Shown in pieces: positions 1-64,000 of a DNA stretch of 64,000 nucleotides. Positions within the stretch are counted from its first letter, which is position 1, and every line of letters begins with the position of its first letter. The translations under genes and the position numbers were made by a program. The stretch comes from Marmoricola sp. Lineage in GTDB: Bacteria > Actinomycetota > Actinomycetes > Propionibacteriales > Nocardioidaceae. The notes under the pieces were generated by a model. The model was not told where the DNA came from. It saw only the letters and a program-made list of their open reading frames with translations, and did no database searches. The stretch is taken from NCBI GenBank assembly GCA_025964775.1, contig JAOPYE010000004.1, positions 62,001 through 126,000 of the forward strand, read 5' to 3'.

Positions 1-165
1 GAACCACGGTCCGTCGCGGAACGTGCGCCAGGAGAGGTGGTCATAGGTGTACGCCGCGTGGAATCCGAGGTCGTCGGCAGCCCGCCAGGTCGCCTCGGCA
101 GCGCTCCAGCGCTCGTGCGGAAGGATCACGGTGCTCAACACGGTCCCGGTGCGTGCGGACGTCAC
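1..165 (-). CDS. LLM-class flavin/F420-dependent oxidoreductase, N-terminal part (cut by window edge)
   Basis: The 55 codons in the window read VTSARTGTVLSTVILPHERW and later TYDHLSWR and DGPWF. This is the start of the first beta strand and the YDHL turn of luciferase-like monooxygenases, which reduce or oxygenate organic substrates with FMN or F420. The GTG start at 165 overlaps the TGA of the upstream lipoprotein gene (GTGA at 165-162), so the two are probably translationally coupled. The gene continues beyond base 1, so cofactor and substrate cannot be judged. Confidence 0.72.
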   Translation of the reverse strand, partial: MTSARTGTVLSTVILPHERWSAAEATWRAADDLGFHAAYTYDHLSWRTFRDGPWF

Positions 166-851
166 TGCCTGCCTGCCTGACCGGCGACGAACCTCAGCAG
201 CGCCACGACCAGCGACCGGACCTGGGTCGCACCCAGCCCGGTGGACTCCTCGAGGGTGAGGTTGATCAGGCGGTCGCCGATCCGCACCGCTCCCGCACCG
301 TTGACGTACGGTCCGCCGAACGTGGTGCCGGTGACCACGAACGCTGCATCACCGATCCCGGCCAGGTCCTCGGGCGTGCCCTCCACCGACGAGGTCGCAT
401 CGGTCTTGGCGCCGCTCATGCCGCCGGCGGTCTTCGCGTACGACGTCTCGATGAAGGTCACTGCCGGTGCTTTCGGGTTCGCCCGGTCGAAGCTGCAGCC
501 GGGGCCGCCGGCGATCGCGGAGCCGGTGTAGGTCCCGCCGAGGACGTGCGCGACCTCGGCGTCGGTGATGTCGGAGCAGATGCCACCGCCGGCCGTGGCG
601 GGCTTGTGCGGATCGGTGCTGTCGCCGTTCCCGCCGGACGGCGTCGGTGTCGGCGTCGGCGTGTGCGATGTGGCGGGCACCGTGGGTGTCGGGGTCGCAG
701 GGACCGACGGAGTCGTCACCGATGCGCTGGGCGTCGGGTCAGCCGCGGGCGTCGCACTGCCGCACCCGGTGATCCCCGTGCCGGCCAGCACCAGACCGGC
801 GACCACGACGCTGGTGCGGACCAGGCGGTCGGGATTCGCGTAGTTCCTCAC
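162..851 (-). CDS. Exported lipoprotein with Thr/Pro-rich linker
   Basis: The 229-aa product begins VRNYANPDRLVRTS, followed by a hydrophobic stretch ending in the lipobox ITGC at about residues 27-30. Lipidation and anchoring outside the membrane are therefore likely. A low-complexity Thr/Pro linker (about residues 35-75) leads to a folded domain with two cysteines (GGGICSD and GPGCSFD). This resembles DUF3558-type actinobacterial lipoproteins, but I cannot assign a function. The GTG at 851 was chosen over longer starts because TACGTT ends seven bases before it and because it gives a normal signal peptide. It diverges from dapA. Confidence 0.72.
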   Translation of the reverse strand: MRNYANPDRLVRTSVVVAGLVLAGTGITGCGSATPAADPTPSASVTTPSVPATPTPTVPATSHTPTPTPTPSGGNGDSTDPHKPATAGGGICSDITDAEVAHVLGGTYTGSAIAGGPGCSFDRANPKAPAVTFIETSYAKTAGGMSGAKTDATSSVEGTPEDLAGIGDAAFVVTGTTFGGPYVNGAGAVRIGDRLINLTLEESTGLGATQVRSLVVALLRFVAGQAGRQ

Positions 852-864
852 TCTCCTGAACGTA
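852..864 (-). promoter_or_regulatory. Leaderless -10 element of the lipoprotein gene
   Basis: On the minus strand TACGTT (864-859) is followed by seven bases and then the GTG start. This spacing puts the expected transcription start on the start codon. Confidence 0.5.
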
Positions 865-947
865 CCGGGGCGCGGATCGGAGGCGGGCGACGCCCGCGCG
901 TGTCGCCCACACGGGCAATCGGGCGAGCCAGTCTCCGCGGGGAGCAC

Positions 948-960
948 TAACCTAGGCAGC
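948..960 (+). promoter_or_regulatory. Leaderless -10 element of dapA
   Basis: TAACCT at 948-953 ends seven bases before the dapA ATG. No Shine-Dalgarno sequence precedes the ATG, which fits a leaderless mRNA. Confidence 0.55.
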
Positions 961-1871
961 ATGACTTTGCCTGCTGCTCCGTTCGGCCGCGTGCTCACGG
1001 CCATGGTGACGCCGTTCAAGGACGACGGGTCGGTCGATCTCGACGCTGTCGCCCGGGTCGCCGATCACCTGGTCACCAACGGCAACGACGGCATCGTGGT
1101 CAGCGGCACGACCGGTGAGGCGCCGACCACCTCGGTCGCCGAGGACGGCGAGATCCTGCGCGCGGTGATCGACGCGGTGGGGGACCGGGCCACGATCATC
1201 GCCGGCGTCGGTACCAACCACACCGAGCACTCGATCGAGCTCAACGAGCAGGCGGCCAAGGCGGGTGCCGACGGCGTACTGCTGGTCTCGCCGTACTACA
1301 ACAAGCCCACGCAGGCCGGGATCGCGGCGCACTTCGAAGCCGTCGCGGCGGCCAGCGACCTGCCGATCATGCTCTACGACATCCCCGGTCGCACCGGCGT
1401 CACGATCGCGCCCGAGACCTACGCCCGGCTGGCCACCAACGAGAAGTTCGTCGCGGTCAAGGATGCCGTCGGCGACCTGTTCCGCGGAGCCTCGATCATG
1501 GCCGAGACCGGACTGGCCTTCTACTCCGGTGACGACGTCCTCAACCTCGGCTGGCTGACCCACGGAGGCGCCGGCGTGGTCTCGGTCGTCGGCCACGTCG
1601 CCGGCAACCAGTACGCCGCGATGGTCGCGGCCGTCGACCGCGGTGATCTCGAAGCCGCACTCTCGATCTACGTCGACCTGATCCCCGTGGTCGACGCGAT
1701 CATGAACCACGCCCCCGGGGTGATGACTGCGAAGGCCGCGCTGGAGCTGGTCGGCGTGCACGGCAACAGGACGGTGCGACTGCCGCTGGTCCAGGCTGAC
1801 GAGGACCTCGTCGGCCTGGTGCACGAGGCGCTCGCCAACGCCGGCCTGCTGCCGGTCACGGACGCCAACTG

Positions 1872-1872
<1 letters not shown>
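961..1872 (+). CDS. dapA: 4-hydroxy-tetrahydrodipicolinate synthase
   Basis: Condenses pyruvate with aspartate semialdehyde, the first committed step to diaminopimelate and lysine. Diaminopimelate is also a substrate of MurE, encoded at 52.6 kb. The 303-aa protein has the family length. It carries SGTTGE (48-53), YYNKP (112-116), catalytic Tyr139 and Arg144 in LYDIPGRT, and the Schiff-base lysine Lys167 in VAVKDA. The stop overlaps the ATG of rnj by one base (TGATG), so the two form an operon, the same order as in many actinobacteria. Confidence 0.96.
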
Positions 1873-3566
<1,694 letters not shown>

Positions 3567-3570
3567 GGTC

Positions 3571-4233
3571 GTGGTGAGTTCCGACGACTTCGTCAGCTAC
3601 CAGCAGTGGGGCCTGGACTTCTTCGCCGAGGCGGTCAGCGTCGACCGGATCCTCGGCGCGGTCAACAACATCGCCGGTCAGCCGATCGACTTCGGTCCGA
3701 TGGGCGTCGGGCCGGGCAAGATCGCCAAGGTTCGCGCGTACGGGCAGATCGGCGAGGCGAGTGCGGTGCGGATCGACGCGCCCGAGATCGCCTACCGCGT
3801 CGAGCTGCCGGTCTCGCTGACCTTCGAGGTCAACCTGCAGGTGGAGACGCACGTCTTCCATGCCGAGCTGCTGGTGCCGCTGACCCTGACCGCCCGCGCA
3901 CTCGACGGTGTCCGGATCTTCATCTCGATCGACCCGCCGCGCAGCTCCGAGGTCGAGGTCAGGGTCCAGGCCGAGGGCCTGCGCGCCTCGATCATGCAGC
4001 GGGTGGTCAACATCGAGGGCGAGCTGCGCCGGTTCGTGGCCACGTACGTCGCCCGTGAGACCTCCAAACCGCACATCGAGGAGGCCCGGCTCATCGACGT
4101 CTCGGCGGCCATCGACCGGGCCTGGTCCTCGATCGCACCGAGGTCGTCGGGCGACAAGCGCGTCACCGACGACTTCGCGCAGGCGCTCGAGGCCGAGATC
4201 CTCGAGAACGAGGACACGTTCCTGGAGATGTGA
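3571..4233 (+). CDS. Conserved hypothetical protein
   Basis: A 220-aa protein that follows rnj by four bases, so it is probably in the dapA-rnj transcript. Two adjacent GTG codons (3571, 3574) could start it, and GGAG of the rnj end serves as ribosome binding site. The sequence is mostly alternating beta segments (YRVELPVSLTFEVNLQVETHVFHAELLVPL) without signal peptide or membrane helix, ending in an acidic tail. I do not recognise the family. Conservation next to RNase J is the only functional hint. Confidence 0.7.
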   Translation: MVSSDDFVSYQQWGLDFFAEAVSVDRILGAVNNIAGQPIDFGPMGVGPGKIAKVRAYGQIGEASAVRIDAPEIAYRVELPVSLTFEVNLQVETHVFHAELLVPLTLTARALDGVRIFISIDPPRSSEVEVRVQAEGLRASIMQRVVNIEGELRRFVATYVARETSKPHIEEARLIDVSAAIDRAWSSIAPRSSGDKRVTDDFAQALEAEILENEDTFLEM

Positions 4234-4310
4234 CCGGCCACGAGATGTGACCGCGCGCACAGGTGGTCCCGGTAGGTATCAGGAAGCGTCGCCGCGTCCT
4301 CTGGACAGGC

Positions 4311-4811
4311 ATGAGCACCCTGTCCCGCTGCGCCGTTGCGGCCGTGCGCCGCGACCTCGAGCGCGCCCGTACCGTCCTGAGCGACGAGGAACGACTTGCC
4401 GGTGATCGGCGCCGTGCACTGACGGACCACCTGATCTGGCTGAGCACGATGGTCGAGAGCACGGTGCCTGTGGTCAGCCCGGCAGCGCACGCGCTGGCGC
4501 GCGAGGCCACGGCGTACCGGGCCAGCGGGGACCGGGCCAGACGGCTGGAGCTGGTCGCCTCCATCGAGGCGTTCCTGCGCGCGGTACGCCCGATCGAGTC
4601 CTGGATCTCCCTGGGGGCCATGCGCGAGCTCGGCAACCACGTGCCCTGGCTGGTCGACGGACTCGCGATCCCGCCCGGACCCGGGCTGCACGTCCCCGGT
4701 GCCGAGGAGCCGGAACGTGCCCGGTTGACCGCGTCTGCCTACCGGCGCACGCGCTCGCTCCTGTGGGGCACCCTGCCGTTGCTCGCCCCGCGCCAGATGA
4801 ACTCGGGTTGA
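4311..4811 (+). CDS. Hypothetical helical protein
   Basis: The 166-aa product begins MSTLSRCAVAAVRRDLERAR and looks all-helical, with a run of Arg/Glu-rich helices and a Pro-rich loop (IPPGPGLHVPG). An in-frame GTG at 4263 would add 16 residues rich in Arg. I prefer the ATG because the extension looks unlike protein. No signal peptide and no recognised motif. Function unknown. Confidence 0.5.
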   Translation: MSTLSRCAVAAVRRDLERARTVLSDEERLAGDRRRALTDHLIWLSTMVESTVPVVSPAAHALAREATAYRASGDRARRLELVASIEAFLRAVRPIESWISLGAMRELGNHVPWLVDGLAIPPGPGLHVPGAEEPERARLTASAYRRTRSLLWGTLPLLAPRQMNSG

Positions 4812-4857
4812 GGCATCGGGCCTTTTCGCCCGGCTCGGGGTGGGGGAGAGTGGCGCC

Positions 4858-5373
4858 ATGGACATCGACGGTGTGCTGGCCGACGCGATCGGCCGGGTGC
4901 GGGACGCGGTTCCCGAGGTGCTCGACGGCCTGGACGAGGACGACCTCGCCTGGCGTCCTGATCCGGAGGCGAACTCGATCGGCTGGCTCGTCTGGCACCT
5001 GACCCGGGTCGCCGACGACCACGTGGCCGAGGTCGCCGGAGTCGAGCAGGTCTGGACCTCGGCGGGCTGGTTCGAGCGGTTCGGGCTCCCGTTCGCCCCG
5101 CAGGTGCACGGCTACGGTCACACGGCTGCGGACGTGGCCAAGGTCAGGGTCCCGGGCGGACTCCTCGCCGACTACCACCGGGAGACGATGGATCTGGTCC
5201 TGCGCTATGTCGCGACGCTGCAGCCGGCCGACCTCGACCGGGTCGTCGACGAGCGCTGGGACCCGCCGGTGACCCTCGGGGTGCGCCTGGTCAGTGTGGT
5301 CAACGACCTCACCCAGCACGTCGGACAGGCGGCGTACGTGCGTGGCCTGCGACTGGTCCAGCTCGACCGCTGA
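4858..5373 (+). CDS. DinB/DUF664-type putative metal-dependent protein
   Basis: A 171-aa four-helix protein of the DinB/YfiT (DUF664, mycothiol-dependent) superfamily. Likely metal-binding histidines lie in WLVWHLTRVADDH near the N-terminus and in LTQHVGQAAYVRG near the C-terminus, the usual spacing for this fold. Members act as thiol-dependent transferases or have unknown roles. This DinB is unrelated to DNA polymerase IV. The ATG at 4858 was chosen over a GTG at 4840. Confidence 0.72.
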   Translation: MDIDGVLADAIGRVRDAVPEVLDGLDEDDLAWRPDPEANSIGWLVWHLTRVADDHVAEVAGVEQVWTSAGWFERFGLPFAPQVHGYGHTAADVAKVRVPGGLLADYHRETMDLVLRYVATLQPADLDRVVDERWDPPVTLGVRLVSVVNDLTQHVGQAAYVRGLRLVQLDR

Positions 5374-5475
5374 GGCACTGGAGCCCGAACACCCGGGCGA
5401 ATCGGGCAGAACGGCCGTCACAGGAGGTGCGTGCGACACGGCGTGTGACACATGGGGCGGATGGGGTCATCAGAG

Positions 5476-5487
5476 TAGATTCGGACC
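5476..5487 (+). promoter_or_regulatory. Leaderless -10 element of ftsK
   Basis: TAGATT (5476-5481) ends six bases before the ftsK ATG, with no Shine-Dalgarno sequence in between. Confidence 0.5.
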
Positions 5488-8037
5488 ATGGCGACCCGTA
5501 CGTCTTCCCCGCCGGCGTCGCGCAGCAGGAGCACCTCCAAGGGTGCTTCGACTTCGCGATCCCGACCGTCCGGTAGCCAGGGCAAGCGCAAGCCTGCAGC
5601 ACGGAAGTCGAACGCTTCGAAATCGAAGCGACCGGCCCCGCGCGCAGTCCGCAACGGCCCTGGTCCCGTTTCGCGTACCTTCGGTGCGCTCGGCCACGGC
5701 GTCTCGGCCGTGTGGCTGGGAGTCGCCGGGGGCATCGGCTCGGGCGCGCGGCGGATCGGTCAGGGTGCCCGCGACCTCGAACCCGAGCACCGTCGCGACG
5801 GTGCCGGACTGTTCATGGTCGCGCTGGCCGTCGTCGTCGCGGCGTCGGTCTGGTGGCAGCTCCCGGGTTCCGTCTTCGCCGGTACGCGTGCCGCCGTTGC
5901 CGGTTCGGTCGGCCTGCTCGCGTGGTTCGTGCCGCTCATGCTCTGCTACATCGCCTGGCGCAACATGCGCGACCCCGAGGCCAACGGCCCGGCCGGTCGC
6001 CAGATCGTCGGCTGGGGCGCGCTGCTGTTCGGCGTCCTGGGCATCATCCACATCGCCAACGGCTCACCCAAGCCGAAGCTGGGCGACACCACCGACCTCC
6101 AGCAGGCCGGCGGCGCGCTCGGATTCGTGGTCGCGAAGCTGCTGACCGACCTGCTGCACAGCGGGTACGTCGTGGTCCCGCTGCTCGTCCTGCTCTCTGT
6201 CTTCGGCGTGCTCGTGGTCACCGCGACGCCGGTCTACCAGGTTCCGGTCAAGCTCCGGGCGTTGCGGGACCGGATGCTCGGTCGCCAGACCGTCGAACCG
6301 CCAGAAGAGCCGCCGGTCACGGTCAAGCGCCGCCGCCGCGGCGCTCCCGGCGATGAGTTCGACCCGGACATGGGCGATGCCCCGTACGACTCGCCGCTGG
6401 TGGACCCGCTGGAAGACCGCGAGGTCCGCAAGCGCGGCCGCAAGGCCGATGCCGGGGTCGACGTCTTCGACCCGGCCGCCGAGGACCCGGCCGGGTCACC
6501 GGTGGAGCTCGAGGCGCCGCCGCACACGCCGCTTCCCGCGCGCGTCGAACAGCTCAGCCTGTCCGGCGACATCACCTACACGCTGCCCGAGAGCGACATC
6601 CTCAAGCCGGGCAGCGCCCACAAGGCGCGCACTCCGGCCTCGGACGCGGTCGTGGAGCGTCTCATGGGCGTCTTCGAGGAGTTCGAGATCGACGCGACCG
6701 TCACCGGGTACACCCGTGGTCCCACGGTGACGCGGTACGTCGTCGAGCTCGGGCCGGCGGTCAAGGTCGAGAAGATCACCAACATCGCCAAGAACATCTC
6801 CTACGCGGTGGCCTCGGCCGATGTCCGGATCCTCTCGCCGATCCCCGGCAAGTCCGCCGTCGGCATCGAGATCCCGAACACCGACAAGGAGATCGTCTCG
6901 CTCGGTGACGTGCTCCGGTCCAACACGGCCCGCGGTGACCACCACCCGATGGTCTGCGGCCTTGGCAAGGACGTCGAGGGCGGTTTCGTGGTCGCCAACC
7001 TGGCCAAGATGCCGCACCTGCTCGTCGCCGGCGCCACCGGCTCGGGCAAGTCGAGCTTCATCAACTCGATGATCACCTCGATCCTGATGCGCTCCACCCC
7101 GGACGAGGTCCGGATGATCATGGTCGACCCGAAGCGGGTCGAGCTGAACGCCTACGAGGGCGTGCCGCACCTGATCACCCCGATCATCACCAACCCGAAG
7201 AAGGCGTCCGAGGCCCTGCAGTGGGTCGTGCGCGAGATGGATCTGCGCTACGACGACCTGGCCAACTTCGGCTTCCGGCACATCGACGACTTCAACAAGG
7301 CCGTCCGCGCCGGCAAGGTGACGGTTCCTGCGGGCAGTGAGCGCAAGCTGACGCCGTACCCGTACCTGCTGGTGATCGTCGACGAGCTGGCCGACCTGAT
7401 GATGGTGGCCCCGCGTGACGTCGAGGACGCGATCGTCCGGATCACCCAGCTCGCCCGGGCCGCCGGCATCCACCTGGTCCTCGCCACCCAGCGCCCCTCG
7501 GTCGACGTCGTCACCGGGCTGATCAAGGCCAACGTGCCCTCTCGGCTCGCCTTCGCGACCTCCAGCCTCGCGGACAGCCGGGTCATCCTCGACCAGCCCG
7601 GTGCCGAGAAGCTGGTCGGTCAGGGTGACGCGCTGTTCCTGCCGATGGGCGCCTCCAAGGCCGTCCGGGTCCAGGGCAGCTGGGTCACCGAGGCCGAGAT
7701 CCACCAGATCGTCAAGAAGTGCAAGGACCAGCTCCAGCCGAGCTACCGCGAGGACGTGACTGTTCCCGCCGCGTCCAAGCGCGAACTCGACGACGACATC
7801 GGCGACGACCTCGACCTGGTGATCCAGGCGGTCGAGCTGGTCGTCTCCACGCAGTTCGGATCGACCTCGATGCTGCAGCGCAAGCTGCGGGTCGGTTTCG
7901 CCAAGGCAGGACGGCTGATGGACATCCTCGAGAGCCGCGGGATCGTCGGGCCCAGTGAGGGTTCGAAGGCGCGCGACGTGTTGATCAAACCCGATGACCT
8001 CGACTCGGTCATCATGACGCTGCAGGGGGAGTTGTGA
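5488..8037 (+). CDS. ftsK: DNA translocase FtsK
   Basis: An 849-aa septal DNA pump that moves chromosome ends across the division septum. It has a Ser/Lys-rich cytoplasmic N-terminus (1-60), about four membrane helices (roughly 105-250) and a charged linker. The RecA-like motor carries Walker A GATGSGKSS near residue 514 and Walker B LLVIVDELADLMM. The C-terminal winged-helix gamma domain (about 775-849, FGSTSMLQRKLRVG) reads KOPS-type polarity sites. The next gene starts inside its stop codon. Confidence 0.96.
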   Translation: MATRTSSPPASRSRSTSKGASTSRSRPSGSQGKRKPAARKSNASKSKRPAPRAVRNGPGPVSRTFGALGHGVSAVWLGVAGGIGSGARRIGQGARDLEPEHRRDGAGLFMVALAVVVAASVWWQLPGSVFAGTRAAVAGSVGLLAWFVPLMLCYIAWRNMRDPEANGPAGRQIVGWGALLFGVLGIIHIANGSPKPKLGDTTDLQQAGGALGFVVAKLLTDLLHSGYVVVPLLVLLSVFGVLVVTATPVYQVPVKLRALRDRMLGRQTVEPPEEPPVTVKRRRRGAPGDEFDPDMGDAPYDSPLVDPLEDREVRKRGRKADAGVDVFDPAAEDPAGSPVELEAPPHTPLPARVEQLSLSGDITYTLPESDILKPGSAHKARTPASDAVVERLMGVFEEFEIDATVTGYTRGPTVTRYVVELGPAVKVEKITNIAKNISYAVASADVRILSPIPGKSAVGIEIPNTDKEIVSLGDVLRSNTARGDHHPMVCGLGKDVEGGFVVANLAKMPHLLVAGATGSGKSSFINSMITSILMRSTPDEVRMIMVDPKRVELNAYEGVPHLITPIITNPKKASEALQWVVREMDLRYDDLANFGFRHIDDFNKAVRAGKVTVPAGSERKLTPYPYLLVIVDELADLMMVAPRDVEDAIVRITQLARAAGIHLVLATQRPSVDVVTGLIKANVPSRLAFATSSLADSRVILDQPGAEKLVGQGDALFLPMGASKAVRVQGSWVTEAEIHQIVKKCKDQLQPSYREDVTVPAASKRELDDDIGDDLDLVIQAVELVVSTQFGSTSMLQRKLRVGFAKAGRLMDILESRGIVGPSEGSKARDVLIKPDDLDSVIMTLQGEL

Positions 8038-9806
8038 ACACCCACGTGAGCGACCGGACCGAGCCCAGCGCCGGTCACCAGGACGAGGGCACCTTGGTCG
8101 CCCTGCGTCGCAATGTGCTGCTCAGCGGTGTCGTCGGCGGGCTTGCGCTGCTCCTCGGGGTGGCCTACCTGCTGCGGTCCTCCTCGGGCTTCGACACCCT
8201 GATCGGGCTCCTCATGCTGGGCATCGCTGCCCTGCACCTGCCGACCCTCATCGCGGCCCGTACGCCGATCCTGGTCGCCGACGACCACGGCCTGCGACTG
8301 CGCGTCGGGCTGGCGTGGCGAGGCCTGCCCTGGCGCTCGATCAGGCAGGTCGTCGTCGAGACGGCCGATTCGCCCCTGCGCGAGGGACGCCTGGTCGTGG
8401 TGCCACGCGATCCCGAGGCCTTGCTCGACCACCTCGGGACGATCGACCGGCTGCACCTGCGCTGGAACGAGTTCTGGTACGGCGCCGAGCTGAGCCTTCC
8501 GCTCGGTGTGACCACCCTGGCCGACAGCCCGGACCTTGCCTCCGACCTGATCGCGCTGGCCCACGGGCGCACCGATGTCGTCGCCCTGCACGGGCGCCAC
8601 ATCGCCCAGCTCGACGAGGTGCCCCCGCGCGCCGAGGTGGTGAGCGAGCCCGAGGTCGACGAAGGCGTCGCCCCTGCCGCGAGCGACGTCGATGACCCGG
8701 TGGTCGTGCACGCCGGGACCATCGACGACGGTGACGACCCGACCAGCGACCCGTTCGACATCGACGACGGACTCGAGGAGGACGACGAGCCGTCGGCGCG
8801 CTACGACGCCCTGGGCCGTATCGACCCGTTCGAGCCGGTGCCGATCGAAGAGCTCGATGACCAGTACAGCAAGCCGTTCGTGCCCGTGGTTCCGCTCCGC
8901 GACCTGAGTCGACCGGTGCGGGTCGACGTCCACATCGAGATCCCGCCTCGTGCTGGTGCGAGCGAGGACACCGTGGCGATCGTGCCCAGCCAGCGACGCG
9001 GGGACGAGGAGCCGTCCGCACCAGCGTGGGACCAGCTCGAGGTGGAGTACGTGATCGACGACACTGCGCCGACCCGTCCCGCGGTCGAACCACTGATCGG
9101 TCCGAAGATCACCCATGCGCGCGAGATGCTCGACATGAGCATCGACGAGCTCAGCCAGCGCACCCGGATCCGTCCGCACGTGCTCGAGGCGATGGAGGTC
9201 GACGACTTCGGTCCGTGCGGTGGCGACTTCTACGCACGGGGTCACCTCACGGCGATCGCCCGGACCCTGGGCCTGACCCTCGACCCGCTGATGAAGACCT
9301 ACGACGAGCGCTACGCGCAGGGCCCGATCAACGCGCGCCGCGTCTTCGAGGCCGAGCTGTCGACCGGTCTGTCCAGCGGGATGCGCGCCACCCTCGGCGG
9401 TCCGCGCTGGAGCCTGCTGATCGGCTCGGTGCTGTGCCTCACGATGGTCTGGGCGCTGGCCCGGATGTTCGCCGGCGCGCCCGATCACCTCACCGCGGCT
9501 CCGGATCCGGGTACCCAGACCGCTGGACTGGCGGCCAACCACCAGCCGATCACCTCGCCGCTGATGAGGACCACCTCGATGAGCGTGACGGCGGCGCACG
9601 CGGCGGCCCACGTCGTCGTACGGGACCGCACCGGCAAGGTCCTCTGGTCGGGGAACCTGCCGATCGGCGCCCACCGCCAGATCGTCGGCCTTGCTCCCTT
9701 CGGGGTCTCGGCCGACAACGCCGGGGCCGTCGAGGTGGCGGTGAAGGGCAAGGCGCTCGGCACGATCGGGATCGCCGGCCAGGCAGCGAGCAAGAAGTTC
9801 GGCTGA
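8034..9806 (+). CDS. RodZ-like membrane protein with helix-turn-helix domain
   Basis: The 590-aa protein starts at a GTG overlapping the ftsK TGA (GTGA), so it is coupled to ftsK. Two N-terminal membrane helices (about 25-85) are followed by a PH-like beta segment (PILVADDHGLRLRVG, LPWRSIRQVVV). A long acidic linker of about 170 residues leads to a RodZ-type HTH_25 domain (ITHAREMLDMSIDELSQRTR, FYARGHLTAIARTLG) near 360-430, then another membrane helix and a short outer domain (FGVSADNAGAVEVAVKGK). RodZ links MreB to shape control. The extra N-terminal membrane module is unusual for RodZ. Confidence 0.75.
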   Translation: MNTHVSDRTEPSAGHQDEGTLVALRRNVLLSGVVGGLALLLGVAYLLRSSSGFDTLIGLLMLGIAALHLPTLIAARTPILVADDHGLRLRVGLAWRGLPWRSIRQVVVETADSPLREGRLVVVPRDPEALLDHLGTIDRLHLRWNEFWYGAELSLPLGVTTLADSPDLASDLIALAHGRTDVVALHGRHIAQLDEVPPRAEVVSEPEVDEGVAPAASDVDDPVVVHAGTIDDGDDPTSDPFDIDDGLEEDDEPSARYDALGRIDPFEPVPIEELDDQYSKPFVPVVPLRDLSRPVRVDVHIEIPPRAGASEDTVAIVPSQRRGDEEPSAPAWDQLEVEYVIDDTAPTRPAVEPLIGPKITHAREMLDMSIDELSQRTRIRPHVLEAMEVDDFGPCGGDFYARGHLTAIARTLGLTLDPLMKTYDERYAQGPINARRVFEAELSTGLSSGMRATLGGPRWSLLIGSVLCLTMVWALARMFAGAPDHLTAAPDPGTQTAGLAANHQPITSPLMRTTSMSVTAAHAAAHVVVRDRTGKVLWSGNLPIGAHRQIVGLAPFGVSADNAGAVEVAVKGKALGTIGIAGQAASKKFG

Positions 9807-9862
9807 GTCTGCGGGAATCCGGTTCGCTCTGACGTGCCCCGGGCGGTCATACTCGACCGGTC

Positions 9863-11362
9863 ATGACTGCCGCTCCCACTGCCCACACCGTCGCCCTGAT
9901 CACGCTGGGCTGCGCCCGCAACGAGGTCGATTCCGAGGAACTCGCCGGCCAGCTGGAGGCGGGTGGCTTCCTGCTCGTCGACGACCCGGCCGATGCCGAG
10001 ACCGTGGTGGTCAACACCTGCGGCTTCGTCGAAGCGGCGAAGAAGGACTCGGTGGACACGCTGCTCGCGGCGGCCGACCTCAAGGAGGACCCTTCGACGG
10101 GGCACAGGACAGGCGGCAGCGTTACGCGCTCGGTGGTGGCGGTGGGCTGCCTGGCCGAGCGCTACGGCAACGAGCTCGCCGAGTCGCTGCCGGAAGCCGA
10201 TGCCATCCTCGGCTTCGACGCCTACCCGGACATCGCTGACCGGCTGCGCTCCATCCTTGCCGGCGACCAGCAGCACGCGCACACGCCCACGGATCGGCGC
10301 AAGCTGCTGCCGATCTCGCCGACCGAGCGCGTCGACGTCGACGTGGTGGTCCCCGGCCACAGCTTCGAGGTGAGCGTCCCGGCGGCGGCAGACGTCGCCG
10401 ACATCGGCCTCGGCGCTCCGGCGACCGGTCCTCGCGCGGTTCGCCGTCGTCTCGACGGCGGCCCGATGGCACCGCTCAAGCTCGCCTCGGGCTGCGACCG
10501 CCGGTGCGCGTACTGCGCGATCCCGAGCTTCCGCGGCTCGTTCGTCTCGCGGCGCCCGGCCGACGTCCTGGCCGAGGCGCGCTGGCTGGGGGAGCAGGGC
10601 GTCAAGGAGCTGTTCCTGGTGTCGGAGAACTCGACGTCGTACGGCAAGGACCTCGGAGACATCCGCCTGCTCGAGACGATGCTGCCCGAGCTGGCCGCCG
10701 TCGACGGCATCGAGCGGGTCCGCGTCTCCTACCTGCAGCCCGCCGAGACCCGTCCCGGCCTGGTCGCCGCGATCGCCTCGACCCCGGGGGTGGCTGCCTA
10801 CTTCGACCTCTCCTTCCAGCACGCCTCGCCGACGGTGCTGCGCTCGATGCGCCGCTTCGGGGACCCGGACTCCTTCCTGGCACTGCTGGCCGACGTACGC
10901 CGCCATGCGCCCGAGGCCGGGGTGCGGTCGAACTTCATCGTCGGGTTCCCCGGCGAGACCGAGGAGGACTTCGCCGCCCTCTGTGATTTCGTCACCGAAG
11001 CCCGGCTCGACGCGATCGGGGTCTTCGGGTACTCCGACGAGGACGGCACCGAGGCCGAGTCCTACGACGGCAAGCTCGACGAGGACGCGATCGCCGAACG
11101 GCTCGAGCACCTGCGTGCGCTGACCGACGAGCTGACCGCGCAGCGTGCCGAGGAGCGGGTCGGCGAACGGGTCGTGGTCCTCGTCGAATCGGTCGGCGCG
11201 GACGACGGTGAGGCGGTCGAGGGCCGCGCCGCGTCGCAGGGACCGGAGGTCGACGGGTCGACTGTCCTGACCGGGCAGGTCGAGGGCATCGGGGTGGGTG
11301 ACATGATCGAGGCGACCGTCATCGGCACCGAGGGTGTCGATCTGGTCGCCCGACCCGTGTGA
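9863..11362 (+). CDS. rimO: Ribosomal protein uS12 methylthiotransferase RimO
   Basis: A 499-aa radical SAM enzyme that methylthiolates the conserved aspartate of ribosomal protein S12. The N-terminal UPF0004 domain begins [14 protein letters not shown] and supplies cysteines (including VVNTCGF) for the second iron-sulfur cluster. The radical-SAM cysteines are C211, C215 and C218 ([10 protein letters not shown]). The C-terminal TRAM domain ends at [10 protein letters not shown]. The ATG at 9863 is preceded by a weak TACTCG seven bases upstream. The stop overlaps a possible start of pgsA. Confidence 0.95.
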
Positions 11363-11376
11363 CGCGGAAGGACCCG

Positions 11377-11982
11377 ATGACCGACGAGCCGAGCATCTTC
11401 AACATCCCCAACGCGCTGACCACGCTGCGGATCGTGATGGTGCCGTTCTTCGGTTTCGCCCTCCTTCACCACGGTGGGCACAGTGAAAGCTGGCGCTGGA
11501 TCGCCTACGGGCTGTTCGTGGTCGCCATGGTCACCGACAAGATCGACGGCGACATCGCGCGCAAGCACAACCTGGTGACCGACTTCGGCAAGATCGCCGA
11601 CCCGATTGCCGACAAGGCGATCACCGGGATGGCGTTCGTCGGACTGGCGATCATCTACCCGGTGATGTGGTGGGTCGCCGTACCGGTGCTGGTGCGGGAG
11701 TGGGGTGTGACGCTGGCGCGACTCTCGATCGCCAGGCAGGTCGTGATGCCGGCCAGCCAGAGCGGCAAGGTCAAGACGATGGCCCAGGCGCTCGCGCTCG
11801 GTGGGCTGGTTGCCCCGTTCCACCACCTGAGCGGTCGCTGGGACCTGCCCGGTGACATCGTGTGGTGGATTGCCGTAGCACTGATGGCGTTGGCCGTCGT
11901 CCTGACGATGACCTCAGGGGTTGAGTTCGTCCGCGACGTCATCCGGCACCGCCGTACCAGCGACGTTCCCGCCGAGGCGTAG
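11377..11982 (+). CDS. pgsA: CDP-diacylglycerol-glycerol-3-phosphate 3-phosphatidyltransferase
   Basis: A 201-aa membrane enzyme that makes phosphatidylglycerophosphate, the precursor of phosphatidylglycerol and cardiolipin. The CDP-alcohol transferase signature is intact (DKIDGDIAR followed by DFGKIADPIADK). Several membrane helices follow. ATG 11377 is preferred because AAGGA lies five bases upstream. A GTG at 11359 overlapping the rimO stop would add six residues. It ends three bases before a convergent gene. Confidence 0.93.
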   Translation: MTDEPSIFNIPNALTTLRIVMVPFFGFALLHHGGHSESWRWIAYGLFVVAMVTDKIDGDIARKHNLVTDFGKIADPIADKAITGMAFVGLAIIYPVMWWVAVPVLVREWGVTLARLSIARQVVMPASQSGKVKTMAQALALGGLVAPFHHLSGRWDLPGDIVWWIAVALMALAVVLTMTSGVEFVRDVIRHRRTSDVPAEA

Positions 11983-11985
11983 AGC

Positions 11986-12612
11986 TTAGCGGCGCAGCCG
12001 CTCTTCGTGCTCGCGACGCTTGATCGCCGCGACCTCCCGATAGGCGCGGACCACGTCGTGCAGGACCGCGGGGTCGACCTGGCTCGCCGAGAGTTCCACG
12101 ACGTGCAGGTCCGGTGCCTCCAGGCGGAGCCGCCAGTCATCCCGGTCGGGAAGGCCCACGGTCTCGATCCGGCGGTTGGGATCGCTCAGTGCGAAGACGT
12201 CGGTGCGTCCGTCGCGCCGCACGGTCAGCATCGAGCCCTCCAGCCTGACGGCGGTCGGCGTCACGGTGATCAGGGCCGTGCGGTTCACGATCGCGAGCAC
12301 GGCGCACACGAGGGTCGCGACCACGGCGATCGGCGACTGGGTCGCGACTGCGATCACCAGGCCGGCCACGGCACCGGCCAGAGCGGCGACGAGGAGGATC
12401 CCGCGGACCCGCCGTCGCGGCAGCACCTCGGTCCACTCACCGGTCCTCGCCACCTCCGGGACGGGTGACGCAGCAGGCGGCGGCACGACCAGCGGGGGAG
12501 CAGTCTCGTGCGCGGGAGTTGCCTGCTGCGGCACCCGGGGCCGGGTGGCACTGCCCTCGGAGTCACGCTGTGCCCAGATCGGTACGTCGTAATGGATGTC
12601 CGTCTCGTCCAC
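11986..12612 (-). CDS. Membrane protein of unknown function, two helices
   Basis: A 208-aa protein with a Pro-rich cytoplasmic N-terminus (to about residue 70) and two close membrane helices (GILLVAALAGAVAGLVIAVA and IAVVATLVCAVLAIV). A C-terminal PH-like soluble part follows (ITVTPTAVRLEGSMLTVRRDG), ending in a basic helix. The GTG start at 12612 follows AGGAGG at eight bases. The layout resembles actinobacterial DUF3093/PH-like membrane proteins, but I cannot assign a family. Confidence 0.65.
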   Translation of the reverse strand: MDETDIHYDVPIWAQRDSEGSATRPRVPQQATPAHETAPPLVVPPPAASPVPEVARTGEWTEVLPRRRVRGILLVAALAGAVAGLVIAVATQSPIAVVATLVCAVLAIVNRTALITVTPTAVRLEGSMLTVRRDGRTDVFALSDPNRRIETVGLPDRDDWRLRLEAPDLHVVELSASQVDPAVLHDVVRAYREVAAIKRREHEERLRR

Positions 12613-12670
12613 GAATGCCCCCTCCTGGCCGGTTCGTGAACTGCCAGTCTGCGCCGCTGTGCGACCGGAG

Positions 12671-14551
12671 TCACTTGTGCCGATCGATCCCGTTCCTACT
12701 GGTATGGACCGATTCGCCCACAGACTGGACCGGTGCGCAGCGTGCGAGCGTGCGAGCCGCCTGGACCAGTGCGAGATGCGTGAAGGCCTGCGGAAAGTTG
12801 CCGACCATCCGGTGAGCGCCCACGTCGTACTCCTCGCTGAAGAGCCCGACGTCGTTGCCCAGACCCACGAGACGATCCATCAGCGCCGTGGCGTCGTCGT
12901 ACCGGCCGGCGAGCGCGTACGCCGAGACGAGCCAGAACGAGCACGCGAGGAACGGACTCTCGTCCCCGCCGAGCCCGTCCACGCCGGTCTCCGTCCGGTA
13001 GCGCAGGACCAGGCCGTCACGCAGCAGGACCGCCTCGATCGCCTGGATCGTGCCGGTCATCCGCGGATCGTCGCCGGCCACGAACCCGACCAGCGGCAGC
13101 AACAGCAACGAGGCGTCGACCTCACCGGTCGCGTCGTGCTGCGTGAAGGTGTTCCGCCGTGCGTCGTAGCCGTGGTCGAGGACTTCGGCGCGGATCCTGC
13201 TGCGCAGGTCGCGCCACAGGTGCACCGGGCCGTCGAAGCCGTGTTCCTCGACGCCGAGCACCATCCGGTCGAAGGCAGCCCAGGCCATCACCCGGCTGTG
13301 TGTGAAGTGCCGTTCGGGCCCGCGGATCTCCCAGATGCCGTGGTCGGGCAGGTGCCAGGTGCGGGCGAGCTCGCCGACCAGGGTTCGCTGCAGGCTCCAG
13401 CCGTCCTGGGTCTCGGCGAGCCCGAGGCTGCGCGCGGCGGAGAGTGCGGAGATCACTTCGCCGACGACATCGGTCTGCCGCTGGTCGACCGCGCCGTTGC
13501 CGATGCGTACGGGCTTCGACGAGGCATAGCCGGCCAGGTGGTCCAGCTCGATCTCGGGCAGGTGCCGTCCGCCGTCGACCGTGTACATCACCTGCATGTC
13601 CTCGGGGTCGCCGGCGATCGCGCGCAGCAACCAGTCCCGCCACGGCTTCGCCTGGTCCGGGGAGGCGCTCTCCTCGGTCCCGATCATCGTCTGGACGGTC
13701 AGGGCGGCGTCACGCAGCCACGAGTAGCGGTAGTCCCAGTTGCGTCCGCCGCCGAGCTCCTCGGGCAGGGACGTGGTCGGGGCCGCCACGATGCCGCCGG
13801 TGTCCTGATGGGTCAGCGCCCGCAGGGTCAGCAGGCTCCGGGTGACGGCCGCGTCGTACGGGCTGTCGAGGTGGACCTGCGCCGACCACCGCTGTTCCTC
13901 GGCGATCGTGCGGTCGATCTCCACCGTCGGGTCCAACGGCACCGGCACGTCGCGGTGCGAGGGGATCCAGGTCAGCGAGAAGTCGAGGGTCTCGCCCTGG
14001 TCGACGTCGAACTCGTCTTCGTGGCGGCTGTCGACGGCGCGGGGAAGTCGCGGTCCGGCCAGGACGAGCTTGTCGGGTCCGGCGACGGCCACGATCACCT
14101 CGGCGCCGTCGCTGCGGCAGAGCCGGTGCACCCACGGCCGGATCCGCCCGTAGTCGAAACGGACCACGAAGGCGTGGCACATCCGGACGGTCCCGCGGAT
14201 TCCCTCGATGCGTCGGACGACGTCCGAACGCCGGTCACCGGTGGGCATCACGTCGGTGACCCGGACCTGCCCGGACGCCGTGGTGATCGTCGTCTCGAGG
14301 ACGTTCGTGCCGGCGACGTACCGGCGCGTGGCGGTGTGCTCGCCGGCGGCACCGAGCAGCCAGCGCGACCGGTCCGGGTCAGCCAGCAGCGCACTGAAGC
14401 ACGAGGCGGAGTCGAAGCGCGGGAGGCACAGCCAGTCGATCGATCCGTCGATGCCGACCAGGCCGACCGTGCGCCGGTCGCCGATGATCGCGTACTGCTC
14501 GATCCGGAGCGGTTCCGTTGCCGGCGGGGCGTCCGGGGTCGACGGCGTCAT
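12671..14551 (-). CDS. Glycoside hydrolase family 15 protein (glucoamylase/trehalase type)
   Basis: The 626-aa protein has an N-terminal beta-sandwich (begins EQYAIIGDRRTVGLVG, with GSIDWLCLPRFDS) and an (alpha/alpha)6 barrel carrying GGGRNWDYRYSWLRDAA, GEVDASLLLLPLVGF and FPQAFTHLAL, all typical of GH15. Relatives in mycobacteria hydrolyse trehalose to glucose; others are glucoamylases. No signal peptide, so it is cytoplasmic. The ATG at 14551 lies only 25 bp from the divergent cinA ATG. Confidence 0.88.
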   Translation of the reverse strand: MTPSTPDAPPATEPLRIEQYAIIGDRRTVGLVGIDGSIDWLCLPRFDSASCFSALLADPDRSRWLLGAAGEHTATRRYVAGTNVLETTITTASGQVRVTDVMPTGDRRSDVVRRIEGIRGTVRMCHAFVVRFDYGRIRPWVHRLCRSDGAEVIVAVAGPDKLVLAGPRLPRAVDSRHEDEFDVDQGETLDFSLTWIPSHRDVPVPLDPTVEIDRTIAEEQRWSAQVHLDSPYDAAVTRSLLTLRALTHQDTGGIVAAPTTSLPEELGGGRNWDYRYSWLRDAALTVQTMIGTEESASPDQAKPWRDWLLRAIAGDPEDMQVMYTVDGGRHLPEIELDHLAGYASSKPVRIGNGAVDQRQTDVVGEVISALSAARSLGLAETQDGWSLQRTLVGELARTWHLPDHGIWEIRGPERHFTHSRVMAWAAFDRMVLGVEEHGFDGPVHLWRDLRSRIRAEVLDHGYDARRNTFTQHDATGEVDASLLLLPLVGFVAGDDPRMTGTIQAIEAVLLRDGLVLRYRTETGVDGLGGDESPFLACSFWLVSAYALAGRYDDATALMDRLVGLGNDVGLFSEEYDVGAHRMVGNFPQAFTHLALVQAARTLARCAPVQSVGESVHTSRNGIDRHK

Positions 14552-14565
14552 GTCCCCAGACAGTA
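14552..14565 (-). promoter_or_regulatory. Leaderless -10 element of the GH15 gene
   Basis: On the minus strand TACTGT (14565-14560) ends eight bases before the ATG at 14551. Its first two bases are shared with the cinA hexamer on the other strand. Confidence 0.5.
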
Positions 14566-14576
14566 GCGTTGCCCGC
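14564..14576 (+). promoter_or_regulatory. Leaderless -10 element of cinA
   Basis: TAGCGT (14564-14569) ends seven bases before the ATG at 14577. It overlaps the GH15 hexamer on the opposite strand by two bases. Confidence 0.5.
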
Positions 14577-15035
14577 ATGACCGCCGAGGACGTCGCCGCG
14601 CGCGCCCACCAGATCCTGCTCGCCCGCGGCGAGACCGTGGGCTGCGCGGAGTCACTGACCGGCGGCGGGCTCGCCGACCTGCTCAGCGGCACGCCGGGAG
14701 CCTCGGCCACGTTTGCCGGCGGGGTGGTCAGCTACCAGACCCGCATCAAGCGCGACCTGCTCGGGGTGACCGCCTCGCAGGTCGTCTCGGTGGACTGCGC
14801 CTCCCAGATGGCCCAGGGGGTGCAGCGGGTCCTGCAGGTCGACTGGGCAGTCTCGACCACCGGCGTCGCCGGGCCGGAGAAGCAGGACGACAAGCCCGTC
14901 GGCACCGTGTACGTCGGCGTGGCCGGCCCCCGCGGGGTCCAGGTGCACCGACTGTCGCTCGCCGGCGACCGGGACACGATCCGGGCGGCCGCCTGCGCCG
15001 CCGCACTCGAGGCCCTGGTCGATGAGCTCGGCTGA
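14577..15035 (+). CDS. cinA: CinA-type nicotinamide-nucleotide amidohydrolase
   Basis: A 152-aa single-domain enzyme that deamidates nicotinamide mononucleotide to nicotinate mononucleotide in pyridine nucleotide salvage. CAESLTGGGLADLL with its catalytic serine region, FAGGVVSYQTRIKRDLLGV and VSTTGVAGPEKQDDKPVGTVY are the family motifs. The CinA N-terminal domain is absent, as in PncC proteins. The next gene overlaps it by 14 bases. Confidence 0.93.
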   Translation: MTAEDVAARAHQILLARGETVGCAESLTGGGLADLLSGTPGASATFAGGVVSYQTRIKRDLLGVTASQVVSVDCASQMAQGVQRVLQVDWAVSTTGVAGPEKQDDKPVGTVYVGVAGPRGVQVHRLSLAGDRDTIRAAACAAALEALVDELG

Positions 15036-15894
15036 CCTGATCGCCGTTGCCGACCGCTTGTACGCGGAGCCGGCAGCGACGTTCACGCCGCGCCGCGACC
15101 AGGAGGCGAAGGCCTGCGCCGACAAGGAACTGGCGGCGCGCATCAAGGCCTTGAAGAAGCCATCGATGGCGGCCTGGGCGGTCAACCTGCTCGTACGACG
15201 GGAGAGCGAGCAGATCGACCAGGTGCTCGCGATCGCGGAGTCCCTGCGCGCTGCGGCCGCCTCGATGGATGGCGAGGAACTCCGGGCCCTGACCCGGCAG
15301 CGGCGACAGCTGACGGCGGCGCTCACGTCGAGCGCCCGGGATCTCGTCCGGCTCGAGGGCATTCGGCTGACCACCGCGGTGGCAGATCAGGTCGAGGGGA
15401 TGCTGACGGCCGCGATGCTCGATCCGCGTGCGGCGGAGGTCGTGCGCAGTGGCCTGGTCGTGACCGCGTTCACGTCGACGGGTCTCTCCGAGCTCGATGT
15501 CTCCGCGGTGTGTGCCGTTCCCGAGGTCGCCGGTCACGTGGCGACGGCGGTCGAGCCCGCCCCGCCGACCCTGCACGTCGTACCGGATGACGGGATCCGG
15601 CTGGAGGTGGCGCGGGATCGCGTCTCCGAGGCCGAGCTCGCCGCGGCCGGGGCGCGCGAAGAGCTGGAGCACCAGTTGGCCCGGGTCAGGAACCTGAACG
15701 CCAGACGGCTTCAGCTGCAGGGCGAGATCGAGGAGCTGCGGCGCACGCTGGCCGGCCTCGAGGACGACGTCGAATCACTCGACGACGAGCTCGAGGAGGC
15801 CGACGAGAGTGCCGAGGTCGCCCAGGGCGCCGTCGAGGAGGCCGAGGCCGACCTTGCCGGGGCTCGCAAGGACCTCGACCGGCTCGGCGGCTGA
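15022..15894 (+). CDS. Coiled-coil hypothetical protein
   Basis: A 290-aa protein that begins inside the 3' end of cinA and is therefore likely co-expressed with it. The N-terminal half is helical with a conserved-looking segment (LKKPSMAAWAVNLLVRRES). The C-terminal third (about 205-285) is a long acidic coiled coil rich in Glu and Asp (EEADESAEVAQGAVEEAEAD). No signal peptide. I do not recognise a function. In many actinobacteria this position holds clgR, recA or recX, which are absent here. Confidence 0.7.
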   Translation: MSSADLIAVADRLYAEPAATFTPRRDQEAKACADKELAARIKALKKPSMAAWAVNLLVRRESEQIDQVLAIAESLRAAAASMDGEELRALTRQRRQLTAALTSSARDLVRLEGIRLTTAVADQVEGMLTAAMLDPRAAEVVRSGLVVTAFTSTGLSELDVSAVCAVPEVAGHVATAVEPAPPTLHVVPDDGIRLEVARDRVSEAELAAAGAREELEHQLARVRNLNARRLQLQGEIEELRRTLAGLEDDVESLDDELEEADESAEVAQGAVEEAEADLAGARKDLDRLGG

Positions 15895-15897
15895 TCG

Positions 15898-17403
15898 CTA
15901 CTCGGCCCAGCCCTTGCTGCGCTCCACGGCTCGTTGCCACAGCGCATAGGCAGTCGCGGCCTTCTCCGCTGCCGCCGGGTCGGGCTCGAAGCGCCGGTCG
16001 AGCTGCCAGGTCTCGCGCAGGTCGTCGGTCGAGTTCCAGACCCCGGTGCCCAGGCCGGCCATGAACGCGGCGCCGAGCGCGGTGGTCTCGACGATCCGTG
16101 GCCGCTCGACCGCCACACCGAGCAGGTCGGCCTGGAGCTGGCACAGGAAGTCGTTGGCAGCGGCCCCACCGTCGACGGCCACCGAGGTCAGCGCGGGCAT
16201 GGTGTCGATGACGTCGCGTACCTCGAAGGTGATCGCTTCCAGGGTGGCCCGGACCAGGTGCGCCCGGGTGGTTCCGCGGGTCAGGCCGAGGATCGTGCCG
16301 CGCGCGTGCGGGTCCCAGTGCGGTGCGCCCAGACCGGTCAGCGCGGGGACGAAGACGACCCCCTCGGTGGAGTCGACGGTGGCGGCGACGGCCGCGGTCT
16401 CGGCGGCAGTACCCACGATCTGCAGCCCGTCGCGCAGCCACTGGACTGCTGCTCCGGTCACGAAGATCGCGCCCTCGAGGGCATAGGTGATCGCGCCGGA
16501 CGGGTCACGCCAGCCGGCGGTGGAGAGCAGGCCGGCGTCGGAGCGGGCCACCTGGTGACCGGTGTTGGTGAGGATGAAGGACCCCGTGCCGTAGGTGCAC
16601 TTGGAGTCGCCGAGGTCGAAGCAGGTCTGCCCGAACAGCGCCGACTGCTGGTCGCCGGCGACCCCGGCGACCGGAAGGTCCAGATCCAGGAAGCTGCGCG
16701 GGTCGGTCCGGGCCAGGTCGCCCCAGTTGTCGACGATCTCGGGGAGGGCGTTGACCGGGACCCCGAAGAGTGCGCACAGCTCGTCGGACCAGGCGCCCTG
16801 TTCGAGGTCGAAGAGCAGCGTGCGCGACGCGTTCGAGACATCCGTGATGTGCCACGTGCCGCGTGTCATCCGGGCGATCAGGTACGAGTCGACGGTTCCG
16901 ATCGCGTACCGACCGGACTCGACGAGCGCCCAGGTGTTGGGCTCGTGCTCGGCGAGCCAGGACAGCTTGGTGCCGGAGAAGTAGGGGTCCAGGCGCAGGC
17001 CGGTGAGCTCGGTGACGCGCGGCTCGTGGCCCGCGGCCCGGAGCCGTTCGCAGATCTCCGCCGTACGGCGGTCCTGCCAGACGATCGCGCGGCGAGGCGA
17101 TCCGAGGGTCTCGCGGTCCCAGAGCAGGATCGTCTCGCGCTGGTTGGTGATGCCGATGCCGGCGAGCTCGGCGGTGCGACCGCCCCAGGTCTTGAGGGCG
17201 GCGCGAGCAGCCTCGAGGGTGGCCTGCCAGATCTCCTCGCCCGAGTGCTCGACCCAGCCGGGTTGCGGGAAGTGCTGACCGAACTCCTGGTAGCCCTTCG
17301 CAGCGATCGCACCTGCCGGGGTGACGACGAGTGCCGTCACCCCGGTGGTGCCTGCGTCGATGGCGAGGATGAACTTGTCGGACGCGGAGTTCATGTCCGC
17401 CAT
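15898..17403 (-). CDS. glpK: Glycerol kinase
   Basis: A 501-aa FGGY-family kinase that phosphorylates glycerol to glycerol-3-phosphate, also the substrate of PgsA (11.4 kb). The phosphate loop LAIDAGTTGVTA, QNQRE-type NQRETILLWDRE, GTVDSYLIARMT, TYGTGSFILTNTG and AVDGGAAANDFLCQLQAD are all present. ATG 17403 is used; ATG 17394 three codons later is equally possible. No glpF or glpD neighbours, so this is a stand-alone gene ending three bases from a convergent gene. Confidence 0.95.
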   Translation of the reverse strand: MADMNSASDKFILAIDAGTTGVTALVVTPAGAIAAKGYQEFGQHFPQPGWVEHSGEEIWQATLEAARAALKTWGGRTAELAGIGITNQRETILLWDRETLGSPRRAIVWQDRRTAEICERLRAAGHEPRVTELTGLRLDPYFSGTKLSWLAEHEPNTWALVESGRYAIGTVDSYLIARMTRGTWHITDVSNASRTLLFDLEQGAWSDELCALFGVPVNALPEIVDNWGDLARTDPRSFLDLDLPVAGVAGDQQSALFGQTCFDLGDSKCTYGTGSFILTNTGHQVARSDAGLLSTAGWRDPSGAITYALEGAIFVTGAAVQWLRDGLQIVGTAAETAAVAATVDSTEGVVFVPALTGLGAPHWDPHARGTILGLTRGTTRAHLVRATLEAITFEVRDVIDTMPALTSVAVDGGAAANDFLCQLQADLLGVAVERPRIVETTALGAAFMAGLGTGVWNSTDDLRETWQLDRRFEPDPAAAEKAATAYALWQRAVERSKGWAE

Positions 17404-17404
17404 C

Positions 17405-17419
17405 CTGTCAGGACAGATA
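17405..17419 (-). promoter_or_regulatory. Possible glpK promoter/operator dyad
   Basis: Just before the glpK start CTGTC and GACAG form a 5-bp-arm dyad (17405-17416) that overlaps a TATCTG hexamer on the minus strand (17419-17414). Weak evidence for a regulated start site. Confidence 0.25.
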
Positions 17420-17441
17420 GCCGATCAGGTCGAGCCAGGCG

Positions 17442-18077
17442 TCAGTGGTTCACGCGGTGTGCAAACTTGGCGAGCAGGGCCGAAGACGGGCCGGTCGAAG
17501 CGGCGGCGCGGTAGCCGGTACCTGCCGGAATGCCACGAGGGCTGTAGCAGACGATCGACGCGGTGACATTCGTCGGGTCCTCGGTGGTGCTCTCCGAGAT
17601 GGCGACGCCGACCGTCCACGAGTTGGGGCTGTCGGGGCCGTTGGAGAACATGTAGCCGGAGGTGGTGACGTCAGTGCCGCCGCCACCGGTACGACGGGAG
17701 CCAGCCGGGCAGGTCGCAGTCGCGACAATGGTGTCGTTCAGGCCGTTGTTGTTGAAGTCGTGGAGCGTGCCGGTCACGTCGAACGCCTTGACGTTGCCGC
17801 TGGCCAGCGCGAACGAGGTCGAGTCGAGGTTGTCGAGCCGGTCGGCGTTCAGGTTGGTGACCTTCGTCGGCGAGTTCACGGCCAGCGACGCCGTTCCGGC
17901 CTTGGACTTCAGGGACAACGCAGTGCCCCTGCTGTTGGTCAGGATGGTGGTCTTGGTCGCGGTGTTCGAGGAGCCCAGGATGAACTTGCCTCCCGTGGCT
18001 GCGTACGCAGTTCCGGACCCGAGCACGAGCGCGGCGACCGCGCCGATCGCGAAACTGGCGGTACGTGAAATCTTCAT
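17442..18077 (-). CDS. Secreted protein of unknown function
   Basis: The 211-aa product has a clear Sec signal peptide (MKISRTASFAIGAVAALVLG, cleaved after AYA). The mature part is Thr/Ser/Asn-rich and carries NLNADRLDNLDSTSF, a motif family repeated in actinobacterial surface and phage-tail proteins. A pair of cysteines (TATCPAGS and SIVCYSP) could form a disulfide. GGAG seven bases upstream fixes the ATG at 18077 rather than one five codons earlier. Enzymatic role unknown. Confidence 0.78.
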   Translation of the reverse strand: MKISRTASFAIGAVAALVLGSGTAYAATGGKFILGSSNTATKTTILTNSRGTALSLKSKAGTASLAVNSPTKVTNLNADRLDNLDSTSFALASGNVKAFDVTGTLHDFNNNGLNDTIVATATCPAGSRRTGGGGTDVTTSGYMFSNGPDSPNSWTVGVAISESTTEDPTNVTASIVCYSPRGIPAGTGYRAAASTGPSSALLAKFAHRVNH

Positions 18078-18167
18078 GCGGAAACTCCTCAAGAGGGGTG
18101 GGTGAGCCTCGGAGCCTACTGAAACCCGCCGATGAATTCCGGTGATCTCAATTCTCGAAAAAAACGG

Positions 18168-18980
18168 TCATCCGCGCAGGATCGCCAGGATCTGCTCGTC
18201 GATCCAGGTGCCGTCGTCGGCGACGCGCATCTCGTAGTTCTCGGTGCCCACCCAGCTGGCCAGGTCGGCGTGGCCGGCAGCCCGGACGAGGCGGTCGATC
18301 TCGGCCTCCAGCTCGGGGGTGATCTCGACCTTCTCGGCGTCGGTCGAAGCGGTCAGGTACAGGTCGTTGAGGTCCAGCAGCCGGGCCAGCTCCGGGATCG
18401 GAGCGGCCGCGTCGTCGACGCGGAGGTCCACCGCGACGTCGTCCAGGCCGCCGTACCCGGCCCCTTCGCTGACCACGAGCAGGGCCGCGGACTGGCGTCC
18501 GCGCTTGTCACCGCCGGCATCGTCGCCGGCAGTCAGGGCAGCGAGGAGACGGCGCGCGAGCGAGGGCTCCTCGACCGAGTCGTCCCAGGCCGCCTTCATG
18601 GCCTCGACCACCTCGGGGCCGGTCAGGATGTTGCCCTGGATCGCAAGACCCTCGGCGGTGAGGCCGCCCGCCCAGTCGTAGCAGGCCGAGCCGGTGTGGG
18701 TCACGGCCAGGCCGTCGACGTCGACCATCCCGATCTGCCGGTGGTCGCGCTTCTCGTCCTCCTCGAGCATCCGGTCCAGGGCGACCTGCGCGGTGGCGCC
18801 TTCGTCGAGGAGCGAGAGTCCGATGCCCTTCCAGGAGAGGTTGGCCTCGGCCTGGGTGGCCAGCGCGCCGATCCCGGCCACCGCGGCGGGCACGGCGCTG
18901 CCGACGGCGAGGAACTTGGAGGCGACCGCAACGCCCCAGGACTGGCCGTCGGCGGACCGGGCCACGATCGAGAACGTCAT
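18168..18980 (-). CDS. DUF1028 family protein
   Basis: A 270-aa protein with the family's opening MTFSIVARSADGQSWGVAVASK and internal motifs QAEANLSWKGIGLSLL, GLAIQGNILTG and GGLDDVAVDLRVDD. DUF1028 has an Ntn-hydrolase-like fold related to proteasome/HslV subunits, with no established reaction. A T-rich stretch follows the stop. The leaderless ATG at 18980 diverges from the phosphofructokinase gene. Confidence 0.88.
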   Translation of the reverse strand: MTFSIVARSADGQSWGVAVASKFLAVGSAVPAAVAGIGALATQAEANLSWKGIGLSLLDEGATAQVALDRMLEEDEKRDHRQIGMVDVDGLAVTHTGSACYDWAGGLTAEGLAIQGNILTGPEVVEAMKAAWDDSVEEPSLARRLLAALTAGDDAGGDKRGRQSAALLVVSEGAGYGGLDDVAVDLRVDDAAAPIPELARLLDLNDLYLTASTDAEKVEITPELEAEIDRLVRAAGHADLASWVGTENYEMRVADDGTWIDEQILAILRG

Positions 18981-18992
18981 GGCGCGACCCTA
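18981..18992 (-). promoter_or_regulatory. Leaderless -10 element of the DUF1028 gene
   Basis: On the minus strand TAGGGT (18992-18987) ends six bases before the ATG at 18980. Confidence 0.5.
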
Positions 18993-19047
18993 CTCACTCT
19001 GGCTACTGTGGGCGGGCTCACTTGAACGTTCCAATTGGAGGCGAGAC

Positions 19048-20085
19048 ATGCGCGTCGGAGTTCTCACCGGGGGTGGCGACTGCCCTGGACTCAACGCAGT
19101 GATCAGGGCCGTCGTACGCAAGGGGGTCAAGGAGTACGACTACGAGTTCGTCGGATTCCGCGACGGGTGGCGCGGACCGCTCGAGGGGCTGACGATGCCT
19201 CTCGGGATCGACCAGGTCCGCGGGATCCTGCCTCGCGGCGGAACGATCCTGGGGTCCTCGCGCACCAACCCCTTCAAGCTCGAGGACGGCGTCGAGCAGA
19301 TCAAGGCCAACCTGGCGGCAGCCGGCGTCGACGCCCTGATCGCGATCGGGGGAGAGGACACCCTCGGGGTCGCGACCAAGCTGCACGATCTCGGCGTCAA
19401 GGTCGTCGGCGTGCCGAAGACGATCGACAACGACCTCTCCGGGACCGACTTCACCTTCGGCTTCGACACCGCGGTCAACATCGCGTCCGAGGCGATCGAC
19501 CGGCTGCACACGACCGCAGAGTCGCACCACCGTGTCCTCGTCGTGGAGGTGATGGGCCGCCATGCCGGGTGGATCGCCCTGCATGCGGGCATCTCCGGTG
19601 GCGCGAACGTCGTCCTGATTCCCGAGCGGCCCTTCGACATCGACGAGGTCTGCCGCTACGTCGAGGCCCGTTTCGAGACCAAGTACGCGGTGATCATGGT
19701 GGTGTCCGAGGGGGCGGTCCCGATCGCGGCCAAGGATGACAGTGGCATGACTCTTCTGACCGGGGAGAAGGACGCGTTCGGGCACGTGCGGCTCGGCGGC
19801 ATCGGCGAGCGCCTGGCCAGCGAGATCGAGGCACGCACCGGCAAGGAGGCACGAGCGGTCGTCCTGGGCCACGTCCAGCGCGGCGGCACGCCGACGGCCT
19901 TCGACCGCTGGCTGGCCACCCGGTTCGGCCTGCACGCGATCGCTGCGGTGCACGACGGGGACTTCGGCGCCATGGTCGCACTGCGCGGCACTGACATCGT
20001 CCGGGTGCCGCTCAGTGAAGGCACCGCGACGCTCAAGCTCGTCAGTCCCGAGGAATATGCCGAGGCGGAGGTGTTCTTCGGTTGA
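19048..20085 (+). CDS. pfkA: Phosphofructokinase, residues of the pyrophosphate-dependent type
   Basis: A 345-aa PFK-A family enzyme converting fructose 6-phosphate to fructose 1,6-bisphosphate. TGGGDCPGLN (8-16), PKTIDNDL (123-130), MGRHAGW and GHVQRGGTPTAFDR are family motifs. Residue 104 in GGEDT is Asp and residue 124 in PKTIDND is Lys. By E. coli numbering, ATP enzymes have Gly at both. Asp104 with Lys124 marks pyrophosphate-dependent enzymes such as that of Amycolatopsis methanolica, so a reversible PPi-PFK (EC 2.7.1.90) is the better prediction. GGAGG seven bases upstream sets the ATG. Confidence 0.9.
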   Translation: MRVGVLTGGGDCPGLNAVIRAVVRKGVKEYDYEFVGFRDGWRGPLEGLTMPLGIDQVRGILPRGGTILGSSRTNPFKLEDGVEQIKANLAAAGVDALIAIGGEDTLGVATKLHDLGVKVVGVPKTIDNDLSGTDFTFGFDTAVNIASEAIDRLHTTAESHHRVLVVEVMGRHAGWIALHAGISGGANVVLIPERPFDIDEVCRYVEARFETKYAVIMVVSEGAVPIAAKDDSGMTLLTGEKDAFGHVRLGGIGERLASEIEARTGKEARAVVLGHVQRGGTPTAFDRWLATRFGLHAIAAVHDGDFGAMVALRGTDIVRVPLSEGTATLKLVSPEEYAEAEVFFG

Positions 20086-20089
20086 GCAT

Positions 20090-21037
20090 TCAGGGGAGCA
20101 GGACGACCTTGCCGTTCGCTCCGCCCGCCGCGACCAGACGGTGCGCCTCGGCGACCTCGGCCAGCGCGAAGGTAGCGCCCACCGAGACGACGAGCGTGCC
20201 CTCGCCGGCGAGTCGCGCGAGCTCGGGACGTGCCGCGGCGCGGAGCTCGTCGCCGGGGTCCGCGCCCGGTCCGCCGCCGAGCACCTTGATCCCGGCTGCC
20301 GGGCCGCTGCTGAAGTTGGCGATGCTCGCGATCCGCGTCCGATCTGCCACCAGCGCCAGCGAGGTCTCGAGCGCCTCCTGGGAACCGATCAGGTCCAGGG
20401 CGACGTTGATCCCGTCGGGCGCGACGGCCTGGACGCGTTCGAGCAGACCGTCGCCGTAGGCGACCGGCTCGGCGCCGAGGGCGATCAGCGCCTCGTGGCG
20501 TCGCGGGCTGGCTGTCGCGATCACGCGGGCGCCGCGGAGCTTCGCGAGCTGGATCACCATCAGTCCGACGCCGCCGGAGGCGCCGTGCACCAGGACGGTG
20601 TCCCCGGCGTCGACGGAGGTCGCCGTCAGCAGGTGGACAGCGGTGGCGCCGGTGACCATCAGGCCGCCGGCTTCGGGCCAGCCGAGCGCGGCAGGCTTAG
20701 GAATCACCGCACGTGCCGGTACGACGACCTGGTCGGCGTACGCGCCGCCGATCGGGAACGCGATCACCTCGTCGCCGACCGCGATCGGGCCTTCGGGTCC
20801 GACCGCATCCGGGCCGACCGCGGTGACCACGCCGGCCGCCTCGAGGCCGAGGCGTCGAGGCAGCGCTGCGGGATCGGCGCCCATCATCCCGCTGTACAGC
20901 TTGATGTCGATCGGGTTCACGCCGGCTGCGCGGACGTCGAGCGCGACCTCGCCCGGACCGGGGGCCGGCAGGTCGATCTGCGCCAGGGTCAGGGACTCGG
21001 GGCCGCCGTACGACGCGGCCTGCACGATGGTGGTCAT
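20090..21037 (-). CDS. NAD(P)-dependent quinone oxidoreductase-like protein
   Basis: A 315-aa medium-chain dehydrogenase of the quinone oxidoreductase type: GroES-like domain (AAGVNPIDIKLYSGM, LGLEAAGVVTAVG) then the NADP Rossmann motif HGASGGVGLMVIQLAK. No zinc-binding cysteine pattern, so the zinc-free subfamily. It probably reduces quinones or enones. The ATG at 21037 follows AGGAGG. It diverges from the class II DAHP synthase gene. Confidence 0.88.
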   Translation of the reverse strand: MTTIVQAASYGGPESLTLAQIDLPAPGPGEVALDVRAAGVNPIDIKLYSGMMGADPAALPRRLGLEAAGVVTAVGPDAVGPEGPIAVGDEVIAFPIGGAYADQVVVPARAVIPKPAALGWPEAGGLMVTGATAVHLLTATSVDAGDTVLVHGASGGVGLMVIQLAKLRGARVIATASPRRHEALIALGAEPVAYGDGLLERVQAVAPDGINVALDLIGSQEALETSLALVADRTRIASIANFSSGPAAGIKVLGGGPGADPGDELRAAARPELARLAGEGTLVVSVGATFALAEVAEAHRLVAAGGANGKVVLLP

Positions 21038-21113
21038 GGCCGGTGAACCTCCTGGTTCTCCCGCGTATTCCGGTGCTCGACTGCCGGATTGTCGGCCGCC
21101 GTTGCCCGGGACG

Positions 21114-21125
21114 TACGCTTGGCTG
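21114..21125 (+). promoter_or_regulatory. Leaderless -10 element of the class II DAHP synthase gene
   Basis: TACGCT (21114-21119) ends six bases before the GTG at 21126. Confidence 0.5.
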
Positions 21126-22496
21126 GTGTCAGATTCATCCACGCGCGGCCCGGTCCCTGATCTCGCGAGCCTCCATGCCCTCGGGGCGGCCCAGCAGCCG
21201 ACCTACCCGGACAGCGCTGCGGTCGATGCGGCCGTGGCGCGGCTGCGCTCGTTCCCGCCGCTCGTCTTCGCCGGCGAGTGCGACGAACTGACCGACAAGC
21301 TCGCGGCGGTTTCCCGCGGCGACGCCTTCCTGCTCCAGGGCGGCGACTGCGCCGAGACGTTCGATGGCGTCACCGCCGACAACATCCGCAACAAGCTCCG
21401 GGTGCTGCTGCAGATGGCCGTCGTGCTCACCTACGCTGCGTCGGTCCCGGTCGTGAAGCTGGGCCGGTTCGCCGGCCAGTACGCCAAGCCGCGCTCCTCG
21501 GACCTGGAGACCCGCGACTTGCCAGGAATTGGGCAGGTCACGCTGCCGGCGTACCGGGGTGATGCGGTCAACGGCTTCGAGTTCACCGAAGCCTCCCGGA
21601 TCCCCGATCCGCAGCGGCTCGTCGAGGTCTACCACTCCTCGGCCTCCACCCTGAACCTGGTGAGGGCCTTCACCACCGGTGGGTACGCCGACCTGCGTCA
21701 GGTGCATGCCTGGAACACCGACTTCGTGATGGGCTCGGCCGTCGGCAGTCGTTACGAGGCCGTGGCCAACGAGATCGACCGGGCGCTGACCTTCATGCAG
21801 GCGATCGGGGCCGACCCGGACGAGTTCCACCGGGTCGAGATGCACTCGAGTCACGAGGCGCTGGTGCTCGAGTACGAGCACGCGCTGACCAGGATCGACT
21901 CGCGCACCCAACTTCCCTACGACGTCTCGGGGCACTTCGTGTGGATCGGTGAGCGGACCCGTCAGCTCGACGGCGCGCACGTCGAGCTGCTCAGCCGGAT
22001 CCAGAACCCGATCGGCGTGAAGCTCGGACCGACCTCGACCGCCGACGACGCGATCGCGCTGGCCGCCCGGCTGAACCCGGACAACACGCCCGGTCGGCTC
22101 ACCTTCATCACCCGCATGGGCGCCGGGAAGGTCCGCGACCTCCTTCCCCCGCTGGTCGCGAAGGTCGAGGCGGCCGGGGTCCAGGTCGCCTGGGTCAGCG
22201 ACCCGATGCACGGCAACACCTACGAGGCGTCGTCGGGGTACAAGACCCGCCGCTTCGACGACGTGATCGCCGAGGTGCAGGGCTTCTTCGACGTCCACCG
22301 GGCACTCGGTACCTGGCCCGGCGGCATCCACGTCGAGCTGACCGGTGACGACGTCACCGAATGCGTCGGCGGCGGCGAGGAGCTGCTCGAATCCGACCTG
22401 GCGGACCGCTACGAGTCGGTCTGCGACCCGCGTCTGAACAGGGTCCAGTCGCTCGAGCTCGCGTTCCTCGTTGCGGAGATGCTGAGAAAGGCGTAG
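21126..22496 (+). CDS. aroG: 3-deoxy-7-phosphoheptulonate synthase, class II
   Basis: A 456-aa class II (plant/mycobacterial type) DAHP synthase joining erythrose 4-phosphate and phosphoenolpyruvate, the first step to aromatic amino acids. LQGGDCAETFDG, VKLGRFAGQYAKPRS, GIKLGP-like GVKLGPTS, WVSDPMHGN and GGIHVELTGDDVTEC are class II landmarks. GTG 21126 gives the normal length. In M. tuberculosis the ortholog (Rv2178c) lies close to pknL. Here a second, unrelated DAHP synthase lies at 24.8 kb. Confidence 0.95.
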   Translation: MSDSSTRGPVPDLASLHALGAAQQPTYPDSAAVDAAVARLRSFPPLVFAGECDELTDKLAAVSRGDAFLLQGGDCAETFDGVTADNIRNKLRVLLQMAVVLTYAASVPVVKLGRFAGQYAKPRSSDLETRDLPGIGQVTLPAYRGDAVNGFEFTEASRIPDPQRLVEVYHSSASTLNLVRAFTTGGYADLRQVHAWNTDFVMGSAVGSRYEAVANEIDRALTFMQAIGADPDEFHRVEMHSSHEALVLEYEHALTRIDSRTQLPYDVSGHFVWIGERTRQLDGAHVELLSRIQNPIGVKLGPTSTADDAIALAARLNPDNTPGRLTFITRMGAGKVRDLLPPLVAKVEAAGVQVAWVSDPMHGNTYEASSGYKTRRFDDVIAEVQGFFDVHRALGTWPGGIHVELTGDDVTECVGGGEELLESDLADRYESVCDPRLNRVQSLELAFLVAEMLRKA

Positions 22497-22499
22497 GCC

Positions 22500-22979
22500 C
22501 TATCCGACCGGCTGGGCTTCACGCTGGTCGGCGCGCTGCAGCGTGACGAAGCGCTGGGCTCCGAGGACCAGGGCGAGGTACAGCAGCAGCGCATCGCCAC
22601 CGAGCTCCCGCGCCGGGTGGCTCACGTGCGCGATCACGGCATCGACGCCGAAGTGGACCGTCAGTCCGAGCACCCACAAGACGACCGTCGTTGCGTTGCC
22701 CTGCCGGGTCAGCACACCGTCGTTGCGCCAGACATGGACGAGTGCACCGCGCAGGGCACCGAGCGCGGTTCCGATGACCAGCGTCACCGCGAGCAGCGCC
22801 CACGCTTCGATCGGGACCGTCGTCGAACCCGCGTACTGGACCACCTCGACGGCACCGATCACGGCGAGCACGAGCATCAGCCGGTACGGCCGCTCTTCAC
22901 GCACCGGTCGTGCCTGAAGCTGACGGCTGATCACGAAGGCCAGGACGAGGAGTGGGGCGGCGACGTTCCAGAGGTTCAT
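22500..22979 (-). CDS. Four-helix membrane protein of unknown function
   Basis: A 159-aa protein starting MNLWNVAAPLLVLAFV with four predicted membrane helices and a short charged loop (RQLQARPVREERPYR) after the first, in the manner of CcdC/DUF1453-like proteins. A leaderless ATG at 22979 is supported by TAGGTT seven bases upstream. It diverges from the cupredoxin gene across a 30-bp palindrome and ends three bases from convergent aroG. Confidence 0.7.
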   Translation of the reverse strand: MNLWNVAAPLLVLAFVISRQLQARPVREERPYRLMLVLAVIGAVEVVQYAGSTTVPIEAWALLAVTLVIGTALGALRGALVHVWRNDGVLTRQGNATTVVLWVLGLTVHFGVDAVIAHVSHPARELGGDALLLYLALVLGAQRFVTLQRADQREAQPVG

Positions 22980-22992
22980 GTGATCCAACCTA
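22980..22992 (-). promoter_or_regulatory. Leaderless -10 element of the four-helix membrane protein gene
   Basis: On the minus strand TAGGTT (22992-22987) ends seven bases before the ATG at 22979. Confidence 0.5.
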
Positions 22993-23054
22993 GGGAGTTG
23001 CCGGCCGTCGTACCGATGCCGGGCGTCACCTCCTGACGGTGACACTTGTCAGGC

Positions 23055-23084
23055 TAGAACGGAGGTACTAGTACCTCCGTTCTA
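23055..23084. promoter_or_regulatory. 30-bp perfect palindrome, probable operator
   Basis: The arm TAGAACGGAGGTACT is followed directly by its exact reverse complement, with no spacer. It lies between divergent genes. TTGTCA (23046-23051) and TAGTAC (23069-23074), 17 bp apart, would be a cupredoxin promoter whose -10 sits on the palindrome centre. A repressor dimer or pair of dimers is the likely ligand. No T-run follows on either side, which argues against a terminator. Confidence 0.6.
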
Positions 23085-23119
23085 TTGCCGCAGGGCGCCA
23101 GCCCCTTCACTGTGAGGGC

Positions 23120-23701
23120 ATGCCTCCACTCTCGCGTCCTCTCGTCCTGCTGGCTGCGCTGCTCGGGCTGGCGCTCGCCGTACCGACAGGCCAGGCCGCT
23201 GCCAGCACCGTCACCGTCGGAGTGGCGAACTACGCCTTCACGCCGTCCTCGGTGCAGGTCGTCATGGGCGGGACGGTCGCCTGGGAGTTCCACGGTGACC
23301 ACACCACCACGTCCAACCAGGGTTTCTGGAACTCCGGAGAGCGGACGTCGGGCAGCTTCGTCCACGCGTTTCCCGATGCCGGGAACTTCGGCTACCACTG
23401 CATGATGCACCCGTTCATGACCGGCATGGTCCGGGTACCGATGAGGGCGGCTGGCCGGCCGCTGGCGGGCTACCGGCTGACCTGGAGCGTCCGGTCGAGC
23501 ACGCCTGCTTCCCTGCGCTACGACGTGCAGTACAAGCGCTCGGGCGCCACGAGGTGGACCTCGTTCCGCTCTGCCACCGCCCAGCGATCGGCGCGGTTCA
23601 ACCCGGCGCGCAGCGCCACCTACCTGGTGCGTGCCCGGACCCGGAGAGTGGGAGGCGGCGCGTCGAGCTGGACAGCCGCGCTGCACGTGGTGATCCGCTG
23701 A
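23120..23701 (+). CDS. Secreted cupredoxin (type 1 copper) domain protein
   Basis: A 193-aa protein with a signal peptide (residues 1-28, cleavage near GQAAA). The plastocyanin-like domain has the type 1 copper ligands: His61 in GDHTTT, Cys94 and His97 in YHCMMHPFM, and Met100 (Met103 as alternative). A C-terminal fibronectin-III-like beta domain (about 115-193) follows. It probably transfers electrons or binds copper at the cell surface. Stop at 23701 is 17 bases before the threonine aldolase start. Confidence 0.85.
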   Translation: MPPLSRPLVLLAALLGLALAVPTGQAAASTVTVGVANYAFTPSSVQVVMGGTVAWEFHGDHTTTSNQGFWNSGERTSGSFVHAFPDAGNFGYHCMMHPFMTGMVRVPMRAAGRPLAGYRLTWSVRSSTPASLRYDVQYKRSGATRWTSFRSATAQRSARFNPARSATYLVRARTRRVGGGASSWTAALHVVIR

Positions 23702-23705
23702 TCGG

Positions 23706-23718
23706 TACGCTCGATGCC
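23706..23718 (+). promoter_or_regulatory. Leaderless -10 element of the threonine aldolase gene
   Basis: TACGCT (23706-23711) ends seven bases before the GTG at 23719, just after the cupredoxin stop. Confidence 0.5.
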
Positions 23719-24714
23719 GTGATCGACCTTCGCTCCGACACCCTCACCCGACCCAGCGCCGGAATGCGGCGCGCGATGGCCGAAGCCGAGGTCGGTGACG
23801 ACGTGTACGGCGAAGACCCGACGGTGATCGCGCTCGAGGAGCGGATCGCCGGGATCTTCGGCAAGGAGGCGGCCCTGTTCGCCCCGACCGGCTCGATGGC
23901 CAACGTGCTCGCGGTCGCGGCCCTGGTCGGACCCGGCCAGGAGGTGCTGTGCGAGTCGCGCGCGCACATCCTGCGCGCGGAGCTCGGTGCCCACGGAGCC
24001 CTGACCGGCCTGACCAGTCGCACCTGGGCCCATCCGGATGGCCAGATCGATCTCGCCGCGATCGACTCGCTCTACGCACCCGACATGGGTCCCTTCTTCG
24101 TCAGGACCGCCGCCGTGTCGGTGGAGAACACCCACAACTTCGCCGGTGGTTCGGTCCTCCCGCTCGACGACCTCCGGGCGCTGCGCACCTGGACCGACAG
24201 CATCGGGTGTGCCGTTCACATGGACGGCGCCCGGATCTGGAACGCCCACATCGCGACCGGGACCAGCTTCGAGGACTACGGCGCCGTCGCCGATGTCCTG
24301 GCGGTCTGCCTGTCCAAGGGTCTCGGTGCCCCGATCGGCTCGCTGGTCGTCGGTTCACGCGAGGTGATCGACGGCTCCCGGGTCCGCCGCAAGCGCATGG
24401 GTGGCGGGATGCGGCAGGTCGGCGTGCTGGCAGCCGCCGGCATGTACGCCTTGGACAACAACATCGACCGGATGGTCGAGGACCACGAGAACGCCCGGCT
24501 GATCGCCGAGATCTGCGGGCTCGATCCGGTTTCGGTCCCGACCAACATCGTGGTCGTCGACGTGCCGTCGGCCCCGGACGTCGTCGCCGCAGCTGTCGAG
24601 CAGGGCATCCGGATCGGCGCAGTCGGCCCCCGCCGGGTCCGGCTGCTGACCCACCTCGACGTCACCCGGGACGAGGCCGAGCAGGCCGGCAAGGTACTGG
24701 CCGGGCTGCTGTAG
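23719..24714 (+). CDS. ltaE: Low-specificity L-threonine aldolase
   Basis: A 331-aa PLP enzyme of fold type I that cleaves threonine or allo-threonine to glycine and acetaldehyde. It begins VIDLRSDTLTRPS and has GDDVYGEDPT, FAPTGSMANVLA, VHMDGARIWNA (Asp169) and the PLP lysine Lys200 in CLSKGLGAPIGS. The GTG start gives the canonical N-terminus; longer forms run through the cupredoxin gene in another frame. Confidence 0.93.
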   Translation: MIDLRSDTLTRPSAGMRRAMAEAEVGDDVYGEDPTVIALEERIAGIFGKEAALFAPTGSMANVLAVAALVGPGQEVLCESRAHILRAELGAHGALTGLTSRTWAHPDGQIDLAAIDSLYAPDMGPFFVRTAAVSVENTHNFAGGSVLPLDDLRALRTWTDSIGCAVHMDGARIWNAHIATGTSFEDYGAVADVLAVCLSKGLGAPIGSLVVGSREVIDGSRVRRKRMGGGMRQVGVLAAAGMYALDNNIDRMVEDHENARLIAEICGLDPVSVPTNIVVVDVPSAPDVVAAAVEQGIRIGAVGPRRVRLLTHLDVTRDEAEQAGKVLAGLL

Positions 24715-24731
24715 CGCGCGTCGTTGCGCGC
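24714..24731. terminator. Possible hairpin terminator between convergent genes
   Basis: GCGCGC, a six-base loop and GCGCGC lie at the end of the threonine aldolase gene, before a convergent gene. No T-run follows, so termination is only suggested. Confidence 0.3.
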
Positions 24732-24762
24732 ACGTGTCGCCACATCTCGACACGCTCGGCGA

Positions 24763-25809
24763 TCATCGCCGGATGCGCTCGCCCGCGTCCACCCGGCCGA
24801 CGACCGGCGGGATCTGTCGTACGGCCTGGGCCAGTTCGCGCAGCTCGGTCCCCAGGAGGGCCTGGGGCCCGTCGCAGAGCGCGTTCTCCGGGTCCGGGTG
24901 CACGTCGACGATGACGCCGTCGGCACCGACCCCGATCGCGGCCTTAGACAGCGGGACGACCAGGTCCTTGCGACCTCCGGCGTGCGAGGGGTCGACGATG
25001 ATCGGGAGGTGGCTGATCGACTGGACGACCGGGACGGCCGAGATGTCCAAGGTGTTGCGGGTCGAGGGTTCGAAGGTCCGGATGCCGCGCTCGCACAGGA
25101 CCACGTCGAGGTTGCCGCGCTGGGCGACGTACTCGGCAGCCATCAGCCATTCCTCGATCGTCGCCGTCATGCCGCGCTTGAGCAGCACCGGCTTCCCGGC
25201 GTCGCCGACGGCCTGCAGCAGGCCGAAGTTGGCCATGTTGCGGGTGCCGATCTGGAGCATGTCGGCGTGCTCGGCGACGACCGCGACGTCGCGCGCGTCG
25301 ACGACCTCGGTGACGATCGGGAGGCCGGTGGTCTCGCGGACATCGGCCAGGATCTCCAGGCCCTTCACGCCCAGGCCCTGGAACGCGTACGGCGAGGTAC
25401 GTGGCTTGAAGGCGCCGCCACGGAGCAGTGACGCACCCGCAGCCTTGGCCATCTCGGCCGCCTCCAGCGTCTGCGACGCCGTCTCGACCGCGCACGGTCC
25501 GGCGATGAAGGTGAAGGTGTCCGGGCCGATCGGAACCTGGTGGCCCACCCGGCCGACCCACACCGTCGAGCGATCCGCGTGGTGCTGGCGACTGACGAGC
25601 TTGAACGGATCGGAGATCCGGTGCACGTCGGCGACGCCGGGCATGCTGCGCAGGTTGAGGCCGTGGAACGACTCGATGTCGCCGACGAGGCCGATGATCG
25701 TCCGGACCACGCCGCGGCTCACGAACGCCTGACCGCCGACGCCTTCGACACGCTGCGTCACGTGCGCGATCTGTTCGTCGGTGGCCTCGGGGGCCATCAC
25801 CACAACCAT
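24763..25809 (-). CDS. aroF: 3-deoxy-7-phosphoheptulonate synthase, class I-beta
   Basis: A 348-aa DAHP synthase of the Thermotoga/Bacillus type. Residues 1-70 form the ferredoxin-like regulatory domain (MVVVMAPEATDEQIAHVTQR). The barrel carries IAGPCAVET, LLRGGAFKPRTSPY, QIGTRNMANF, VLLKRGM, CERGIRTFE and DPSHAGGRKDLV. The ferredoxin-like domain usually gives feedback control by tyrosine or phenylalanine. The start has TAGGGT six bases upstream. Its reaction duplicates that of the class II enzyme at 21.1 kb. Confidence 0.95.
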   Translation of the reverse strand: MVVVMAPEATDEQIAHVTQRVEGVGGQAFVSRGVVRTIIGLVGDIESFHGLNLRSMPGVADVHRISDPFKLVSRQHHADRSTVWVGRVGHQVPIGPDTFTFIAGPCAVETASQTLEAAEMAKAAGASLLRGGAFKPRTSPYAFQGLGVKGLEILADVRETTGLPIVTEVVDARDVAVVAEHADMLQIGTRNMANFGLLQAVGDAGKPVLLKRGMTATIEEWLMAAEYVAQRGNLDVVLCERGIRTFEPSTRNTLDISAVPVVQSISHLPIIVDPSHAGGRKDLVVPLSKAAIGVGADGVIVDVHPDPENALCDGPQALLGTELRELAQAVRQIPPVVGRVDAGERIRR

Positions 25810-25821
25810 GCCGCGACCCTA
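25810..25821 (-). promoter_or_regulatory. Leaderless -10 element of the class I-beta DAHP synthase gene
   Basis: On the minus strand TAGGGT (25821-25816) ends six bases before the ATG at 25809. Confidence 0.5.
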
Positions 25822-25868
25822 GTGCGGGCGTCCATCCTGCGGACAGCGATATCGGCCCGCGAGACGTC

Positions 25869-26264
25869 TCAGCAGGTCCTCGTCATGGTGCCGGTTCCGG
25901 GGTCGAAGGATGGGTCGCAGCGGGTCACGTGCGAAGTGAAGGCCAGGGCGACGACCAGGAAGACCGCCAGGACCAGCGCGCCGAGCGCGGCCAGGCCTGT
26001 CCCGACGATGCCGAGCACGTAGCCCACGAACCCGAGGGTCCGGCCCCCCAGCCGGCCCGCGGAGGCGTCGATCTCGCGCATGGCCGACCGGCCGATGATC
26101 CAGGCCGGGATCGACGCGACCCCCGGGCACAGGGAGAGGCCGGCGATGCCGAGGACCAGGGCAGCGATGGCCTGGCCGGTCGGGGGTGGTTCGGACTGGA
26201 ACGGGGGATACCCGCCGTTGCCGAACGGCGGCGGTGGAGGCGCAGGAGGTTGCTGGTCGCTCAT
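25869..26264 (-). CDS. DUF4190 membrane protein
   Basis: A 131-aa protein with a Pro-rich cytoplasmic N-terminus and two membrane helices (AIAALVLGIAGLSL and FVGYVLGIVGTGLAALGALV) joined by an IIGRSAMREIDAS loop. That loop and glycine pattern define DUF4190. Two cysteines lie in the C-terminal tail. Seven bases separate it from the paralog upstream, so the two are one operon. Function unknown. Confidence 0.75.
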   Translation of the reverse strand: MSDQQPPAPPPPPFGNGGYPPFQSEPPPTGQAIAALVLGIAGLSLCPGVASIPAWIIGRSAMREIDASAGRLGGRTLGFVGYVLGIVGTGLAALGALVLAVFLVVALAFTSHVTRCDPSFDPGTGTMTRTC

Positions 26265-26271
26265 CGGTGCC

Positions 26272-26733
26272 TCAGTTGCAGTTGAAGCTGTAGGAGTTGT
26301 TGTTGCCGACCGACGAGCAGTCCAGGTTGGAAAACAAGATCACGAGTCCGATGACACCGAGCACGAACAATCCGACGCCGACGAACCCGAGCACGATCCC
26401 CGCCTTGGCCTGACTGCGACCGCCCACGCGGCCCTGCGATACGTCCACATCCTTCTTGGCGATGAACCCGACGATGATGGCGGCGATCGCCACCAGCGGA
26501 CCGCAGAGGAACAAGCCGGGGAAGATGCCGACGATGCCCAGCACCAGCGCAGCGGTTGCCTTGCCGTTGGTGTCGGTCGGCTGCGGGTAGTAGCCGGGCA
26601 TCGGCTGGCCGTAGGTCGGTGGCACCTGGCCGTACGTCGGCGGTGCTTGCCCCCACGGCGGCGGCGGGGGAGGCGGGGCAGGAGCCTGGGGCGGTTGCGA
26701 GTTCGGGTCGTACGACGGTGGTTGCTCGGTCAT
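26272..26733 (-). CDS. DUF4190 membrane protein (paralog)
   Basis: A 153-aa protein with a Pro/Tyr-rich N-terminus (PPTYGQVPPTYGQPMPGYYP), two membrane helices and the IVGFIAKKDVDVSQGRVGGRSQAKAG loop of DUF4190. It ends in a short outer tail with two cysteines (NLDCSS and NCN). AGGAGG upstream sets the ATG at 26733. Tandem duplication with the next gene downstream is likely. Confidence 0.76.
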   Translation of the reverse strand: MTEQPPSYDPNSQPPQAPAPPPPPPPWGQAPPTYGQVPPTYGQPMPGYYPQPTDTNGKATAALVLGIVGIFPGLFLCGPLVAIAAIIVGFIAKKDVDVSQGRVGGRSQAKAGIVLGFVGVGLFVLGVIGLVILFSNLDCSSVGNNNSYSFNCN

Positions 26734-26785
26734 CGGCCCCTCCTGGAGATCGTGGGCCGAGTATGTCAGCCGGTCTCCGTCGCCG

Positions 26786-27259
26786 TCAGCCTGCTGGCTG
26801 GGCGCGCCGAAGCCCGGAAGGCAGGTACGCCGCCCCCGGCGCCTCGGAGGTCGTGGCCGCGATGTCGCCGGGGTTGGAGAACGCACAGCGCTGCAGCGAG
26901 AGGCATCCGCAGCCGATGCAGCTGTCCAGCCCGTCGCGCAGGCGCTCGAGGGCGCCGATCTGGTCGTCGATCCGGGTTCGCCAGTGTCGCGAGATCCGTT
27001 GCCAGTCCGCCTTTGTGGGGGTCCGGGAGTCCGGCAGGGAGGCGAGCTCCACCCGGATCTCTGCCAGGGTCAGGCCGATGTTGACGGCCGCACGGATGAA
27101 CGCGAGCCGGCGCAGCACGTTGCGCTCGTAGCGTCGTCGGCCGCCGGTGCTGCGACTGGCGGTGATCAGGCCCTGGTCCTCGTAGAACCGCAGCGCCGAC
27201 GCGGCGAACCCGCTGCGCCGGGCGACCTCGCTGACGGTCAGGACGTCGTGTCGATCCAT
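26786..27259 (-). CDS. soxR: Redox-sensitive MerR-family regulator SoxR
   Basis: A 157-aa MerR-type activator with the DNA-binding helix-turn-helix at residues 7-40 (LTVSEVARRSGFAASALRFYEDQGLI). The [2Fe-2S] cluster cysteines are C114, C117, C119 and C125 (CIGCGC followed by LSLQRC). Oxidation of the cluster by redox-active compounds untwists the promoter DNA. In actinobacteria SoxR usually controls oxidoreductase genes. It faces the divergent SDR gene across a perfect SoxR box. Confidence 0.94.
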   Translation of the reverse strand: MDRHDVLTVSEVARRSGFAASALRFYEDQGLITASRSTGGRRRYERNVLRRLAFIRAAVNIGLTLAEIRVELASLPDSRTPTKADWQRISRHWRTRIDDQIGALERLRDGLDSCIGCGCLSLQRCAFSNPGDIAATTSEAPGAAYLPSGLRRAQPAG

Positions 27260-27277
27260 GCCTGCTCCGAAGGGGGC

Positions 27278-27308
27278 TTGACTTCAAGTTCACTTGAACT
27301 TGAACGAT
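27278..27308 (+). promoter_or_regulatory. SoxR box within the SDR promoter
   Basis: TTCAAGT-TC-ACTTGAA (27283-27298) is a perfect 7-bp-arm dyad of the SoxR type. It sits between TTGACT (27278-27283) and AACGAT (27303-27308), 19 bp apart, the overlong spacer expected of MerR-family-activated promoters. The same site may control soxR on the other strand. Confidence 0.82.
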
Positions 27309-27342
27309 GGCATGAACAGGACCTCGAATCAAGGAGCACCAC

Positions 27343-28038
27343 ATGCCCGTCGCACTCGTCACCGGAGGGTCTGCCGGCCTCGGCCGTGCCCTCGCCCATG
27401 CGCTCGCCGCCGAAGGCTGGACCGTGATCGTCGACGGCCGTGATCCGGATCGACTGGCCGCAGCCGTCAGACGCGGCATCGTCGCCATCCCCGGCGACGT
27501 CACCGACGCCGACCACCGCGCCGATCTGGTCGCAGCGGTGCGGTCGCGTGGATCGTTGGACCTGCTGGTGCACAACGCGAGCACGTTGGGACCCGTCGGC
27601 CTTGCGACCTGGTTGCCGAAGCTCGCCGACGTGACGGTGGACGACCTCCAGCACGTGTGGCGGACCAACCTCGGCGCCCCGCTGGTCCTGACGACCCAGC
27701 TGCTCGGTGACCTCGTGGCCAGCTCCGGCATCCTGATGGGGATCTCCTCGGATGCTGCCGTGGAGCACTACCCGGGCTGGGGGCTGTACGCCGCGTCCAA
27801 GGCCGGGCTGGACCACCTCGTGCTCACCTTCGGGGCCGAGAACGAGGCGATCACCGCGTATGCGTTCGACCCGGGTGACATGCGCACCCAGATGCACGCG
27901 GACGCCTTCCCCGGCGAGGACATCTCCGACCGTCCTGAGCCCGAGACGGTGGTCCCGCGCCTGCTGGCGCTGCTCGCAGCCCGGCCGGAGTCAGGCCGCT
28001 ACCGGGCCGCAGACCTCGGTGCCGTGGTCGGGGTCTGA
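27343..28038 (+). CDS. Short-chain dehydrogenase/reductase, SoxR target
   Basis: A 231-aa SDR with the cofactor motif TGGSAGLGRALA (7-18), NAS motif HNASTLG and catalytic YAASK. Classical SDRs reduce or oxidise carbonyls and alcohols with NAD(P)H; substrate unknown. AAGGAG lies six bases before the ATG. The SoxR box upstream predicts induction by redox-cycling compounds. The queA-like gene follows after one base. Confidence 0.88.
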   Translation: MPVALVTGGSAGLGRALAHALAAEGWTVIVDGRDPDRLAAAVRRGIVAIPGDVTDADHRADLVAAVRSRGSLDLLVHNASTLGPVGLATWLPKLADVTVDDLQHVWRTNLGAPLVLTTQLLGDLVASSGILMGISSDAAVEHYPGWGLYAASKAGLDHLVLTFGAENEAITAYAFDPGDMRTQMHADAFPGEDISDRPEPETVVPRLLALLAARPESGRYRAADLGAVVGV

Positions 28039-28039
28039 C

Positions 28040-29110
28040 GTGCGGATCCTCGATGAACGCCCCTCCATCGTCTTCCGCGCCCCCGGCGATGCCACCGCCC
28101 CCGCGCCGCCCGAGGCGCGAGGGCTCGAGCGAGACGCGGTGAGGCTCCTGGTCGCGGGCCACAACGGGGTCACCCATGCGCACTTCCGTGACCTGGCGGA
28201 CCACCTCGCACCGGGAGACCTGGTCGTGGTCAACGACTCCGCCGTGGTCGCCGGCGAGCTCGACGCCGAGCCGGTAACCGGGCGCCCGGGCCACGGCCCG
28301 GTCGTGCTCCACCTGGCGACTCCGCTCGACGACGGCACCTGGGTCGTCGAGGTCAGGACCGCACCAACCGGGGACAGGGCCGTGCTCGACGCCGACGGCG
28401 GCGACCGGTTCGTGGCCGGCGCCGTGACGGTGACCCTCACGGCGCCGTACCCGTACGCCGGTTCGTCGCCGACCGGTCGTGGCAACCGGTTGTGGCGCGC
28501 CCGGATCGACGGTCCGCTCGAGGATCACCTGGCCGCGCACGGTCGGCCGATCGCGTACGGCTACCTGCCTCGTCGCTACCCACTCGCTGCCTACCAGAGC
28601 GTGTTCAGCACCCGGGCCGGAAGTGCCGAGATGCCGTCGGCGGGGAGACCGTTCACGCCGCAGGTGGTCACCGACCTCGTGGCCAGAGGCATCGCGGTCG
28701 CACCGGTGACGCTGCACACCGGAGTCTCGTCCCAGGAGGCCGGCGAAGCCCCGCAGCCGGAGCGCTTCTCGGTGCCGGAGGCGACTGCCCGGCTGGTCAA
28801 CGCGGTCCGTGACGGCGGCGGGCGGATCGTCGCGGTGGGTACGACGGTCACGCGGGCACTGGAGTCGGCGCTGGACCGCGACGGTCGTGTGGTGGCCCGG
28901 TCAGGATGGACCGAACGCGTGATCTCCCCGGGTGACCCGCCGCGGGTGGTGACCGGACTGGTCACCGGCTGGCACGACCCGCAGGCCTCGCACCTCCTGC
29001 TCGTGGAGGCGGTCGCGGGCCGGGACCTGAGCCAGCGCGCCTACGACGCGGCGGTGGCAGGCGGCTACCTGTGGCACGAGTTCGGGGACTCGGCGCTGCT
29101 GCTGCCGTGA
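28040..29110 (+). CDS. QueA-like S-adenosylmethionine:tRNA ribosyltransferase-isomerase family protein
   Basis: A 356-aa protein aligned to QueA throughout: FRDLADHLAPGDLVVVNDSAVVAGEL, YGYLPRRYPLAAYQSVFST, PSAGRPFTPQVV, VTLHTG and AVGTTVTRALESA. QueA makes epoxyqueuosine from preQ1-tRNA. Compared with typical QueA, the NDTRVIPARL region reads NDSAVVAGEL and the segment after VTLHTG is remodelled (VSSQEAGEAP), so the substrate may differ. No other queuosine gene is visible. It starts at a GTG directly after the SDR gene, so it is part of the SoxR transcript. Confidence 0.82.
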   Translation: MRILDERPSIVFRAPGDATAPAPPEARGLERDAVRLLVAGHNGVTHAHFRDLADHLAPGDLVVVNDSAVVAGELDAEPVTGRPGHGPVVLHLATPLDDGTWVVEVRTAPTGDRAVLDADGGDRFVAGAVTVTLTAPYPYAGSSPTGRGNRLWRARIDGPLEDHLAAHGRPIAYGYLPRRYPLAAYQSVFSTRAGSAEMPSAGRPFTPQVVTDLVARGIAVAPVTLHTGVSSQEAGEAPQPERFSVPEATARLVNAVRDGGGRIVAVGTTVTRALESALDRDGRVVARSGWTERVISPGDPPRVVTGLVTGWHDPQASHLLLVEAVAGRDLSQRAYDAAVAGGYLWHEFGDSALLLP

Positions 29111-29130
29111 GCCGAGGTCGGGCAGCAGGC

Positions 29131-30036
29131 TCAGACCGCGATGTGGGGGACCTCGACCTCGATCCGGCGTCGCGGTACGAGTTCGACGATCAGCATCGCC
29201 GCGAGCACCATCGCCCCGCCGCCGAGCATCCGCGCCGTGATCGATTCGCCGCCGAGCAGGACGGCGAAGAACGCCGCGAACACCGGCTCCATGCTCATGA
29301 TGATCGCGCTCCGGGTGGGTGGCAGATGAGCCTGGGCCCAGGTCTGTCCGAGCAGGGCGGCCGCGCCGGCGAACAAGGCCATGTAGATCACCGAGAGCCA
29401 GTCGCTGGTGCGGTGCGGGAGCGTGATCCCGTGCGGGACGGCCGCGACCAGGCAGATCGCGGCGATCATCAGGCACTGCAGGATCGACATGCCGATCGCG
29501 TCCGCGGGGCGTGACCAGGCCCCGAGGCCGACGATGTGCAGGGCGTAGAGGCCGGCGGCGATGAGGGTGAGCCCCTCGCCGTACCCGATGGACAGGCCGT
29601 TCAGGGTCAGCACAGCCAGGCCACCCATGGCCACGGCCACGGCAGCCAAGGTGAGCCGGGTGATCCGGGTCCGCAGGATCGCGGCGGCGAACAGCGGCGT
29701 CAGGACGACGTACATGCCGGTGATGAAGCCCGAGACGCTGGCCGGGGTGTGGGCCAGTCCGGTGGTCTGCAGGATCTGCGCCCCGCCGTACAGGGCTCCC
29801 AGCACGAGGGCCCGCCGCCGTACGTCGGGAGCGAGCCGGCCGATGGCGCGGGGTGCGATCAGCAGCAGGGCCGCGCCGGCGATGGTGAACCGCAGCGCGA
29901 GGAAGTCGACGACCGGTACCCGGGTCAGCAGGTCGTGGATCAGGTAGAACGTCGATCCCCAGCAGGCCGTCATCGCGAGCAGCGTCAACGTGGCCAGCAG
30001 CGCCACGCGGCGCTCGGGATCCGCGGCGCTCGGCAT
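29131..30036 (-). CDS. EamA/DMT-family transporter
   Basis: A 301-aa protein with about ten membrane helices in two EamA repeats. The first is marked by TACWGSTFYLIHDLL, the second by IYMALFAGAAALLGQTWAQ and AIIMSMEPVFAAFFAVLLGGE. Members export metabolites such as amino acids or nucleobases. The start ATG has TAGGCT six bases before it. It ends near convergent queA-like. Confidence 0.9.
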   Translation of the reverse strand: MPSAADPERRVALLATLTLLAMTACWGSTFYLIHDLLTRVPVVDFLALRFTIAGAALLLIAPRAIGRLAPDVRRRALVLGALYGGAQILQTTGLAHTPASVSGFITGMYVVLTPLFAAAILRTRITRLTLAAVAVAMGGLAVLTLNGLSIGYGEGLTLIAAGLYALHIVGLGAWSRPADAIGMSILQCLMIAAICLVAAVPHGITLPHRTSDWLSVIYMALFAGAAALLGQTWAQAHLPPTRSAIIMSMEPVFAAFFAVLLGGESITARMLGGGAMVLAAMLIVELVPRRRIEVEVPHIAV

Positions 30037-30048
30037 CGGGCCAGCCTA
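30037..30048 (-). promoter_or_regulatory. Leaderless -10 element of the EamA transporter gene
   Basis: On the minus strand TAGGCT (30048-30043) ends six bases before the ATG at 30036. Confidence 0.5.
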
Positions 30049-30084
30049 CGGCCCGGCCGCGATCAGCCCAGGATCGGCTCGGCG

Positions 30085-30684
30085 TCAGCTGAGCTTCAGG
30101 CCGTCCATCACGATCGTGAGGATCCGGGCGGTCTGCTCGCGGTCGAAGTTGGGCATCATCGTGCAGCCGCCGACGAGTCGGAGGACGTCGGGCGAGGTGA
30201 CGTCCGAGCGGATCTGACCGGCTGCCTGGGCGGCGGTGACGAGCTGCTCGGCGGTGTCGTAGATGACCGCACGCGAGTGCGTCATGAGCTCGGACTCACG
30301 TCCGACCGCCTCGACGAGCTCGGTGAAGATGTGGCGCTTGGTCGCGGCGTAGTCGACGAACGCGACCAGCCACAGCTCGAGGGCATCGAACGGGGTGTGG
30401 TTCGGGACGACCTTCTCGGCCGTCTCGCGCAGGACGTCGACCTCATCGCGGTAGACCGCTTCGAGCAGGTCGAGCCTGGTGGGGAAGTGCCGGTACAGGG
30501 TGCCGATGCCGACGCCGGCCGTCTTCGCGATCAGCTCGAGCGATGCCTCGCCGCCCTCGGTGGTGAAGACGTCGCGTGCCGTGGCGACCAGCTTCGCGCG
30601 GTTCCGGGCAGCGTCAGCACGCAGCCGCGGAGCCTCGTCGGGCTCAACGTCCGTCGTGGTGACCTGGGTCACATCTGATGCCAT
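30085..30684 (-). CDS. TetR/AcrR-family repressor
   Basis: A 199-aa regulator with a TetR helix-turn-helix at about residues 40-65 (SLELIAKTAGVGIGTLYRHFPTRLDLLEAVY) and an all-helical ligand domain. It is divergent from a 14-helix MFS exporter, with two near-identical dyads in the gap. It probably represses that exporter and itself and is released by an exported drug or metabolite. The ATG at 30684 starts a short Asp/Thr-rich arm. Confidence 0.9.
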   Translation of the reverse strand: MASDVTQVTTTDVEPDEAPRLRADAARNRAKLVATARDVFTTEGGEASLELIAKTAGVGIGTLYRHFPTRLDLLEAVYRDEVDVLRETAEKVVPNHTPFDALELWLVAFVDYAATKRHIFTELVEAVGRESELMTHSRAVIYDTAEQLVTAAQAAGQIRSDVTSPDVLRLVGGCTMMPNFDREQTARILTIVMDGLKLS

Positions 30685-30705
30685 CTCGAATAATCCCTTG
30701 CTAAC

Positions 30706-30720
30706 CGGAGGCACCCTCCG
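30706..30720. promoter_or_regulatory. TetR operator 1
   Basis: CGGAGG-CAC-CCTCCG is a perfect 6-bp-arm dyad in the gap between the TetR and MFS genes. Its centre lies 24 bp from operator 2. Confidence 0.65.
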
Positions 30721-30728
30721 TATATTAA

Positions 30729-30745
30729 GTGGAGGCGCCCTCCAC
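30729..30745. promoter_or_regulatory. TetR operator 2
   Basis: GTGGAGG-CGC-CCTCCAC is a perfect 7-bp-arm dyad sharing the GGAGG/CCTCC core with operator 1. The A/T-rich stretch between the two (TATATTAA) is the likely promoter core. Confidence 0.65.
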
Positions 30746-30795
30746 ATCATACGGCGTCTGCCACAGACACACCAGTCTTCCGAACGGAGCATCCC

Positions 30796-32316
30796 GTGTC
30801 CGACGTACTTCTCGCCGACAACCCGGCCACAGCCGCACGTCCGAGTGCAGCACAACCAACCCGACCGCGCGCTGAACGGCCCCAGGGCCGTCCCCGCCTG
30901 ATCCTCGCGGTCATCCTGATCGCCCAGCTCATGGTCGTGCTCGACATGAGCATCGTGAACGTCGCGCTGCCGCACATGCAGGCCGCGCTCGGGTTCAGCC
31001 CGACCGGACTGTCCTGGGTGCTCAACGCCTACAGCCTCGCCTTCGGTGGCCTGCTGCTGCTCGGGGCGCGCGCCGGTGACCTGCTGGGACGTCGTCCGAC
31101 CTTCCTGGCGGGCATCACCGTCTTCACGCTGGCCTCCCTGGCGGGCGGCTTCGCCACCACGGGTACCGAACTCGTCGCCGCCCGGGTGATCCAGGGGATC
31201 GGAGCCGCACTCGCGGCCCCGGCGTCCCTCTCACTGCTGACCACCATGTTCCCCGAAGGTCGTGAGCGCACCCGCGCTCTCGGCCTCTACACCGCCGTCT
31301 CGGTGGGCGGGGTGTCCTTCGGCCTGGTGGTCGGCGGCATCCTCACCGAGGTTGCGTCGTGGCGCTGGGTGATGCTCGTCAACGTCCCGATCGGCGCACT
31401 GGTCGCGGTGCTCGCTGCGATGGCGGTGCCGCACACCCCGCGTCGCCACGGTCGGTTCGACCTGGCCGGGGCGATCACCTCGACGCTGGGTGTCTCGGGC
31501 CTGGTCTACGGCTTCGTGCACGCGGCGTCAGCCGGCTGGGGCAGCCCGGTCACCCTGGCGTCGGTGATCGGCGGCATCGCGCTGCTGATCGCGTTCGTCC
31601 TGGTCGAGCGCCGTGCCGAGGAACCGATCACCCCGCTGAGCCTGTTCGCCAGCAGGACCCGCAGTGGAGCACTGCTGGCCCGGATGTTCCTGATCGCGGG
31701 TGCCATGGGTGCGTTCTTCTTCCTCACCCAGTACCTGCAGGACGTCCTCGGCTTCACCCCGATCCAGGCCGGTCTCGCGTTCCTGCCGATGACCGCCGGC
31801 GTGTTCGTGGCCTCGCAGGCCAGCTCGCGGGTCCTCGTCGACCGGTTCGGCAACCGCATGGTGATGATCACCGGCGCCGTGATCAGCCTGCTCTCGCTGA
31901 TCTGGCTCACCCGGCTGGACAACGCGAGCGGGTACGCCGACGTGGTGGTCGCGCTGGTGCTGCTCGGTCTGGGCAACGGGCTGGCCTTCGTGCCGCTGAC
32001 CAGCTCGGCGCTGCACGATGTCGCCGCGCACGAGGCCGGTGCGGCCTCCGGGCTGGTCAACGTCGCCCAGCAGATCGGGTCCGCCCTGGGCCTGGCCGGT
32101 CTCGTGACTGTCTCCGGCCACGCGACGCGCGCCGCCGTGCTGGCTCCGGGCCTGGACAGGATCACCCGTTCGCACGAGCTGTTCCTGTCCGGTGCGCACG
32201 CAGCCTTCGAGGCAGCCACCCTGATGCTGGTCGTCACGCTGGTGCTGGTCGCGTTCGTGATCCGACGCGAACACCCGGACGGGGCCGTAGCGGTGCCGGT
32301 CGTGATCGAGCACTGA
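30796..32316 (+). CDS. MFS drug exporter, DHA2 (EmrB/QacA) family
   Basis: A 506-aa transporter with about 14 membrane helices. It carries the DHA2 signature LDMSIVNVALPHMQ in helix 1 and motif A GARAGDLLGRRPTF between helices 2 and 3. Such proton antiporters expel drugs or dyes. The first 30 residues are cytoplasmic and Pro/Arg-rich. GTG 30796 has CGGAG nearby. Two TetR operators lie upstream. Confidence 0.92.
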   Translation: MSDVLLADNPATAARPSAAQPTRPRAERPQGRPRLILAVILIAQLMVVLDMSIVNVALPHMQAALGFSPTGLSWVLNAYSLAFGGLLLLGARAGDLLGRRPTFLAGITVFTLASLAGGFATTGTELVAARVIQGIGAALAAPASLSLLTTMFPEGRERTRALGLYTAVSVGGVSFGLVVGGILTEVASWRWVMLVNVPIGALVAVLAAMAVPHTPRRHGRFDLAGAITSTLGVSGLVYGFVHAASAGWGSPVTLASVIGGIALLIAFVLVERRAEEPITPLSLFASRTRSGALLARMFLIAGAMGAFFFLTQYLQDVLGFTPIQAGLAFLPMTAGVFVASQASSRVLVDRFGNRMVMITGAVISLLSLIWLTRLDNASGYADVVVALVLLGLGNGLAFVPLTSSALHDVAAHEAGAASGLVNVAQQIGSALGLAGLVTVSGHATRAAVLAPGLDRITRSHELFLSGAHAAFEAATLMLVVTLVLVAFVIRREHPDGAVAVPVVIEH

Positions 32317-32330
32317 TCCGGCTCGCGTCG

Positions 32331-32362
32331 GGGGCGGTGGCCGCAGCAGCGGTCGCCGCCCC
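32331..32362. terminator. Strong hairpin between convergent MFS and kinase genes
   Basis: GGGGCGGTGGCC (32331-32342), an eight-base loop and GGTCGCCGCCCC (32351-32362) form a 12-bp stem with two G-U pairs. It lies between converging stops, so it may act for both strands. Only short T-containing stretches flank it. Confidence 0.65.
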
Positions 32363-32378
32363 TTCGTCGTCCGGAGGA

Positions 32379-34412
32379 TCAGACGATGCTGAGGGTGACG
32401 GTCGTGCCCTTCGGCACCATGGTGCCCGCCGACGGGTCGGACCCCACGACGACATCCGCGCCGACGTACAGAGGGTTGTGCTCGACGACGACCACGAAGC
32501 CCTCGCTCTCGAGCAGCTGCTGCGCCTCGGTGACGTCCTTGCCACGCACGTTCGGGATCGGGAACAGTTGCGGTCCCTGGGAGACGACGAGCGTGATCGT
32601 GTCGCCCTTGAACCCGGTGCCGGCGTTCGGCGTCTGGGAGACCACCTTGCCAGCGGGAACGGTGTCGTTGTAGGCCTGCTGCAGGGTGACCGTGAAGCCG
32701 AGGGCCGTCAGTGCCGTGTCGGCACGGGTCGCCACCCTGCCGGTCCAGTCGGGGATGGTGATCGGGCGCGGGCCCTTGCTGAGGATCACGTCGACCGCCG
32801 TACCGCGCCGCAGCGGGGTGTTCGGCGCCGGGTCGCTGGTGATCACCAGGCCGTCGGCGACGGTGTTGCTGTATCGCTGGGAGACCGAACCAACGGTGAG
32901 TGTCGCCCCGGTCAGCAGGCTCTGCATGCTGGCCAGCGTCTGGCCGCGTCCGTCGGGCACGTTGTGCCGTTCGGGGCCTAACGAGATCGTCGCGGTGACG
33001 GTCCCGCCGTTGGAGATGCGGTCGCCCTGGGCCGGTGTTGTGCTGATCACGGAGCCCTTCGCGATCGTCTCGGAGTACGCCGGCTTGCTGACCGCGAACT
33101 TCAGGCCGGCGTGCTGGATCTTGGCGCGCGCGGCCGACTCGGTCAGGTTGATCACCGAGGGCGTCGTGGTGTGGCTGCCCAGGCTCCAGCCGACGACGGC
33201 CACGATCACGGCCGTCACGATCAGGCCGATGAGCAGGAAGAGCCCGCGCCGTGACCGGCGACGGCCCTCGAAGCGCGGTGGCTCGGCGGCCAGGTCCGGG
33301 TGGTCGCTGCGGGGCGGAACCGGGTTCTGCGGGGGAGCCGGCATGGTGGCGACCGGGGTCGGTGGCAGCGAGCGGGCCGCCATCAACGAGTCGTGCTGGA
33401 CCGGGGTCGTGTACTCGACGTCCTGGTCGTAGACGCCGTCGAGCAGGACGGCGCCGGTGAGCTCGCCGGTGTCCTGGCGCCGGGTGCCGGGGAGCAGGTC
33501 GGCGACCAGCTCCGGATCGTCGTGGACACCGTGGTCCAGGGCCTGGCGCACCCGGCGTACCTGGTGCAGCAGGACACGGGCGTCGGAGGGTCGCAGGTCA
33601 CGGTCGCGCGCGGTCGCCCGCGCGACCAGCGCATCGACGTAGGGCGGCAGCCCGGGTGCGCGCAGCGAGGGCGCCGGGATGTCCTCGTGCACGTGCTTGT
33701 AGGCGATCTGGATGGGGCTGTCGGCCTGGTGCGGCTTCGCGCCGGTCAGCATCTCGTACATCAGGACGCCGGCGGCGTACACGTCGGACCGGGCGTCGGC
33801 CTTGCCGTCCACGACGAGTTCGGGGGACAGGTAGGACACCGTGCCGATCAGCACCCCGCCGGTGGCGGTGTGCTGGGTCTCGGCGTTGACCGCGCGGGCG
33901 AGGCCGAAGTCGGCCACCTTGACCCGGCCGTCGTCGGCGAGCAGGACGTTCTCGGGCTTGACGTCGCGGTGGATCATCCCGGCGTCGTGAGCGGCGGCCA
34001 GCGCCGCGAGGACGGGCTCGATCACCGCCAGCGCCCGGCCCGGATCCATCGGCGCCTCGGCGCGGATGAGGTCACGCAGGGTCCGCCCGGGCACGTACTC
34101 CATGACCAGGAAGAGCGTCCCCTGGTCCTCGCCCTGGTCGAACACGGCGACCACGTTGTGGTGCGAGAGCCTGGCCGCAGAACGGGCCTCGCGCTCGAAC
34201 CGGGCGACGAACTCGGGGTCCTCGCCGAGTCCCGAATGCATGATCTTGACCGCGACCGTGCGCTCCAGCCGCAGGTCGGTGGCCTGGTAGACGGTGGCCA
34301 TCCCGCCGCGGGCCACACGCTGGCCCACTCGGTACCGACCGTCGAGGACGCGGCCGATCAGCGGGTCGTCGCCGCGACCCGTGCCCTCGCCCGGGTGGCC
34401 GGTGCGCTCCAC
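32379..34412 (-). CDS. pknL: PknL-type Ser/Thr protein kinase with four PASTA domains
   Basis: A 677-aa membrane kinase. The N-terminal Hanks kinase domain has VAVK Lys56, HRDVKPEN Asp150 and DFG Asp168. A juxtamembrane linker of about 130 residues leads to one membrane helix (LFLLIGLIVTAVIVAVVG) and four outer PASTA repeats that bind peptidoglycan fragments or lipid II. Synteny with the Rv2175c-type gene next door and prenyl synthase/metF identifies it as PknL. M. tuberculosis PknL lacks PASTA, whereas corynebacterial PknL has it. The GTG start has GGAGGA just upstream. Confidence 0.92.
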   Translation of the reverse strand: MERTGHPGEGTGRGDDPLIGRVLDGRYRVGQRVARGGMATVYQATDLRLERTVAVKIMHSGLGEDPEFVARFEREARSAARLSHHNVVAVFDQGEDQGTLFLVMEYVPGRTLRDLIRAEAPMDPGRALAVIEPVLAALAAAHDAGMIHRDVKPENVLLADDGRVKVADFGLARAVNAETQHTATGGVLIGTVSYLSPELVVDGKADARSDVYAAGVLMYEMLTGAKPHQADSPIQIAYKHVHEDIPAPSLRAPGLPPYVDALVARATARDRDLRPSDARVLLHQVRRVRQALDHGVHDDPELVADLLPGTRRQDTGELTGAVLLDGVYDQDVEYTTPVQHDSLMAARSLPPTPVATMPAPPQNPVPPRSDHPDLAAEPPRFEGRRRSRRGLFLLIGLIVTAVIVAVVGWSLGSHTTTPSVINLTESAARAKIQHAGLKFAVSKPAYSETIAKGSVISTTPAQGDRISNGGTVTATISLGPERHNVPDGRGQTLASMQSLLTGATLTVGSVSQRYSNTVADGLVITSDPAPNTPLRRGTAVDVILSKGPRPITIPDWTGRVATRADTALTALGFTVTLQQAYNDTVPAGKVVSQTPNAGTGFKGDTITLVVSQGPQLFPIPNVRGKDVTEAQQLLESEGFVVVVEHNPLYVGADVVVGSDPSAGTMVPKGTTVTLSIV

Positions 34413-34453
34413 GACGTCCTCCAGATTCGACCGGTGGGGAAGGTCCCGATCAT
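34358..34453 (-). other. Possible leaderless upstream ORF overlapping the pknL start
   Basis: On the minus strand TAAACT (34465-34460) ends six bases before an ATG at 34453. That ATG opens a 31-codon frame (MIGTFPTGRIWRTSW...) that is out of frame with pknL and ends inside it. If transcription starts at this ATG, pknL has a 41-base leader. Translation of the small frame is unproven. Confidence 0.3.
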
Positions 34454-34518
34454 CGGCCGAGTTTAGTTGTACCCGAGGCGGAATCGCGGGAGGCAGGGGT
34501 TGGTGGGAGCATGGTGGC

Positions 34519-34896
34519 GTGACCGATCCCACTGCGCCAGACACCGTCGACCTCGGTGAGCTCATCGCCGACTGGCTGGACTGGAAGTCCGCCGGGGTCG
34601 CCCTGGGTGTCGGCGTGAGCAAGGTCCGGCAGTACATCCGGGAGCACCAGCTGGCTGCCGCGGTGCCCTCGCCCGGCGCCGGCCAGCAGGTTCCCGCCGA
34701 GCTGATCATGGACGGCGAGATCGTCAAGGGCGTGCCGGGATTGCTCACGATCCTGCACGACGGGAACTACGACGACCGCGAGATCCTGGCCTGGATGTTC
34801 ACGGTCGACGACACCCTGCCGGGCCGACCGATCGACGCCTTGCGCGAGAACCGCGGCTCGGAGGTCAAGCGCCGCGCCCAGGCGATGTCGCTCTGA
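34519..34896 (+). CDS. Rv2175c-type DNA-binding protein, likely PknL substrate
   Basis: A 125-aa winged-helix protein (WLDWKSAGVALGVGVSKVRQYIREHQL as recognition part) of the Rv2175c family. In M. tuberculosis the adjacent kinase PknL phosphorylates Rv2175c on Thr9, which weakens DNA binding. Here the N-terminus VTDPTAPDTVDLGEL also has Thr at position 9, and the gene is divergent from pknL. It starts at GTG 34519, with GGGAG nine bases before. Confidence 0.88.
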   Translation: MTDPTAPDTVDLGELIADWLDWKSAGVALGVGVSKVRQYIREHQLAAAVPSPGAGQQVPAELIMDGEIVKGVPGLLTILHDGNYDDREILAWMFTVDDTLPGRPIDALRENRGSEVKRRAQAMSL

Positions 34897-34917
34897 GGCG
34901 AAGGTTGCACTCGCTGC

Positions 34918-35196
34918 TCACGGCGCCGGGCGGTGATGGCGACGCGGCGCGTCCGGGAGGTCGAGCGGCTGCCCGCCGGGAGCCTCGACGGTCCCGTCCT
35001 CGAGCCAGCCGTCGAATTGGTCGACGAGCAGCTCCAGCACGAGCGCCGGAGCATCGCTGGTGACAGACCACGGCTGGTCCTCGTCGTCGTCCTCACCGGC
35101 GAACGGCTCGCGCGCCAGGACGACGTCGTAGCCCTGCGCGCGCAGCAGCCGTTCGACCTCGCGCACCGAGTCCTCGTCGAAGAAGATGCCGCGCAT
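34918..35196 (-). CDS. Small acidic hypothetical protein
   Basis: A 92-aa protein (MRGIFFDEDSVREVERLLRA, then an acidic GEDDDEDQPW turn) ending in a His/Arg/Pro tail. No membrane segment. Its start lies eight bases after the prenyl synthase stop, so it is probably the last gene of that transcript. Family unknown. Confidence 0.6.
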   Translation of the reverse strand: MRGIFFDEDSVREVERLLRAQGYDVVLAREPFAGEDDDEDQPWSVTSDAPALVLELLVDQFDGWLEDGTVEAPGGQPLDLPDAPRRHHRPAP

Positions 35197-35204
35197 CGCC
35201 GCTC

Positions 35205-36302
35205 TCAGACGGTCCGCTGGGTCGCCGCAGCTGCCAGCTCGCGCAGGACACCGCGGGCCTCGTCGCGCAGGTCAGCGGCATCGAGGGCCTCCAGTGCACG
35301 TTCGGTGAGGCCGGTGATCACGTCCTCGACCTGCTCGTGGGCGCCGCTCGCGTCGATGATCCGGCGCAGCTCGATCACCTCGCCCTCGGCCAGCGGGCGC
35401 CCGAGGCTGCTGTCGAGATGCTCACGCTCGGCCGGGCCGAGCCCATCGAGGGCGAGCGCGATCAGCACGGTGCGCTTGCCCTCGGTGAGGTCGTCGCCGG
35501 CCGGCTTGCCCGTCACCTCGGGGTCGCCGAACACGCCGAGGAGGTCGTCGCGCAGCTGGAACGCCTCGCCGAGCGGCAGGCCGAAGCGCGAGAGCTGGTC
35601 GATGGCAGCAGGCTGGGCGCCGGCAAGCGCGGCACCGATGTGCAGCGGACGTTCGATCGAGTACTTCGCCGACTTGTAGCGCACCACCCGCATGGCCACC
35701 TCGACGTCGGTGGTGCCGCGGGCCTGCGCCGAGACGTCGAGGAACTGACCGGTCACGACCTCGGTCCGGGTCAGGTCGAAGTAGCCGAGGGCGTCGAGCA
35801 CCCGGTCGGCCGGCAACCCGCAGGTGCGCAGGAGCTCGTCGGACCAGGACAGCAGCAGGTCACCGAGGAGGATGGCGGCCGACGCGCCGTACTGCTGCGG
35901 GCTGGCGTTCCAGCGGCGCTCGCGGTGCAGCTCCTCGAACGCGCGATGGGTGGCCGGTCGGCCCCGCCGTACGTCGGAGGCATCCATGTAGTCGTCGTGG
36001 ACCAGTGCGCTGGCGTGCAGGAGCTCAAGGGACGCGCACGCGCGGAGCAGGGCCACGTGGTCGCTCGGCTCTGCGATCGCGAGGTGCCCCCACCAGCAGA
36101 ACGCGGCGCGGAATCGCTTTCCGCCCGAGACGCTGATCCGGGCATGCTCGACAAGTCGCTGGGCGTCCTCGCCGAGCGCAGCGAGCCAGGACGCCTGGCC
36201 GTCGACGAACGACTGCACCGTCGATTCGATGCCGGCGCGGAAGTCGGCGGGATCCCATGCCCCGGTGCCCGCAGGGAGCACGACTTCGTGAGACTCAGTC
36301 AC
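35205..36302 (-). CDS. idsA: Polyprenyl (probably geranylgeranyl) diphosphate synthase
   Basis: A 365-aa trans-prenyltransferase that extends allylic diphosphates with isopentenyl diphosphate. The first Asp-rich motif DDYMD is at 103-107 (HDDYMDASDVRRGRPATH), the second is RDDLLGVFGD. GGKRFRA binds the substrate phosphate. The bulky residues Leu-His just before DDYMD suit C20 products, though chain length cannot be fixed by eye. GTG 36302 has TACGCT six bases upstream. Confidence 0.9.
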   Translation of the reverse strand: MTESHEVVLPAGTGAWDPADFRAGIESTVQSFVDGQASWLAALGEDAQRLVEHARISVSGGKRFRAAFCWWGHLAIAEPSDHVALLRACASLELLHASALVHDDYMDASDVRRGRPATHRAFEELHRERRWNASPQQYGASAAILLGDLLLSWSDELLRTCGLPADRVLDALGYFDLTRTEVVTGQFLDVSAQARGTTDVEVAMRVVRYKSAKYSIERPLHIGAALAGAQPAAIDQLSRFGLPLGEAFQLRDDLLGVFGDPEVTGKPAGDDLTEGKRTVLIALALDGLGPAEREHLDSSLGRPLAEGEVIELRRIIDASGAHEQVEDVITGLTERALEALDAADLRDEARGVLRELAAAATQRTV

Positions 36303-36314
36303 GCCGGGAGCGTA
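36303..36314 (-). promoter_or_regulatory. Leaderless -10 element of idsA
   Basis: On the minus strand TACGCT (36314-36309) ends six bases before the GTG at 36302. The metF hexamer lies eight bases away on the other strand. Confidence 0.5.
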
Positions 36315-36321
36315 TCCCTCG

Positions 36322-36334
36322 TATCCTCGGCGCC
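36322..36334 (+). promoter_or_regulatory. Leaderless -10 element of metF
   Basis: TATCCT (36322-36327) ends seven bases before the metF ATG at 36335. Confidence 0.5.
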
Positions 36335-37225
36335 ATGGCCACGGGACGACCAACGAGCATCGCAGCCCTGCTGGGGTCTGGCGAACGCACCTTTTCCTTC
36401 GAGTTCTTTCCCCCCAAGGACGAGGCGGGTGAAGAGGTCCTCTGGCGCACCCTGCGCGAGCTGGAGGAGCTCGAGCCGACCTTCGTCTCGGTGACCTACG
36501 GCGCTGGCGGCACCACCCGCGACCGCACGATCGAGATCACCGGCCGGATCGCCCGCGAGACCTCGATGACCCCGATGGCGCACCTCACGTGCGTCGGGCA
36601 CACGGTCACCGAGCTGAGCGACATCCTCGACTCGCTCGCCGGTGCCGGGGTGACCAACGTGCTGGCGCTGCGGGGCGACCCGGCCGGTGGACCCGGTACG
36701 CCGTGGGTCACCACCGATGGCGGCGTCGACTTCGCCGCTGACCTGGTCGGCCTGGTCAAGCGCCGCGATCAGTTCGCCGTGGGTGTCGCCATGTTCCCCG
36801 AAGGCCATCGCGACGCGGCCAGCACCGACGCCGACGTCGAGGTCATGCGCGCCAAGTACGACGCCGGTGCCGAGTTCGCGATCACCGAGATGGTGCTGCG
36901 CGCCTCGGACTACTTCGGTCTGGTCGAGCGCGCCGCCGCCGCTGGCGTCGACATCCCGATCATCCCGGGCATCATGCCGATCCTCGGCCTCGGCTCGATG
37001 AAGAAGATGGTCGAGCTGTCCGGGCGCGAGATGCCCGACGAAGTGCTGGCGCGCATCGAGCCGCTGGCCGACGACCCGGACGCCGTACGCGCCGAGGGCA
37101 TCCGGATCGCGACCGAGCTGTGCGACGACCTGCTCGCAGGCGGAGCGCCGGGCCTGCACTTCTACACGCTGAACCGGTCCAAGGCGACCCGCGAGATCTA
37201 CTCATCTCTCGCAGTTCACGCCTGA
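36335..37225 (+). CDS. metF: 5,10-methylenetetrahydrofolate reductase
   Basis: A 296-aa FAD barrel enzyme that makes 5-methyltetrahydrofolate for methionine synthesis. SFEFFPPKDEAGEE (catalytic Glu), VSVTYGAGGTTRDRT, MAHLTCVGHT, LALRGDP and IPIIPGIMPILGLGSMKKM are present, and GLHFYTLNRSKATREI closes the fold. It diverges from idsA, as the Rv2172c/Rv2173 pair does in M. tuberculosis. Confidence 0.94.
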   Translation: MATGRPTSIAALLGSGERTFSFEFFPPKDEAGEEVLWRTLRELEELEPTFVSVTYGAGGTTRDRTIEITGRIARETSMTPMAHLTCVGHTVTELSDILDSLAGAGVTNVLALRGDPAGGPGTPWVTTDGGVDFAADLVGLVKRRDQFAVGVAMFPEGHRDAASTDADVEVMRAKYDAGAEFAITEMVLRASDYFGLVERAAAAGVDIPIIPGIMPILGLGSMKKMVELSGREMPDEVLARIEPLADDPDAVRAEGIRIATELCDDLLAGGAPGLHFYTLNRSKATREIYSSLAVHA

Positions 37226-37235
37226 CGCTGGGCCC

Positions 37236-38540
37236 TTAGGCCGGGCCGACCACCTGGGCCACCAGCGCTGCCGAGAGTCCGACGCTGGGAAGGCCGGCGC
37301 CGGGTGTCGTGTGGGCACCGGCGAGGTAGACGCCGGCGATCGGGGACGTCGTACCCATCCGGTGGCGAACCGTGCCGCGACCCTGCCACAGCACTCCGGA
37401 GGGAGAGCCGTTCCAGTCGGCGACCAGCTCGCGCGGTGACCGGTCGATGCGCACCTCGACCTGGTCGCGGACCCGGATGCCCGAGCGCTGCAGCGCGGTG
37501 ACGATGTCCTCGGCAAGCCGACCGCGACCCAGGACGGTCCAGGCATGGGCTCCGTCGGGCGCGGTGCCGTTGGTACGCAGGACCAGGCAGGGATCGCCGT
37601 GGATGACCACTTCGTGCGGCAGGTCGGGTACCTCACCGACGATGCCCATGTGGCACATCACCGGTGGGATCACCGGCATCGTGCGGGCGACCTGGTCGGC
37701 CAGCGCCGGCAGCCGTCGGGGGTCGATCGCGACGACGACCACGTCGGCCGCCAGGTCCCCGGCCGTGGTGGAGACCGCGACCACGCGACCGGCCTCGACC
37801 ACCAGGTCGGTGGCGGTGGTCGAGGTCGTCACCGTGACACCGCGGGTCGCGAGCCGTTCGGCCAGGACTCCGGTCAGCTGACCCATCCCGCCGGGCAGGG
37901 TCCAGGCACCGAAGTTCTGCTCGACGTAGGACCAGACCCCCACCCAGGCGGGCACGTTGCGCGGGTCGTGACCCTCGAACCGGGTGGCGTGCAGGGCCAG
38001 GTCGCGAAGTCGGGAGTCCTTGAATTCCTTGGCGACGAGCTTCTGCAGCGTGAGCCGCGTCTCGAGCAGCGCGCGGGTCTGCTTCGGGGCGTGCTCGGGC
38101 GACCAGGGTCGTTCGAACCAGTCCTTGCGCAAGGCCTCCCAGACCTCGGCGAAGTCATCGACGTAGCTGACCCACCGTGCGCCGGCGCCCCGTCCGAGTG
38201 CCGACTCGATCGCGTCGAGCTGGGCGGCGCGACTGCCGCCGGGCAGGTCCAGCACGGTCTCGTCGGCGAACCGGTGCTGGGCGACGGGCTCGAGCGGGAC
38301 CAGGTCGATCTCCTTCTCGGCCGCGCGCCCGGACTTGCGGAAGAAATCCCGGATCACGGCCGGGAGCAACGTGCTGGTCGGGCCGGCATCCCAGCGGAAG
38401 CCGTCCTTCTCGATGGTCGTCAGCGCGCCACCGAGCGTGCGTTCCTGCTCGATCAGCGTCACCTCGTGCCCGAGCTTCGCGAGCCGTGCCGCACTCGCCA
38501 GGCCGCCGAACCCGCCGCCGATCACCACCACACGCGCCAT
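37236..38540 (-). CDS. Phytoene desaturase-type FAD oxidoreductase
   Basis: A 434-aa flavoprotein with an N-terminal dinucleotide fold (VVVIGGGFGGLASAARLAKLGHEVTLIEQ), GGALTTIEKDGFRWDAGPT and the C-terminal FAD/closing motif GVYLAGAHTTPGAGLPSVGLSA of the CrtI family. Substrate is unclear: carotenoid desaturation, isomerisation or a related polyene. No phytoene synthase is nearby, but a prenyl synthase is 1 kb away. The ATG at 38540 is leaderless with TAGGGT seven bases before. Confidence 0.85.
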   Translation of the reverse strand: MARVVVIGGGFGGLASAARLAKLGHEVTLIEQERTLGGALTTIEKDGFRWDAGPTSTLLPAVIRDFFRKSGRAAEKEIDLVPLEPVAQHRFADETVLDLPGGSRAAQLDAIESALGRGAGARWVSYVDDFAEVWEALRKDWFERPWSPEHAPKQTRALLETRLTLQKLVAKEFKDSRLRDLALHATRFEGHDPRNVPAWVGVWSYVEQNFGAWTLPGGMGQLTGVLAERLATRGVTVTTSTTATDLVVEAGRVVAVSTTAGDLAADVVVVAIDPRRLPALADQVARTMPVIPPVMCHMGIVGEVPDLPHEVVIHGDPCLVLRTNGTAPDGAHAWTVLGRGRLAEDIVTALQRSGIRVRDQVEVRIDRSPRELVADWNGSPSGVLWQGRGTVRHRMGTTSPIAGVYLAGAHTTPGAGLPSVGLSAALVAQVVGPA

Positions 38541-38553
38541 GGGGCACACCCTA
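38541..38553 (-). promoter_or_regulatory. Leaderless -10 element of the desaturase gene
   Basis: On the minus strand TAGGGT (38553-38548) ends seven bases before the ATG at 38540. Confidence 0.5.
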
Positions 38554-38628
38554 GGGGTGCGGGTCGTCGGCGCCGGGCGCTGTCGGGTCGTCGTGACAAT
38601 CCATTCGCAGCCCGGGTCGCTGGTGACA

Positions 38629-38640
38629 TACCGTCGATGC
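38629..38640 (+). promoter_or_regulatory. Leaderless -10 element of the PPOX-like gene
   Basis: TACCGT (38629-38634) ends six bases before the GTG at 38641. Confidence 0.45.
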
Positions 38641-39276
38641 GTGGACGAAGCCTGGCTGGAGATCACCGACGTGGCGGCGCTGGTCGAGCTGCTCGGGGAG
38701 CCGATCCCGCGGGCCCGCGACAAGGTCCGCACCAGGTTGAACGACCTCGACCGTGCCTGGCTCGCGTCCTCGCCGTTCTGCGTGATGGCGACGGCCTCGA
38801 CCACCGGGCAGTGCGACGCCTCGCCGAAGGGGGATCCTGCCGGCGACCTGGTGCACGTCCTGGACGACGTGACGATCGCGATCGCCGAGAGGCCGGGAAA
38901 TCGTCGCGCCGACGGCTACCGCAACATCCTGGAGAACCCGCACGTCGGGCTGAACTTCCTGATCCCGGGCCGCGGCGACACGCTGCGTGTCAACGGCAAC
39001 GCCCGGCTGGTCGCGCAGGCACCGTTCTTCGACGAGCTCGTGGTCGAGGGCCACCGGCCGGTCCTCGCCGTGGTCGTCGAGGTCGAGGAGGTGTTCAGCC
39101 ACTGCTCGAAGGCGTTCCTGCGTTCGGGACTGTGGGATCCGGGTACCTGGGACCCGGACGCCCGGGTGCCGCGGCGCGCGGTGATCGCGCACACCACCGA
39201 GGAGACCGGCATGAGCCTGGCCGAGCTCGACGAGTACTACGGCGAGCGGTACCGCAAGGGCCTCTACGGCGCCTGA
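38641..39276 (+). CDS. Pyridoxamine 5'-phosphate oxidase-fold flavoprotein, MSMEG_1061 type
   Basis: A 211-aa split-barrel flavin-binding protein. ASTTGQCDASPKGDPAG, RRADGYRNILENPHVGLNFLIPG and DTLRVNGNARLV are characteristic, as is the C-terminal HCSKAFLRSGLWDP segment. Relatives bind FMN or F420 and reduce small molecules; the true substrate is unknown. It ends exactly where the convergent ArsC-like gene ends. Confidence 0.85.
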   Translation: MDEAWLEITDVAALVELLGEPIPRARDKVRTRLNDLDRAWLASSPFCVMATASTTGQCDASPKGDPAGDLVHVLDDVTIAIAERPGNRRADGYRNILENPHVGLNFLIPGRGDTLRVNGNARLVAQAPFFDELVVEGHRPVLAVVVEVEEVFSHCSKAFLRSGLWDPGTWDPDARVPRRAVIAHTTEETGMSLAELDEYYGERYRKGLYGA

Positions 39277-39510
39277 TCAGCCGCGCTCGTGGGCGATGAC
39301 GTCCTCGATGCTGGCGGCGTCGCGGCCGACCACGGTGGTGCCGTCGGCCGCGGTGATGATGGGTCGCTGGATCGTGCGCGGGTCGGCAACCATCGCGGCG
39401 ATCCACTCGTCGCGGTGCGCGGCGTCGCGGGGCAGGTCGATGCCGGCGGCATCGAGCTCGGCCTTCGCGGAACGGCACTTGCTGCACGCCGGGTTGATCC
39501 AGATCTCCAC
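39277..39510 (-). CDS. Shortened ArsC/Spx-like protein, probable internal deletion
   Basis: A 77-aa protein starting EIWINPACSKCRSAKAEL, which is the thioredoxin-like N-terminus of ArsC-type arsenate reductases, and continuing with DEWIAAMVADPRTIQRPIITADG-like and VVGRDAASIEDVI C-terminal segments. ArsC proteins are normally near 115 aa. About 40 middle residues between AAGID and RDEWI are missing without a frameshift. The usual ArsC catalytic Cys is kept (in CSKC), but the helical region is gone, so activity is doubtful. Confidence 0.75.
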   Translation of the reverse strand: MEIWINPACSKCRSAKAELDAAGIDLPRDAAHRDEWIAAMVADPRTIQRPIITAADGTTVVGRDAASIEDVIAHERG

Positions 39511-39512
39511 GA

Positions 39513-40022
39513 TCAGTTCACGTCGATCTCGATCGCACCGGTGAGCCGGCTCAGTTCGTCGTACGTCGTGGAGAAGACGGCTGCCGGGTGGCCGGCGGCG
39601 GCCCAGATCACCTCGTAGCGCCGCAAGGTCGGGTCGAGGTAGGTCGGGATCGGGACGGGATGCGCGATCGGCGAGACGCCGCCGATGACCTGGCCGGTCG
39701 TCTCCTTGACGAACTCCGGCTTCGCGCGCCGCAGGTCGGCAACTCCGATCCGGGCGGCGGCCAACGACACGTCGACCCGGTGTGCGCCCGAGGTGAGGAT
39801 CAGGATCGGCTGATCCGTGCCATCTGCGCCCGGCGCAGCGAAGAGAAGGCTGTTCGCGATGGCGCCGACCTCGCAGCCCAGTGCCTCGGCCGCCAGCGCG
39901 GCCGTGTGCACCGAGTCGGGCAGGAGCACGATCCGGCCCTGTCCGCCGAGGTCGCCCAAACGGGCCCGGAAGGACGCGATCGACGGGTGTTCACCAGCCG
40001 CTGCGCCGGTCGTCTCAGCCAT
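39513..40022 (-). CDS. YbaK/EbsC-family aminoacyl-tRNA deacylase
   Basis: A 169-aa protein of the YbaK/ProX editing fold, which hydrolyses mischarged tRNA such as Cys-tRNA(Pro). TAALAAEALGCEVGAIANSLLF, the catalytic Lys region LRRAKPEFVKETTG and GQVIGGVSPIAHP match the family. It starts at a leaderless ATG and ends two bases before the ArsC-like gene, so the two are co-transcribed. Confidence 0.88.
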   Translation of the reverse strand: MAETTGAAAGEHPSIASFRARLGDLGGQGRIVLLPDSVHTAALAAEALGCEVGAIANSLLFAAPGADGTDQPILILTSGAHRVDVSLAAARIGVADLRRAKPEFVKETTGQVIGGVSPIAHPVPIPTYLDPTLRRYEVIWAAAGHPAAVFSTTYDELSRLTGAIEIDVN

Positions 40023-40035
40023 GGCCCGGAAGGTA
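40023..40035 (-). promoter_or_regulatory. Leaderless -10 element of the YbaK-like gene
   Basis: On the minus strand TACCTT (40035-40030) ends seven bases before the ATG at 40022. Confidence 0.5.
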
Positions 40036-40057
40036 TCCCACCCACCGTCGGAAGGGC

Positions 40058-40088
40058 TTGACGGGCTGTCGGTCCTGAGGTGTACCTT
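40058..40088 (+). promoter_or_regulatory. Candidate promoter of the DinB operon
   Basis: TTGACG (40058-40063) and TACCTT (40083-40088) are 19 bp apart. The LexA box begins eight bases after the -10, where it would block initiation. Confidence 0.45.
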
Positions 40089-40096
40089 GGAGTCAT

Positions 40097-40112
40097 TCGA
40101 ACATCTGTTCGA
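40097..40112. promoter_or_regulatory. LexA (SOS) box
   Basis: TCGAAC-ATCT-GTTCGA is a perfect match to the actinobacterial LexA operator (TCGAAC N4 GTTCGA). It lies 107 bp before the first gene of the DinB operon, and is also near the divergent YbaK-like gene. Confidence 0.88.
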
Positions 40113-40120
40113 AGTCGGCT

Positions 40121-40157
40121 CCGGTGGAAGGTGACTTCGACCCCCATCTTCCACCGG
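40121..40157 (+). other. Long perfect hairpin in the leader of the DinB operon
   Basis: CCGGTGGAAG (40121-40130) pairs perfectly with CTTCCACCGG (40148-40157) around a 17-base loop. It lies between the LexA box and the first start codon. No T-run follows, so it is not a classical terminator. It may stabilise or gate the leader RNA. Confidence 0.6.
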
Positions 40158-40218
40158 GGCACCGACAAGGGGTCCGAGGCCGCGACATCGAGTACGGCGA
40201 GATCGAGAGGAGCAGACA

Positions 40219-40608
40219 GTGCGACGGTATGACGACCTGGTGGAGGTACGGAAAGGTCCGGTTCCCGGCTACGGCGCGGACGGGCCGGACGGTTTCGGGG
40301 ACCTGATGCTGGCGACACGGCCCGACGAACTCCCGGCCAGCGAAGCGCCGCAGCAGTTCCTCTGGCGCGGCCGGCTCTGGCAGGTCCGCTCGATCGTGGC
40401 CCACTGGGTCGAGACCGGCGCCTGGTGGCTGCGACGTCCCGAGGAGCGGCCGGGCGCTTCCGAGCTGATCCGGGAACGCGAGGTCTGGCGGGTGACGGCG
40501 GCCCGTGGCCGCGCCGTGGCCACGAACGACGATCCCGGCTTCGGCGTCTTCGACCTGGCCTTCGACCCGGCTGAGGGCCTTTGGTGCCTCGCCGGTTCGC
40601 TGGACTGA
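40219..40608 (+). CDS. DUF6504 family protein
   Basis: A 129-aa protein (YDDLVEVRKGPVPG, then PQQFLWRGRLWQVRSIVAHWVETGAWW and EVWRVTAARG) of the actinobacterial DUF6504 family, which is commonly found beside DinB. No known reaction. GTG 40219 follows GAGAGGAG by six bases. It is first in the LexA-controlled operon. Confidence 0.85.
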   Translation: MRRYDDLVEVRKGPVPGYGADGPDGFGDLMLATRPDELPASEAPQQFLWRGRLWQVRSIVAHWVETGAWWLRRPEERPGASELIREREVWRVTAARGRAVATNDDPGFGVFDLAFDPAEGLWCLAGSLD

Positions 40609-40620
40609 GGGCGAGTCGTG

Positions 40621-41034
40621 ATGACCCACAGCCTGCAGCTTCCTGCCGCGACGCACTCCTACCTCGAACGGTCTGCCGAGTCCCTGCGCGAGGCGATCAC
40701 CTGCTCCGACGTCCCGCAGCGCTATGCGCTGGCGCACGTCGCAGCACTGCGTGCAACCGCGGCCCTGCTGGCAGCCCGTGCACAACCGCTCCCGGTGGCC
40801 AGGCGACGCCAGAAGAACGCCTGGGTGTTGCTGACCGAGGTCGCGCCGGAGTTCGCCGAATGGGCGACCTTCTTCTCCTCGGGCGCCCAGAAGCGCTCGG
40901 CGGCAGAGGCCGGGTCCCGGCGTGCCGTGACCGAACGCGAGGCCGACGACCTGGTGCGGGATGCCGACCGGTTCCTCGCCCTGGTCGAGACCGCGCTCGG
41001 GTTGACCGGACACGCTCCGTTCCGGGTGGCTTGA
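40621..41034 (+). CDS. SAV_6107-family HEPN domain protein
   Basis: A 137-aa all-helical protein of the SAV_6107 HEPN family. The HEPN ribonuclease signature Rx4H is intact: Arg34 to His39 in QRYALAH. HEPN proteins with this motif are usually RNases in toxin or defence systems. Here the gene sits between DUF6504 and DinB genes under a LexA box. GTG 40618 is an alternative start one codon earlier. No antitoxin (MNT) gene is adjacent. Confidence 0.83.
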   Translation: MTHSLQLPAATHSYLERSAESLREAITCSDVPQRYALAHVAALRATAALLAARAQPLPVARRRQKNAWVLLTEVAPEFAEWATFFSSGAQKRSAAEAGSRRAVTEREADDLVRDADRFLALVETALGLTGHAPFRVA

Positions 41035-41058
41035 CGGCGGTGCCTGGCGCCGCAGCAC

Positions 41059-41071
41059 TAGGGTTCGGGGC
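41059..41071 (+). promoter_or_regulatory. Leaderless -10 element of the methyltransferase gene
   Basis: TAGGGT (41059-41064) ends seven bases before the ATG at 41072, suggesting a second promoter inside the DinB operon. Confidence 0.5.
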
Positions 41072-41785
41072 ATGGAGCGACCCCTGGAACGCCGTGCTTC
41101 GGTCCGTACTGCCGTGGTCTGGGACGCATGCCGAGTCCACCTCGAGTCCCGTGCCGGACAGACGGTCGTCGACATCGGGGGCGGCACCGGCGGGCTGGCT
41201 GTCCGCGTCGCCGAGCTCGGCCATCAGGTCACCGTCATCGACCCGAGCCCGGACGCGCTGGCGGCACTGGCCCGACGGGCATCCGAGCACGGCGTCGCCG
41301 ACCGGATCACCGGTCAGCAGGGCGAGCTCGCCTCGCTGCCCGATCTGGTCGCGGCCGGGTCGGCGGACCTGGTCCTGTGCCACGAAGTGCTCGGTCTCGT
41401 CGACGACCCGGCCGCGGCGCTGGCGACGATCGGCCGGGTGCTGCGACCCGGGGGAGTCCTCAGCCTGCTGGTCAGCCAGCGCCACGCAGCGGTCCTGGCC
41501 AGGGCCATGGCCGGCCACTTCGTCCAGGCGCGGGCGGTCCTCGACGGAGAGGTCGCCGGTGAGCGGCGGTTCGTCGCCGACGAGCTCGCCGACCTGCTGG
41601 CCGCCTCCGGTTTCACGCTCACCGAGATGCACGCTGTCCGGGTCTTCACCGATGTCGTCCCGTCCTCCCTGCTCGACCTCGAGCCGGGAGCGGTCGAGAG
41701 CCTGCTCGAGCTCGAACGCGCGGTCGCCCGGCGTCCGGAGTACCGCACGCTGGGCGCCCAGCTGCACACCCTCGCCACCCGCTGA
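41072..41785 (+). CDS. SAM-dependent methyltransferase, DinB-associated
   Basis: A 237-aa class I methyltransferase with motif I VVDIGGGTGGLAVRVA, the acidic motif II VTVIDPSPDALAAL and motif IV DLVLCHEVLGLVDDP. The substrate is unknown; similarity to the CmoA/UbiE group is general. It lies between HEPN and dinB genes, 24 bases before dinB, and is probably expressed with them as well as from its own leaderless promoter. Confidence 0.85.
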   Translation: MERPLERRASVRTAVVWDACRVHLESRAGQTVVDIGGGTGGLAVRVAELGHQVTVIDPSPDALAALARRASEHGVADRITGQQGELASLPDLVAAGSADLVLCHEVLGLVDDPAAALATIGRVLRPGGVLSLLVSQRHAAVLARAMAGHFVQARAVLDGEVAGERRFVADELADLLAASGFTLTEMHAVRVFTDVVPSSLLDLEPGAVESLLELERAVARRPEYRTLGAQLHTLATR

Positions 41786-41809
41786 GGCGGCGCCCGGCCG
41801 CGAGGCGCG

Positions 41810-43003
41810 ATGAACGACGGGTCGCTGGGATGCCCGTTGCTCCACGTCGACATGGATGCGTTCTATGCGTCGGTGGCGTTGCGGGAACACCCCGAGCTCG
41901 TCGATGTGCCCGTGGTCGTCGGCGGTGGACATCGGGGCGTGGTGCTGTCGGCGAACTATCCGGCGCGACGACTCGGCATCCGATCCGGGATGTCGGGGAC
42001 CGAGGCCGCTCGGCTCTGCCCGCAGGCCGTTCGCCTGGCGCCGGACTTCGAGGCGTTCGAGTCGGTGTCGCGCTCGGTGATGGAGACCTTCCGCCAGGTC
42101 ACCCCGCTGGTCGAGGCGTACTCGCTGGACGAGGCTTTCCTCGACGTGTCCGGATCGAGGCGGGAGCGCGGTACCCCGCTGCAGATCGCGGAGTGGCTGC
42201 GCGCTCGGATCCACGACGAGCAGCAGATCACCTGCTCGGTGGGTCTGGCCGCCAGTGTCTCGGTCGCCAAGCTGGCGAGCAGGCGCGCGAAGCCCGACGG
42301 CGTCCTGGTGATTCCGCCCGAGCGGGTGATCGAGTACCTGCATCCGCTCGACGTCGGTGAGCTGTTCGGCGTCGGCGCCAAGACCCGGGCACGCCTGCAT
42401 CGGCTCGGCCTGGAAACCGTCGGCGACGTCGCGAAGATCCCGTTGCCGACCTTGCGGCAGATGGTGGGCCAGGCCTCCGGCCTGCACCTGCACCAGCTCG
42501 CGTGGGGCACCGACCGGAGGACGCTGGTGCCGCGTCGTTCCGACGACGACCCCGAACGCAGCATGGGAGCCGAGGAGACGTTCTCGCGCGACACCGCGGA
42601 TCCTGCTGTGATCCGCCGCGAGCTGCTTCGTCTCGCGACCCGGGTCACCCGCCGGATGCGGCGAGCCGGGCTGTCGGGCCGGACGGTCGCCATCCGGGTC
42701 CGCTACAGCGACTTCACCACCCTGACGCGCTCGCACACCGCGCCGGATCCGACGGACGTCACCAGCGAGGTCCACGCCGAGGCCGTCCGGCTCTTCGAGG
42801 CGCTGCGTACGACTCGCCGGATCCGGCTGGTCGGTGTCCGGGTGGAGGGCCTGCGGCCCCGGGCCGGGACCCAGCGGCAGCTCGAGCTCGGCGCCCGTGA
42901 GCGGGGCTGGGCCGAGGCCGATCGCGCCGTCGATGCGGCGGCGGCCCGTTTCGGTGGAGGTGCCGTACGTCCGGCGACGTTGTTCGGCGGGAGTCGTCCC
43001 TGA
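41810..43003 (+). CDS. dinB: DNA polymerase IV
   Basis: A 397-aa Y-family translesion polymerase. Metal-binding residues are Asp14 (HVDMDAFYASV) and Asp107-Glu108 (YSLDEAFLDVS). The steric-gate position is Tyr19, which excludes ribonucleotides, unlike mycobacterial DinB2. SVGLAASVSVAKLASRRAKPDG, the helix-hairpin-helix GVGAKTRARLHRLGLETVGD and a little-finger domain follow. The C-terminus lacks a clear QLxLF clamp motif, ending TLFGGSRP. It is in the LexA-linked operon. Confidence 0.95.
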   Translation: MNDGSLGCPLLHVDMDAFYASVALREHPELVDVPVVVGGGHRGVVLSANYPARRLGIRSGMSGTEAARLCPQAVRLAPDFEAFESVSRSVMETFRQVTPLVEAYSLDEAFLDVSGSRRERGTPLQIAEWLRARIHDEQQITCSVGLAASVSVAKLASRRAKPDGVLVIPPERVIEYLHPLDVGELFGVGAKTRARLHRLGLETVGDVAKIPLPTLRQMVGQASGLHLHQLAWGTDRRTLVPRRSDDDPERSMGAEETFSRDTADPAVIRRELLRLATRVTRRMRRAGLSGRTVAIRVRYSDFTTLTRSHTAPDPTDVTSEVHAEAVRLFEALRTTRRIRLVGVRVEGLRPRAGTQRQLELGARERGWAEADRAVDAAAARFGGGAVRPATLFGGSRP

Positions 43004-43118
43004 ACGCCTGAGGAGAGAAGATGAATCTGTGAATTCGCAATCTCGGGTACCGCGTTGACCGGAGGCTGCCTAGACTTGTGCTGTCACCCGAAGTGCCATC
43101 AGTGGTTGGGAGGAAGTC

Positions 43119-43589
43119 GTGCCGCTCTCGGAAGAGGAACTGCGCCTGCTCGAACAGATGGAGCGCGCCCTCGCAGCCGAGGACCCGAAGTTCGTTTCTG
43201 CGCTGCAGGGACGGACGCTGCGACGGGTCGCGCGGATGCGCTCGGCGGCTGCCGGCCTGGTCTTCCTCGGTGGGATCGCGATGCTGATGGGTGGCGCGGT
43301 TTCGGAGATGTTGTGGCTCGGCGTCCTGGGCTTCCTGGTGATGCTGTCCTCCGCGATGATCGGCCTGGCCGCGTGGCGTGGGCATCGCGTGCCGGACGAG
43401 CGACCGTCCTCGCCCGACGCACTCTTCGACTTCGACGACCACCCGCACCGTTTCGAGGTCCTCGACGGCGGCCGGGCCCCGAAGCCGAAGCGGCAGCGTC
43501 GTCCCCGTCGTCAGGCGGCCAACAAGAGCGGCACCTTCATGCAGCGCATCGAACAGCGCTGGCAGCACCGTCGGGACCAGGGCTTCTGA
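43119..43589 (+). CDS. DUF3040 membrane protein
   Basis: A 156-aa protein with the diagnostic start VPLSEEELRLLEQMERALAAEDPKFVSAL, two membrane helices (AAAGLVFLGGIAMLMGG and LWLGVLGFLVMLSSAMIGLAAW) and a long basic tail. It is the Rv2169c type found by the mraZ cluster in actinobacteria. GTG 43119 follows GGGAGGA. It faces converging TgpA-type gene. Confidence 0.88.
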   Translation: MPLSEEELRLLEQMERALAAEDPKFVSALQGRTLRRVARMRSAAAGLVFLGGIAMLMGGAVSEMLWLGVLGFLVMLSSAMIGLAAWRGHRVPDERPSSPDALFDFDDHPHRFEVLDGGRAPKPKRQRRPRRQAANKSGTFMQRIEQRWQHRRDQGF

Positions 43590-43592
43590 TCC

Positions 43593-45929
43593 TCAGTTGA
43601 CCTCGGTCAGGCTGGTTGATCGCTCGTCGACGTCGAGGGCCATGGCCGCACGCCGCTCGAACACGGACCGGGGCATCCAGCGCGCCCTGCGGGCGGAGTC
43701 CGGGGCCAGCACCGAGGTGAGCAGTGTCGACCACCTCGCCAGAGCGGCACGCATCGCGACCCTGGCGGCGTCGTCGAGCCCGAACGTCGCGGCGTACCGG
43801 GCCCGCTCGACGATCTCGACGAACTCCTCCAGCGCCAGCGCATCCTCGCGGCCCGCTCGCGTCTGCCGGATCAGCACGGCTGCGATCTCACGGACCGACC
43901 GACCCTGGGGCCAGGTGACCCCGAGGTCGAGCACCGTCGCGCGCAGCTCCTTCCACAGTTCGGCCACCTCCGCGCGGGCATCCTCCCTCGGCCGCAACCG
44001 GCGGCCGCGCTGGGTGTTCCGGAGCAGCCGGGGCACCGCCGCGGCCAGGAGTAGCAGGACGAGCAGGGCGACCGAGATCGGCAACCGGTGGCTGCTGCCG
44101 GTGCCGTGCTGGACCGTCGGGGTGGGCAGGTGGATGTTCCTCGGGACCGGGCGCGGCTTGACTGTGTTCGGAACCGTCGTCGGCAGGACCGGCTGGGGCT
44201 GCCCGGTCACGCCGCGCGTCCAGGGCGGCGGCGGACCCGTGCGCACCGAGGGCGTCGGCTCGAACCGCACCCAGCCAGAGTCGCGGAAGTAGATCTCCGG
44301 CCAGGCGTGCAGGTCGTCGCTGGTGTAGGTGTACGCGCCGGGAGATCGGTTCGACGTCGGCGCCAGGAAACCAACGGCCACTCTCGCGGGAATGCCCAGT
44401 GCCCGCGCCATGATCGCCATCGCGGCGGCGAACTGCTCGCAGTAGCCGACCTTGTCGGTCGTGATGAACCGGGTCAGCTGAGCCATGCCGTTGCCTGATG
44501 CGGGTTGGAGCGAGTAGGTGAAGCCACCCTTGCTGCGGAACCAGTCCTGGAGCAGCACCGCCCTGGCGTACGGCGTCGCCCCGGCCGCGGTCACCTGGCG
44601 CGCGATCTTGCGGACCTCGGCAGGCACGCCGGTGGGCAGGCTCGTCATCGGCACCTGGATGCTCTCCGGCGCCGGATCTGCGGCATTGAGCGCTGCCGGA
44701 TCGATTGTCGGCGCGAAGGCGGTCAGGTGGTACTGCACCCCGACGGGTACCACCGTGTCGGTGTCGGCGATGTCCAGCGTGTTCACGGCGTAGCGCCAGT
44801 CGCCCCGGTCGATGCTGATCGTGCGGGTCGAGTACGGGATCGGAAGCCAGGTCGTGGTGAAGTCCGGGGTGATCTGCAGGTCCCAGGCAGTGGTGACGCC
44901 GGGGGTGCTCGAGTCGATACCGGCGGGGTCGGGAAGCCTGCCCGCCGCGACATTGGTCTCGGGCAGGTTGCGCGAGGACGGCGACCAGTCGGTGCCGTCG
45001 AACTCGTCGAGGACCGTGGTGCGCAGGTACGTCGGATCGGTGGAGTTGGTGTGCGCCCGGAGCAGCGGGAGGTGGTCCTGCGCGATGAGGTCGCGCCGAA
45101 GGTTGACCAGCGGGTTGACCAGCGTCACGTGCTCGCCCACGCCGTGGCTGCCACCGTTCTTCGCGCGATCGAGCAGCCCGTGGGCGACCGGGACGAAGAT
45201 CGGCAGCACCAGTGCGCTGGCGGTGGTCAGTGCGCCGATCTGCAGGGCCCGTCCGCGTGCCGAGGCCCGGCCGAAGACCTTCTCGGTCTGGCCGGGCCGG
45301 GGGCGGTGACCGGTGACCGCCTGCCCCCAGGACAGCATCCGGTCGGTCTCGGCGACCGCCAGCAGCATCACGAAGGCCAGTGCCGTGCCGATGAAGACCG
45401 GCCACGGCAGCCCTCCGTCCAGGACGCTGATCGGGATCGTCACGGTGATGATCACCGGCAGGCCCGACCAGGGTGGCTGCCGCAGGCCGCACGCGATCAG
45501 GTCCACGGAGAGCAGGACCAGGATGCCGGCGGCGAGGAGGTAGAGGACCGCGTCGGGGTGGTCGGCACTGACCGGGGAGCTGTAGCGGTTCACCGCGGTC
45601 GCGCCGACATGGATCCTGTCGACCAGGCGGCCGATGCTTGCTGCCGTGGGCAGCCAGCCGTCGAGCTGCCCCCCGACGCGGGCGTGGTGGTGCAACCAGC
45701 CGAGCACCACCACCAGCTGCGCCAGCAGAGCGGCGTACCAGGGGAGCCGCACGCCGCGCACGAGGGCCCCGGTGACGGCGATGAGCACCGCGGCGAACAA
45801 GGTGGACCCCAGGAATTGTGGCGCCTGCTCGACCAGGCCGCGCCAGGACACCAGCGCGATCCAGCTCATCAGTCCGGCTGCGGCTGCTGTCCGCATCGCC
45901 ACCGAGAGCCTGCCCGGGTCCCAGGTCAT
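43593..45929 (-). CDS. Membrane transglutaminase-like protein (TgpA/DUF3488 type)
   Basis: A 778-aa protein with an N-terminal block of about six membrane helices (1-230), a large outer transglutaminase-core domain with Cys-His-Asp features (VGYCEQFAAAMAIMARALGIPARVAVGF, DDLHAWPEIYF), another membrane helix near 650 and a cytoplasmic DUF4129-like tail. Its ATG overlaps the TGA of the DUF58 gene by two bases (ATGA). MoxR, DUF58 and TgpA genes often travel together. Confidence 0.9.
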   Translation of the reverse strand: MTWDPGRLSVAMRTAAAAGLMSWIALVSWRGLVEQAPQFLGSTLFAAVLIAVTGALVRGVRLPWYAALLAQLVVVLGWLHHHARVGGQLDGWLPTAASIGRLVDRIHVGATAVNRYSSPVSADHPDAVLYLLAAGILVLLSVDLIACGLRQPPWSGLPVIITVTIPISVLDGGLPWPVFIGTALAFVMLLAVAETDRMLSWGQAVTGHRPRPGQTEKVFGRASARGRALQIGALTTASALVLPIFVPVAHGLLDRAKNGGSHGVGEHVTLVNPLVNLRRDLIAQDHLPLLRAHTNSTDPTYLRTTVLDEFDGTDWSPSSRNLPETNVAAGRLPDPAGIDSSTPGVTTAWDLQITPDFTTTWLPIPYSTRTISIDRGDWRYAVNTLDIADTDTVVPVGVQYHLTAFAPTIDPAALNAADPAPESIQVPMTSLPTGVPAEVRKIARQVTAAGATPYARAVLLQDWFRSKGGFTYSLQPASGNGMAQLTRFITTDKVGYCEQFAAAMAIMARALGIPARVAVGFLAPTSNRSPGAYTYTSDDLHAWPEIYFRDSGWVRFEPTPSVRTGPPPPWTRGVTGQPQPVLPTTVPNTVKPRPVPRNIHLPTPTVQHGTGSSHRLPISVALLVLLLLAAAVPRLLRNTQRGRRLRPREDARAEVAELWKELRATVLDLGVTWPQGRSVREIAAVLIRQTRAGREDALALEEFVEIVERARYAATFGLDDAARVAMRAALARWSTLLTSVLAPDSARRARWMPRSVFERRAAMALDVDERSTSLTEVN

Positions 45930-47245
45930 CGGCCGAGCTCCTGCCAGGCGACGGCCAGCGAGCCGTTGCGTTCGAGGTCCGCGGCCTTCCATCCGCGCCG
46001 CTGCAGCCACGAGGTCGTGCCGGACTGACGTTGCTCGGCATCCGGCGTCCGGGACGTGCGCGATGACCATCCGTCGACGCCGATCACCAGTGCGTACGAC
46101 GCATTCGCCCGCGTGTGCAACCGGGCCAGGAAGGCCTTGTCGAGGTCGGTCAGCGCGCCCACGACCGCGATGAACATCCCGGAGGTGACGGTCTCGTCGA
46201 CCCAGTCGGTCGCGATCTCGGCGGTCCGGGTGATCGGGAGGGCGGCCAGGCGTTCGAGCAACGGCTGGGTCGCGGTACCGACATCACCGTCGTGCCAGGA
46301 GTGCTCGCCGCTGCCCTTGGGGTCGGTTTCGCCGAGCGCGCTCACCAGCCGCACCTGGAACCCCTGCAGGGCCAGGTGCACCCCGATCGAGGCGGCCACG
46401 GTCACGGCTCGCTCGAGTGAGGAGTCCGGACCGGTACCGCGGTGCGCGCGCTCGCGGTTGTCGATGAACAGGGTGCAGCGCGACTGCCACGGCTGCTCCT
46501 CGCGACGAACCATGAGCTCGCCGGTCCTTGCGGTGCTGCGCCAGTGCACCCGGCGCAGGTCATCGCCGTGGACGTACTCGCGCACCGTGACGTCTGCGGT
46601 ACTTCCTGTCGAGAACGGCCGCGGCCGGTTGTCGCCGCTCCCTGTCCAGGCACCGCGCAGCGGGATCGCCGGCAGCGGCTCTGCGGACGGAACGACCACC
46701 AGCGTCGAGGTCCGGGTGAAGGCACGGTGCAGCTCGATCATGCCGAACGGGTCTGCGACCCGCACGGTCATCGGTCCGACCTCGTAGATGCCGCGGACCT
46801 CGGCCTGCACCGGGTACTCGAAGCGGCGGTGCCAGCCGGGCTCCATCGCATCGAGCACGAACCGCGGCCGGTGCCCGAGTGCCCACGGCACGTGCTCCTC
46901 CACCAGCAGGAGCCCGGTCCGCGCGCCGACGTTGGTCACGTCGAGCTGGACTCCTGCGACCTGGCCGACCTCGACCTGGTTCGACGTCAGGGTCCGGGCC
47001 AGGCTGAGCCGGTTGTTCGAGCGGGTGACCAGTGCCAGCGTGACCAGTGGCAGCAGACCGATGAGGACGCCGATCCGGACCAGGTCCCGTTCGCCCAGGA
47101 GGATCCCGCACGTCGCTGCCGTGCCGCCGGCGGCGACGAACGCACGTCCGCGCACCGTCAGCGTCCGCAGGGCCCGGCGCGCTGCGGTGCCGCCGGTCAC
47201 GGGAGCGGGGGCACCGGCAACGGGGCCGGCAGCGGCGGTCGTCAC
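45926..47245 (-). CDS. DUF58 (von Willebrand-like) protein
   Basis: A 439-aa protein with two N-terminal membrane helices, a beta-sandwich (NQVEVGQVAGVQLDVTNVG) and the DUF58 core REYVHGDDLRRVHWRSTARTGELMVRREEQP. The vWA-like C-terminal half begins TLFIDNRER, a partial MIDAS region. It works with a MoxR ATPase, probably in chaperone-like assembly. GTG start two bases after the moxR stop. Confidence 0.9.
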   Translation of the reverse strand: MTTAAAGPVAGAPAPVTGGTAARRALRTLTVRGRAFVAAGGTAATCGILLGERDLVRIGVLIGLLPLVTLALVTRSNNRLSLARTLTSNQVEVGQVAGVQLDVTNVGARTGLLLVEEHVPWALGHRPRFVLDAMEPGWHRRFEYPVQAEVRGIYEVGPMTVRVADPFGMIELHRAFTRTSTLVVVPSAEPLPAIPLRGAWTGSGDNRPRPFSTGSTADVTVREYVHGDDLRRVHWRSTARTGELMVRREEQPWQSRCTLFIDNRERAHRGTGPDSSLERAVTVAASIGVHLALQGFQVRLVSALGETDPKGSGEHSWHDGDVGTATQPLLERLAALPITRTAEIATDWVDETVTSGMFIAVVGALTDLDKAFLARLHTRANASYALVIGVDGWSSRTSRTPDAEQRQSGTTSWLQRRGWKAADLERNGSLAVAWQELGR

Positions 47246-47247
47246 GA

Positions 47248-48216
47248 TCAGTCCGGGACGGGCACCGTGCGCAGGACGCCGGCCAGGATCTCGGCCGGAC
47301 CGCGCCCACTCATCGAGGCCTCGACCGTGGGAAGCAACCGGTGGGCGAGCACGGTCGGGGCGAGCTCACGCAGGTCGTCGGGAACTACGTAGTCGCGACC
47401 TGCGATCGCGGCGGACGCCTTCGCGGCCCGGACCAGGTGCAGGGTGGCGCGGGGCGATGCTCCCAGGCGCAGGTCCGGCGAGGACCGGGTCGCCGTGGTG
47501 ACCGCGACGGCGTACCGCAGGACGGCCGAGGAGACGTGGATGCCACCGACGACCCCGATCAGCTTGCGGATCTCGGCCGCGTCGGTCACCGGTTCGAGCT
47601 CGTCGATCGGGCTGCTGGTGTTGCGTGCCGAGAGCATCGCGATCTCCGCCGCCATCACCGGGTAGCCCATCGAGACCCGGGCCAGGAACCGGTCGCGCTG
47701 TGCTTCAGGCAAGGCATAGGTGCCTTCCATCTCCAGCGGGTTCTGCGTCGCGATCACCATGAACGGTGCGTCGAGCGCAAAGGTCTGGTTGTCGACGGTG
47801 ACCTGACGCTCCTCCATGCACTCGAGCATCGCCGACTGGGTCTTGGGGGAGGCCCGGTTGATCTCGTCGCCGATCACGATGTTGGCGAACACCCCACCGG
47901 GACGGAACTCGAACTGCCGGGTGTCCTGGTTGAAGATCGAGACCCCGGTGACGTCGGAGGGCAACAGGTCCGGGGTGAACTGGATCCGGCGCACCGTCAG
48001 GTCGATCGAGCGTGCGAGCGCCTTGCTGAGCATGGTCTTGCCGACCCCGGGCACGTCCTCGATCAGCAGGTGTCCCTCGGCGAGCAGGACGACCAGAGCC
48101 GTCCGGGCGACCTCGGGCTTGCCCTCGATGACCTTCTCGATGTTGGCGCGCACCCGGTCGGTGACCGCGCGCAACGCGTCCAGTCCGCTGCCCGGGCCAG
48201 CCCCTGATTCCTCCAT
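47248..48216 (-). CDS. MoxR-family AAA+ ATPase
   Basis: A 322-aa AAA+ protein. Walker A is EDVPGVGKTML, Walker B VIGDEINRASPKTQSAMLECMEE, followed by ATQNPLEMEGTYALPEAQRDRF, the MoxR signature with sensor and arginine finger. It starts at ATG 48216; an in-frame ATG 48234 would add six residues. First gene of the MoxR-DUF58-TgpA operon, divergent from mraZ with a gap of about 220 bp. Confidence 0.93.
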   Translation of the reverse strand: MEESGAGPGSGLDALRAVTDRVRANIEKVIEGKPEVARTALVVLLAEGHLLIEDVPGVGKTMLSKALARSIDLTVRRIQFTPDLLPSDVTGVSIFNQDTRQFEFRPGGVFANIVIGDEINRASPKTQSAMLECMEERQVTVDNQTFALDAPFMVIATQNPLEMEGTYALPEAQRDRFLARVSMGYPVMAAEIAMLSARNTSSPIDELEPVTDAAEIRKLIGVVGGIHVSSAVLRYAVAVTTATRSSPDLRLGASPRATLHLVRAAKASAAIAGRDYVVPDDLRELAPTVLAHRLLPTVEASMSGRGPAEILAGVLRTVPVPD

Positions 48217-48375
48217 GACCCCAGTCAACCCCATAGCCGGGAGCAGGCGACGAGGAATTGTCCCGGAATTCGTACCGGTTCGGCCGACAACCGCCTGCGG
48301 ACGGGCTGAGGGGAGACCGAAGCATCTGGGGAACGACCCCGTGGTGAAAAGGAGTCAGAAACGACCTCAAGATGG

Positions 48376-48403
48376 TTGACGGTGGAGGGATGTGGAGTAA
48401 AGT
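48376..48403 (+). promoter_or_regulatory. Promoter of mraZ
   Basis: TTGACG (48376-48381) and TAAAGT (48398-48403) are separated by 16 bp and lie 38 bp before the mraZ ATG. The MraZ boxes cover the spacer and -10. Confidence 0.6.
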
Positions 48404-48417
48404 GGGGGAAAGTGGTG
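48382..48417 (+). promoter_or_regulatory. MraZ operator: four direct repeats
   Basis: GTGGAG (48382), GTGGAG (48392), GTGGGG (48402) and GTGGTG (48412) recur with an exact 10-bp period. MraZ is known to bind direct TGGGN-type repeats before its own operon, and this spacing matches one helical turn. Binding would cover the promoter. Confidence 0.82.
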
Positions 48418-48440
48418 GACGAGAGGGACGGGGTGGCGAG

Positions 48441-48869
48441 ATGTTTTCCGGCACCTTCACTCCTCGGCTCGATGACAAGGGCCGGCTCGTCCTTCCGTCG
48501 AAATTCCGAGAGGCGATGGGGGACGGGCTGGTGATCACCCGAGGTCAGGAGCGCTCCATCGACATGCGCACCAAGGCCGACTTCGACGTGTTCGCCGAGA
48601 AGTTCCAGAACGCCTCGCAGACCGACGCCCGGCTTCGCGGGTACGGGCGCATGTTGTTCGCGCTCGCCTCGGAGCAGGTGCCCGACAAGCAGGGCCGCTT
48701 CACCGTCACTCCCGAGCTGCGCCAGTACGCGTCGCTCGAGAAGGAGTGCGTCGTGATCGGCATCTACAACCGGATCGAGATCTGGGAACCGCAGGCCTGG
48801 GCGGACTACACCGCAGCGCAGGAGTCGGCGTTCTCCGATGTGCAGGAAGAGATCTTCCCGGGCTTCTGA
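48441..48869 (+). CDS. mraZ: Transcriptional regulator MraZ
   Basis: A 142-aa protein with two AbrB-like domains: MFSGTFTPRLDDKGRLVLPSKFRE and LASEQVPDKQGRFTVTPELRQYA. It binds repeats upstream of its own gene and regulates the division/cell wall cluster. It is first in the plus-strand cluster and ends at 48869, followed by a structured leader RNA. Confidence 0.95.
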   Translation: MFSGTFTPRLDDKGRLVLPSKFREAMGDGLVITRGQERSIDMRTKADFDVFAEKFQNASQTDARLRGYGRMLFALASEQVPDKQGRFTVTPELRQYASLEKECVVIGIYNRIEIWEPQAWADYTAAQESAFSDVQEEIFPGF

Positions 48870-48915
48870 CGGGCGCCCCACAACTCAACAACGGTGATCG
48901 CAGGGCGAGGCTCGA

Positions 48916-48973
48916 GTCCGCTCCCGGCAATCTGTCGCACCTTCCCCGGTGACAGAGGGTCATGTGAGCGGAC
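48916..48973 (+). ncRNA. Structured RNA upstream of rsmH, candidate mraW RNA motif
   Basis: GTCCGCTC (48916-48923) pairs with GAGCGGAC (48966-48973). Inside it CTGTC (48932-48936) pairs with GACAG (48951-48955), extended by ACC/GGT, with the loop TTCCCC. Actinobacterial mraW RNA motifs are known in the leader before mraW (rsmH), exactly this place. I could not compare with the motif model. Confidence 0.55.
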
Positions 48974-49042
48974 CCGAACCTGGTCAGGCGATCACCACCC
49001 ACACCAGTCATTTCCGCAGCCAGGCAGCAGGGGTCGAGTGCC

Positions 49043-49186
49043 ATGAGCCACACGAACGGGTCGGTCACACCGGCACGGCGCGTCCGTCACGACGTACGCG
49101 ACGGGCTCGGCGTGATGCTGTTCTCGGCCGGCACCAGCGTCGGGATCACGTTGCTGATCACGATCCTCGTCGGACTCGGGAAGTAA
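49043..49186 (+). CDS. Small single-helix membrane protein in the division cluster
   Basis: A 47-aa frame, [20 protein letters not shown] then a hydrophobic C-terminal helix ([20 protein letters not shown]) ending VGLGK. The layout is a basic N-terminal tail and one membrane helix. It lies between the leader RNA and rsmH, ten bases before the rsmH ATG, so it would be co-transcribed. The ribosome site is weak (GAG). Not a known family to me. Confidence 0.6.
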
Positions 49187-49196
49187 GGCCAGCCCG

Positions 49197-50153
49197 ATGA
49201 GTGCCCCCACACACGTCCCGGTCCTGCTCGACCGGGTCGTCGCCCTCGTGGCGCCCGCACTCGCCGAACCCGGGAGCATCCTGGTCGACGCGACCCTCGG
49301 TCTCGGCGGCCACACCGAGGCGGTCCTGACACGGTGCCCCGAGGCGCACGTCGTCGGCGTCGACCGCGACGTGCACGCCCTCGAGCGCAGTCGCCAGCGG
49401 TTGGCCCCCTTCGCCGGACGGACCACGCTCGTGCACGCCGTGTACGACGAGATTCCCGAGGTCCTCGCCGACCTCGGCATCGCCGAGGTGCAGGGCATCC
49501 TCTTCGACCTCGGCGTCTCCTCCATGCAGCTCGACATGCGCGACCGCGGTTTCGCGTACGCCGAGGACGCTCCCCTCGACATGCGGATGAACGACACCGA
49601 GGGCATCACCGCGGCCGAGGTGCTCAACACCTACAGCGGCGCCGACCTGGCGCGGATCCTGCGCACCTACGGCGAGGAGAAGTTCGCGCGGCAGATCGCA
49701 CGGGCGATCGTGCGCGAGCGCGAGGCCGAGCCGTTCGCGTCCTCTGCCCGCCTCGTCGACCTGCTCCGCGACACGATCCCGGCACCCGCACGGCGTACCG
49801 GGGGACACCCGGCCAAGCGCACCTTCCAGGCGCTTCGGATCGAGGTCAACGACGAGCTCGGCGTGCTGCGACGGGCGATCCCCGCCGCACTCGACTCGAT
49901 CGCCGTCGGCGGACGCGTCGTCGTCATGAGCTACCACTCGCTGGAGGACCGGATGGTCAAGCAGGCCTTCGTCGAACGCACCCGGTCGACCGCGCCCGTC
50001 GACATGCCCGTCGTACCCGAGGAGCACCAGCCCGAGCTGCGGCTGCTGACGCGCGGTGCCGAGAAGGTCACCGACGCCGAGATCGCCGAGAACCCCCGCG
50101 CCGCATCCGTCCGGTTGCGCGCCGTCGAACGGATCCGAGGGAGAGCAGCGTGA
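49197..50153 (+). CDS. rsmH: 16S rRNA m4C1402 methyltransferase RsmH (MraW)
   Basis: A 318-aa SAM enzyme that N4-methylates C1402 of 16S r[72 protein letters not shown] and [14 protein letters not shown] are family motifs. The stop overlaps the ftsL GTG (GTGA). Confidence 0.96.
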
Positions 50154-50767
50154 GTAGCTTGTTGAGTCCGGCCCGCGGTACCCGATTGCCGCGCACGGCG
50201 GCGTCGGCCGTGGAACGCGCCCGTCTGGCACTGGTCCCCGTCCGCGTCAGCCGGGCACCGCGGGCGCCCTTCGCCGCCCTCGTGCTCGCCATCCTCGGTG
50301 CAGGCATGGTCGGCCTGCTGATGTTCAACACCCACATGCAGCAGGGAGCGTTCTACGCGACCAGCCTGCAGAACCGGGCCGACGCCCTGACGGCGCGCGA
50401 GCAGTCCCTCCAGATGCAGCTCGACCAGCTGCGCGACCCCCAGCACCTCGCGGCGGCCGGCCGCCAGCTCGGCATGGTCGCTCCCGCCACTCCGGCGTTC
50501 GTCGACCTGGCCACCGGCAAGATCCTCGGCAAGCCGACTCCGGCCACCCCGACAGACGGCATCCGCGTGACTCCGCTGCCGGCCGGACTGCCGTCGCCGC
50601 TCCGGCCGAAGCCGATCATCGTCCGCGTGCTCGCCCCGACCACAGCCGCCACCACGACGCAGACCGGGACACATACCGCGACCGGTACCGGCCACGCCTC
50701 CACGAACACGGGCACGACGACAGGTAGGAATGGGGCAGCAACCCCGGCCCACGGAGCTCATCGTTGA
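50150..50767 (+). CDS. ftsL: FtsL-like septum protein
   Basis: A 205-aa bitopic protein: basic cytoplasmic N-terminus, one membrane helix ([21 protein letters not shown]) and a short coiled coil ([28 protein letters not shown]) as in FtsL. A Thr/Pro-rich low-complexity tail follows (about 145-205). FtsL joins FtsQ and FtsB at the septum. GAGGGAG precedes the GTG; the stop is overlapped by the TTG of the next gene (TTGA). Confidence 0.8.
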
Positions 50768-52590
50768 CCAAGCGTTCTCGCCCGGCGGCACGTCGTCCGT
50801 CGGGTCCCAGTTCTCGCTCGCGTTCTGGTGCCCGCTCGCTGCGGGGCTCCTCGGAGGTTCGCCTGCGGGTCGGCCTGATCGTGATCGCGATGGTGCTCTC
50901 GCTGTTCGGTGCCCGGCTCATCCAGCTGCAGGGGCTCGACCCCAAGGCGTACGCCGCCAAGGCCAATGCCGAGAGCCTGGTCACAGTGCCGTTGCCCGCC
51001 ACCCGTGGCGAGATCACTGACCGCAACGGGGTCCCGCTCGCCGAGACCGTGGCCGGGATGATGATCGTCGCCGATCCGCTGCGCACCCGGCCGCACGCCG
51101 AGGCCATCGCGCGGATCCTGGCCGACCGGCTGCACCTGGACTACTTCGACGTCCTGGACGGGCTGATGAAGCAGGCTCCGCCGGGCAAGCCGGACATCCG
51201 GTTCGCCTACATCGCCCGCCGGGTTCCGGCGACGCTGGCGACCGCGACGGTGGCCGCCGTCACCAACGCCGGGTTCCAGGGCATCGAGACCCGTCCCGAC
51301 CCGCTGCGCAACTACCCGGCCCACGACGTCGCCGCCAACCTGCTCGGCTTCCTCAACTCCGACGGCGTTCCCCTCGCGGGCCTCGAGCAGACCTTCAACC
51401 GACGACTGGCCGGCAAGGACGGCACCGAGACCTACGAGGTCGGTGGCGGAAACCGGATCCCGTTGGGGGAGAACACCGAGACCGCGCCGGTCAACGGCAG
51501 GAACCTGACGCTGACCATCGACCGGGACGTGCAGTTCTACGCCCAGCGTGTGCTCAGGACCGCCGTGCAGGGATCGCACGCGACGTCGGGAGCCGCGATC
51601 GCGATCGACACCAAGACCGGTGAGATCCTCGCCCTGGCCGACTACCCGTCGTACGACGCCAACGACCCGGGTGCCTCGCCGGCCAGCGATCGCGGGAGTC
51701 GTGCCCTGTCCGACGTCTACGAGCCAGGCTCGGTGGAGAAGGTCCTGACCACGTCCTCACTGATCGATGCCGGCAAGGTGACGCCGCTGACCCGGATCCG
51801 TGTGCCGCACCAGCTCCCGGTGCTGAACCGGGTCATCCACGACTACTTCCAGCACCCGACGCTGCGACTGACCCTGGCCGGGGTGATCGCGAAGTCCTCC
51901 AACATCGGCACCGTGCTCGCTGCCCGCCAGTTCACCCACTCCCAGCTGTGGAACTACCTCGATGCGTTCGGTCTGGGCCACCGCACCGACGTCGGGATGC
52001 CCAACGAGTCGACCGGTGTCCTGCCGGCGCTGGACAGCTGGACCGAGCTCACCCAGGCGACCATCGCCTTCGGTCAGGGTGTCGCGGTGAACGCGCTGCA
52101 GATGGCCACCGCCGTCAACGCCGTGGCCAACGGCGGCGAGCTGATCACGCCGAGCCTGATCAAGGGCTCGGCCACCACCGCGACCGGCACCGTCGTCGGC
52201 ACCGACCAGGCCACCCGGCGCCGGGTGATCAGTGCGGCGGCAGCCACGGCCGAGGCGCGGATGATGGAGGGCGTCACCACCCTCGGCGCCGGCACCGCCC
52301 CGGGCGCCGGCATCGCCGGCTACCGGGTCGCAGGCAAGACCGGTACGGCCCAGGAGGTAGGCAAGACCTGTGGCTGCTACGACGGTTCGCTGGACGTGTC
52401 CTTCGGCGGCTTCGCGCCGGCCGACAACCCGCGCTTCACGGTGTACGTCGTGATCAAGAACCCGGTCCACAGCGCGAGTGGTGGCGGCACCGCAGGTCCG
52501 GTCTTCCGTCAGATCCTGAACTACCTGCTGCAGAAGTACTCGGTCCCGCCCACCAACACCCCGCCGGCGAACCTGCCCGTGTTCTGGTGA
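50764..52590 (+). CDS. ftsI: Penicillin-binding protein, FtsI/PBP2b type
   Basis: A 608-aa septal class B transpeptidase with a basic cytoplasmic arm, one membrane helix (about 34-52), a dimerisation domain and a transpeptidase domain. Active-site motifs are S323-V-E-K326 (YEPGSVEKV), S378-S-N380 and K525-T-G527. The start is TTG 50764, coupled to ftsL. Without it the basic arm would be lost. Confidence 0.94.
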   Translation: MTKRSRPAARRPSGPSSRSRSGARSLRGSSEVRLRVGLIVIAMVLSLFGARLIQLQGLDPKAYAAKANAESLVTVPLPATRGEITDRNGVPLAETVAGMMIVADPLRTRPHAEAIARILADRLHLDYFDVLDGLMKQAPPGKPDIRFAYIARRVPATLATATVAAVTNAGFQGIETRPDPLRNYPAHDVAANLLGFLNSDGVPLAGLEQTFNRRLAGKDGTETYEVGGGNRIPLGENTETAPVNGRNLTLTIDRDVQFYAQRVLRTAVQGSHATSGAAIAIDTKTGEILALADYPSYDANDPGASPASDRGSRALSDVYEPGSVEKVLTTSSLIDAGKVTPLTRIRVPHQLPVLNRVIHDYFQHPTLRLTLAGVIAKSSNIGTVLAARQFTHSQLWNYLDAFGLGHRTDVGMPNESTGVLPALDSWTELTQATIAFGQGVAVNALQMATAVNAVANGGELITPSLIKGSATTATGTVVGTDQATRRRVISAAAATAEARMMEGVTTLGAGTAPGAGIAGYRVAGKTGTAQEVGKTCGCYDGSLDVSFGGFAPADNPRFTVYVVIKNPVHSASGGGTAGPVFRQILNYLLQKYSVPPTNTPPANLPVFW

Positions 52591-52595
52591 ACCGA

Positions 52596-52608
52596 TAGGT
52601 TCCCCAGA
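52596..52608 (+). promoter_or_regulatory. Leaderless -10 element of murE
   Basis: TAGGTT (52596-52601) ends seven bases before the murE ATG, suggesting an internal promoter within the cluster where coupling is broken by an 18-bp gap. Confidence 0.5.
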
Positions 52609-54168
52609 ATGAGCAGCGAGTCCTCCGATCCCAGTCCGACGCGGCCTGCGGACCCGGCGCGAACCGCGCTCGCGGACCTGGTCGAGGCCAGCGGTGCTGA
52701 GCTCGTCGGAGACGCCGAGGGTGTCACGGTGACCGGACTGACCCTCAGCTCCCAGCGGGTCCAGCCCGGCGACCTGTACGCCGCGCTTCCCGGCGCCCGT
52801 GTGCACGGTGCGACGTTCGCGGCCGATGCGATCGCCGCCGGTGCCGTGGCCGTCGTCACCGATCCTGCCGGCCTGGTCGAGCTCGGCGTGGGACCCGGGG
52901 CCGCCGCAGTGCCGGTCCTGGTGCTGCCTGAGCCGCGCGTCGTTCTCGGCGACCTCGCCGCCCGGGTCTACGGCAACCCGGCCGCCGACCTGGTCCTGAT
53001 GGGCGTCACCGGCACCCAGGGCAAGACGACCACGACGCGGTTGCTGGAGGGCGGTCTCGAGCAGGCAGGCATCACCGCGGCCGTCGTCGGCACCGTCGGT
53101 ACCCGGATCGCCGGCCACGAGCTCAAGACCGCCCTGACCACGCCGGAGGCCCCGGACCTGCACGCCCTGTTCGCGGTCATGCGGGAGCAGCACGTCGCCG
53201 GATGCGCGATGGAGGTCTCCAGCCACGCGCTGGTCATGGGTCGGGTCGACGGGGTGGTCTTCGACGTTGCGGCGTTCGTCAATCTCGGACGTGACCACCT
53301 CGACTTCCACACCGGTCTCGAGGACTACTTCGCGGCGAAGGCGTCGCTCTTCACCCGGGCCCGTGCTCGCCTCGGCCTGACCAACATCGACGACGAGTAC
53401 GGGCGCCGGCTGCTCGCGACTGCGGAGATCCCGATGCGGACCTTCTCCCCGAGCGGAGCCCCGGCCGACTGGCGAGCAGTCGAGGTGTCACTTCGTCCCG
53501 ACGGCTCGAGTTTCATCGTGATCACCCCCGACGGCCACCGGGTGCCGGCGCAGGTCGGGCTGACCGGGGAGTTCAACGTGGCGAACGCGCTGTGTGCGAT
53601 CGCCCTGGCGGCCGAGGCCGGCTTCGACGCGACCGCGGTCGCCGACGGCATCGCGAGCGCCGGCGGGGTCCCCGGACGGCTCGAGCGGATCGACGCCGGC
53701 CAGGACTTCCTCGTGGTCGTCGACTACGCCCACAAGCCCGACGCACTCGATGCTGCGATCGGGGCGCTGCGCCCGCTGACCCTCGGCCGGCTCGTCCTGG
53801 TGCTCGGTGCCGGAGGCGACCGCGACACCGGGAAGCGCCCGCTGATGGGCGAGATCGGGGCTCGCGACGCGGATGTCTTCGTGGTGACCGACGACAATCC
53901 GCGCAGCGAGGCAGCAGCCGACATCCGGGCGGCGGTCATCGCCGGGACGGATACCGTCGACCCGGCGGATCGCGCCGAGGTGCTCGAGATCGGCGATCGT
54001 CGCAAGGCGATCCAGCGCGCGATCGCCATGGCAGGTCCGGGCGACACGGTGCTGGTCGCAGGCAAGGGTCACGAGACAGGTCAGGAGACAGCCGGCGTCG
54101 TGCACCCCTTCGACGATGCCGACGAGGTCCGCGCCGCCCTCGCAGCCCGCGGGGAGGCGCCGGCGTGA
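52609..54168 (+). CDS. murE: UDP-MurNAc-tripeptide ligase MurE
   Basis: A 519-aa Mur ligase adding the third amino acid to UDP-MurNAc-Ala-Glu. The ATP loop is GVTGTQGKTTTTRL; the central domain has LNSRxxEPGD-type SSQRVQPGDLY and EVSSHALVMGRVDGV. DDNPRSEA marks diaminopimelate-adding enzymes, in agreement with dapA in this window. Stop overlaps the murF GTG. Confidence 0.96.
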   Translation: MSSESSDPSPTRPADPARTALADLVEASGAELVGDAEGVTVTGLTLSSQRVQPGDLYAALPGARVHGATFAADAIAAGAVAVVTDPAGLVELGVGPGAAAVPVLVLPEPRVVLGDLAARVYGNPAADLVLMGVTGTQGKTTTTRLLEGGLEQAGITAAVVGTVGTRIAGHELKTALTTPEAPDLHALFAVMREQHVAGCAMEVSSHALVMGRVDGVVFDVAAFVNLGRDHLDFHTGLEDYFAAKASLFTRARARLGLTNIDDEYGRRLLATAEIPMRTFSPSGAPADWRAVEVSLRPDGSSFIVITPDGHRVPAQVGLTGEFNVANALCAIALAAEAGFDATAVADGIASAGGVPGRLERIDAGQDFLVVVDYAHKPDALDAAIGALRPLTLGRLVLVLGAGGDRDTGKRPLMGEIGARDADVFVVTDDNPRSEAAADIRAAVIAGTDTVDPADRAEVLEIGDRRKAIQRAIAMAGPGDTVLVAGKGHETGQETAGVVHPFDDADEVRAALAARGEAPA

Positions 54169-55577
54169 TCGCGATGACCCTGAGCGAGATCGCCGACGCC
54201 ACCGGTGGCGAGGTCGATCCGGCCCATGCCGACGTGGTGGTGACCGGGCCGGCCTTCCTCGACAGTCGGGTACCAGAGACGGGTGGGCTGTTCCTGGCGA
54301 TCGCCGGCGAGCACGTCGACGGCCATGTCTTCGCTGCCGGTGCCGTTGCCGGTGGTGCGGCCGCGGTCCTCGGTTCGCGCCCGACGGACGCGCCTACGGT
54401 GGTCGTCGGTGACGTCGAGGCAGCCGTGCAGGCGCTGGCGAGGTCGGTGCTTCGTACCGTGCGCCAGCGCAACCCTGCGCTGCGGGTGGTGGCGGTGACC
54501 GGGTCGCAGGGCAAGACGAGCGTCAAGGACATGCTCGGTGCGGTCCTCGCGGGCGCCGGCGAGACCGTCGCGACCTACGGGTCGTTCAACAACGAGCTCG
54601 GGCTGCCGATCACGGTGCTGCGCGCCGACCCGCACACCCGGTTCCTCGTCCTGGAGATGGGCGCCCGGGGGATCGGTCACCTTGCCGTCCTGTGCACGAT
54701 CGCACCGCCTGACGTGAGCCTTGTGCTCAATGTCGGCCGGGCCCATCTCGGCGAGTTCGGATCCCAGGAGGCGATCGCGCAGGCCAAGGGCGAGATCGTC
54801 GATGCCCTCGGTCCCGACGGCATCGCCGTGCTCAACCTCGACGACCCGCTGGTGGTCGGGATGGCTCCGCGCAGCCGCGGTGTGGTCCGCACCTTCGGCC
54901 GGGGGACCGGAGCGGCGGTGCGCCTCGAGGCGGTCGAGGTCGACGACTTCGGTCGGCCGTCCTTCGACCTCCAGGCCGGTCAGGAGCGCGTCCACGTCGC
55001 GCTGCGCCTGCTCGGCGAGCACCAGGCCACCAACGCGGCTGCGGTCGCCGGCGTCGCCCTCGCGCTCGGCGTCGACCTGGCGGCGATCGGTACCTCGCTC
55101 GCGCGGATCGAGGCCCTCTCGAAGTGGCGGATGGAGCTGCACGAGCGCCCGGACGGCCTGGTCGTGATCAACGACGCCTACAACGCGAACCCGGACTCGA
55201 TGCGAGCCGGCCTGGAGACGCTCGCCGGGATCGGGCAGCGCACCGGTCGGCGGACGGTCGCGGTCCTCGGAGAGATGCGCGAACTCGGCGAGGCCTCCGA
55301 GGCCGAGCACGCGGACCTGGGCCGGCTCGCCCGCGACCTGGGGATCGACCAGGTGTTCGTGGTCGGCGACGGGGCCAGATCCATCGTGGCCGGCGACGAC
55401 ACAGCCGTGTTCGTCGGGACGGTGCACGATGCCGTCGACGCCGTACGGAACAATGTCGACGGCACGGAGGTCGTGCTGGTCAAGGCGTCGCGGGCTGCCG
55501 GGCTCGAGCTGGTTGCTGAGGCCCTGATGGCCGGTGACCCCGAACCCGAGAGCATTGCGAAGGAGGCAAGTCCGTGA
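54165..55577 (+). CDS. murF: UDP-MurNAc-tripeptide:D-Ala-D-Ala ligase MurF
   Basis: A 470-aa ligase that adds D-Ala-D-Ala to complete the pentapeptide. TGSQGKTSVKDML is the ATP loop. EMGARGIGHLAVLCTIAPP, GEHQATNAAAVAGVAL and NDAYNANPDSMRAGLE are typical. GTG 54165 is favoured by GGGGAGG seven bases before it. The stop overlaps the mraY GTG. Confidence 0.96.
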   Translation: MIAMTLSEIADATGGEVDPAHADVVVTGPAFLDSRVPETGGLFLAIAGEHVDGHVFAAGAVAGGAAAVLGSRPTDAPTVVVGDVEAAVQALARSVLRTVRQRNPALRVVAVTGSQGKTSVKDMLGAVLAGAGETVATYGSFNNELGLPITVLRADPHTRFLVLEMGARGIGHLAVLCTIAPPDVSLVLNVGRAHLGEFGSQEAIAQAKGEIVDALGPDGIAVLNLDDPLVVGMAPRSRGVVRTFGRGTGAAVRLEAVEVDDFGRPSFDLQAGQERVHVALRLLGEHQATNAAAVAGVALALGVDLAAIGTSLARIEALSKWRMELHERPDGLVVINDAYNANPDSMRAGLETLAGIGQRTGRRTVAVLGEMRELGEASEAEHADLGRLARDLGIDQVFVVGDGARSIVAGDDTAVFVGTVHDAVDAVRNNVDGTEVVLVKASRAAGLELVAEALMAGDPEPESIAKEASP

Positions 55578-56674
55578 AGGCGATCCTGCTCGCGGGTGGA
55601 CTGTCTCTGATCTTCACGATCATCGGCACGCGCGTCGCCATCCGGGTGTTCGCGGCGAAGGGCTACGGCCAGCTGATCCGCGACGACGGACCGACCAGCC
55701 ACCACACCAAGCGCGGAACGCCGACCATGGGCGGCCTGGTCATCGTGGTGGCCACAGTGGTGGCGTACCTGCTGGCCAAGCTCATGACCGGCCTCGCACC
55801 GTCGGCGTCGGCCTGGCTGCTGCTCTTCCTCTTCGTCGGTCTCGGCTTCGTGGGCTTCCTCGACGACTTCATCAAGATCTACAAGCAGCGCAACCTCGGC
55901 CTGCGCAGCAAGGCGAAGTTCATCGGCCAGACCGTCGTGGCCGCGGTCTTCGGCTGGTTGGTGCTCTGGCGCGTGCACCCGTTCGTGAACGAGCGGGGCG
56001 AAACGCCTGCCGGGCATGCGATCTCGTTCACCCGTGACATCGACAAGCTGGCGCTGCCGACGGGTTTCCTGATCCTGTTCATCGTGCTGCTCATCGCCGG
56101 CACCAGCAATGCCGTCAACCTCACCGACGGTCTCGACGGTCTCGCTGCCGGGGCCTCGATGATGGTGTTCGGGGCGTACACGCTGATGAACATCTGGCAG
56201 AACAACCAGGCCTGTGGTGGGCGTCGGGTGGCCCTGGACTTCTCCGGTACGGCCGCCTCCTGCTACCACGTCCGTGACCCGCTGGACCTGGCCGTGGTGG
56301 CAGCGGCGATCACCGGCGCCTGCTTCGGCTTCCTCTGGTACAACGCCTCGCCTGCCCAGATCTTCATGGGTGACACCGGGTCGCTGGCGCTCGGCGGCGC
56401 TGTCGCCGGGATGGCGGTGATGACCCGCACCGAGTTGCTGCTCGCGCTGCTCGGCGGCCTGTTCGTCGTCCAGACGATGTCGGTGATCCTGCAGGTCGGG
56501 TACTTCAAGGTCACCAAGGGCAAACGGCTCTTCCGGATGGCGCCGCTGCACCACCACTTCGAACTGCTCGGCTGGGAGGAGATCACGGTCGTGATCCGCT
56601 TCTGGCTGATCGGCGCCGTCTTCGTCGCGACCGGGCTGGGCCTCTTCTACGCCGAGTGGGTGTCGGGCGCGTGA
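55574..56674 (+). CDS. mraY: Phospho-MurNAc-pentapeptide transferase MraY
   Basis: A 366-aa integral membrane enzyme with about ten helices that links UDP-MurNAc-pentapeptide to undecaprenyl phosphate, giving lipid I. TSHHTKRGTPTMGG, GFLDDFIK, NAVNLTDGLDGLAAG and APLHHHFEL are the active-site motifs. Coupled at both ends by GTGA overlaps. Confidence 0.97.
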   Translation: MKAILLAGGLSLIFTIIGTRVAIRVFAAKGYGQLIRDDGPTSHHTKRGTPTMGGLVIVVATVVAYLLAKLMTGLAPSASAWLLLFLFVGLGFVGFLDDFIKIYKQRNLGLRSKAKFIGQTVVAAVFGWLVLWRVHPFVNERGETPAGHAISFTRDIDKLALPTGFLILFIVLLIAGTSNAVNLTDGLDGLAAGASMMVFGAYTLMNIWQNNQACGGRRVALDFSGTAASCYHVRDPLDLAVVAAAITGACFGFLWYNASPAQIFMGDTGSLALGGAVAGMAVMTRTELLLALLGGLFVVQTMSVILQVGYFKVTKGKRLFRMAPLHHHFELLGWEEITVVIRFWLIGAVFVATGLGLFYAEWVSGA

Positions 56675-58206
56675 GCGCCCCCAGAAATCCAGAACGGGCC
56701 ACTCTGAACGCGCTCGGCCGGCTGGACTCCTGGGACGGCGTCAACGCCGTGGTCGCAGGCCTCGGGGTCTCGGGCTACGCGGCCGCCGACAGCCTGAACC
56801 ACCTCGGCGCCTCGGTCACTGCGCTCGACGACCTGAGTGACGAGACCCGCGAGGAGAAGGCCACCCTGCTCGAGATCCTCGGCGCCACGGTGCGTCTGGG
56901 AGCGGGCAGCACGCTGGTCCTGCCCGCCGACGTCGATGTGGTGGTGACCTCGCCGGGATGGCGCCCCGATGCACCGCTGCTGGCACAGGCCGCCGCGCGC
57001 GGCATCCCCGTGTGGGGAGAGGTCGAGCTGGCCTGGCGACTGCGCCATCCCGAGCACCGGACCCCGTGGCTCGCGGTCACCGGAACCAACGGCAAGACGA
57101 CCACCGTGCAGATGCTCGAGGCGATCCTGCGCGCCGCCGGACTCCGGGCCGTTGCCTGCGGGAACGTGGGCCTGCCCATCGTCGAGGCCGTGATGGACCC
57201 TGACCCGTACGACGTCCTCGCCGTCGAGCTGTCCAGCTTCCAACTGCACTACACCTCGTCGATGGCCGCGCACTCGGCTGCGGTGCTCAACGTCGCCGAG
57301 GACCACGTCGACTGGTACGACGGCTGGCCTCCGGAGGCGATCTCTGATCCGATCTCTGGGCCGATCTCTGGGCCGGGTTCCGGACCGTTCGATCGCTACC
57401 TGGCCGACAAGGGCCGGATCTACGCCGGGGTCGAGCACGCGTGCGTCTACAACGTCGCCGACCCGGTCACCGAACAGCTCGTCCGCGACGCGGAGGTCGC
57501 CGACGGTGCGCGCGCCATCGGCTTCACCCTGGGCACTCCCGGGGTGGGGATGCTCGGACTGGTCGACGACGTCCTCGCCGACCGGGCGTTCGTCGAGGAC
57601 CGACAGAACGCGGCTGCCGAGCTCTGCACCCTGGCCGACCTGCCCACCCAGGCACCGCACTACGTCGCGAACGCCCTGGCCGCGGCCGCCCTCGCCCGCT
57701 CCTACGGGGTGCCGACCACCGCGGTGCGGGACGCGTTGAGCGCGTTCCAGCCGGACGGACACCGGATCTCGCTCGTCGGCGTGTGGGACGAGGTCACCTG
57801 GATCGACGACTCCAAGGCGACGAACCCGCCCGCTGCGCTCGCCTCGCTCCAGGCCTACGACCCGGTCGTGTGGATCGCCGGCGGGCTTGCCAAGGGCGCG
57901 CACTTCGACGACCTGGTCAGCCGGGTCGCCGACCGGCTGCGCGGCGTGGTGCTGCTCGGCGCGGATGCGCAGGTCATCGCCGATGCGCTCGCCCGACACG
58001 CCCCGGATGTACCGGTCTTCCGTCTGCCCTCCGGAGAGACTTCTCCCATGGATCGCGTGGTGGCCCAAGCCGCGGCGTTCGCCCGACCGGGTGACACGGT
58101 GCTGCTGGCCCCCGGGTGCGCGTCCATGGACATGTTTGCCAACTACGGCGCTCGCGGCGATGCGTTCATCGACGCGGTGCACCGGATGCGGCGTACGAAC
58201 CAGTAG
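56671..58206 (+). CDS. murD: UDP-MurNAc-Ala:D-glutamate ligase MurD
   Basis: A 511-aa Mur ligase adding D-Glu. VAGLGVSGYAAADSLNHLG, the ATP loop AVTGTNGKTTTVQML, ELSSFQL and IDDSKATNP are diagnostic. It is longer than E. coli MurD (438 aa), partly through an insertion after EDHVDWYDGWP that contains a four-residue repeat, ISDP-ISGP-ISGP-GSGP. Start at GTG 56671 overlapping the mraY stop. Confidence 0.95.
   Translation: MSAPRNPERATLNALGRLDSWDGVNAVVAGLGVSGYAAADSLNHLGASVTALDDLSDETREEKATLLEILGATVRLGAGSTLVLPADVDVVVTSPGWRPDAPLLAQAAARGIPVWGEVELAWRLRHPEHRTPWLAVTGTNGKTTTVQMLEAILRAAGLRAVACGNVGLPIVEAVMDPDPYDVLAVELSSFQLHYTSSMAAHSAAVLNVAEDHVDWYDGWPPEAISDPISGPISGPGSGPFDRYLADKGRIYAGVEHACVYNVADPVTEQLVRDAEVADGARAIGFTLGTPGVGMLGLVDDVLADRAFVEDRQNAAAELCTLADLPTQAPHYVANALAAAALARSYGVPTTAVRDALSAFQPDGHRISLVGVWDEVTWIDDSKATNPPAALASLQAYDPVVWIAGGLAKGAHFDDLVSRVADRLRGVVLLGADAQVIADALARHAPDVPVFRLPSGETSPMDRVVAQAAAFARPGDTVLLAPGCASMDMFANYGARGDAFIDAVHRMRRTNQ
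57339..57386 (+). repeat. 12-bp in-frame tandem repeat in murD
   Basis: Units at 57339, 57351 and 57363 read GATCTCTGATCC, GATCTCTGGGCC and GATCTCTGGGCC, with a decayed fourth unit. They encode about four ISGP tetrapeptides in a surface insertion of MurD. Confidence 0.8.
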
Positions 58207-58244
58207 TAGGAGCGGACCGCGTCGGACCGCGATGAGGAGGATGC

Positions 58245-59543
58245 GTGAGCGTCACCGCTCAGCCGGGTGGCCGGACCTACACCCGCCCGGAATCACGCCC
58301 CGGAAACCGGACCGCAGGATTCGCAGGCGCCATCCGGGGCCGGGTCGACGCGGTGCGTGCCAACCTGGATCGTCCGCTGACGCCGTACTACCTGCTGCTC
58401 GGCGCGTCCGGCATGCTGCTGGCGATCGGGATGATCATGGTCCTCAGCGCCTCCAGCGTCACGTCGTTCGAGTTCCACGGGAACTCGTACTTCTGGGCCA
58501 CCAAGCAGCTGATGTGGGTGCTGATCGCGATTCCCTGCGCCTTCATCGCCACCCGGCTACCGCTCAAGGTGCTGCGCTACTCGGCGTGGCCGATGCTTGC
58601 GCTCTCGGCGGTCCTGCTCGCCCTCACCCAGACCTCCATGGGCCGCTCGGTCAACGGCAACCAGAACTGGCTCAGTCTCGGCGGCCCGCTCCAGATCCAG
58701 CCGTCGGAGGTCGCGAAGTTCGCGATGGTGCTGTGGTGCGCCGACGTGTACGCCCGCAAACACGCCCTCCTCGACTCCTGGCGGCACCTGGCGATTCCGG
58801 TGCTCCCGGTCGCCGGCGTGATCACCGGACTCGTCCTGGTCGGCGGTGACCTCGGCACCGCGCTGGTCATGTTCGCGATCACCCTCGGCATGCTGTGGGT
58901 GATCGGTGTCCCGGCCCGGATCTTCATCGCCGCGGTCAGTGCGGTCTCGGTCGCCGCGTTGTACCTGGCGGCCAGCAACCCCGAACGCATGACCCGGATC
59001 ACCTCGTTCACCCAGCCGTTCAAGAACTTCCAGGGCTCGGGGTGGCAGGCCGGTCACGGCATCCTCGGCATGGCCAGCGGCGGCCTGTTCGGCAAGGGGC
59101 TCGGCGCCAGCCAGCAGAAGTGGGGCAACCTGCCGGAGGCGCACACCGACTTCATCTTCGCGATCCTCGGCGAGGAGCTCGGCCTGGTCGGCACCCTGCT
59201 GGTCCTGGCCCTGTTCCTGACGGTCGCGTACGCCGGCCTGCGGGTCGCGAGGCAGGCGGAGAACCTGTTCGTGCGCTACGCCACGGCCGGCATCATGATC
59301 TGGTTGATGGCGCACGTGATCATCAACGTCGGCATGGTGCTCGCCCTGCTCCCGGTGATCGGGATCCCGCTACCGCTGGTGTCCTACGGTGGTTCCTCGC
59401 TGGTACCGGAACTCGTGGCGCTCGGCCTGGTGATCGGCTTCGCCCGCTCCGAGCCGAACGCCGCCGGTGAGCTGCGTCGCCGCCGTGGTGAGCGCCGGGC
59501 CCGTCGTGCCGTCAACGCCGGGGCCGTGAGGCGCTGGTCGTGA
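58245..59543 (+). CDS. ftsW: Peptidoglycan glycosyltransferase FtsW
   Basis: A 432-aa SEDS protein with about ten membrane helices that polymerises lipid II at the septum together with the class B PBP. GNQNWLSLGGPLQIQPSEVAKFA, GHGILGMASGGLFGKGLG, HTDFIFAILGEELG and PLVSYGGSSL are SEDS motifs. A basic cytoplasmic C-terminus (RRRRGERRARRA-like) follows. GAGGAGG precedes GTG 58245. Confidence 0.95.
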   Translation: MSVTAQPGGRTYTRPESRPGNRTAGFAGAIRGRVDAVRANLDRPLTPYYLLLGASGMLLAIGMIMVLSASSVTSFEFHGNSYFWATKQLMWVLIAIPCAFIATRLPLKVLRYSAWPMLALSAVLLALTQTSMGRSVNGNQNWLSLGGPLQIQPSEVAKFAMVLWCADVYARKHALLDSWRHLAIPVLPVAGVITGLVLVGGDLGTALVMFAITLGMLWVIGVPARIFIAAVSAVSVAALYLAASNPERMTRITSFTQPFKNFQGSGWQAGHGILGMASGGLFGKGLGASQQKWGNLPEAHTDFIFAILGEELGLVGTLLVLALFLTVAYAGLRVARQAENLFVRYATAGIMIWLMAHVIINVGMVLALLPVIGIPLPLVSYGGSSLVPELVALGLVIGFARSEPNAAGELRRRRGERRARRAVNAGAVRRWS

Positions 59544-59556
59544 GGCGTCTGTCGTG

Positions 59557-60660
59557 ATGCGGGTCCTGCTCGCGGGGGGTGGCACCGCCGGCCACACCTC
59601 GCCGCTGCTGGCCACCGCTGATGCCTTGCGGCGTCGCGACCCGGACCTCGAGGTCGTCTGCCTCGGCACGCCGCGTGGCTTGGAGACCTCGGTGATTCCG
59701 GCGGCGGGCTACCGCCTCGAGCTCGTCTCCCCGGTGCCGTTGTCGCGCTCGATCAACGCCGATCTGTTCCGGACGCCGGCGCGACTGCGTACCTCGGTCA
59801 ACGAGGCCGTCGCCGTCCTGGACCGGGTCCGCCCCGACGTGGTCGTCGGCTTCGGTGGCTACGTCTCGGTGCCGGCGTACCTGGCTGCGCGTCGTCGCAA
59901 GACCACGCTGGTGGTCCATGAGGGCAACGCGCTGCCCGGCATCGCCAACAAGCTCGGAGCACGCTTCACGCCGTACGTCGCGACGAGCTTCCCGGGCACC
60001 AAGCTGCCGCACGCGGTCGTCACCGGGCTGCCGATCCGGCGGATGATCGCCACCCTCGACCGGTCGGCACGACGCGCAGAGGCGCTGGAGTTCTTCGGTC
60101 TCGCCCCGGAGCGCCCGACCGTGCTGGTCACCGGCGGGTCCCAGGGCGCCCAGCGGATCAACAACGCGATCGCCGCGAGCGCGGCCGCCTTCGCGGCGGC
60201 CGGGGTCCAGGTGCTGCACATCGTCGGGCCGAAGGGCGAGGCGCGCCCCGACTTCGGCGCCGCCAGGGCGAGCGATGCGCCGGCGTACCGCATCGAGCAG
60301 TACGTCGACCGGATGGACCTGGCCTATGCCGCAGCCGACCTGGTGGTCTGCCGGGCGGGCTCGAACACCGTCACCGAGGTCTCCGGGGTCGGCCTGCCGG
60401 CGGTCTTCGTCCCGCTGCCGATCGGCAACGGCGAGCAGGCACTCAACGCGCGCCCGGTCGTCGACGCCGGTGGTGGCCTGCTCGTGGCCGATGCAGCGTT
60501 CACGCCCGAGTGGGTCGCCTCGACCGTGCCGGCGCTTGCCGCCGACCACGACCGGCGCGAGCAGATGGGCAGGGCGGCGTCCGGGGTGATCCCGCTGGAT
60601 GCGGACGAGAGGCTCGCCGACCTGATCGAGACGGCCGCGCGTGGTGGTGCGGCCCGATGA
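59557..60660 (+). CDS. murG: UDP-GlcNAc transferase MurG
   Basis: A 367-aa GT-B enzyme that adds GlcNAc to lipid I, giving lipid II. VLLAGGGTAGHTSPLLATADAL, VVGFGGYVSVPAYLAA, VHEGNALPGIANK, GGSQGAQRIN and CRAGSNTVTE are the family motifs. GTG 59554 one codon earlier is an alternative. The stop overlaps murC ATG (ATGA). Confidence 0.96.
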   Translation: MRVLLAGGGTAGHTSPLLATADALRRRDPDLEVVCLGTPRGLETSVIPAAGYRLELVSPVPLSRSINADLFRTPARLRTSVNEAVAVLDRVRPDVVVGFGGYVSVPAYLAARRRKTTLVVHEGNALPGIANKLGARFTPYVATSFPGTKLPHAVVTGLPIRRMIATLDRSARRAEALEFFGLAPERPTVLVTGGSQGAQRINNAIAASAAAFAAAGVQVLHIVGPKGEARPDFGAARASDAPAYRIEQYVDRMDLAYAAADLVVCRAGSNTVTEVSGVGLPAVFVPLPIGNGEQALNARPVVDAGGGLLVADAAFTPEWVASTVPALAADHDRREQMGRAASGVIPLDADERLADLIETAARGGAAR

Positions 60661-62108
60661 AGGTCCCCGTTCCCGACGAGCTGCTCCCTGCCGAGGCGCT
60701 GGGTCGCGTCCACTTCGTCGGCATCGGCGGCGCCGGTCTCTCGGGCATCGCCAGGATCATGCTGGCCCGCGGCATCGAGGTCTCCGGCAGCGACGCCAAG
60801 CCGTCGGCAACGATCGAGGCGCTGCGGGCTCTGGGAGCTCGCTGCTTCGTGGGCCACGACGCGGCCCACGTCAGTGATGTCGACACGGTGGTGGTCTCGA
60901 CCGCGGTTCGTGCCGACAACCCGGAGGTCCTCGAGGCGCAGCGACGGGGCTTGCGGCTGCTTCCGCGCTCGGCCGCGCTGGAGGCCGTGATGCAGGGCCG
61001 CGTCGTCGTCGCCGTCGCCGGTACCCACGGCAAGACCACGACCACCTCGATGCTGACCGTGGCCCTGCAGCACTGCGGAGCCGATCCGTCGTTCGCCATC
61101 GGTGGCGACCTCAACGAGTCCGGCTCGAACGCCCACAACGGCACCGGCGAGCTGTTCGTCGCCGAAGCCGACGAGAGCGACGGGGCGTTCCTCGTCTACT
61201 CCCCGCACGTGGCACTGGTGACCAACGTCGAGGCCGACCACCTCGACAACTACGGCACCGAGGAGGCCTACCGCGCGGCGTTCGTCGAATTCCTCGACCG
61301 GATAGATCCCGCAGGTTTCCTGGTCACCTGCGTCGACGATCCGGGTGCCGCGGATCTGGCGGTGATCGCCCGGGCCCACGGACTGAGGACGGTCACCGTC
61401 GGCAACGGTCCCGACGCCGAGGTGCGCGCCGAGAACCTCCGTCAGGTCGGCATCACCTCGACCTTCGAAGTGGTCGATCGTGGCCGACGCCTCGGTGAGG
61501 TGCGGCTCCAGGTCCCCGGGCAGCACTACGTCGCCGACGCACTGGCCGCCCTGGCCAGCGGGCTCCGGCTGGGCTTCGGCTTCGCGGACCTGGCTCGTGG
61601 GCTGGGCGCCTACAGCGGTACCCGTCGACGGATGGAGCTCAAGGGTGAGGTCGGCGGGATCCGCGTCTACGACAGCTACGCGCACCACCCGCGCGAGATC
61701 GTCGGCGACCTCGAGGCTGCCCGCGCGCTGGTCGGTGACGGCCGGATCGTGGTCGCGTTCCAGCCGCACATGGTCTCGCGCACCCGGATCTTCGGTCCGG
61801 AGATGGGCGTGGCCCTCGGAGCGGCCGACGAGGTGGTGGTGATGGACATCTACGTCGCGCGCGAGGACCCCGAGCCAGGCGTCACGGGCGCGCTGGTCGC
61901 GGATGCGGTCCCCCTCGCGCCCGAGCACGTCGTCTTCGAACCGTCCTGGTCGGCAACCGCCGATCACCTGCTCGAGCGGGCGCGACCGGGCGACGTGATC
62001 CTGACCCTGGGTGCCGGAGACGTCACCCTCCTGGGCCCTGCGGTCCTGGCCCAGCTCGAACAACGCACCAAGCCGGAAGTACCGAACGATGGGGGAGGTC
62101 TCCCGTGA
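60657..62108 (+). CDS. murC: UDP-N-acetylmuramate:L-alanine ligase MurC
   Basis: A 483-aa Mur ligase adding the first L-Ala. [21 protein letters not shown] loop [33 protein letters not shown] and [10 protein letters not shown] are diagnostic. Its order after murG is common in actinobacteria. GTGA overlap with ftsQ. Confidence 0.96.
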
Positions 62109-62851
62109 CGACCACCGAGGACGAAACCGTACTGATCTCGGCGCCGGACTTCGCGCGCAGGCGTGTCCGCGCCCGGTTCCGTGGCCGGGTACGACGGCTG
62201 CGCCCGCTCTGGATCGCGGTCCTTGTCGTGTTCGCCGTGGTGGTCGGTATCTGGGTCGTCTACTTCTCCTCGTTCGTGACCGTCACCGGGGTCGAGGTCA
62301 CCGGGAACACGACGATCAGCCAGGCCCGGATCACCGCTGTCGCGCAGGCGCCCATCGGGCAGCCCCTGGCCCGCGCCGACCTCGCCGCGATCCAGGCCCG
62401 GGTCGAGTCGTTGTCAGCGGTCGAGTCGGCAGGGGTCTCGCGATCCTGGCCGCACACGATCCACATCACGATCGTCGAACGGACGCCCGTCGCCGTCGTC
62501 AGCCGCGGTGCCGGGCTGCAGGCGGTCGACGCCAGTGGCGTCCTGTTCGGGCACTACGTCACGAGGCCGGCGGGCCTGCCCCTGGTCAGGACCGCGCCCG
62601 ACGTCAAGGCCGATGCCCTGGCCGAGGCTGCGAAGGTCGTCGGGTCGTTGCGCGCCGACATCGCCGCCCGGGTCGCCTACATCGATGTCGCCTCGATCGA
62701 TGCGATCACCTTGCGGATGAAGAGCGGTGTGACGGTGTTGTGGGGGAGCGCGGACTCGTCGGTGCAGAAGGCCGAGGTCCTCGCCGTGCTGCTGAAGCGA
62801 TCAGTGCACGCCATCGACGTCAGCGTCCCGGGTCGACCGACGACCCGCTAG
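62105..62851 (+). CDS. ftsQ: Cell division protein FtsQ
   Basis: A 248-aa bitopic protein: acidic then basic cytoplasmic arm, one membrane helix ([20 protein letters not shown], about 37-56), POTRA domain ([19 protein letters not shown]) and a beta domain ([20 protein letters not shown]). It recruits FtsL/FtsB. Starts at GTG 62105 inside the murC stop. Confidence 0.9.
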
Positions 62852-62928
62852 CCCGAATTCGCATCCCTGCAAGAACTTCCGACGCGCTTGGGCGTGTTGC
62901 CGGGGTTCTGCGCAGGTCGGTGCCTACC

Positions 62929-62980
62929 TTGGTCTCACGACCCCAGGTTGACATAACATTAACCTTCTACTGGAGGGTTA
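62929..62980 (+). promoter_or_regulatory. Candidate ftsZ promoter region
   Basis: The 236-bp gap after ftsQ has an A/T-rich segment with TTGACA (62948-62953) and an imperfect dyad AACCTTC/GGAGGGTT. TTGGTC (62929-62934) with TAACAT (62954-62959), 19 bp apart, is another option. Exact start unclear. The rest of the gap shows no gene. Confidence 0.4.
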
Positions 62981-63087
62981 GGGTTCCAGCTCAGGGTCGC
63001 TTCCCCAGACATACCGGAGCCGCACTGCAGACGGGCAGCGCGACACAGCAGAGCACTAGTCCATCAGGACCAGAAGGGGCACCCGCC

Positions 63088-64000
63088 ATGGCAGCACCAC
63101 AGAACTACCTGGCCGTGATCAAGGTCGTGGGTATCGGTGGAGGTGGCGTCAACGCAGTCAACCGGATGATCGAGGTCGGTCTGCGGGGCGTTGAGTTCAT
63201 CGCGATCAACACCGATGCGCAGGCGCTCCTGATGAGCGACGCCGATGTGAAGCTCGACATCGGCCGTGAGCTCACCCGGGGCCTCGGCGCCGGCGCCAAT
63301 CCGGACGTGGGTGCGCGCGCCGCCGAGGACCACGCCGACGAGATCGAAGAAGTCATCAAGGGCGCCGACATGGTGTTCGTGACCGCTGGTGAGGGCGGTG
63401 GCACCGGGACCGGTGGCGCGCCGGTCGTCGCCAAGATCGCACGCTCCCTGGGAGCGCTGACGATCGGCGTCGTGACCCGCCCGTTCGCCTTCGAAGGTCG
63501 CCGTCGCTCGGCGTCGGCGGAGGAGGGAATCGCCAACCTCCGTGAGGAGGTCGACACGCTGATCGTGATCCCGAACGACAAGCTGCTCTCGATCGCGGAC
63601 CGCAACGTCAGCATGCTCGACGCGTTCAAGCAGGCCGACCAGGTCCTGCTGCAGGGCGTCTCGGGCATCACCGACCTGATCACCACGCCGGGCCTGATCA
63701 ACCTGGACTTCGCTGACGTCAAGTCGGTGATGTCGAACGCCGGTTCCGCCCTGATGGGCATCGGCTCGGCGCGCGGGGAGAACCGCGCGGTCGAGGCCGC
63801 CGAGCTGGCCGTCTCGAGTCCGTTGCTCGAGGAGTCGATCGACGGTGCGCAGGGTGTGCTGCTCTCGATCGCCGGTGGCTCGGACCTCGGCCTGTTCGAG
63901 ATCAACGAGGCTGCTGCGATGGTGGCCGACGCGGTCCACCCCGAGGCGAACATCATCTTCGGTGCGACCATCGACGACGCGCTCGGTGACGAGGTGCGGG
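63088..64000 (+). CDS. ftsZ: Cell division protein FtsZ, N-terminal part (cut by window edge)
   Basis: The first 304 residues of the tubulin-like GTPase that forms the division ring. [17 protein letters not shown], the tubulin signature [22 protein letters not shown] and [17 protein letters not shown] are present. AAGGGG seven bases before ATG 63088 fixes the start. The C-terminal tail lies outside the window. Confidence 0.97.

Follow-up and report, generated by a model that had tools for sequence, protein, structure and literature searches.

The gene run analyzed here, located in a 64,000-nucleotide stretch of Marmoricola sp. DNA (hereafter, the window), raises the question of why a HEPN protein should share a putative LexA-controlled promoter with the translesion polymerase DinB. 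The original prediction proposed an RNase induced together with the polymerase, and induced mutagenesis in actinobacteria is usually interpreted through the ImuA'-ImuB-DnaE2 system. The reading that we favor, with a probability of roughly 0.55, is that the DUF6504, HEPN, methyltransferase and DinB genes (Table 1) constitute a single SOS-induced translesion operon whose HEPN and DUF6504 products would act as non-enzymatic polymerase helpers and not as an RNase.

Table 1. Features of the gene run (window coordinates).
Feature	Coordinates	Strand	Evidence and remarks
Promoter-like TTGACG + TACCTT	40058-40063 + 40083-40088	+	spacer 19; read from sequence
LexA (SOS) box TCGAAC-ATCT-GTTCGA, TCGAACATCTGTTCGA	40097-40112	.	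perfect; conserved in relatives
5'-leader RNA element	40115-40174	+	match to model R1, 63 bits, E 1.1e-7 (R1 built from 46 rows, the window sequence being one of the 46)
DUF6504 protein	40219-40608	+	PF20114 E 7.9e-16; 129 aa; GTG start; all-beta (predicted)
HEPN_SAV_6107 protein	40618-41034	+	PF18726 E 3.6e-34; 138 aa
Class I SAM-dependent methyltransferase	41072-41785	+	Methyltransf_11 E 1.8e-18; 237 aa
DinB / DNA polymerase IV	41810-43003	+	IMS E 5.4e-48; 397 aa

The four genes do lie in one direction with short gaps (9, 37 and 24 bp, from DUF6504 to DinB), as had been proposed, and 106 bp separate the LexA box from the first start codon; no DnaE2 gene was detected between 40058 and 43003. 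The HEPN protein scores 117.7 bits against PF18726 (curated cut-off 27.2) and its predicted model shows the HEPN helical-bundle fold, while the model of the DUF6504 protein (pLDDT 74) yielded no Foldseek match with E under 1. The closest NCBIfam model to the methyltransferase is CmoM, at 97 bits and far under the cut-off of 366. DinB passes NF003015 (376 bits, cut-off 367) and contains VDMDAFYAS and YSLDEAFLD, which we take to be the acidic motifs of an active Y-family polymerase; in keeping these motifs and passing Pol IV models it differs from the catalytically dead ImuB. The TTGACG/TACCTT pair is a putative promoter, and a strict sigma-70 scan restricted to spacers of 16-18 returned none.

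The predicted box ahead of DUF6504 was confirmed, and nowhere else in the window is TCGAACN4GTTCGA matched without mismatch. A search for the exact 16-mer with up to three mismatches gave 4 matches against 0.37 expected, 2 of which are the box itself, counted once per strand. The complete genome (3.93 Mb) harbors 10 perfect sites versus 2 for the reversed pattern, and encodes a LexA whose gene is preceded by three boxes with one mismatch each. Among Nocardioidaceae loci (the best 80 of the 167 relatives found), the box is perfect in 71, has one mismatch in 7 and two in 2, whereas the reversed pattern occurs at up to one mismatch in 0 of the same 80; the figure of 71 applies when the box is anchored on the match start, and falls to 64/80 when the longest open frame is used, owing to this difference in anchor. 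The originally suggested neighborhood survey of SAV_6107 HEPN genes with a LexA motif search was extended to 157 loci, comprising these best 80 of 167 and 77 hand-picked from other families, and the box was found at up to one mismatch in 117/157 (reversed pattern, 1/157). The additional loci were chosen for spread and include 15 of 15 positives from family f2, 7 from f3/f4, 6 of 18 from the Streptomyces-like f6, 20 of 186 from the Mycobacteriales-like family f7 and 20 of 80 from the Corynebacterium-like genus g265; L226-L228, the last of which has no HEPN match, were excluded from the box count. As judged from these motifs, LexA control of the HEPN-DinB gene run is well supported, and so is the proposed tie between HEPN and translesion polymerases under LexA-type control, the box being conserved also in several other actinobacterial families, among them many loci with HEPN on its own. 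Such control is not universal, since the Streptomyces-like loci keep HEPN and show the box at up to one mismatch in 0/6.

Between the LexA box and the first start codon, comparison of aligned loci indicates that the leader is a new covarying RNA hairpin. Its stem comprises 15 pairs (40119-40133 with 40145-40159) and encloses an 11-nt loop, ACTTCGACCCC, with which the downstream GGGGTC at 40169-40174 could pair. Compensatory changes were counted at 15/15 pairs of a structure read by eye from a single row, and RNAalifold recovered 13 of the 15 unaided. The hairpin occurs once per genome, its assignment to the + strand was supported by a wobble-pair strand check, and no Rfam match was found over the element. 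The underlying alignment (A4) takes 44 rows from the 56 loop-positive loci and adds L043 and the window sequence; the 12 left outside are mostly near-copies of kept rows, and L080 showed no clear stem. The shuffle control for GGGGTCG permuted single bases. The location of this RNA ahead of the operon, together with a MraZ motif soon after HEPN-DUF3040 in 17/20 f7 loci and in 19/20 g265 loci (1.3-2.2 kb past the HEPN start in the latter), would suit a HEPN protein that binds nucleic acids or nucleotides and operates as an SOS checkpoint, for example by autoregulation through the leader or on division at the mraZ cluster. Against this alternative, improbable although slightly the most probable of the three considered, three genomes (G104, G107 and G042) keep the leader and have no PF18726 match, which shows the leader to be independent of HEPN.

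It could also be argued that HEPN, methyltransferase and DUF3040 form a long-standing block of synteny close to the division cluster, a housekeeping bystander next to DinB as the sole meaningful SOS gene. The three genes do occur without a DinB match in 6/6 Streptomyces-like loci and in several f3/f4 loci. In 38 of the 40 f7 and g265 loci, however, HEPN is followed directly by DUF3040, with no DinB or methyltransferase match, and yet the box often lies close in front: at up to one mismatch in 11/20 f7 and 7/20 g265 loci, and at up to two in 14/20 of the latter (reversed pattern within two mismatches, 1/20 and 0/20, respectively). Jochmann 2009 is said to be the paper describing the LexA regulon of Corynebacterium glutamicum. 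In a further report, cg2381 of this species belongs to the LexA regulon and responds to ciprofloxacin by induction (M 3.86); it is annotated only as a conserved hypothetical, and mraZ is cg2378 (PMC5055667). From its position near mraZ, cg2381 is very probably a gene of the same HEPN family, and its reported induction, like the boxes, speaks against the bystander scenario, which is quite unlikely. It also shows that the earlier claim, according to which gene neighborhood is all that is known of this association, was too strong.

The case for an active RNase had been built on the Rx4H motif of the HEPN protein. The string itself is present, as RYALAH (Arg35 and His40 from the GTG at 40618, or Arg34 and His39 from the ATG at 40621), but it sits at the N-terminus of helix 2 (residues 32-54 of the predicted model), whereas the catalytic motif of HEPN proteins lies where helix 3 ends (PMC3710099). 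The canonical Rx4-6H spot corresponds to RSAAEAG (from R93), with the His absent, in a placement that rests on a weak sequence alignment to 2hsb (E 0.79), and Table 1 of the 2013 HEPN survey by Anantharaman scores the SAV_6107 family as 'No' for Rx4-6H (PMC3710099). The HEPN protein thus appears to lack the usual RNA-cutting His, as read from its sequence and predicted model, which makes it more likely to be a polymerase helper than an RNA cutter.

The distribution of the two residues is mixed. Both Arg35 and His40 are kept in 80/80 Nocardioidaceae loci (the best 80 of 167), an invariance that a purely structural role need not demand. The His40 position is a Tyr in 38/40 Mycobacteriales-like sequences (18/20 in f7 and 20/20 in g265); f7 retains the His in 1/20, and g265 retains the Arg in 2/20 and the His in 0/20. 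In the remaining families the Arg is kept in 34/37 and the His in 28/37. The possibility that most orthologs lack these residues is consequently true of the His in f7 and of both in g265, and untrue in the Nocardioidaceae and for most other families. The Rx4H string was rejected as a catalytic motif, lying in the wrong helix and having Tyr in place of His40 in clades that keep the box. A defence-system reading was likewise rejected, PADLOC giving 0 matches for the HEPN protein. The least probable of the alternatives is the SOS-induced RNase of the original prediction, made with DinB to cut tRNA or mRNA and slow growth, perhaps through a site combining R93 with the helix-2 H40, since the canonical His appears to be missing, the family is scored as without the motif, H40 is Tyr in many loci that keep the box, R35 is nearly lost from g265, PADLOC finds nothing and a Pfam scan of eight neighbors reveals no MNT nucleotidyltransferase, the antitoxin-like partner.

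If the HEPN protein serves polymerases, the identity of its partners becomes the central issue. A dnaE2 gene follows HEPN in 49/76 related loci with enough sequence. DUF6504 is present in 47/47 loci with dnaE2 for which the upstream region was viewed, versus 16/27 without it, and in 28/28 versus 22/42 in a set of 70 genomes of the order. These 70, out of 96 HEPN-positive genomes (the 26 with no locus in the collection, mostly of family f3, being omitted), were also compared for ImuB, called at E 1e-20: dnaE2 lies within 1300 nt after HEPN in 18/23 genomes without ImuB versus 7/47 with it (Fisher p 3e-7, not corrected for descent), and among genomes viewed for at least 2.6 kb in 17/18 versus 6/23. 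Three further ImuB-less genomes carry dnaE2 at 1329-2155 nt, raising the count to 21/23 (Fisher p 6e-10); the 1300-nt and long-view counts are preferred because 23 of the 40 ImuB-positive negatives were viewed for less than 1.7 kb, 10/23 of them with the methyltransferase directly after HEPN. In a descent-corrected test on a tree of short HEPN proteins (14 and 13 changes; 14 pairs on all branches), 4 independent pairs were supported, with a mean of 0 concordant, 1.9 opposite and 2.1 without difference (p 0.5). Seven of the 47 ImuB-positive genomes possess both ImuB and a dnaE2 by HEPN. Moreover, HEPN is not strictly tied to DnaE2, given that many loci have HEPN with no DnaE2 close by and that in Corynebacterium-like genomes it is found on its own.

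These neighborhoods suggest a bolder proposal, which we regard as tentative and on balance doubtful: a non-catalytic HEPN would have replaced the RecA-like ImuA' as DnaE2 loader in an ImuB-less actinobacterial mutasome (gene order: LexA box, leader RNA, DUF6504, HEPN, DnaE2, methyltransferase, DinB), double-gated by LexA and a pseudoknot-type leader. In the favored translesion operon, LexA would occupy the box and block the promoter until DNA damage, through RecA-driven cleavage of LexA, lifted the repression; a second, post-transcriptional layer of control could come from the leader hairpin, which may form a pseudoknot by pairing with GGGGTCG further downstream; and HEPN and DUF6504 may contact DnaE2, DinB or both, so as to load or regulate these polymerases, taking the role of ImuA'/ImuB in the classical mutasome. 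In its own genome the operon would work for DinB, or in trans for DnaE2, because the DnaE2 encoded there (194970) sits in a separate imuB-dnaE2 cassette, with ImuB at C52:192385 and a perfect LexA box at 191605. A Pfam scan of this ImuB returned IMS only. PF20114 also has matches in the Caulobacter control genome.

The main significance of these results is that SAV_6107 HEPN, an orphan family, becomes linked by control sites and gene partners to induced mutagenesis, mostly without ImuB. This would give the family a testable role, bring a HEPN protein closer to DNA repair than to RNA cutting, and equip an SOS operon with a leader RNA that shows covariation. At title level, and outside the subscription literature, no published account of a DUF6504-HEPN-DinB operon was found. 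The nearest known system is the ImuA(')-ImuB-DnaE2 SOS mutasome, together with its ImuA-less variants with stand-alone ImuB-C (PMC6511836, Timinskas and Venclovas 2019; PMC3765255, Aravind 2013). The window run resembles the mutasome in its LexA-type box, small predicted beta protein and Y-family polymerase, and in the presence of DnaE2 in the same gene run of those 49/76 relatives; it resembles the ImuA-less variants in that none of its four genes is ImuA. It differs in carrying HEPN_SAV_6107 and a methyltransferase, in its active-looking DinB and in having DnaE2 elsewhere in the genome. For DUF6504 as a putative stand-alone ImuB-C, hhalign and hmmsearch gave no significant match to the C-terminal domain of 31 actinobacterial ImuB proteins. 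HEPN had no hits in the text of PMC3765255 or in PMC6511836.

With HEPN RNases and HEPN-MNT pairs the window protein shares the fold, and differs in the canonical His and in the lack of MNT among the neighbors tested. In Salmonella, two reports describe RecA-dependent tRNA cleavage, for which a HEPN gene of a prophage is a candidate, a precedent for RNA cutting during SOS (PMC7790460, PMC9879122); both cases tie a HEPN protein to DNA damage, but the Salmonella protein is a distinct, prophage-borne and proposed endoribonuclease, and no translesion polymerase operon is mentioned in the passages on it. The LexA regulon of S. venezuelae includes dnaE2-dinP and so offers an actinobacterial case of SOS-controlled dnaE2 and Y-family polymerase, although HEPN is absent from the main text of that report (PMC9380542) and the Streptomyces-like HEPN loci show no box at up to one mismatch (0/6). 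Finally, cg2381 is reported as LexA-controlled and is very probably of the same HEPN family, in the same place near mraZ; the Corynebacterium-like HEPN proteins differ from that of the window, which has both the Arg and the His of Rx4H, in lacking the His and mostly the Arg.

The original prediction had placed a perfect LexA box ahead of closely spaced, unidirectional DUF6504, HEPN, methyltransferase and DinB genes, and this arrangement was borne out. The box is the sole perfect TCGAACN4GTTCGA site in the window and is followed on the plus strand by genes for DUF6504, HEPN_SAV_6107 (PF18726; hereafter HEPN), the methyltransferase and DinB, separated by gaps of 9, 37 and 24 bp, with the first start codon 106 bp downstream of the box. 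The methyltransferase accompanies DinB in many loci, and the closest named relatives are Marmoricola and Nocardioides records.

Features of the putative operon region and of the second polymerase locus in the same genome (G000, contig C52)
Feature	Position	Strand	Remarks
tRNA-editing-domain gene	39513-40022	minus	divergent; other flank of LexA box
LexA box TCGAACATCTGTTCGA	40097-40112		perfect TCGAACN4GTTCGA match
Leader hairpin	40115-40174	+	CGACCCC in loop; loop-complementary GGGGTC downstream
Methyltransferase gene	41072-41785	+	best resemblance to tRNA CmoM models (97 bits, below cut-off)
DUF3040 gene	starts 43119		115 bp beyond DinB
imuB-dnaE2 cassette	G000:C52:191605-195701 (loci L009, L271, L273)		separate from window operon; perfect LexA box upstream; no ImuA gene identified for it

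Among 167 related loci, the best 80 carry, at most 800 bp ahead of HEPN, a box that is perfect in 71, has one mismatch in seven and two in two, against 0/80 at no more than one mismatch for the reversed-pattern control; the box starts 56-200 bp upstream of HEPN in 12 of these loci. The neighbourhood survey with motif search advocated in the original prediction likewise found the box conserved at HEPN: when 77 loci picked for spread were added, 117/157 had it at up to one mismatch (control, 1/157). By group, these comprise Nocardioidaceae (71/80, longest-open-frame anchoring), f2 (14/15), f3/f4 (7/7), f8-f13 (3/5), f9 (4/4), the Mycobacteriales-like family f7 (11/20) and the Corynebacterium-like genus g265 (7/20, or 14/20 at up to two mismatches), and none of the six Streptomyces-like loci L211-L216 of family f6. 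These last retain a HEPN-methyltransferase-DUF3040 order. The regulatory link between LexA and the HEPN/translesion operon is well supported, and it is probably general in these families.

The window's own genome encodes LexA, with three one-mismatch boxes upstream of its gene, and contains 10 perfect sites versus two for the reversed pattern. One lies upstream of imuB-dnaE2, and others at or near genes for a DUF222 protein, an AlkB-like oxygenase and a DprA-like protein, among others. At L001 a perfect box immediately precedes a DUF222 gene (Pfam), and at L004, L006 and L008 boxes fall inside open frames of similar look.

A hairpin with loop TCGACCCC lies a few bases past the LexA box, and its loop pattern recurs in 56/80 loci. 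Across 46 aligned copies, both-sided changes occur at 15/15 pairs, 91.7% of cells pair, and covariation reaches 0.609, versus 0.210 shuffled and at most 0.129 slid; RNAalifold unaided recovers 13 of the 15 pairs. In a thinned set of 12 copies below 80% identity, 154/177 cells pair and double changes number 43. Wobbles in the inner stem comprise 49 GU/UG versus 3 AC/CA, and therefore the plus-strand RNA is the folding strand. The loop complement GGGGTCG lies downstream in 38/56 loci (shuffling expects 1.9; reversed 7-mer, 0). An Rfam search over the hairpin gave no match. Our model matches 31/147 order-level genomes, once in each, and in 28 of them the match coordinates place the element ahead of HEPN and in the same orientation. 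The leader belongs to the operon rather than to HEPN. Three genomes without a PF18726 match (loci L349, L350 and L351) retain it directly ahead of operon genes: DUF6504-DnaE2-methyltransferase-DinB in G104, which also lacks ImuB, and methyltransferase-DinB-DUF3040 in G107 and G042, both with ImuB.

PF18726 occurs in 96/147 order and 48/396 phylum genomes, in 186/201 genomes of f7 (missing from 14/14 of its genus g23) and in 80/81 of g265. Near HEPN, 38/40 f7 and g265 loci have no DinB or methyltransferase match, DUF3040 coming next instead, with an MraZ motif beyond it in 36/40. The C. glutamicum control genome has PF18726. In this species cg2378 is mraZ, and cg2381 is given among the ciprofloxacin-induced members of the LexA regulon (M 3.86; PMC5055667). 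Judging from its position, cg2381 would be the HEPN gene. Distant HEPN relatives outside the class (L226 and L227, E about 1e-7) carry, at the canonical motif spot, a KR-H-G-V-D-Y-D stretch and a related one, respectively.

In many relatives a DnaE2 of about 1200 aa sits between HEPN and the methyltransferase; in the 80-locus set, dnaE2 comes after HEPN in 49/76 loci with enough downstream sequence. DUF6504 is present in 47/47 dnaE2 loci with an upstream view, versus 16/27 without dnaE2. Among 70 of the 96 order genomes with HEPN, dnaE2 follows HEPN within 1300 nt in 18/23 ImuB-less versus 7/47 ImuB-bearing genomes (Fisher p 3e-7, not descent-corrected; a tree-based test, on just four supported pairs, gave p 0.5), and in 17/18 versus 6/23 of those with at least 2.6 kb in view. 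In the window's genome, which encodes ImuB, the DnaE2 gene lies behind that of ImuB at the other locus. Profile comparisons of DUF6504 with 31 ImuB proteins gave no match to an ImuB-C domain, nor did its predicted all-beta model match the PDB. The SOS-induced RNase coupled to DinB that had been proposed for HEPN is unlikely; the operon is best read as a putative SOS translesion operon, in which HEPN and DUF6504 would likely be helpers of polymerases. The new leader RNA is part of this reading, and we can only infer its function. The HEPN/DUF6504/dnaE2 arrangement resembles known mutasome variants that lack ImuA and carry a small stand-alone beta protein (PMC6511836, PMC3765255).
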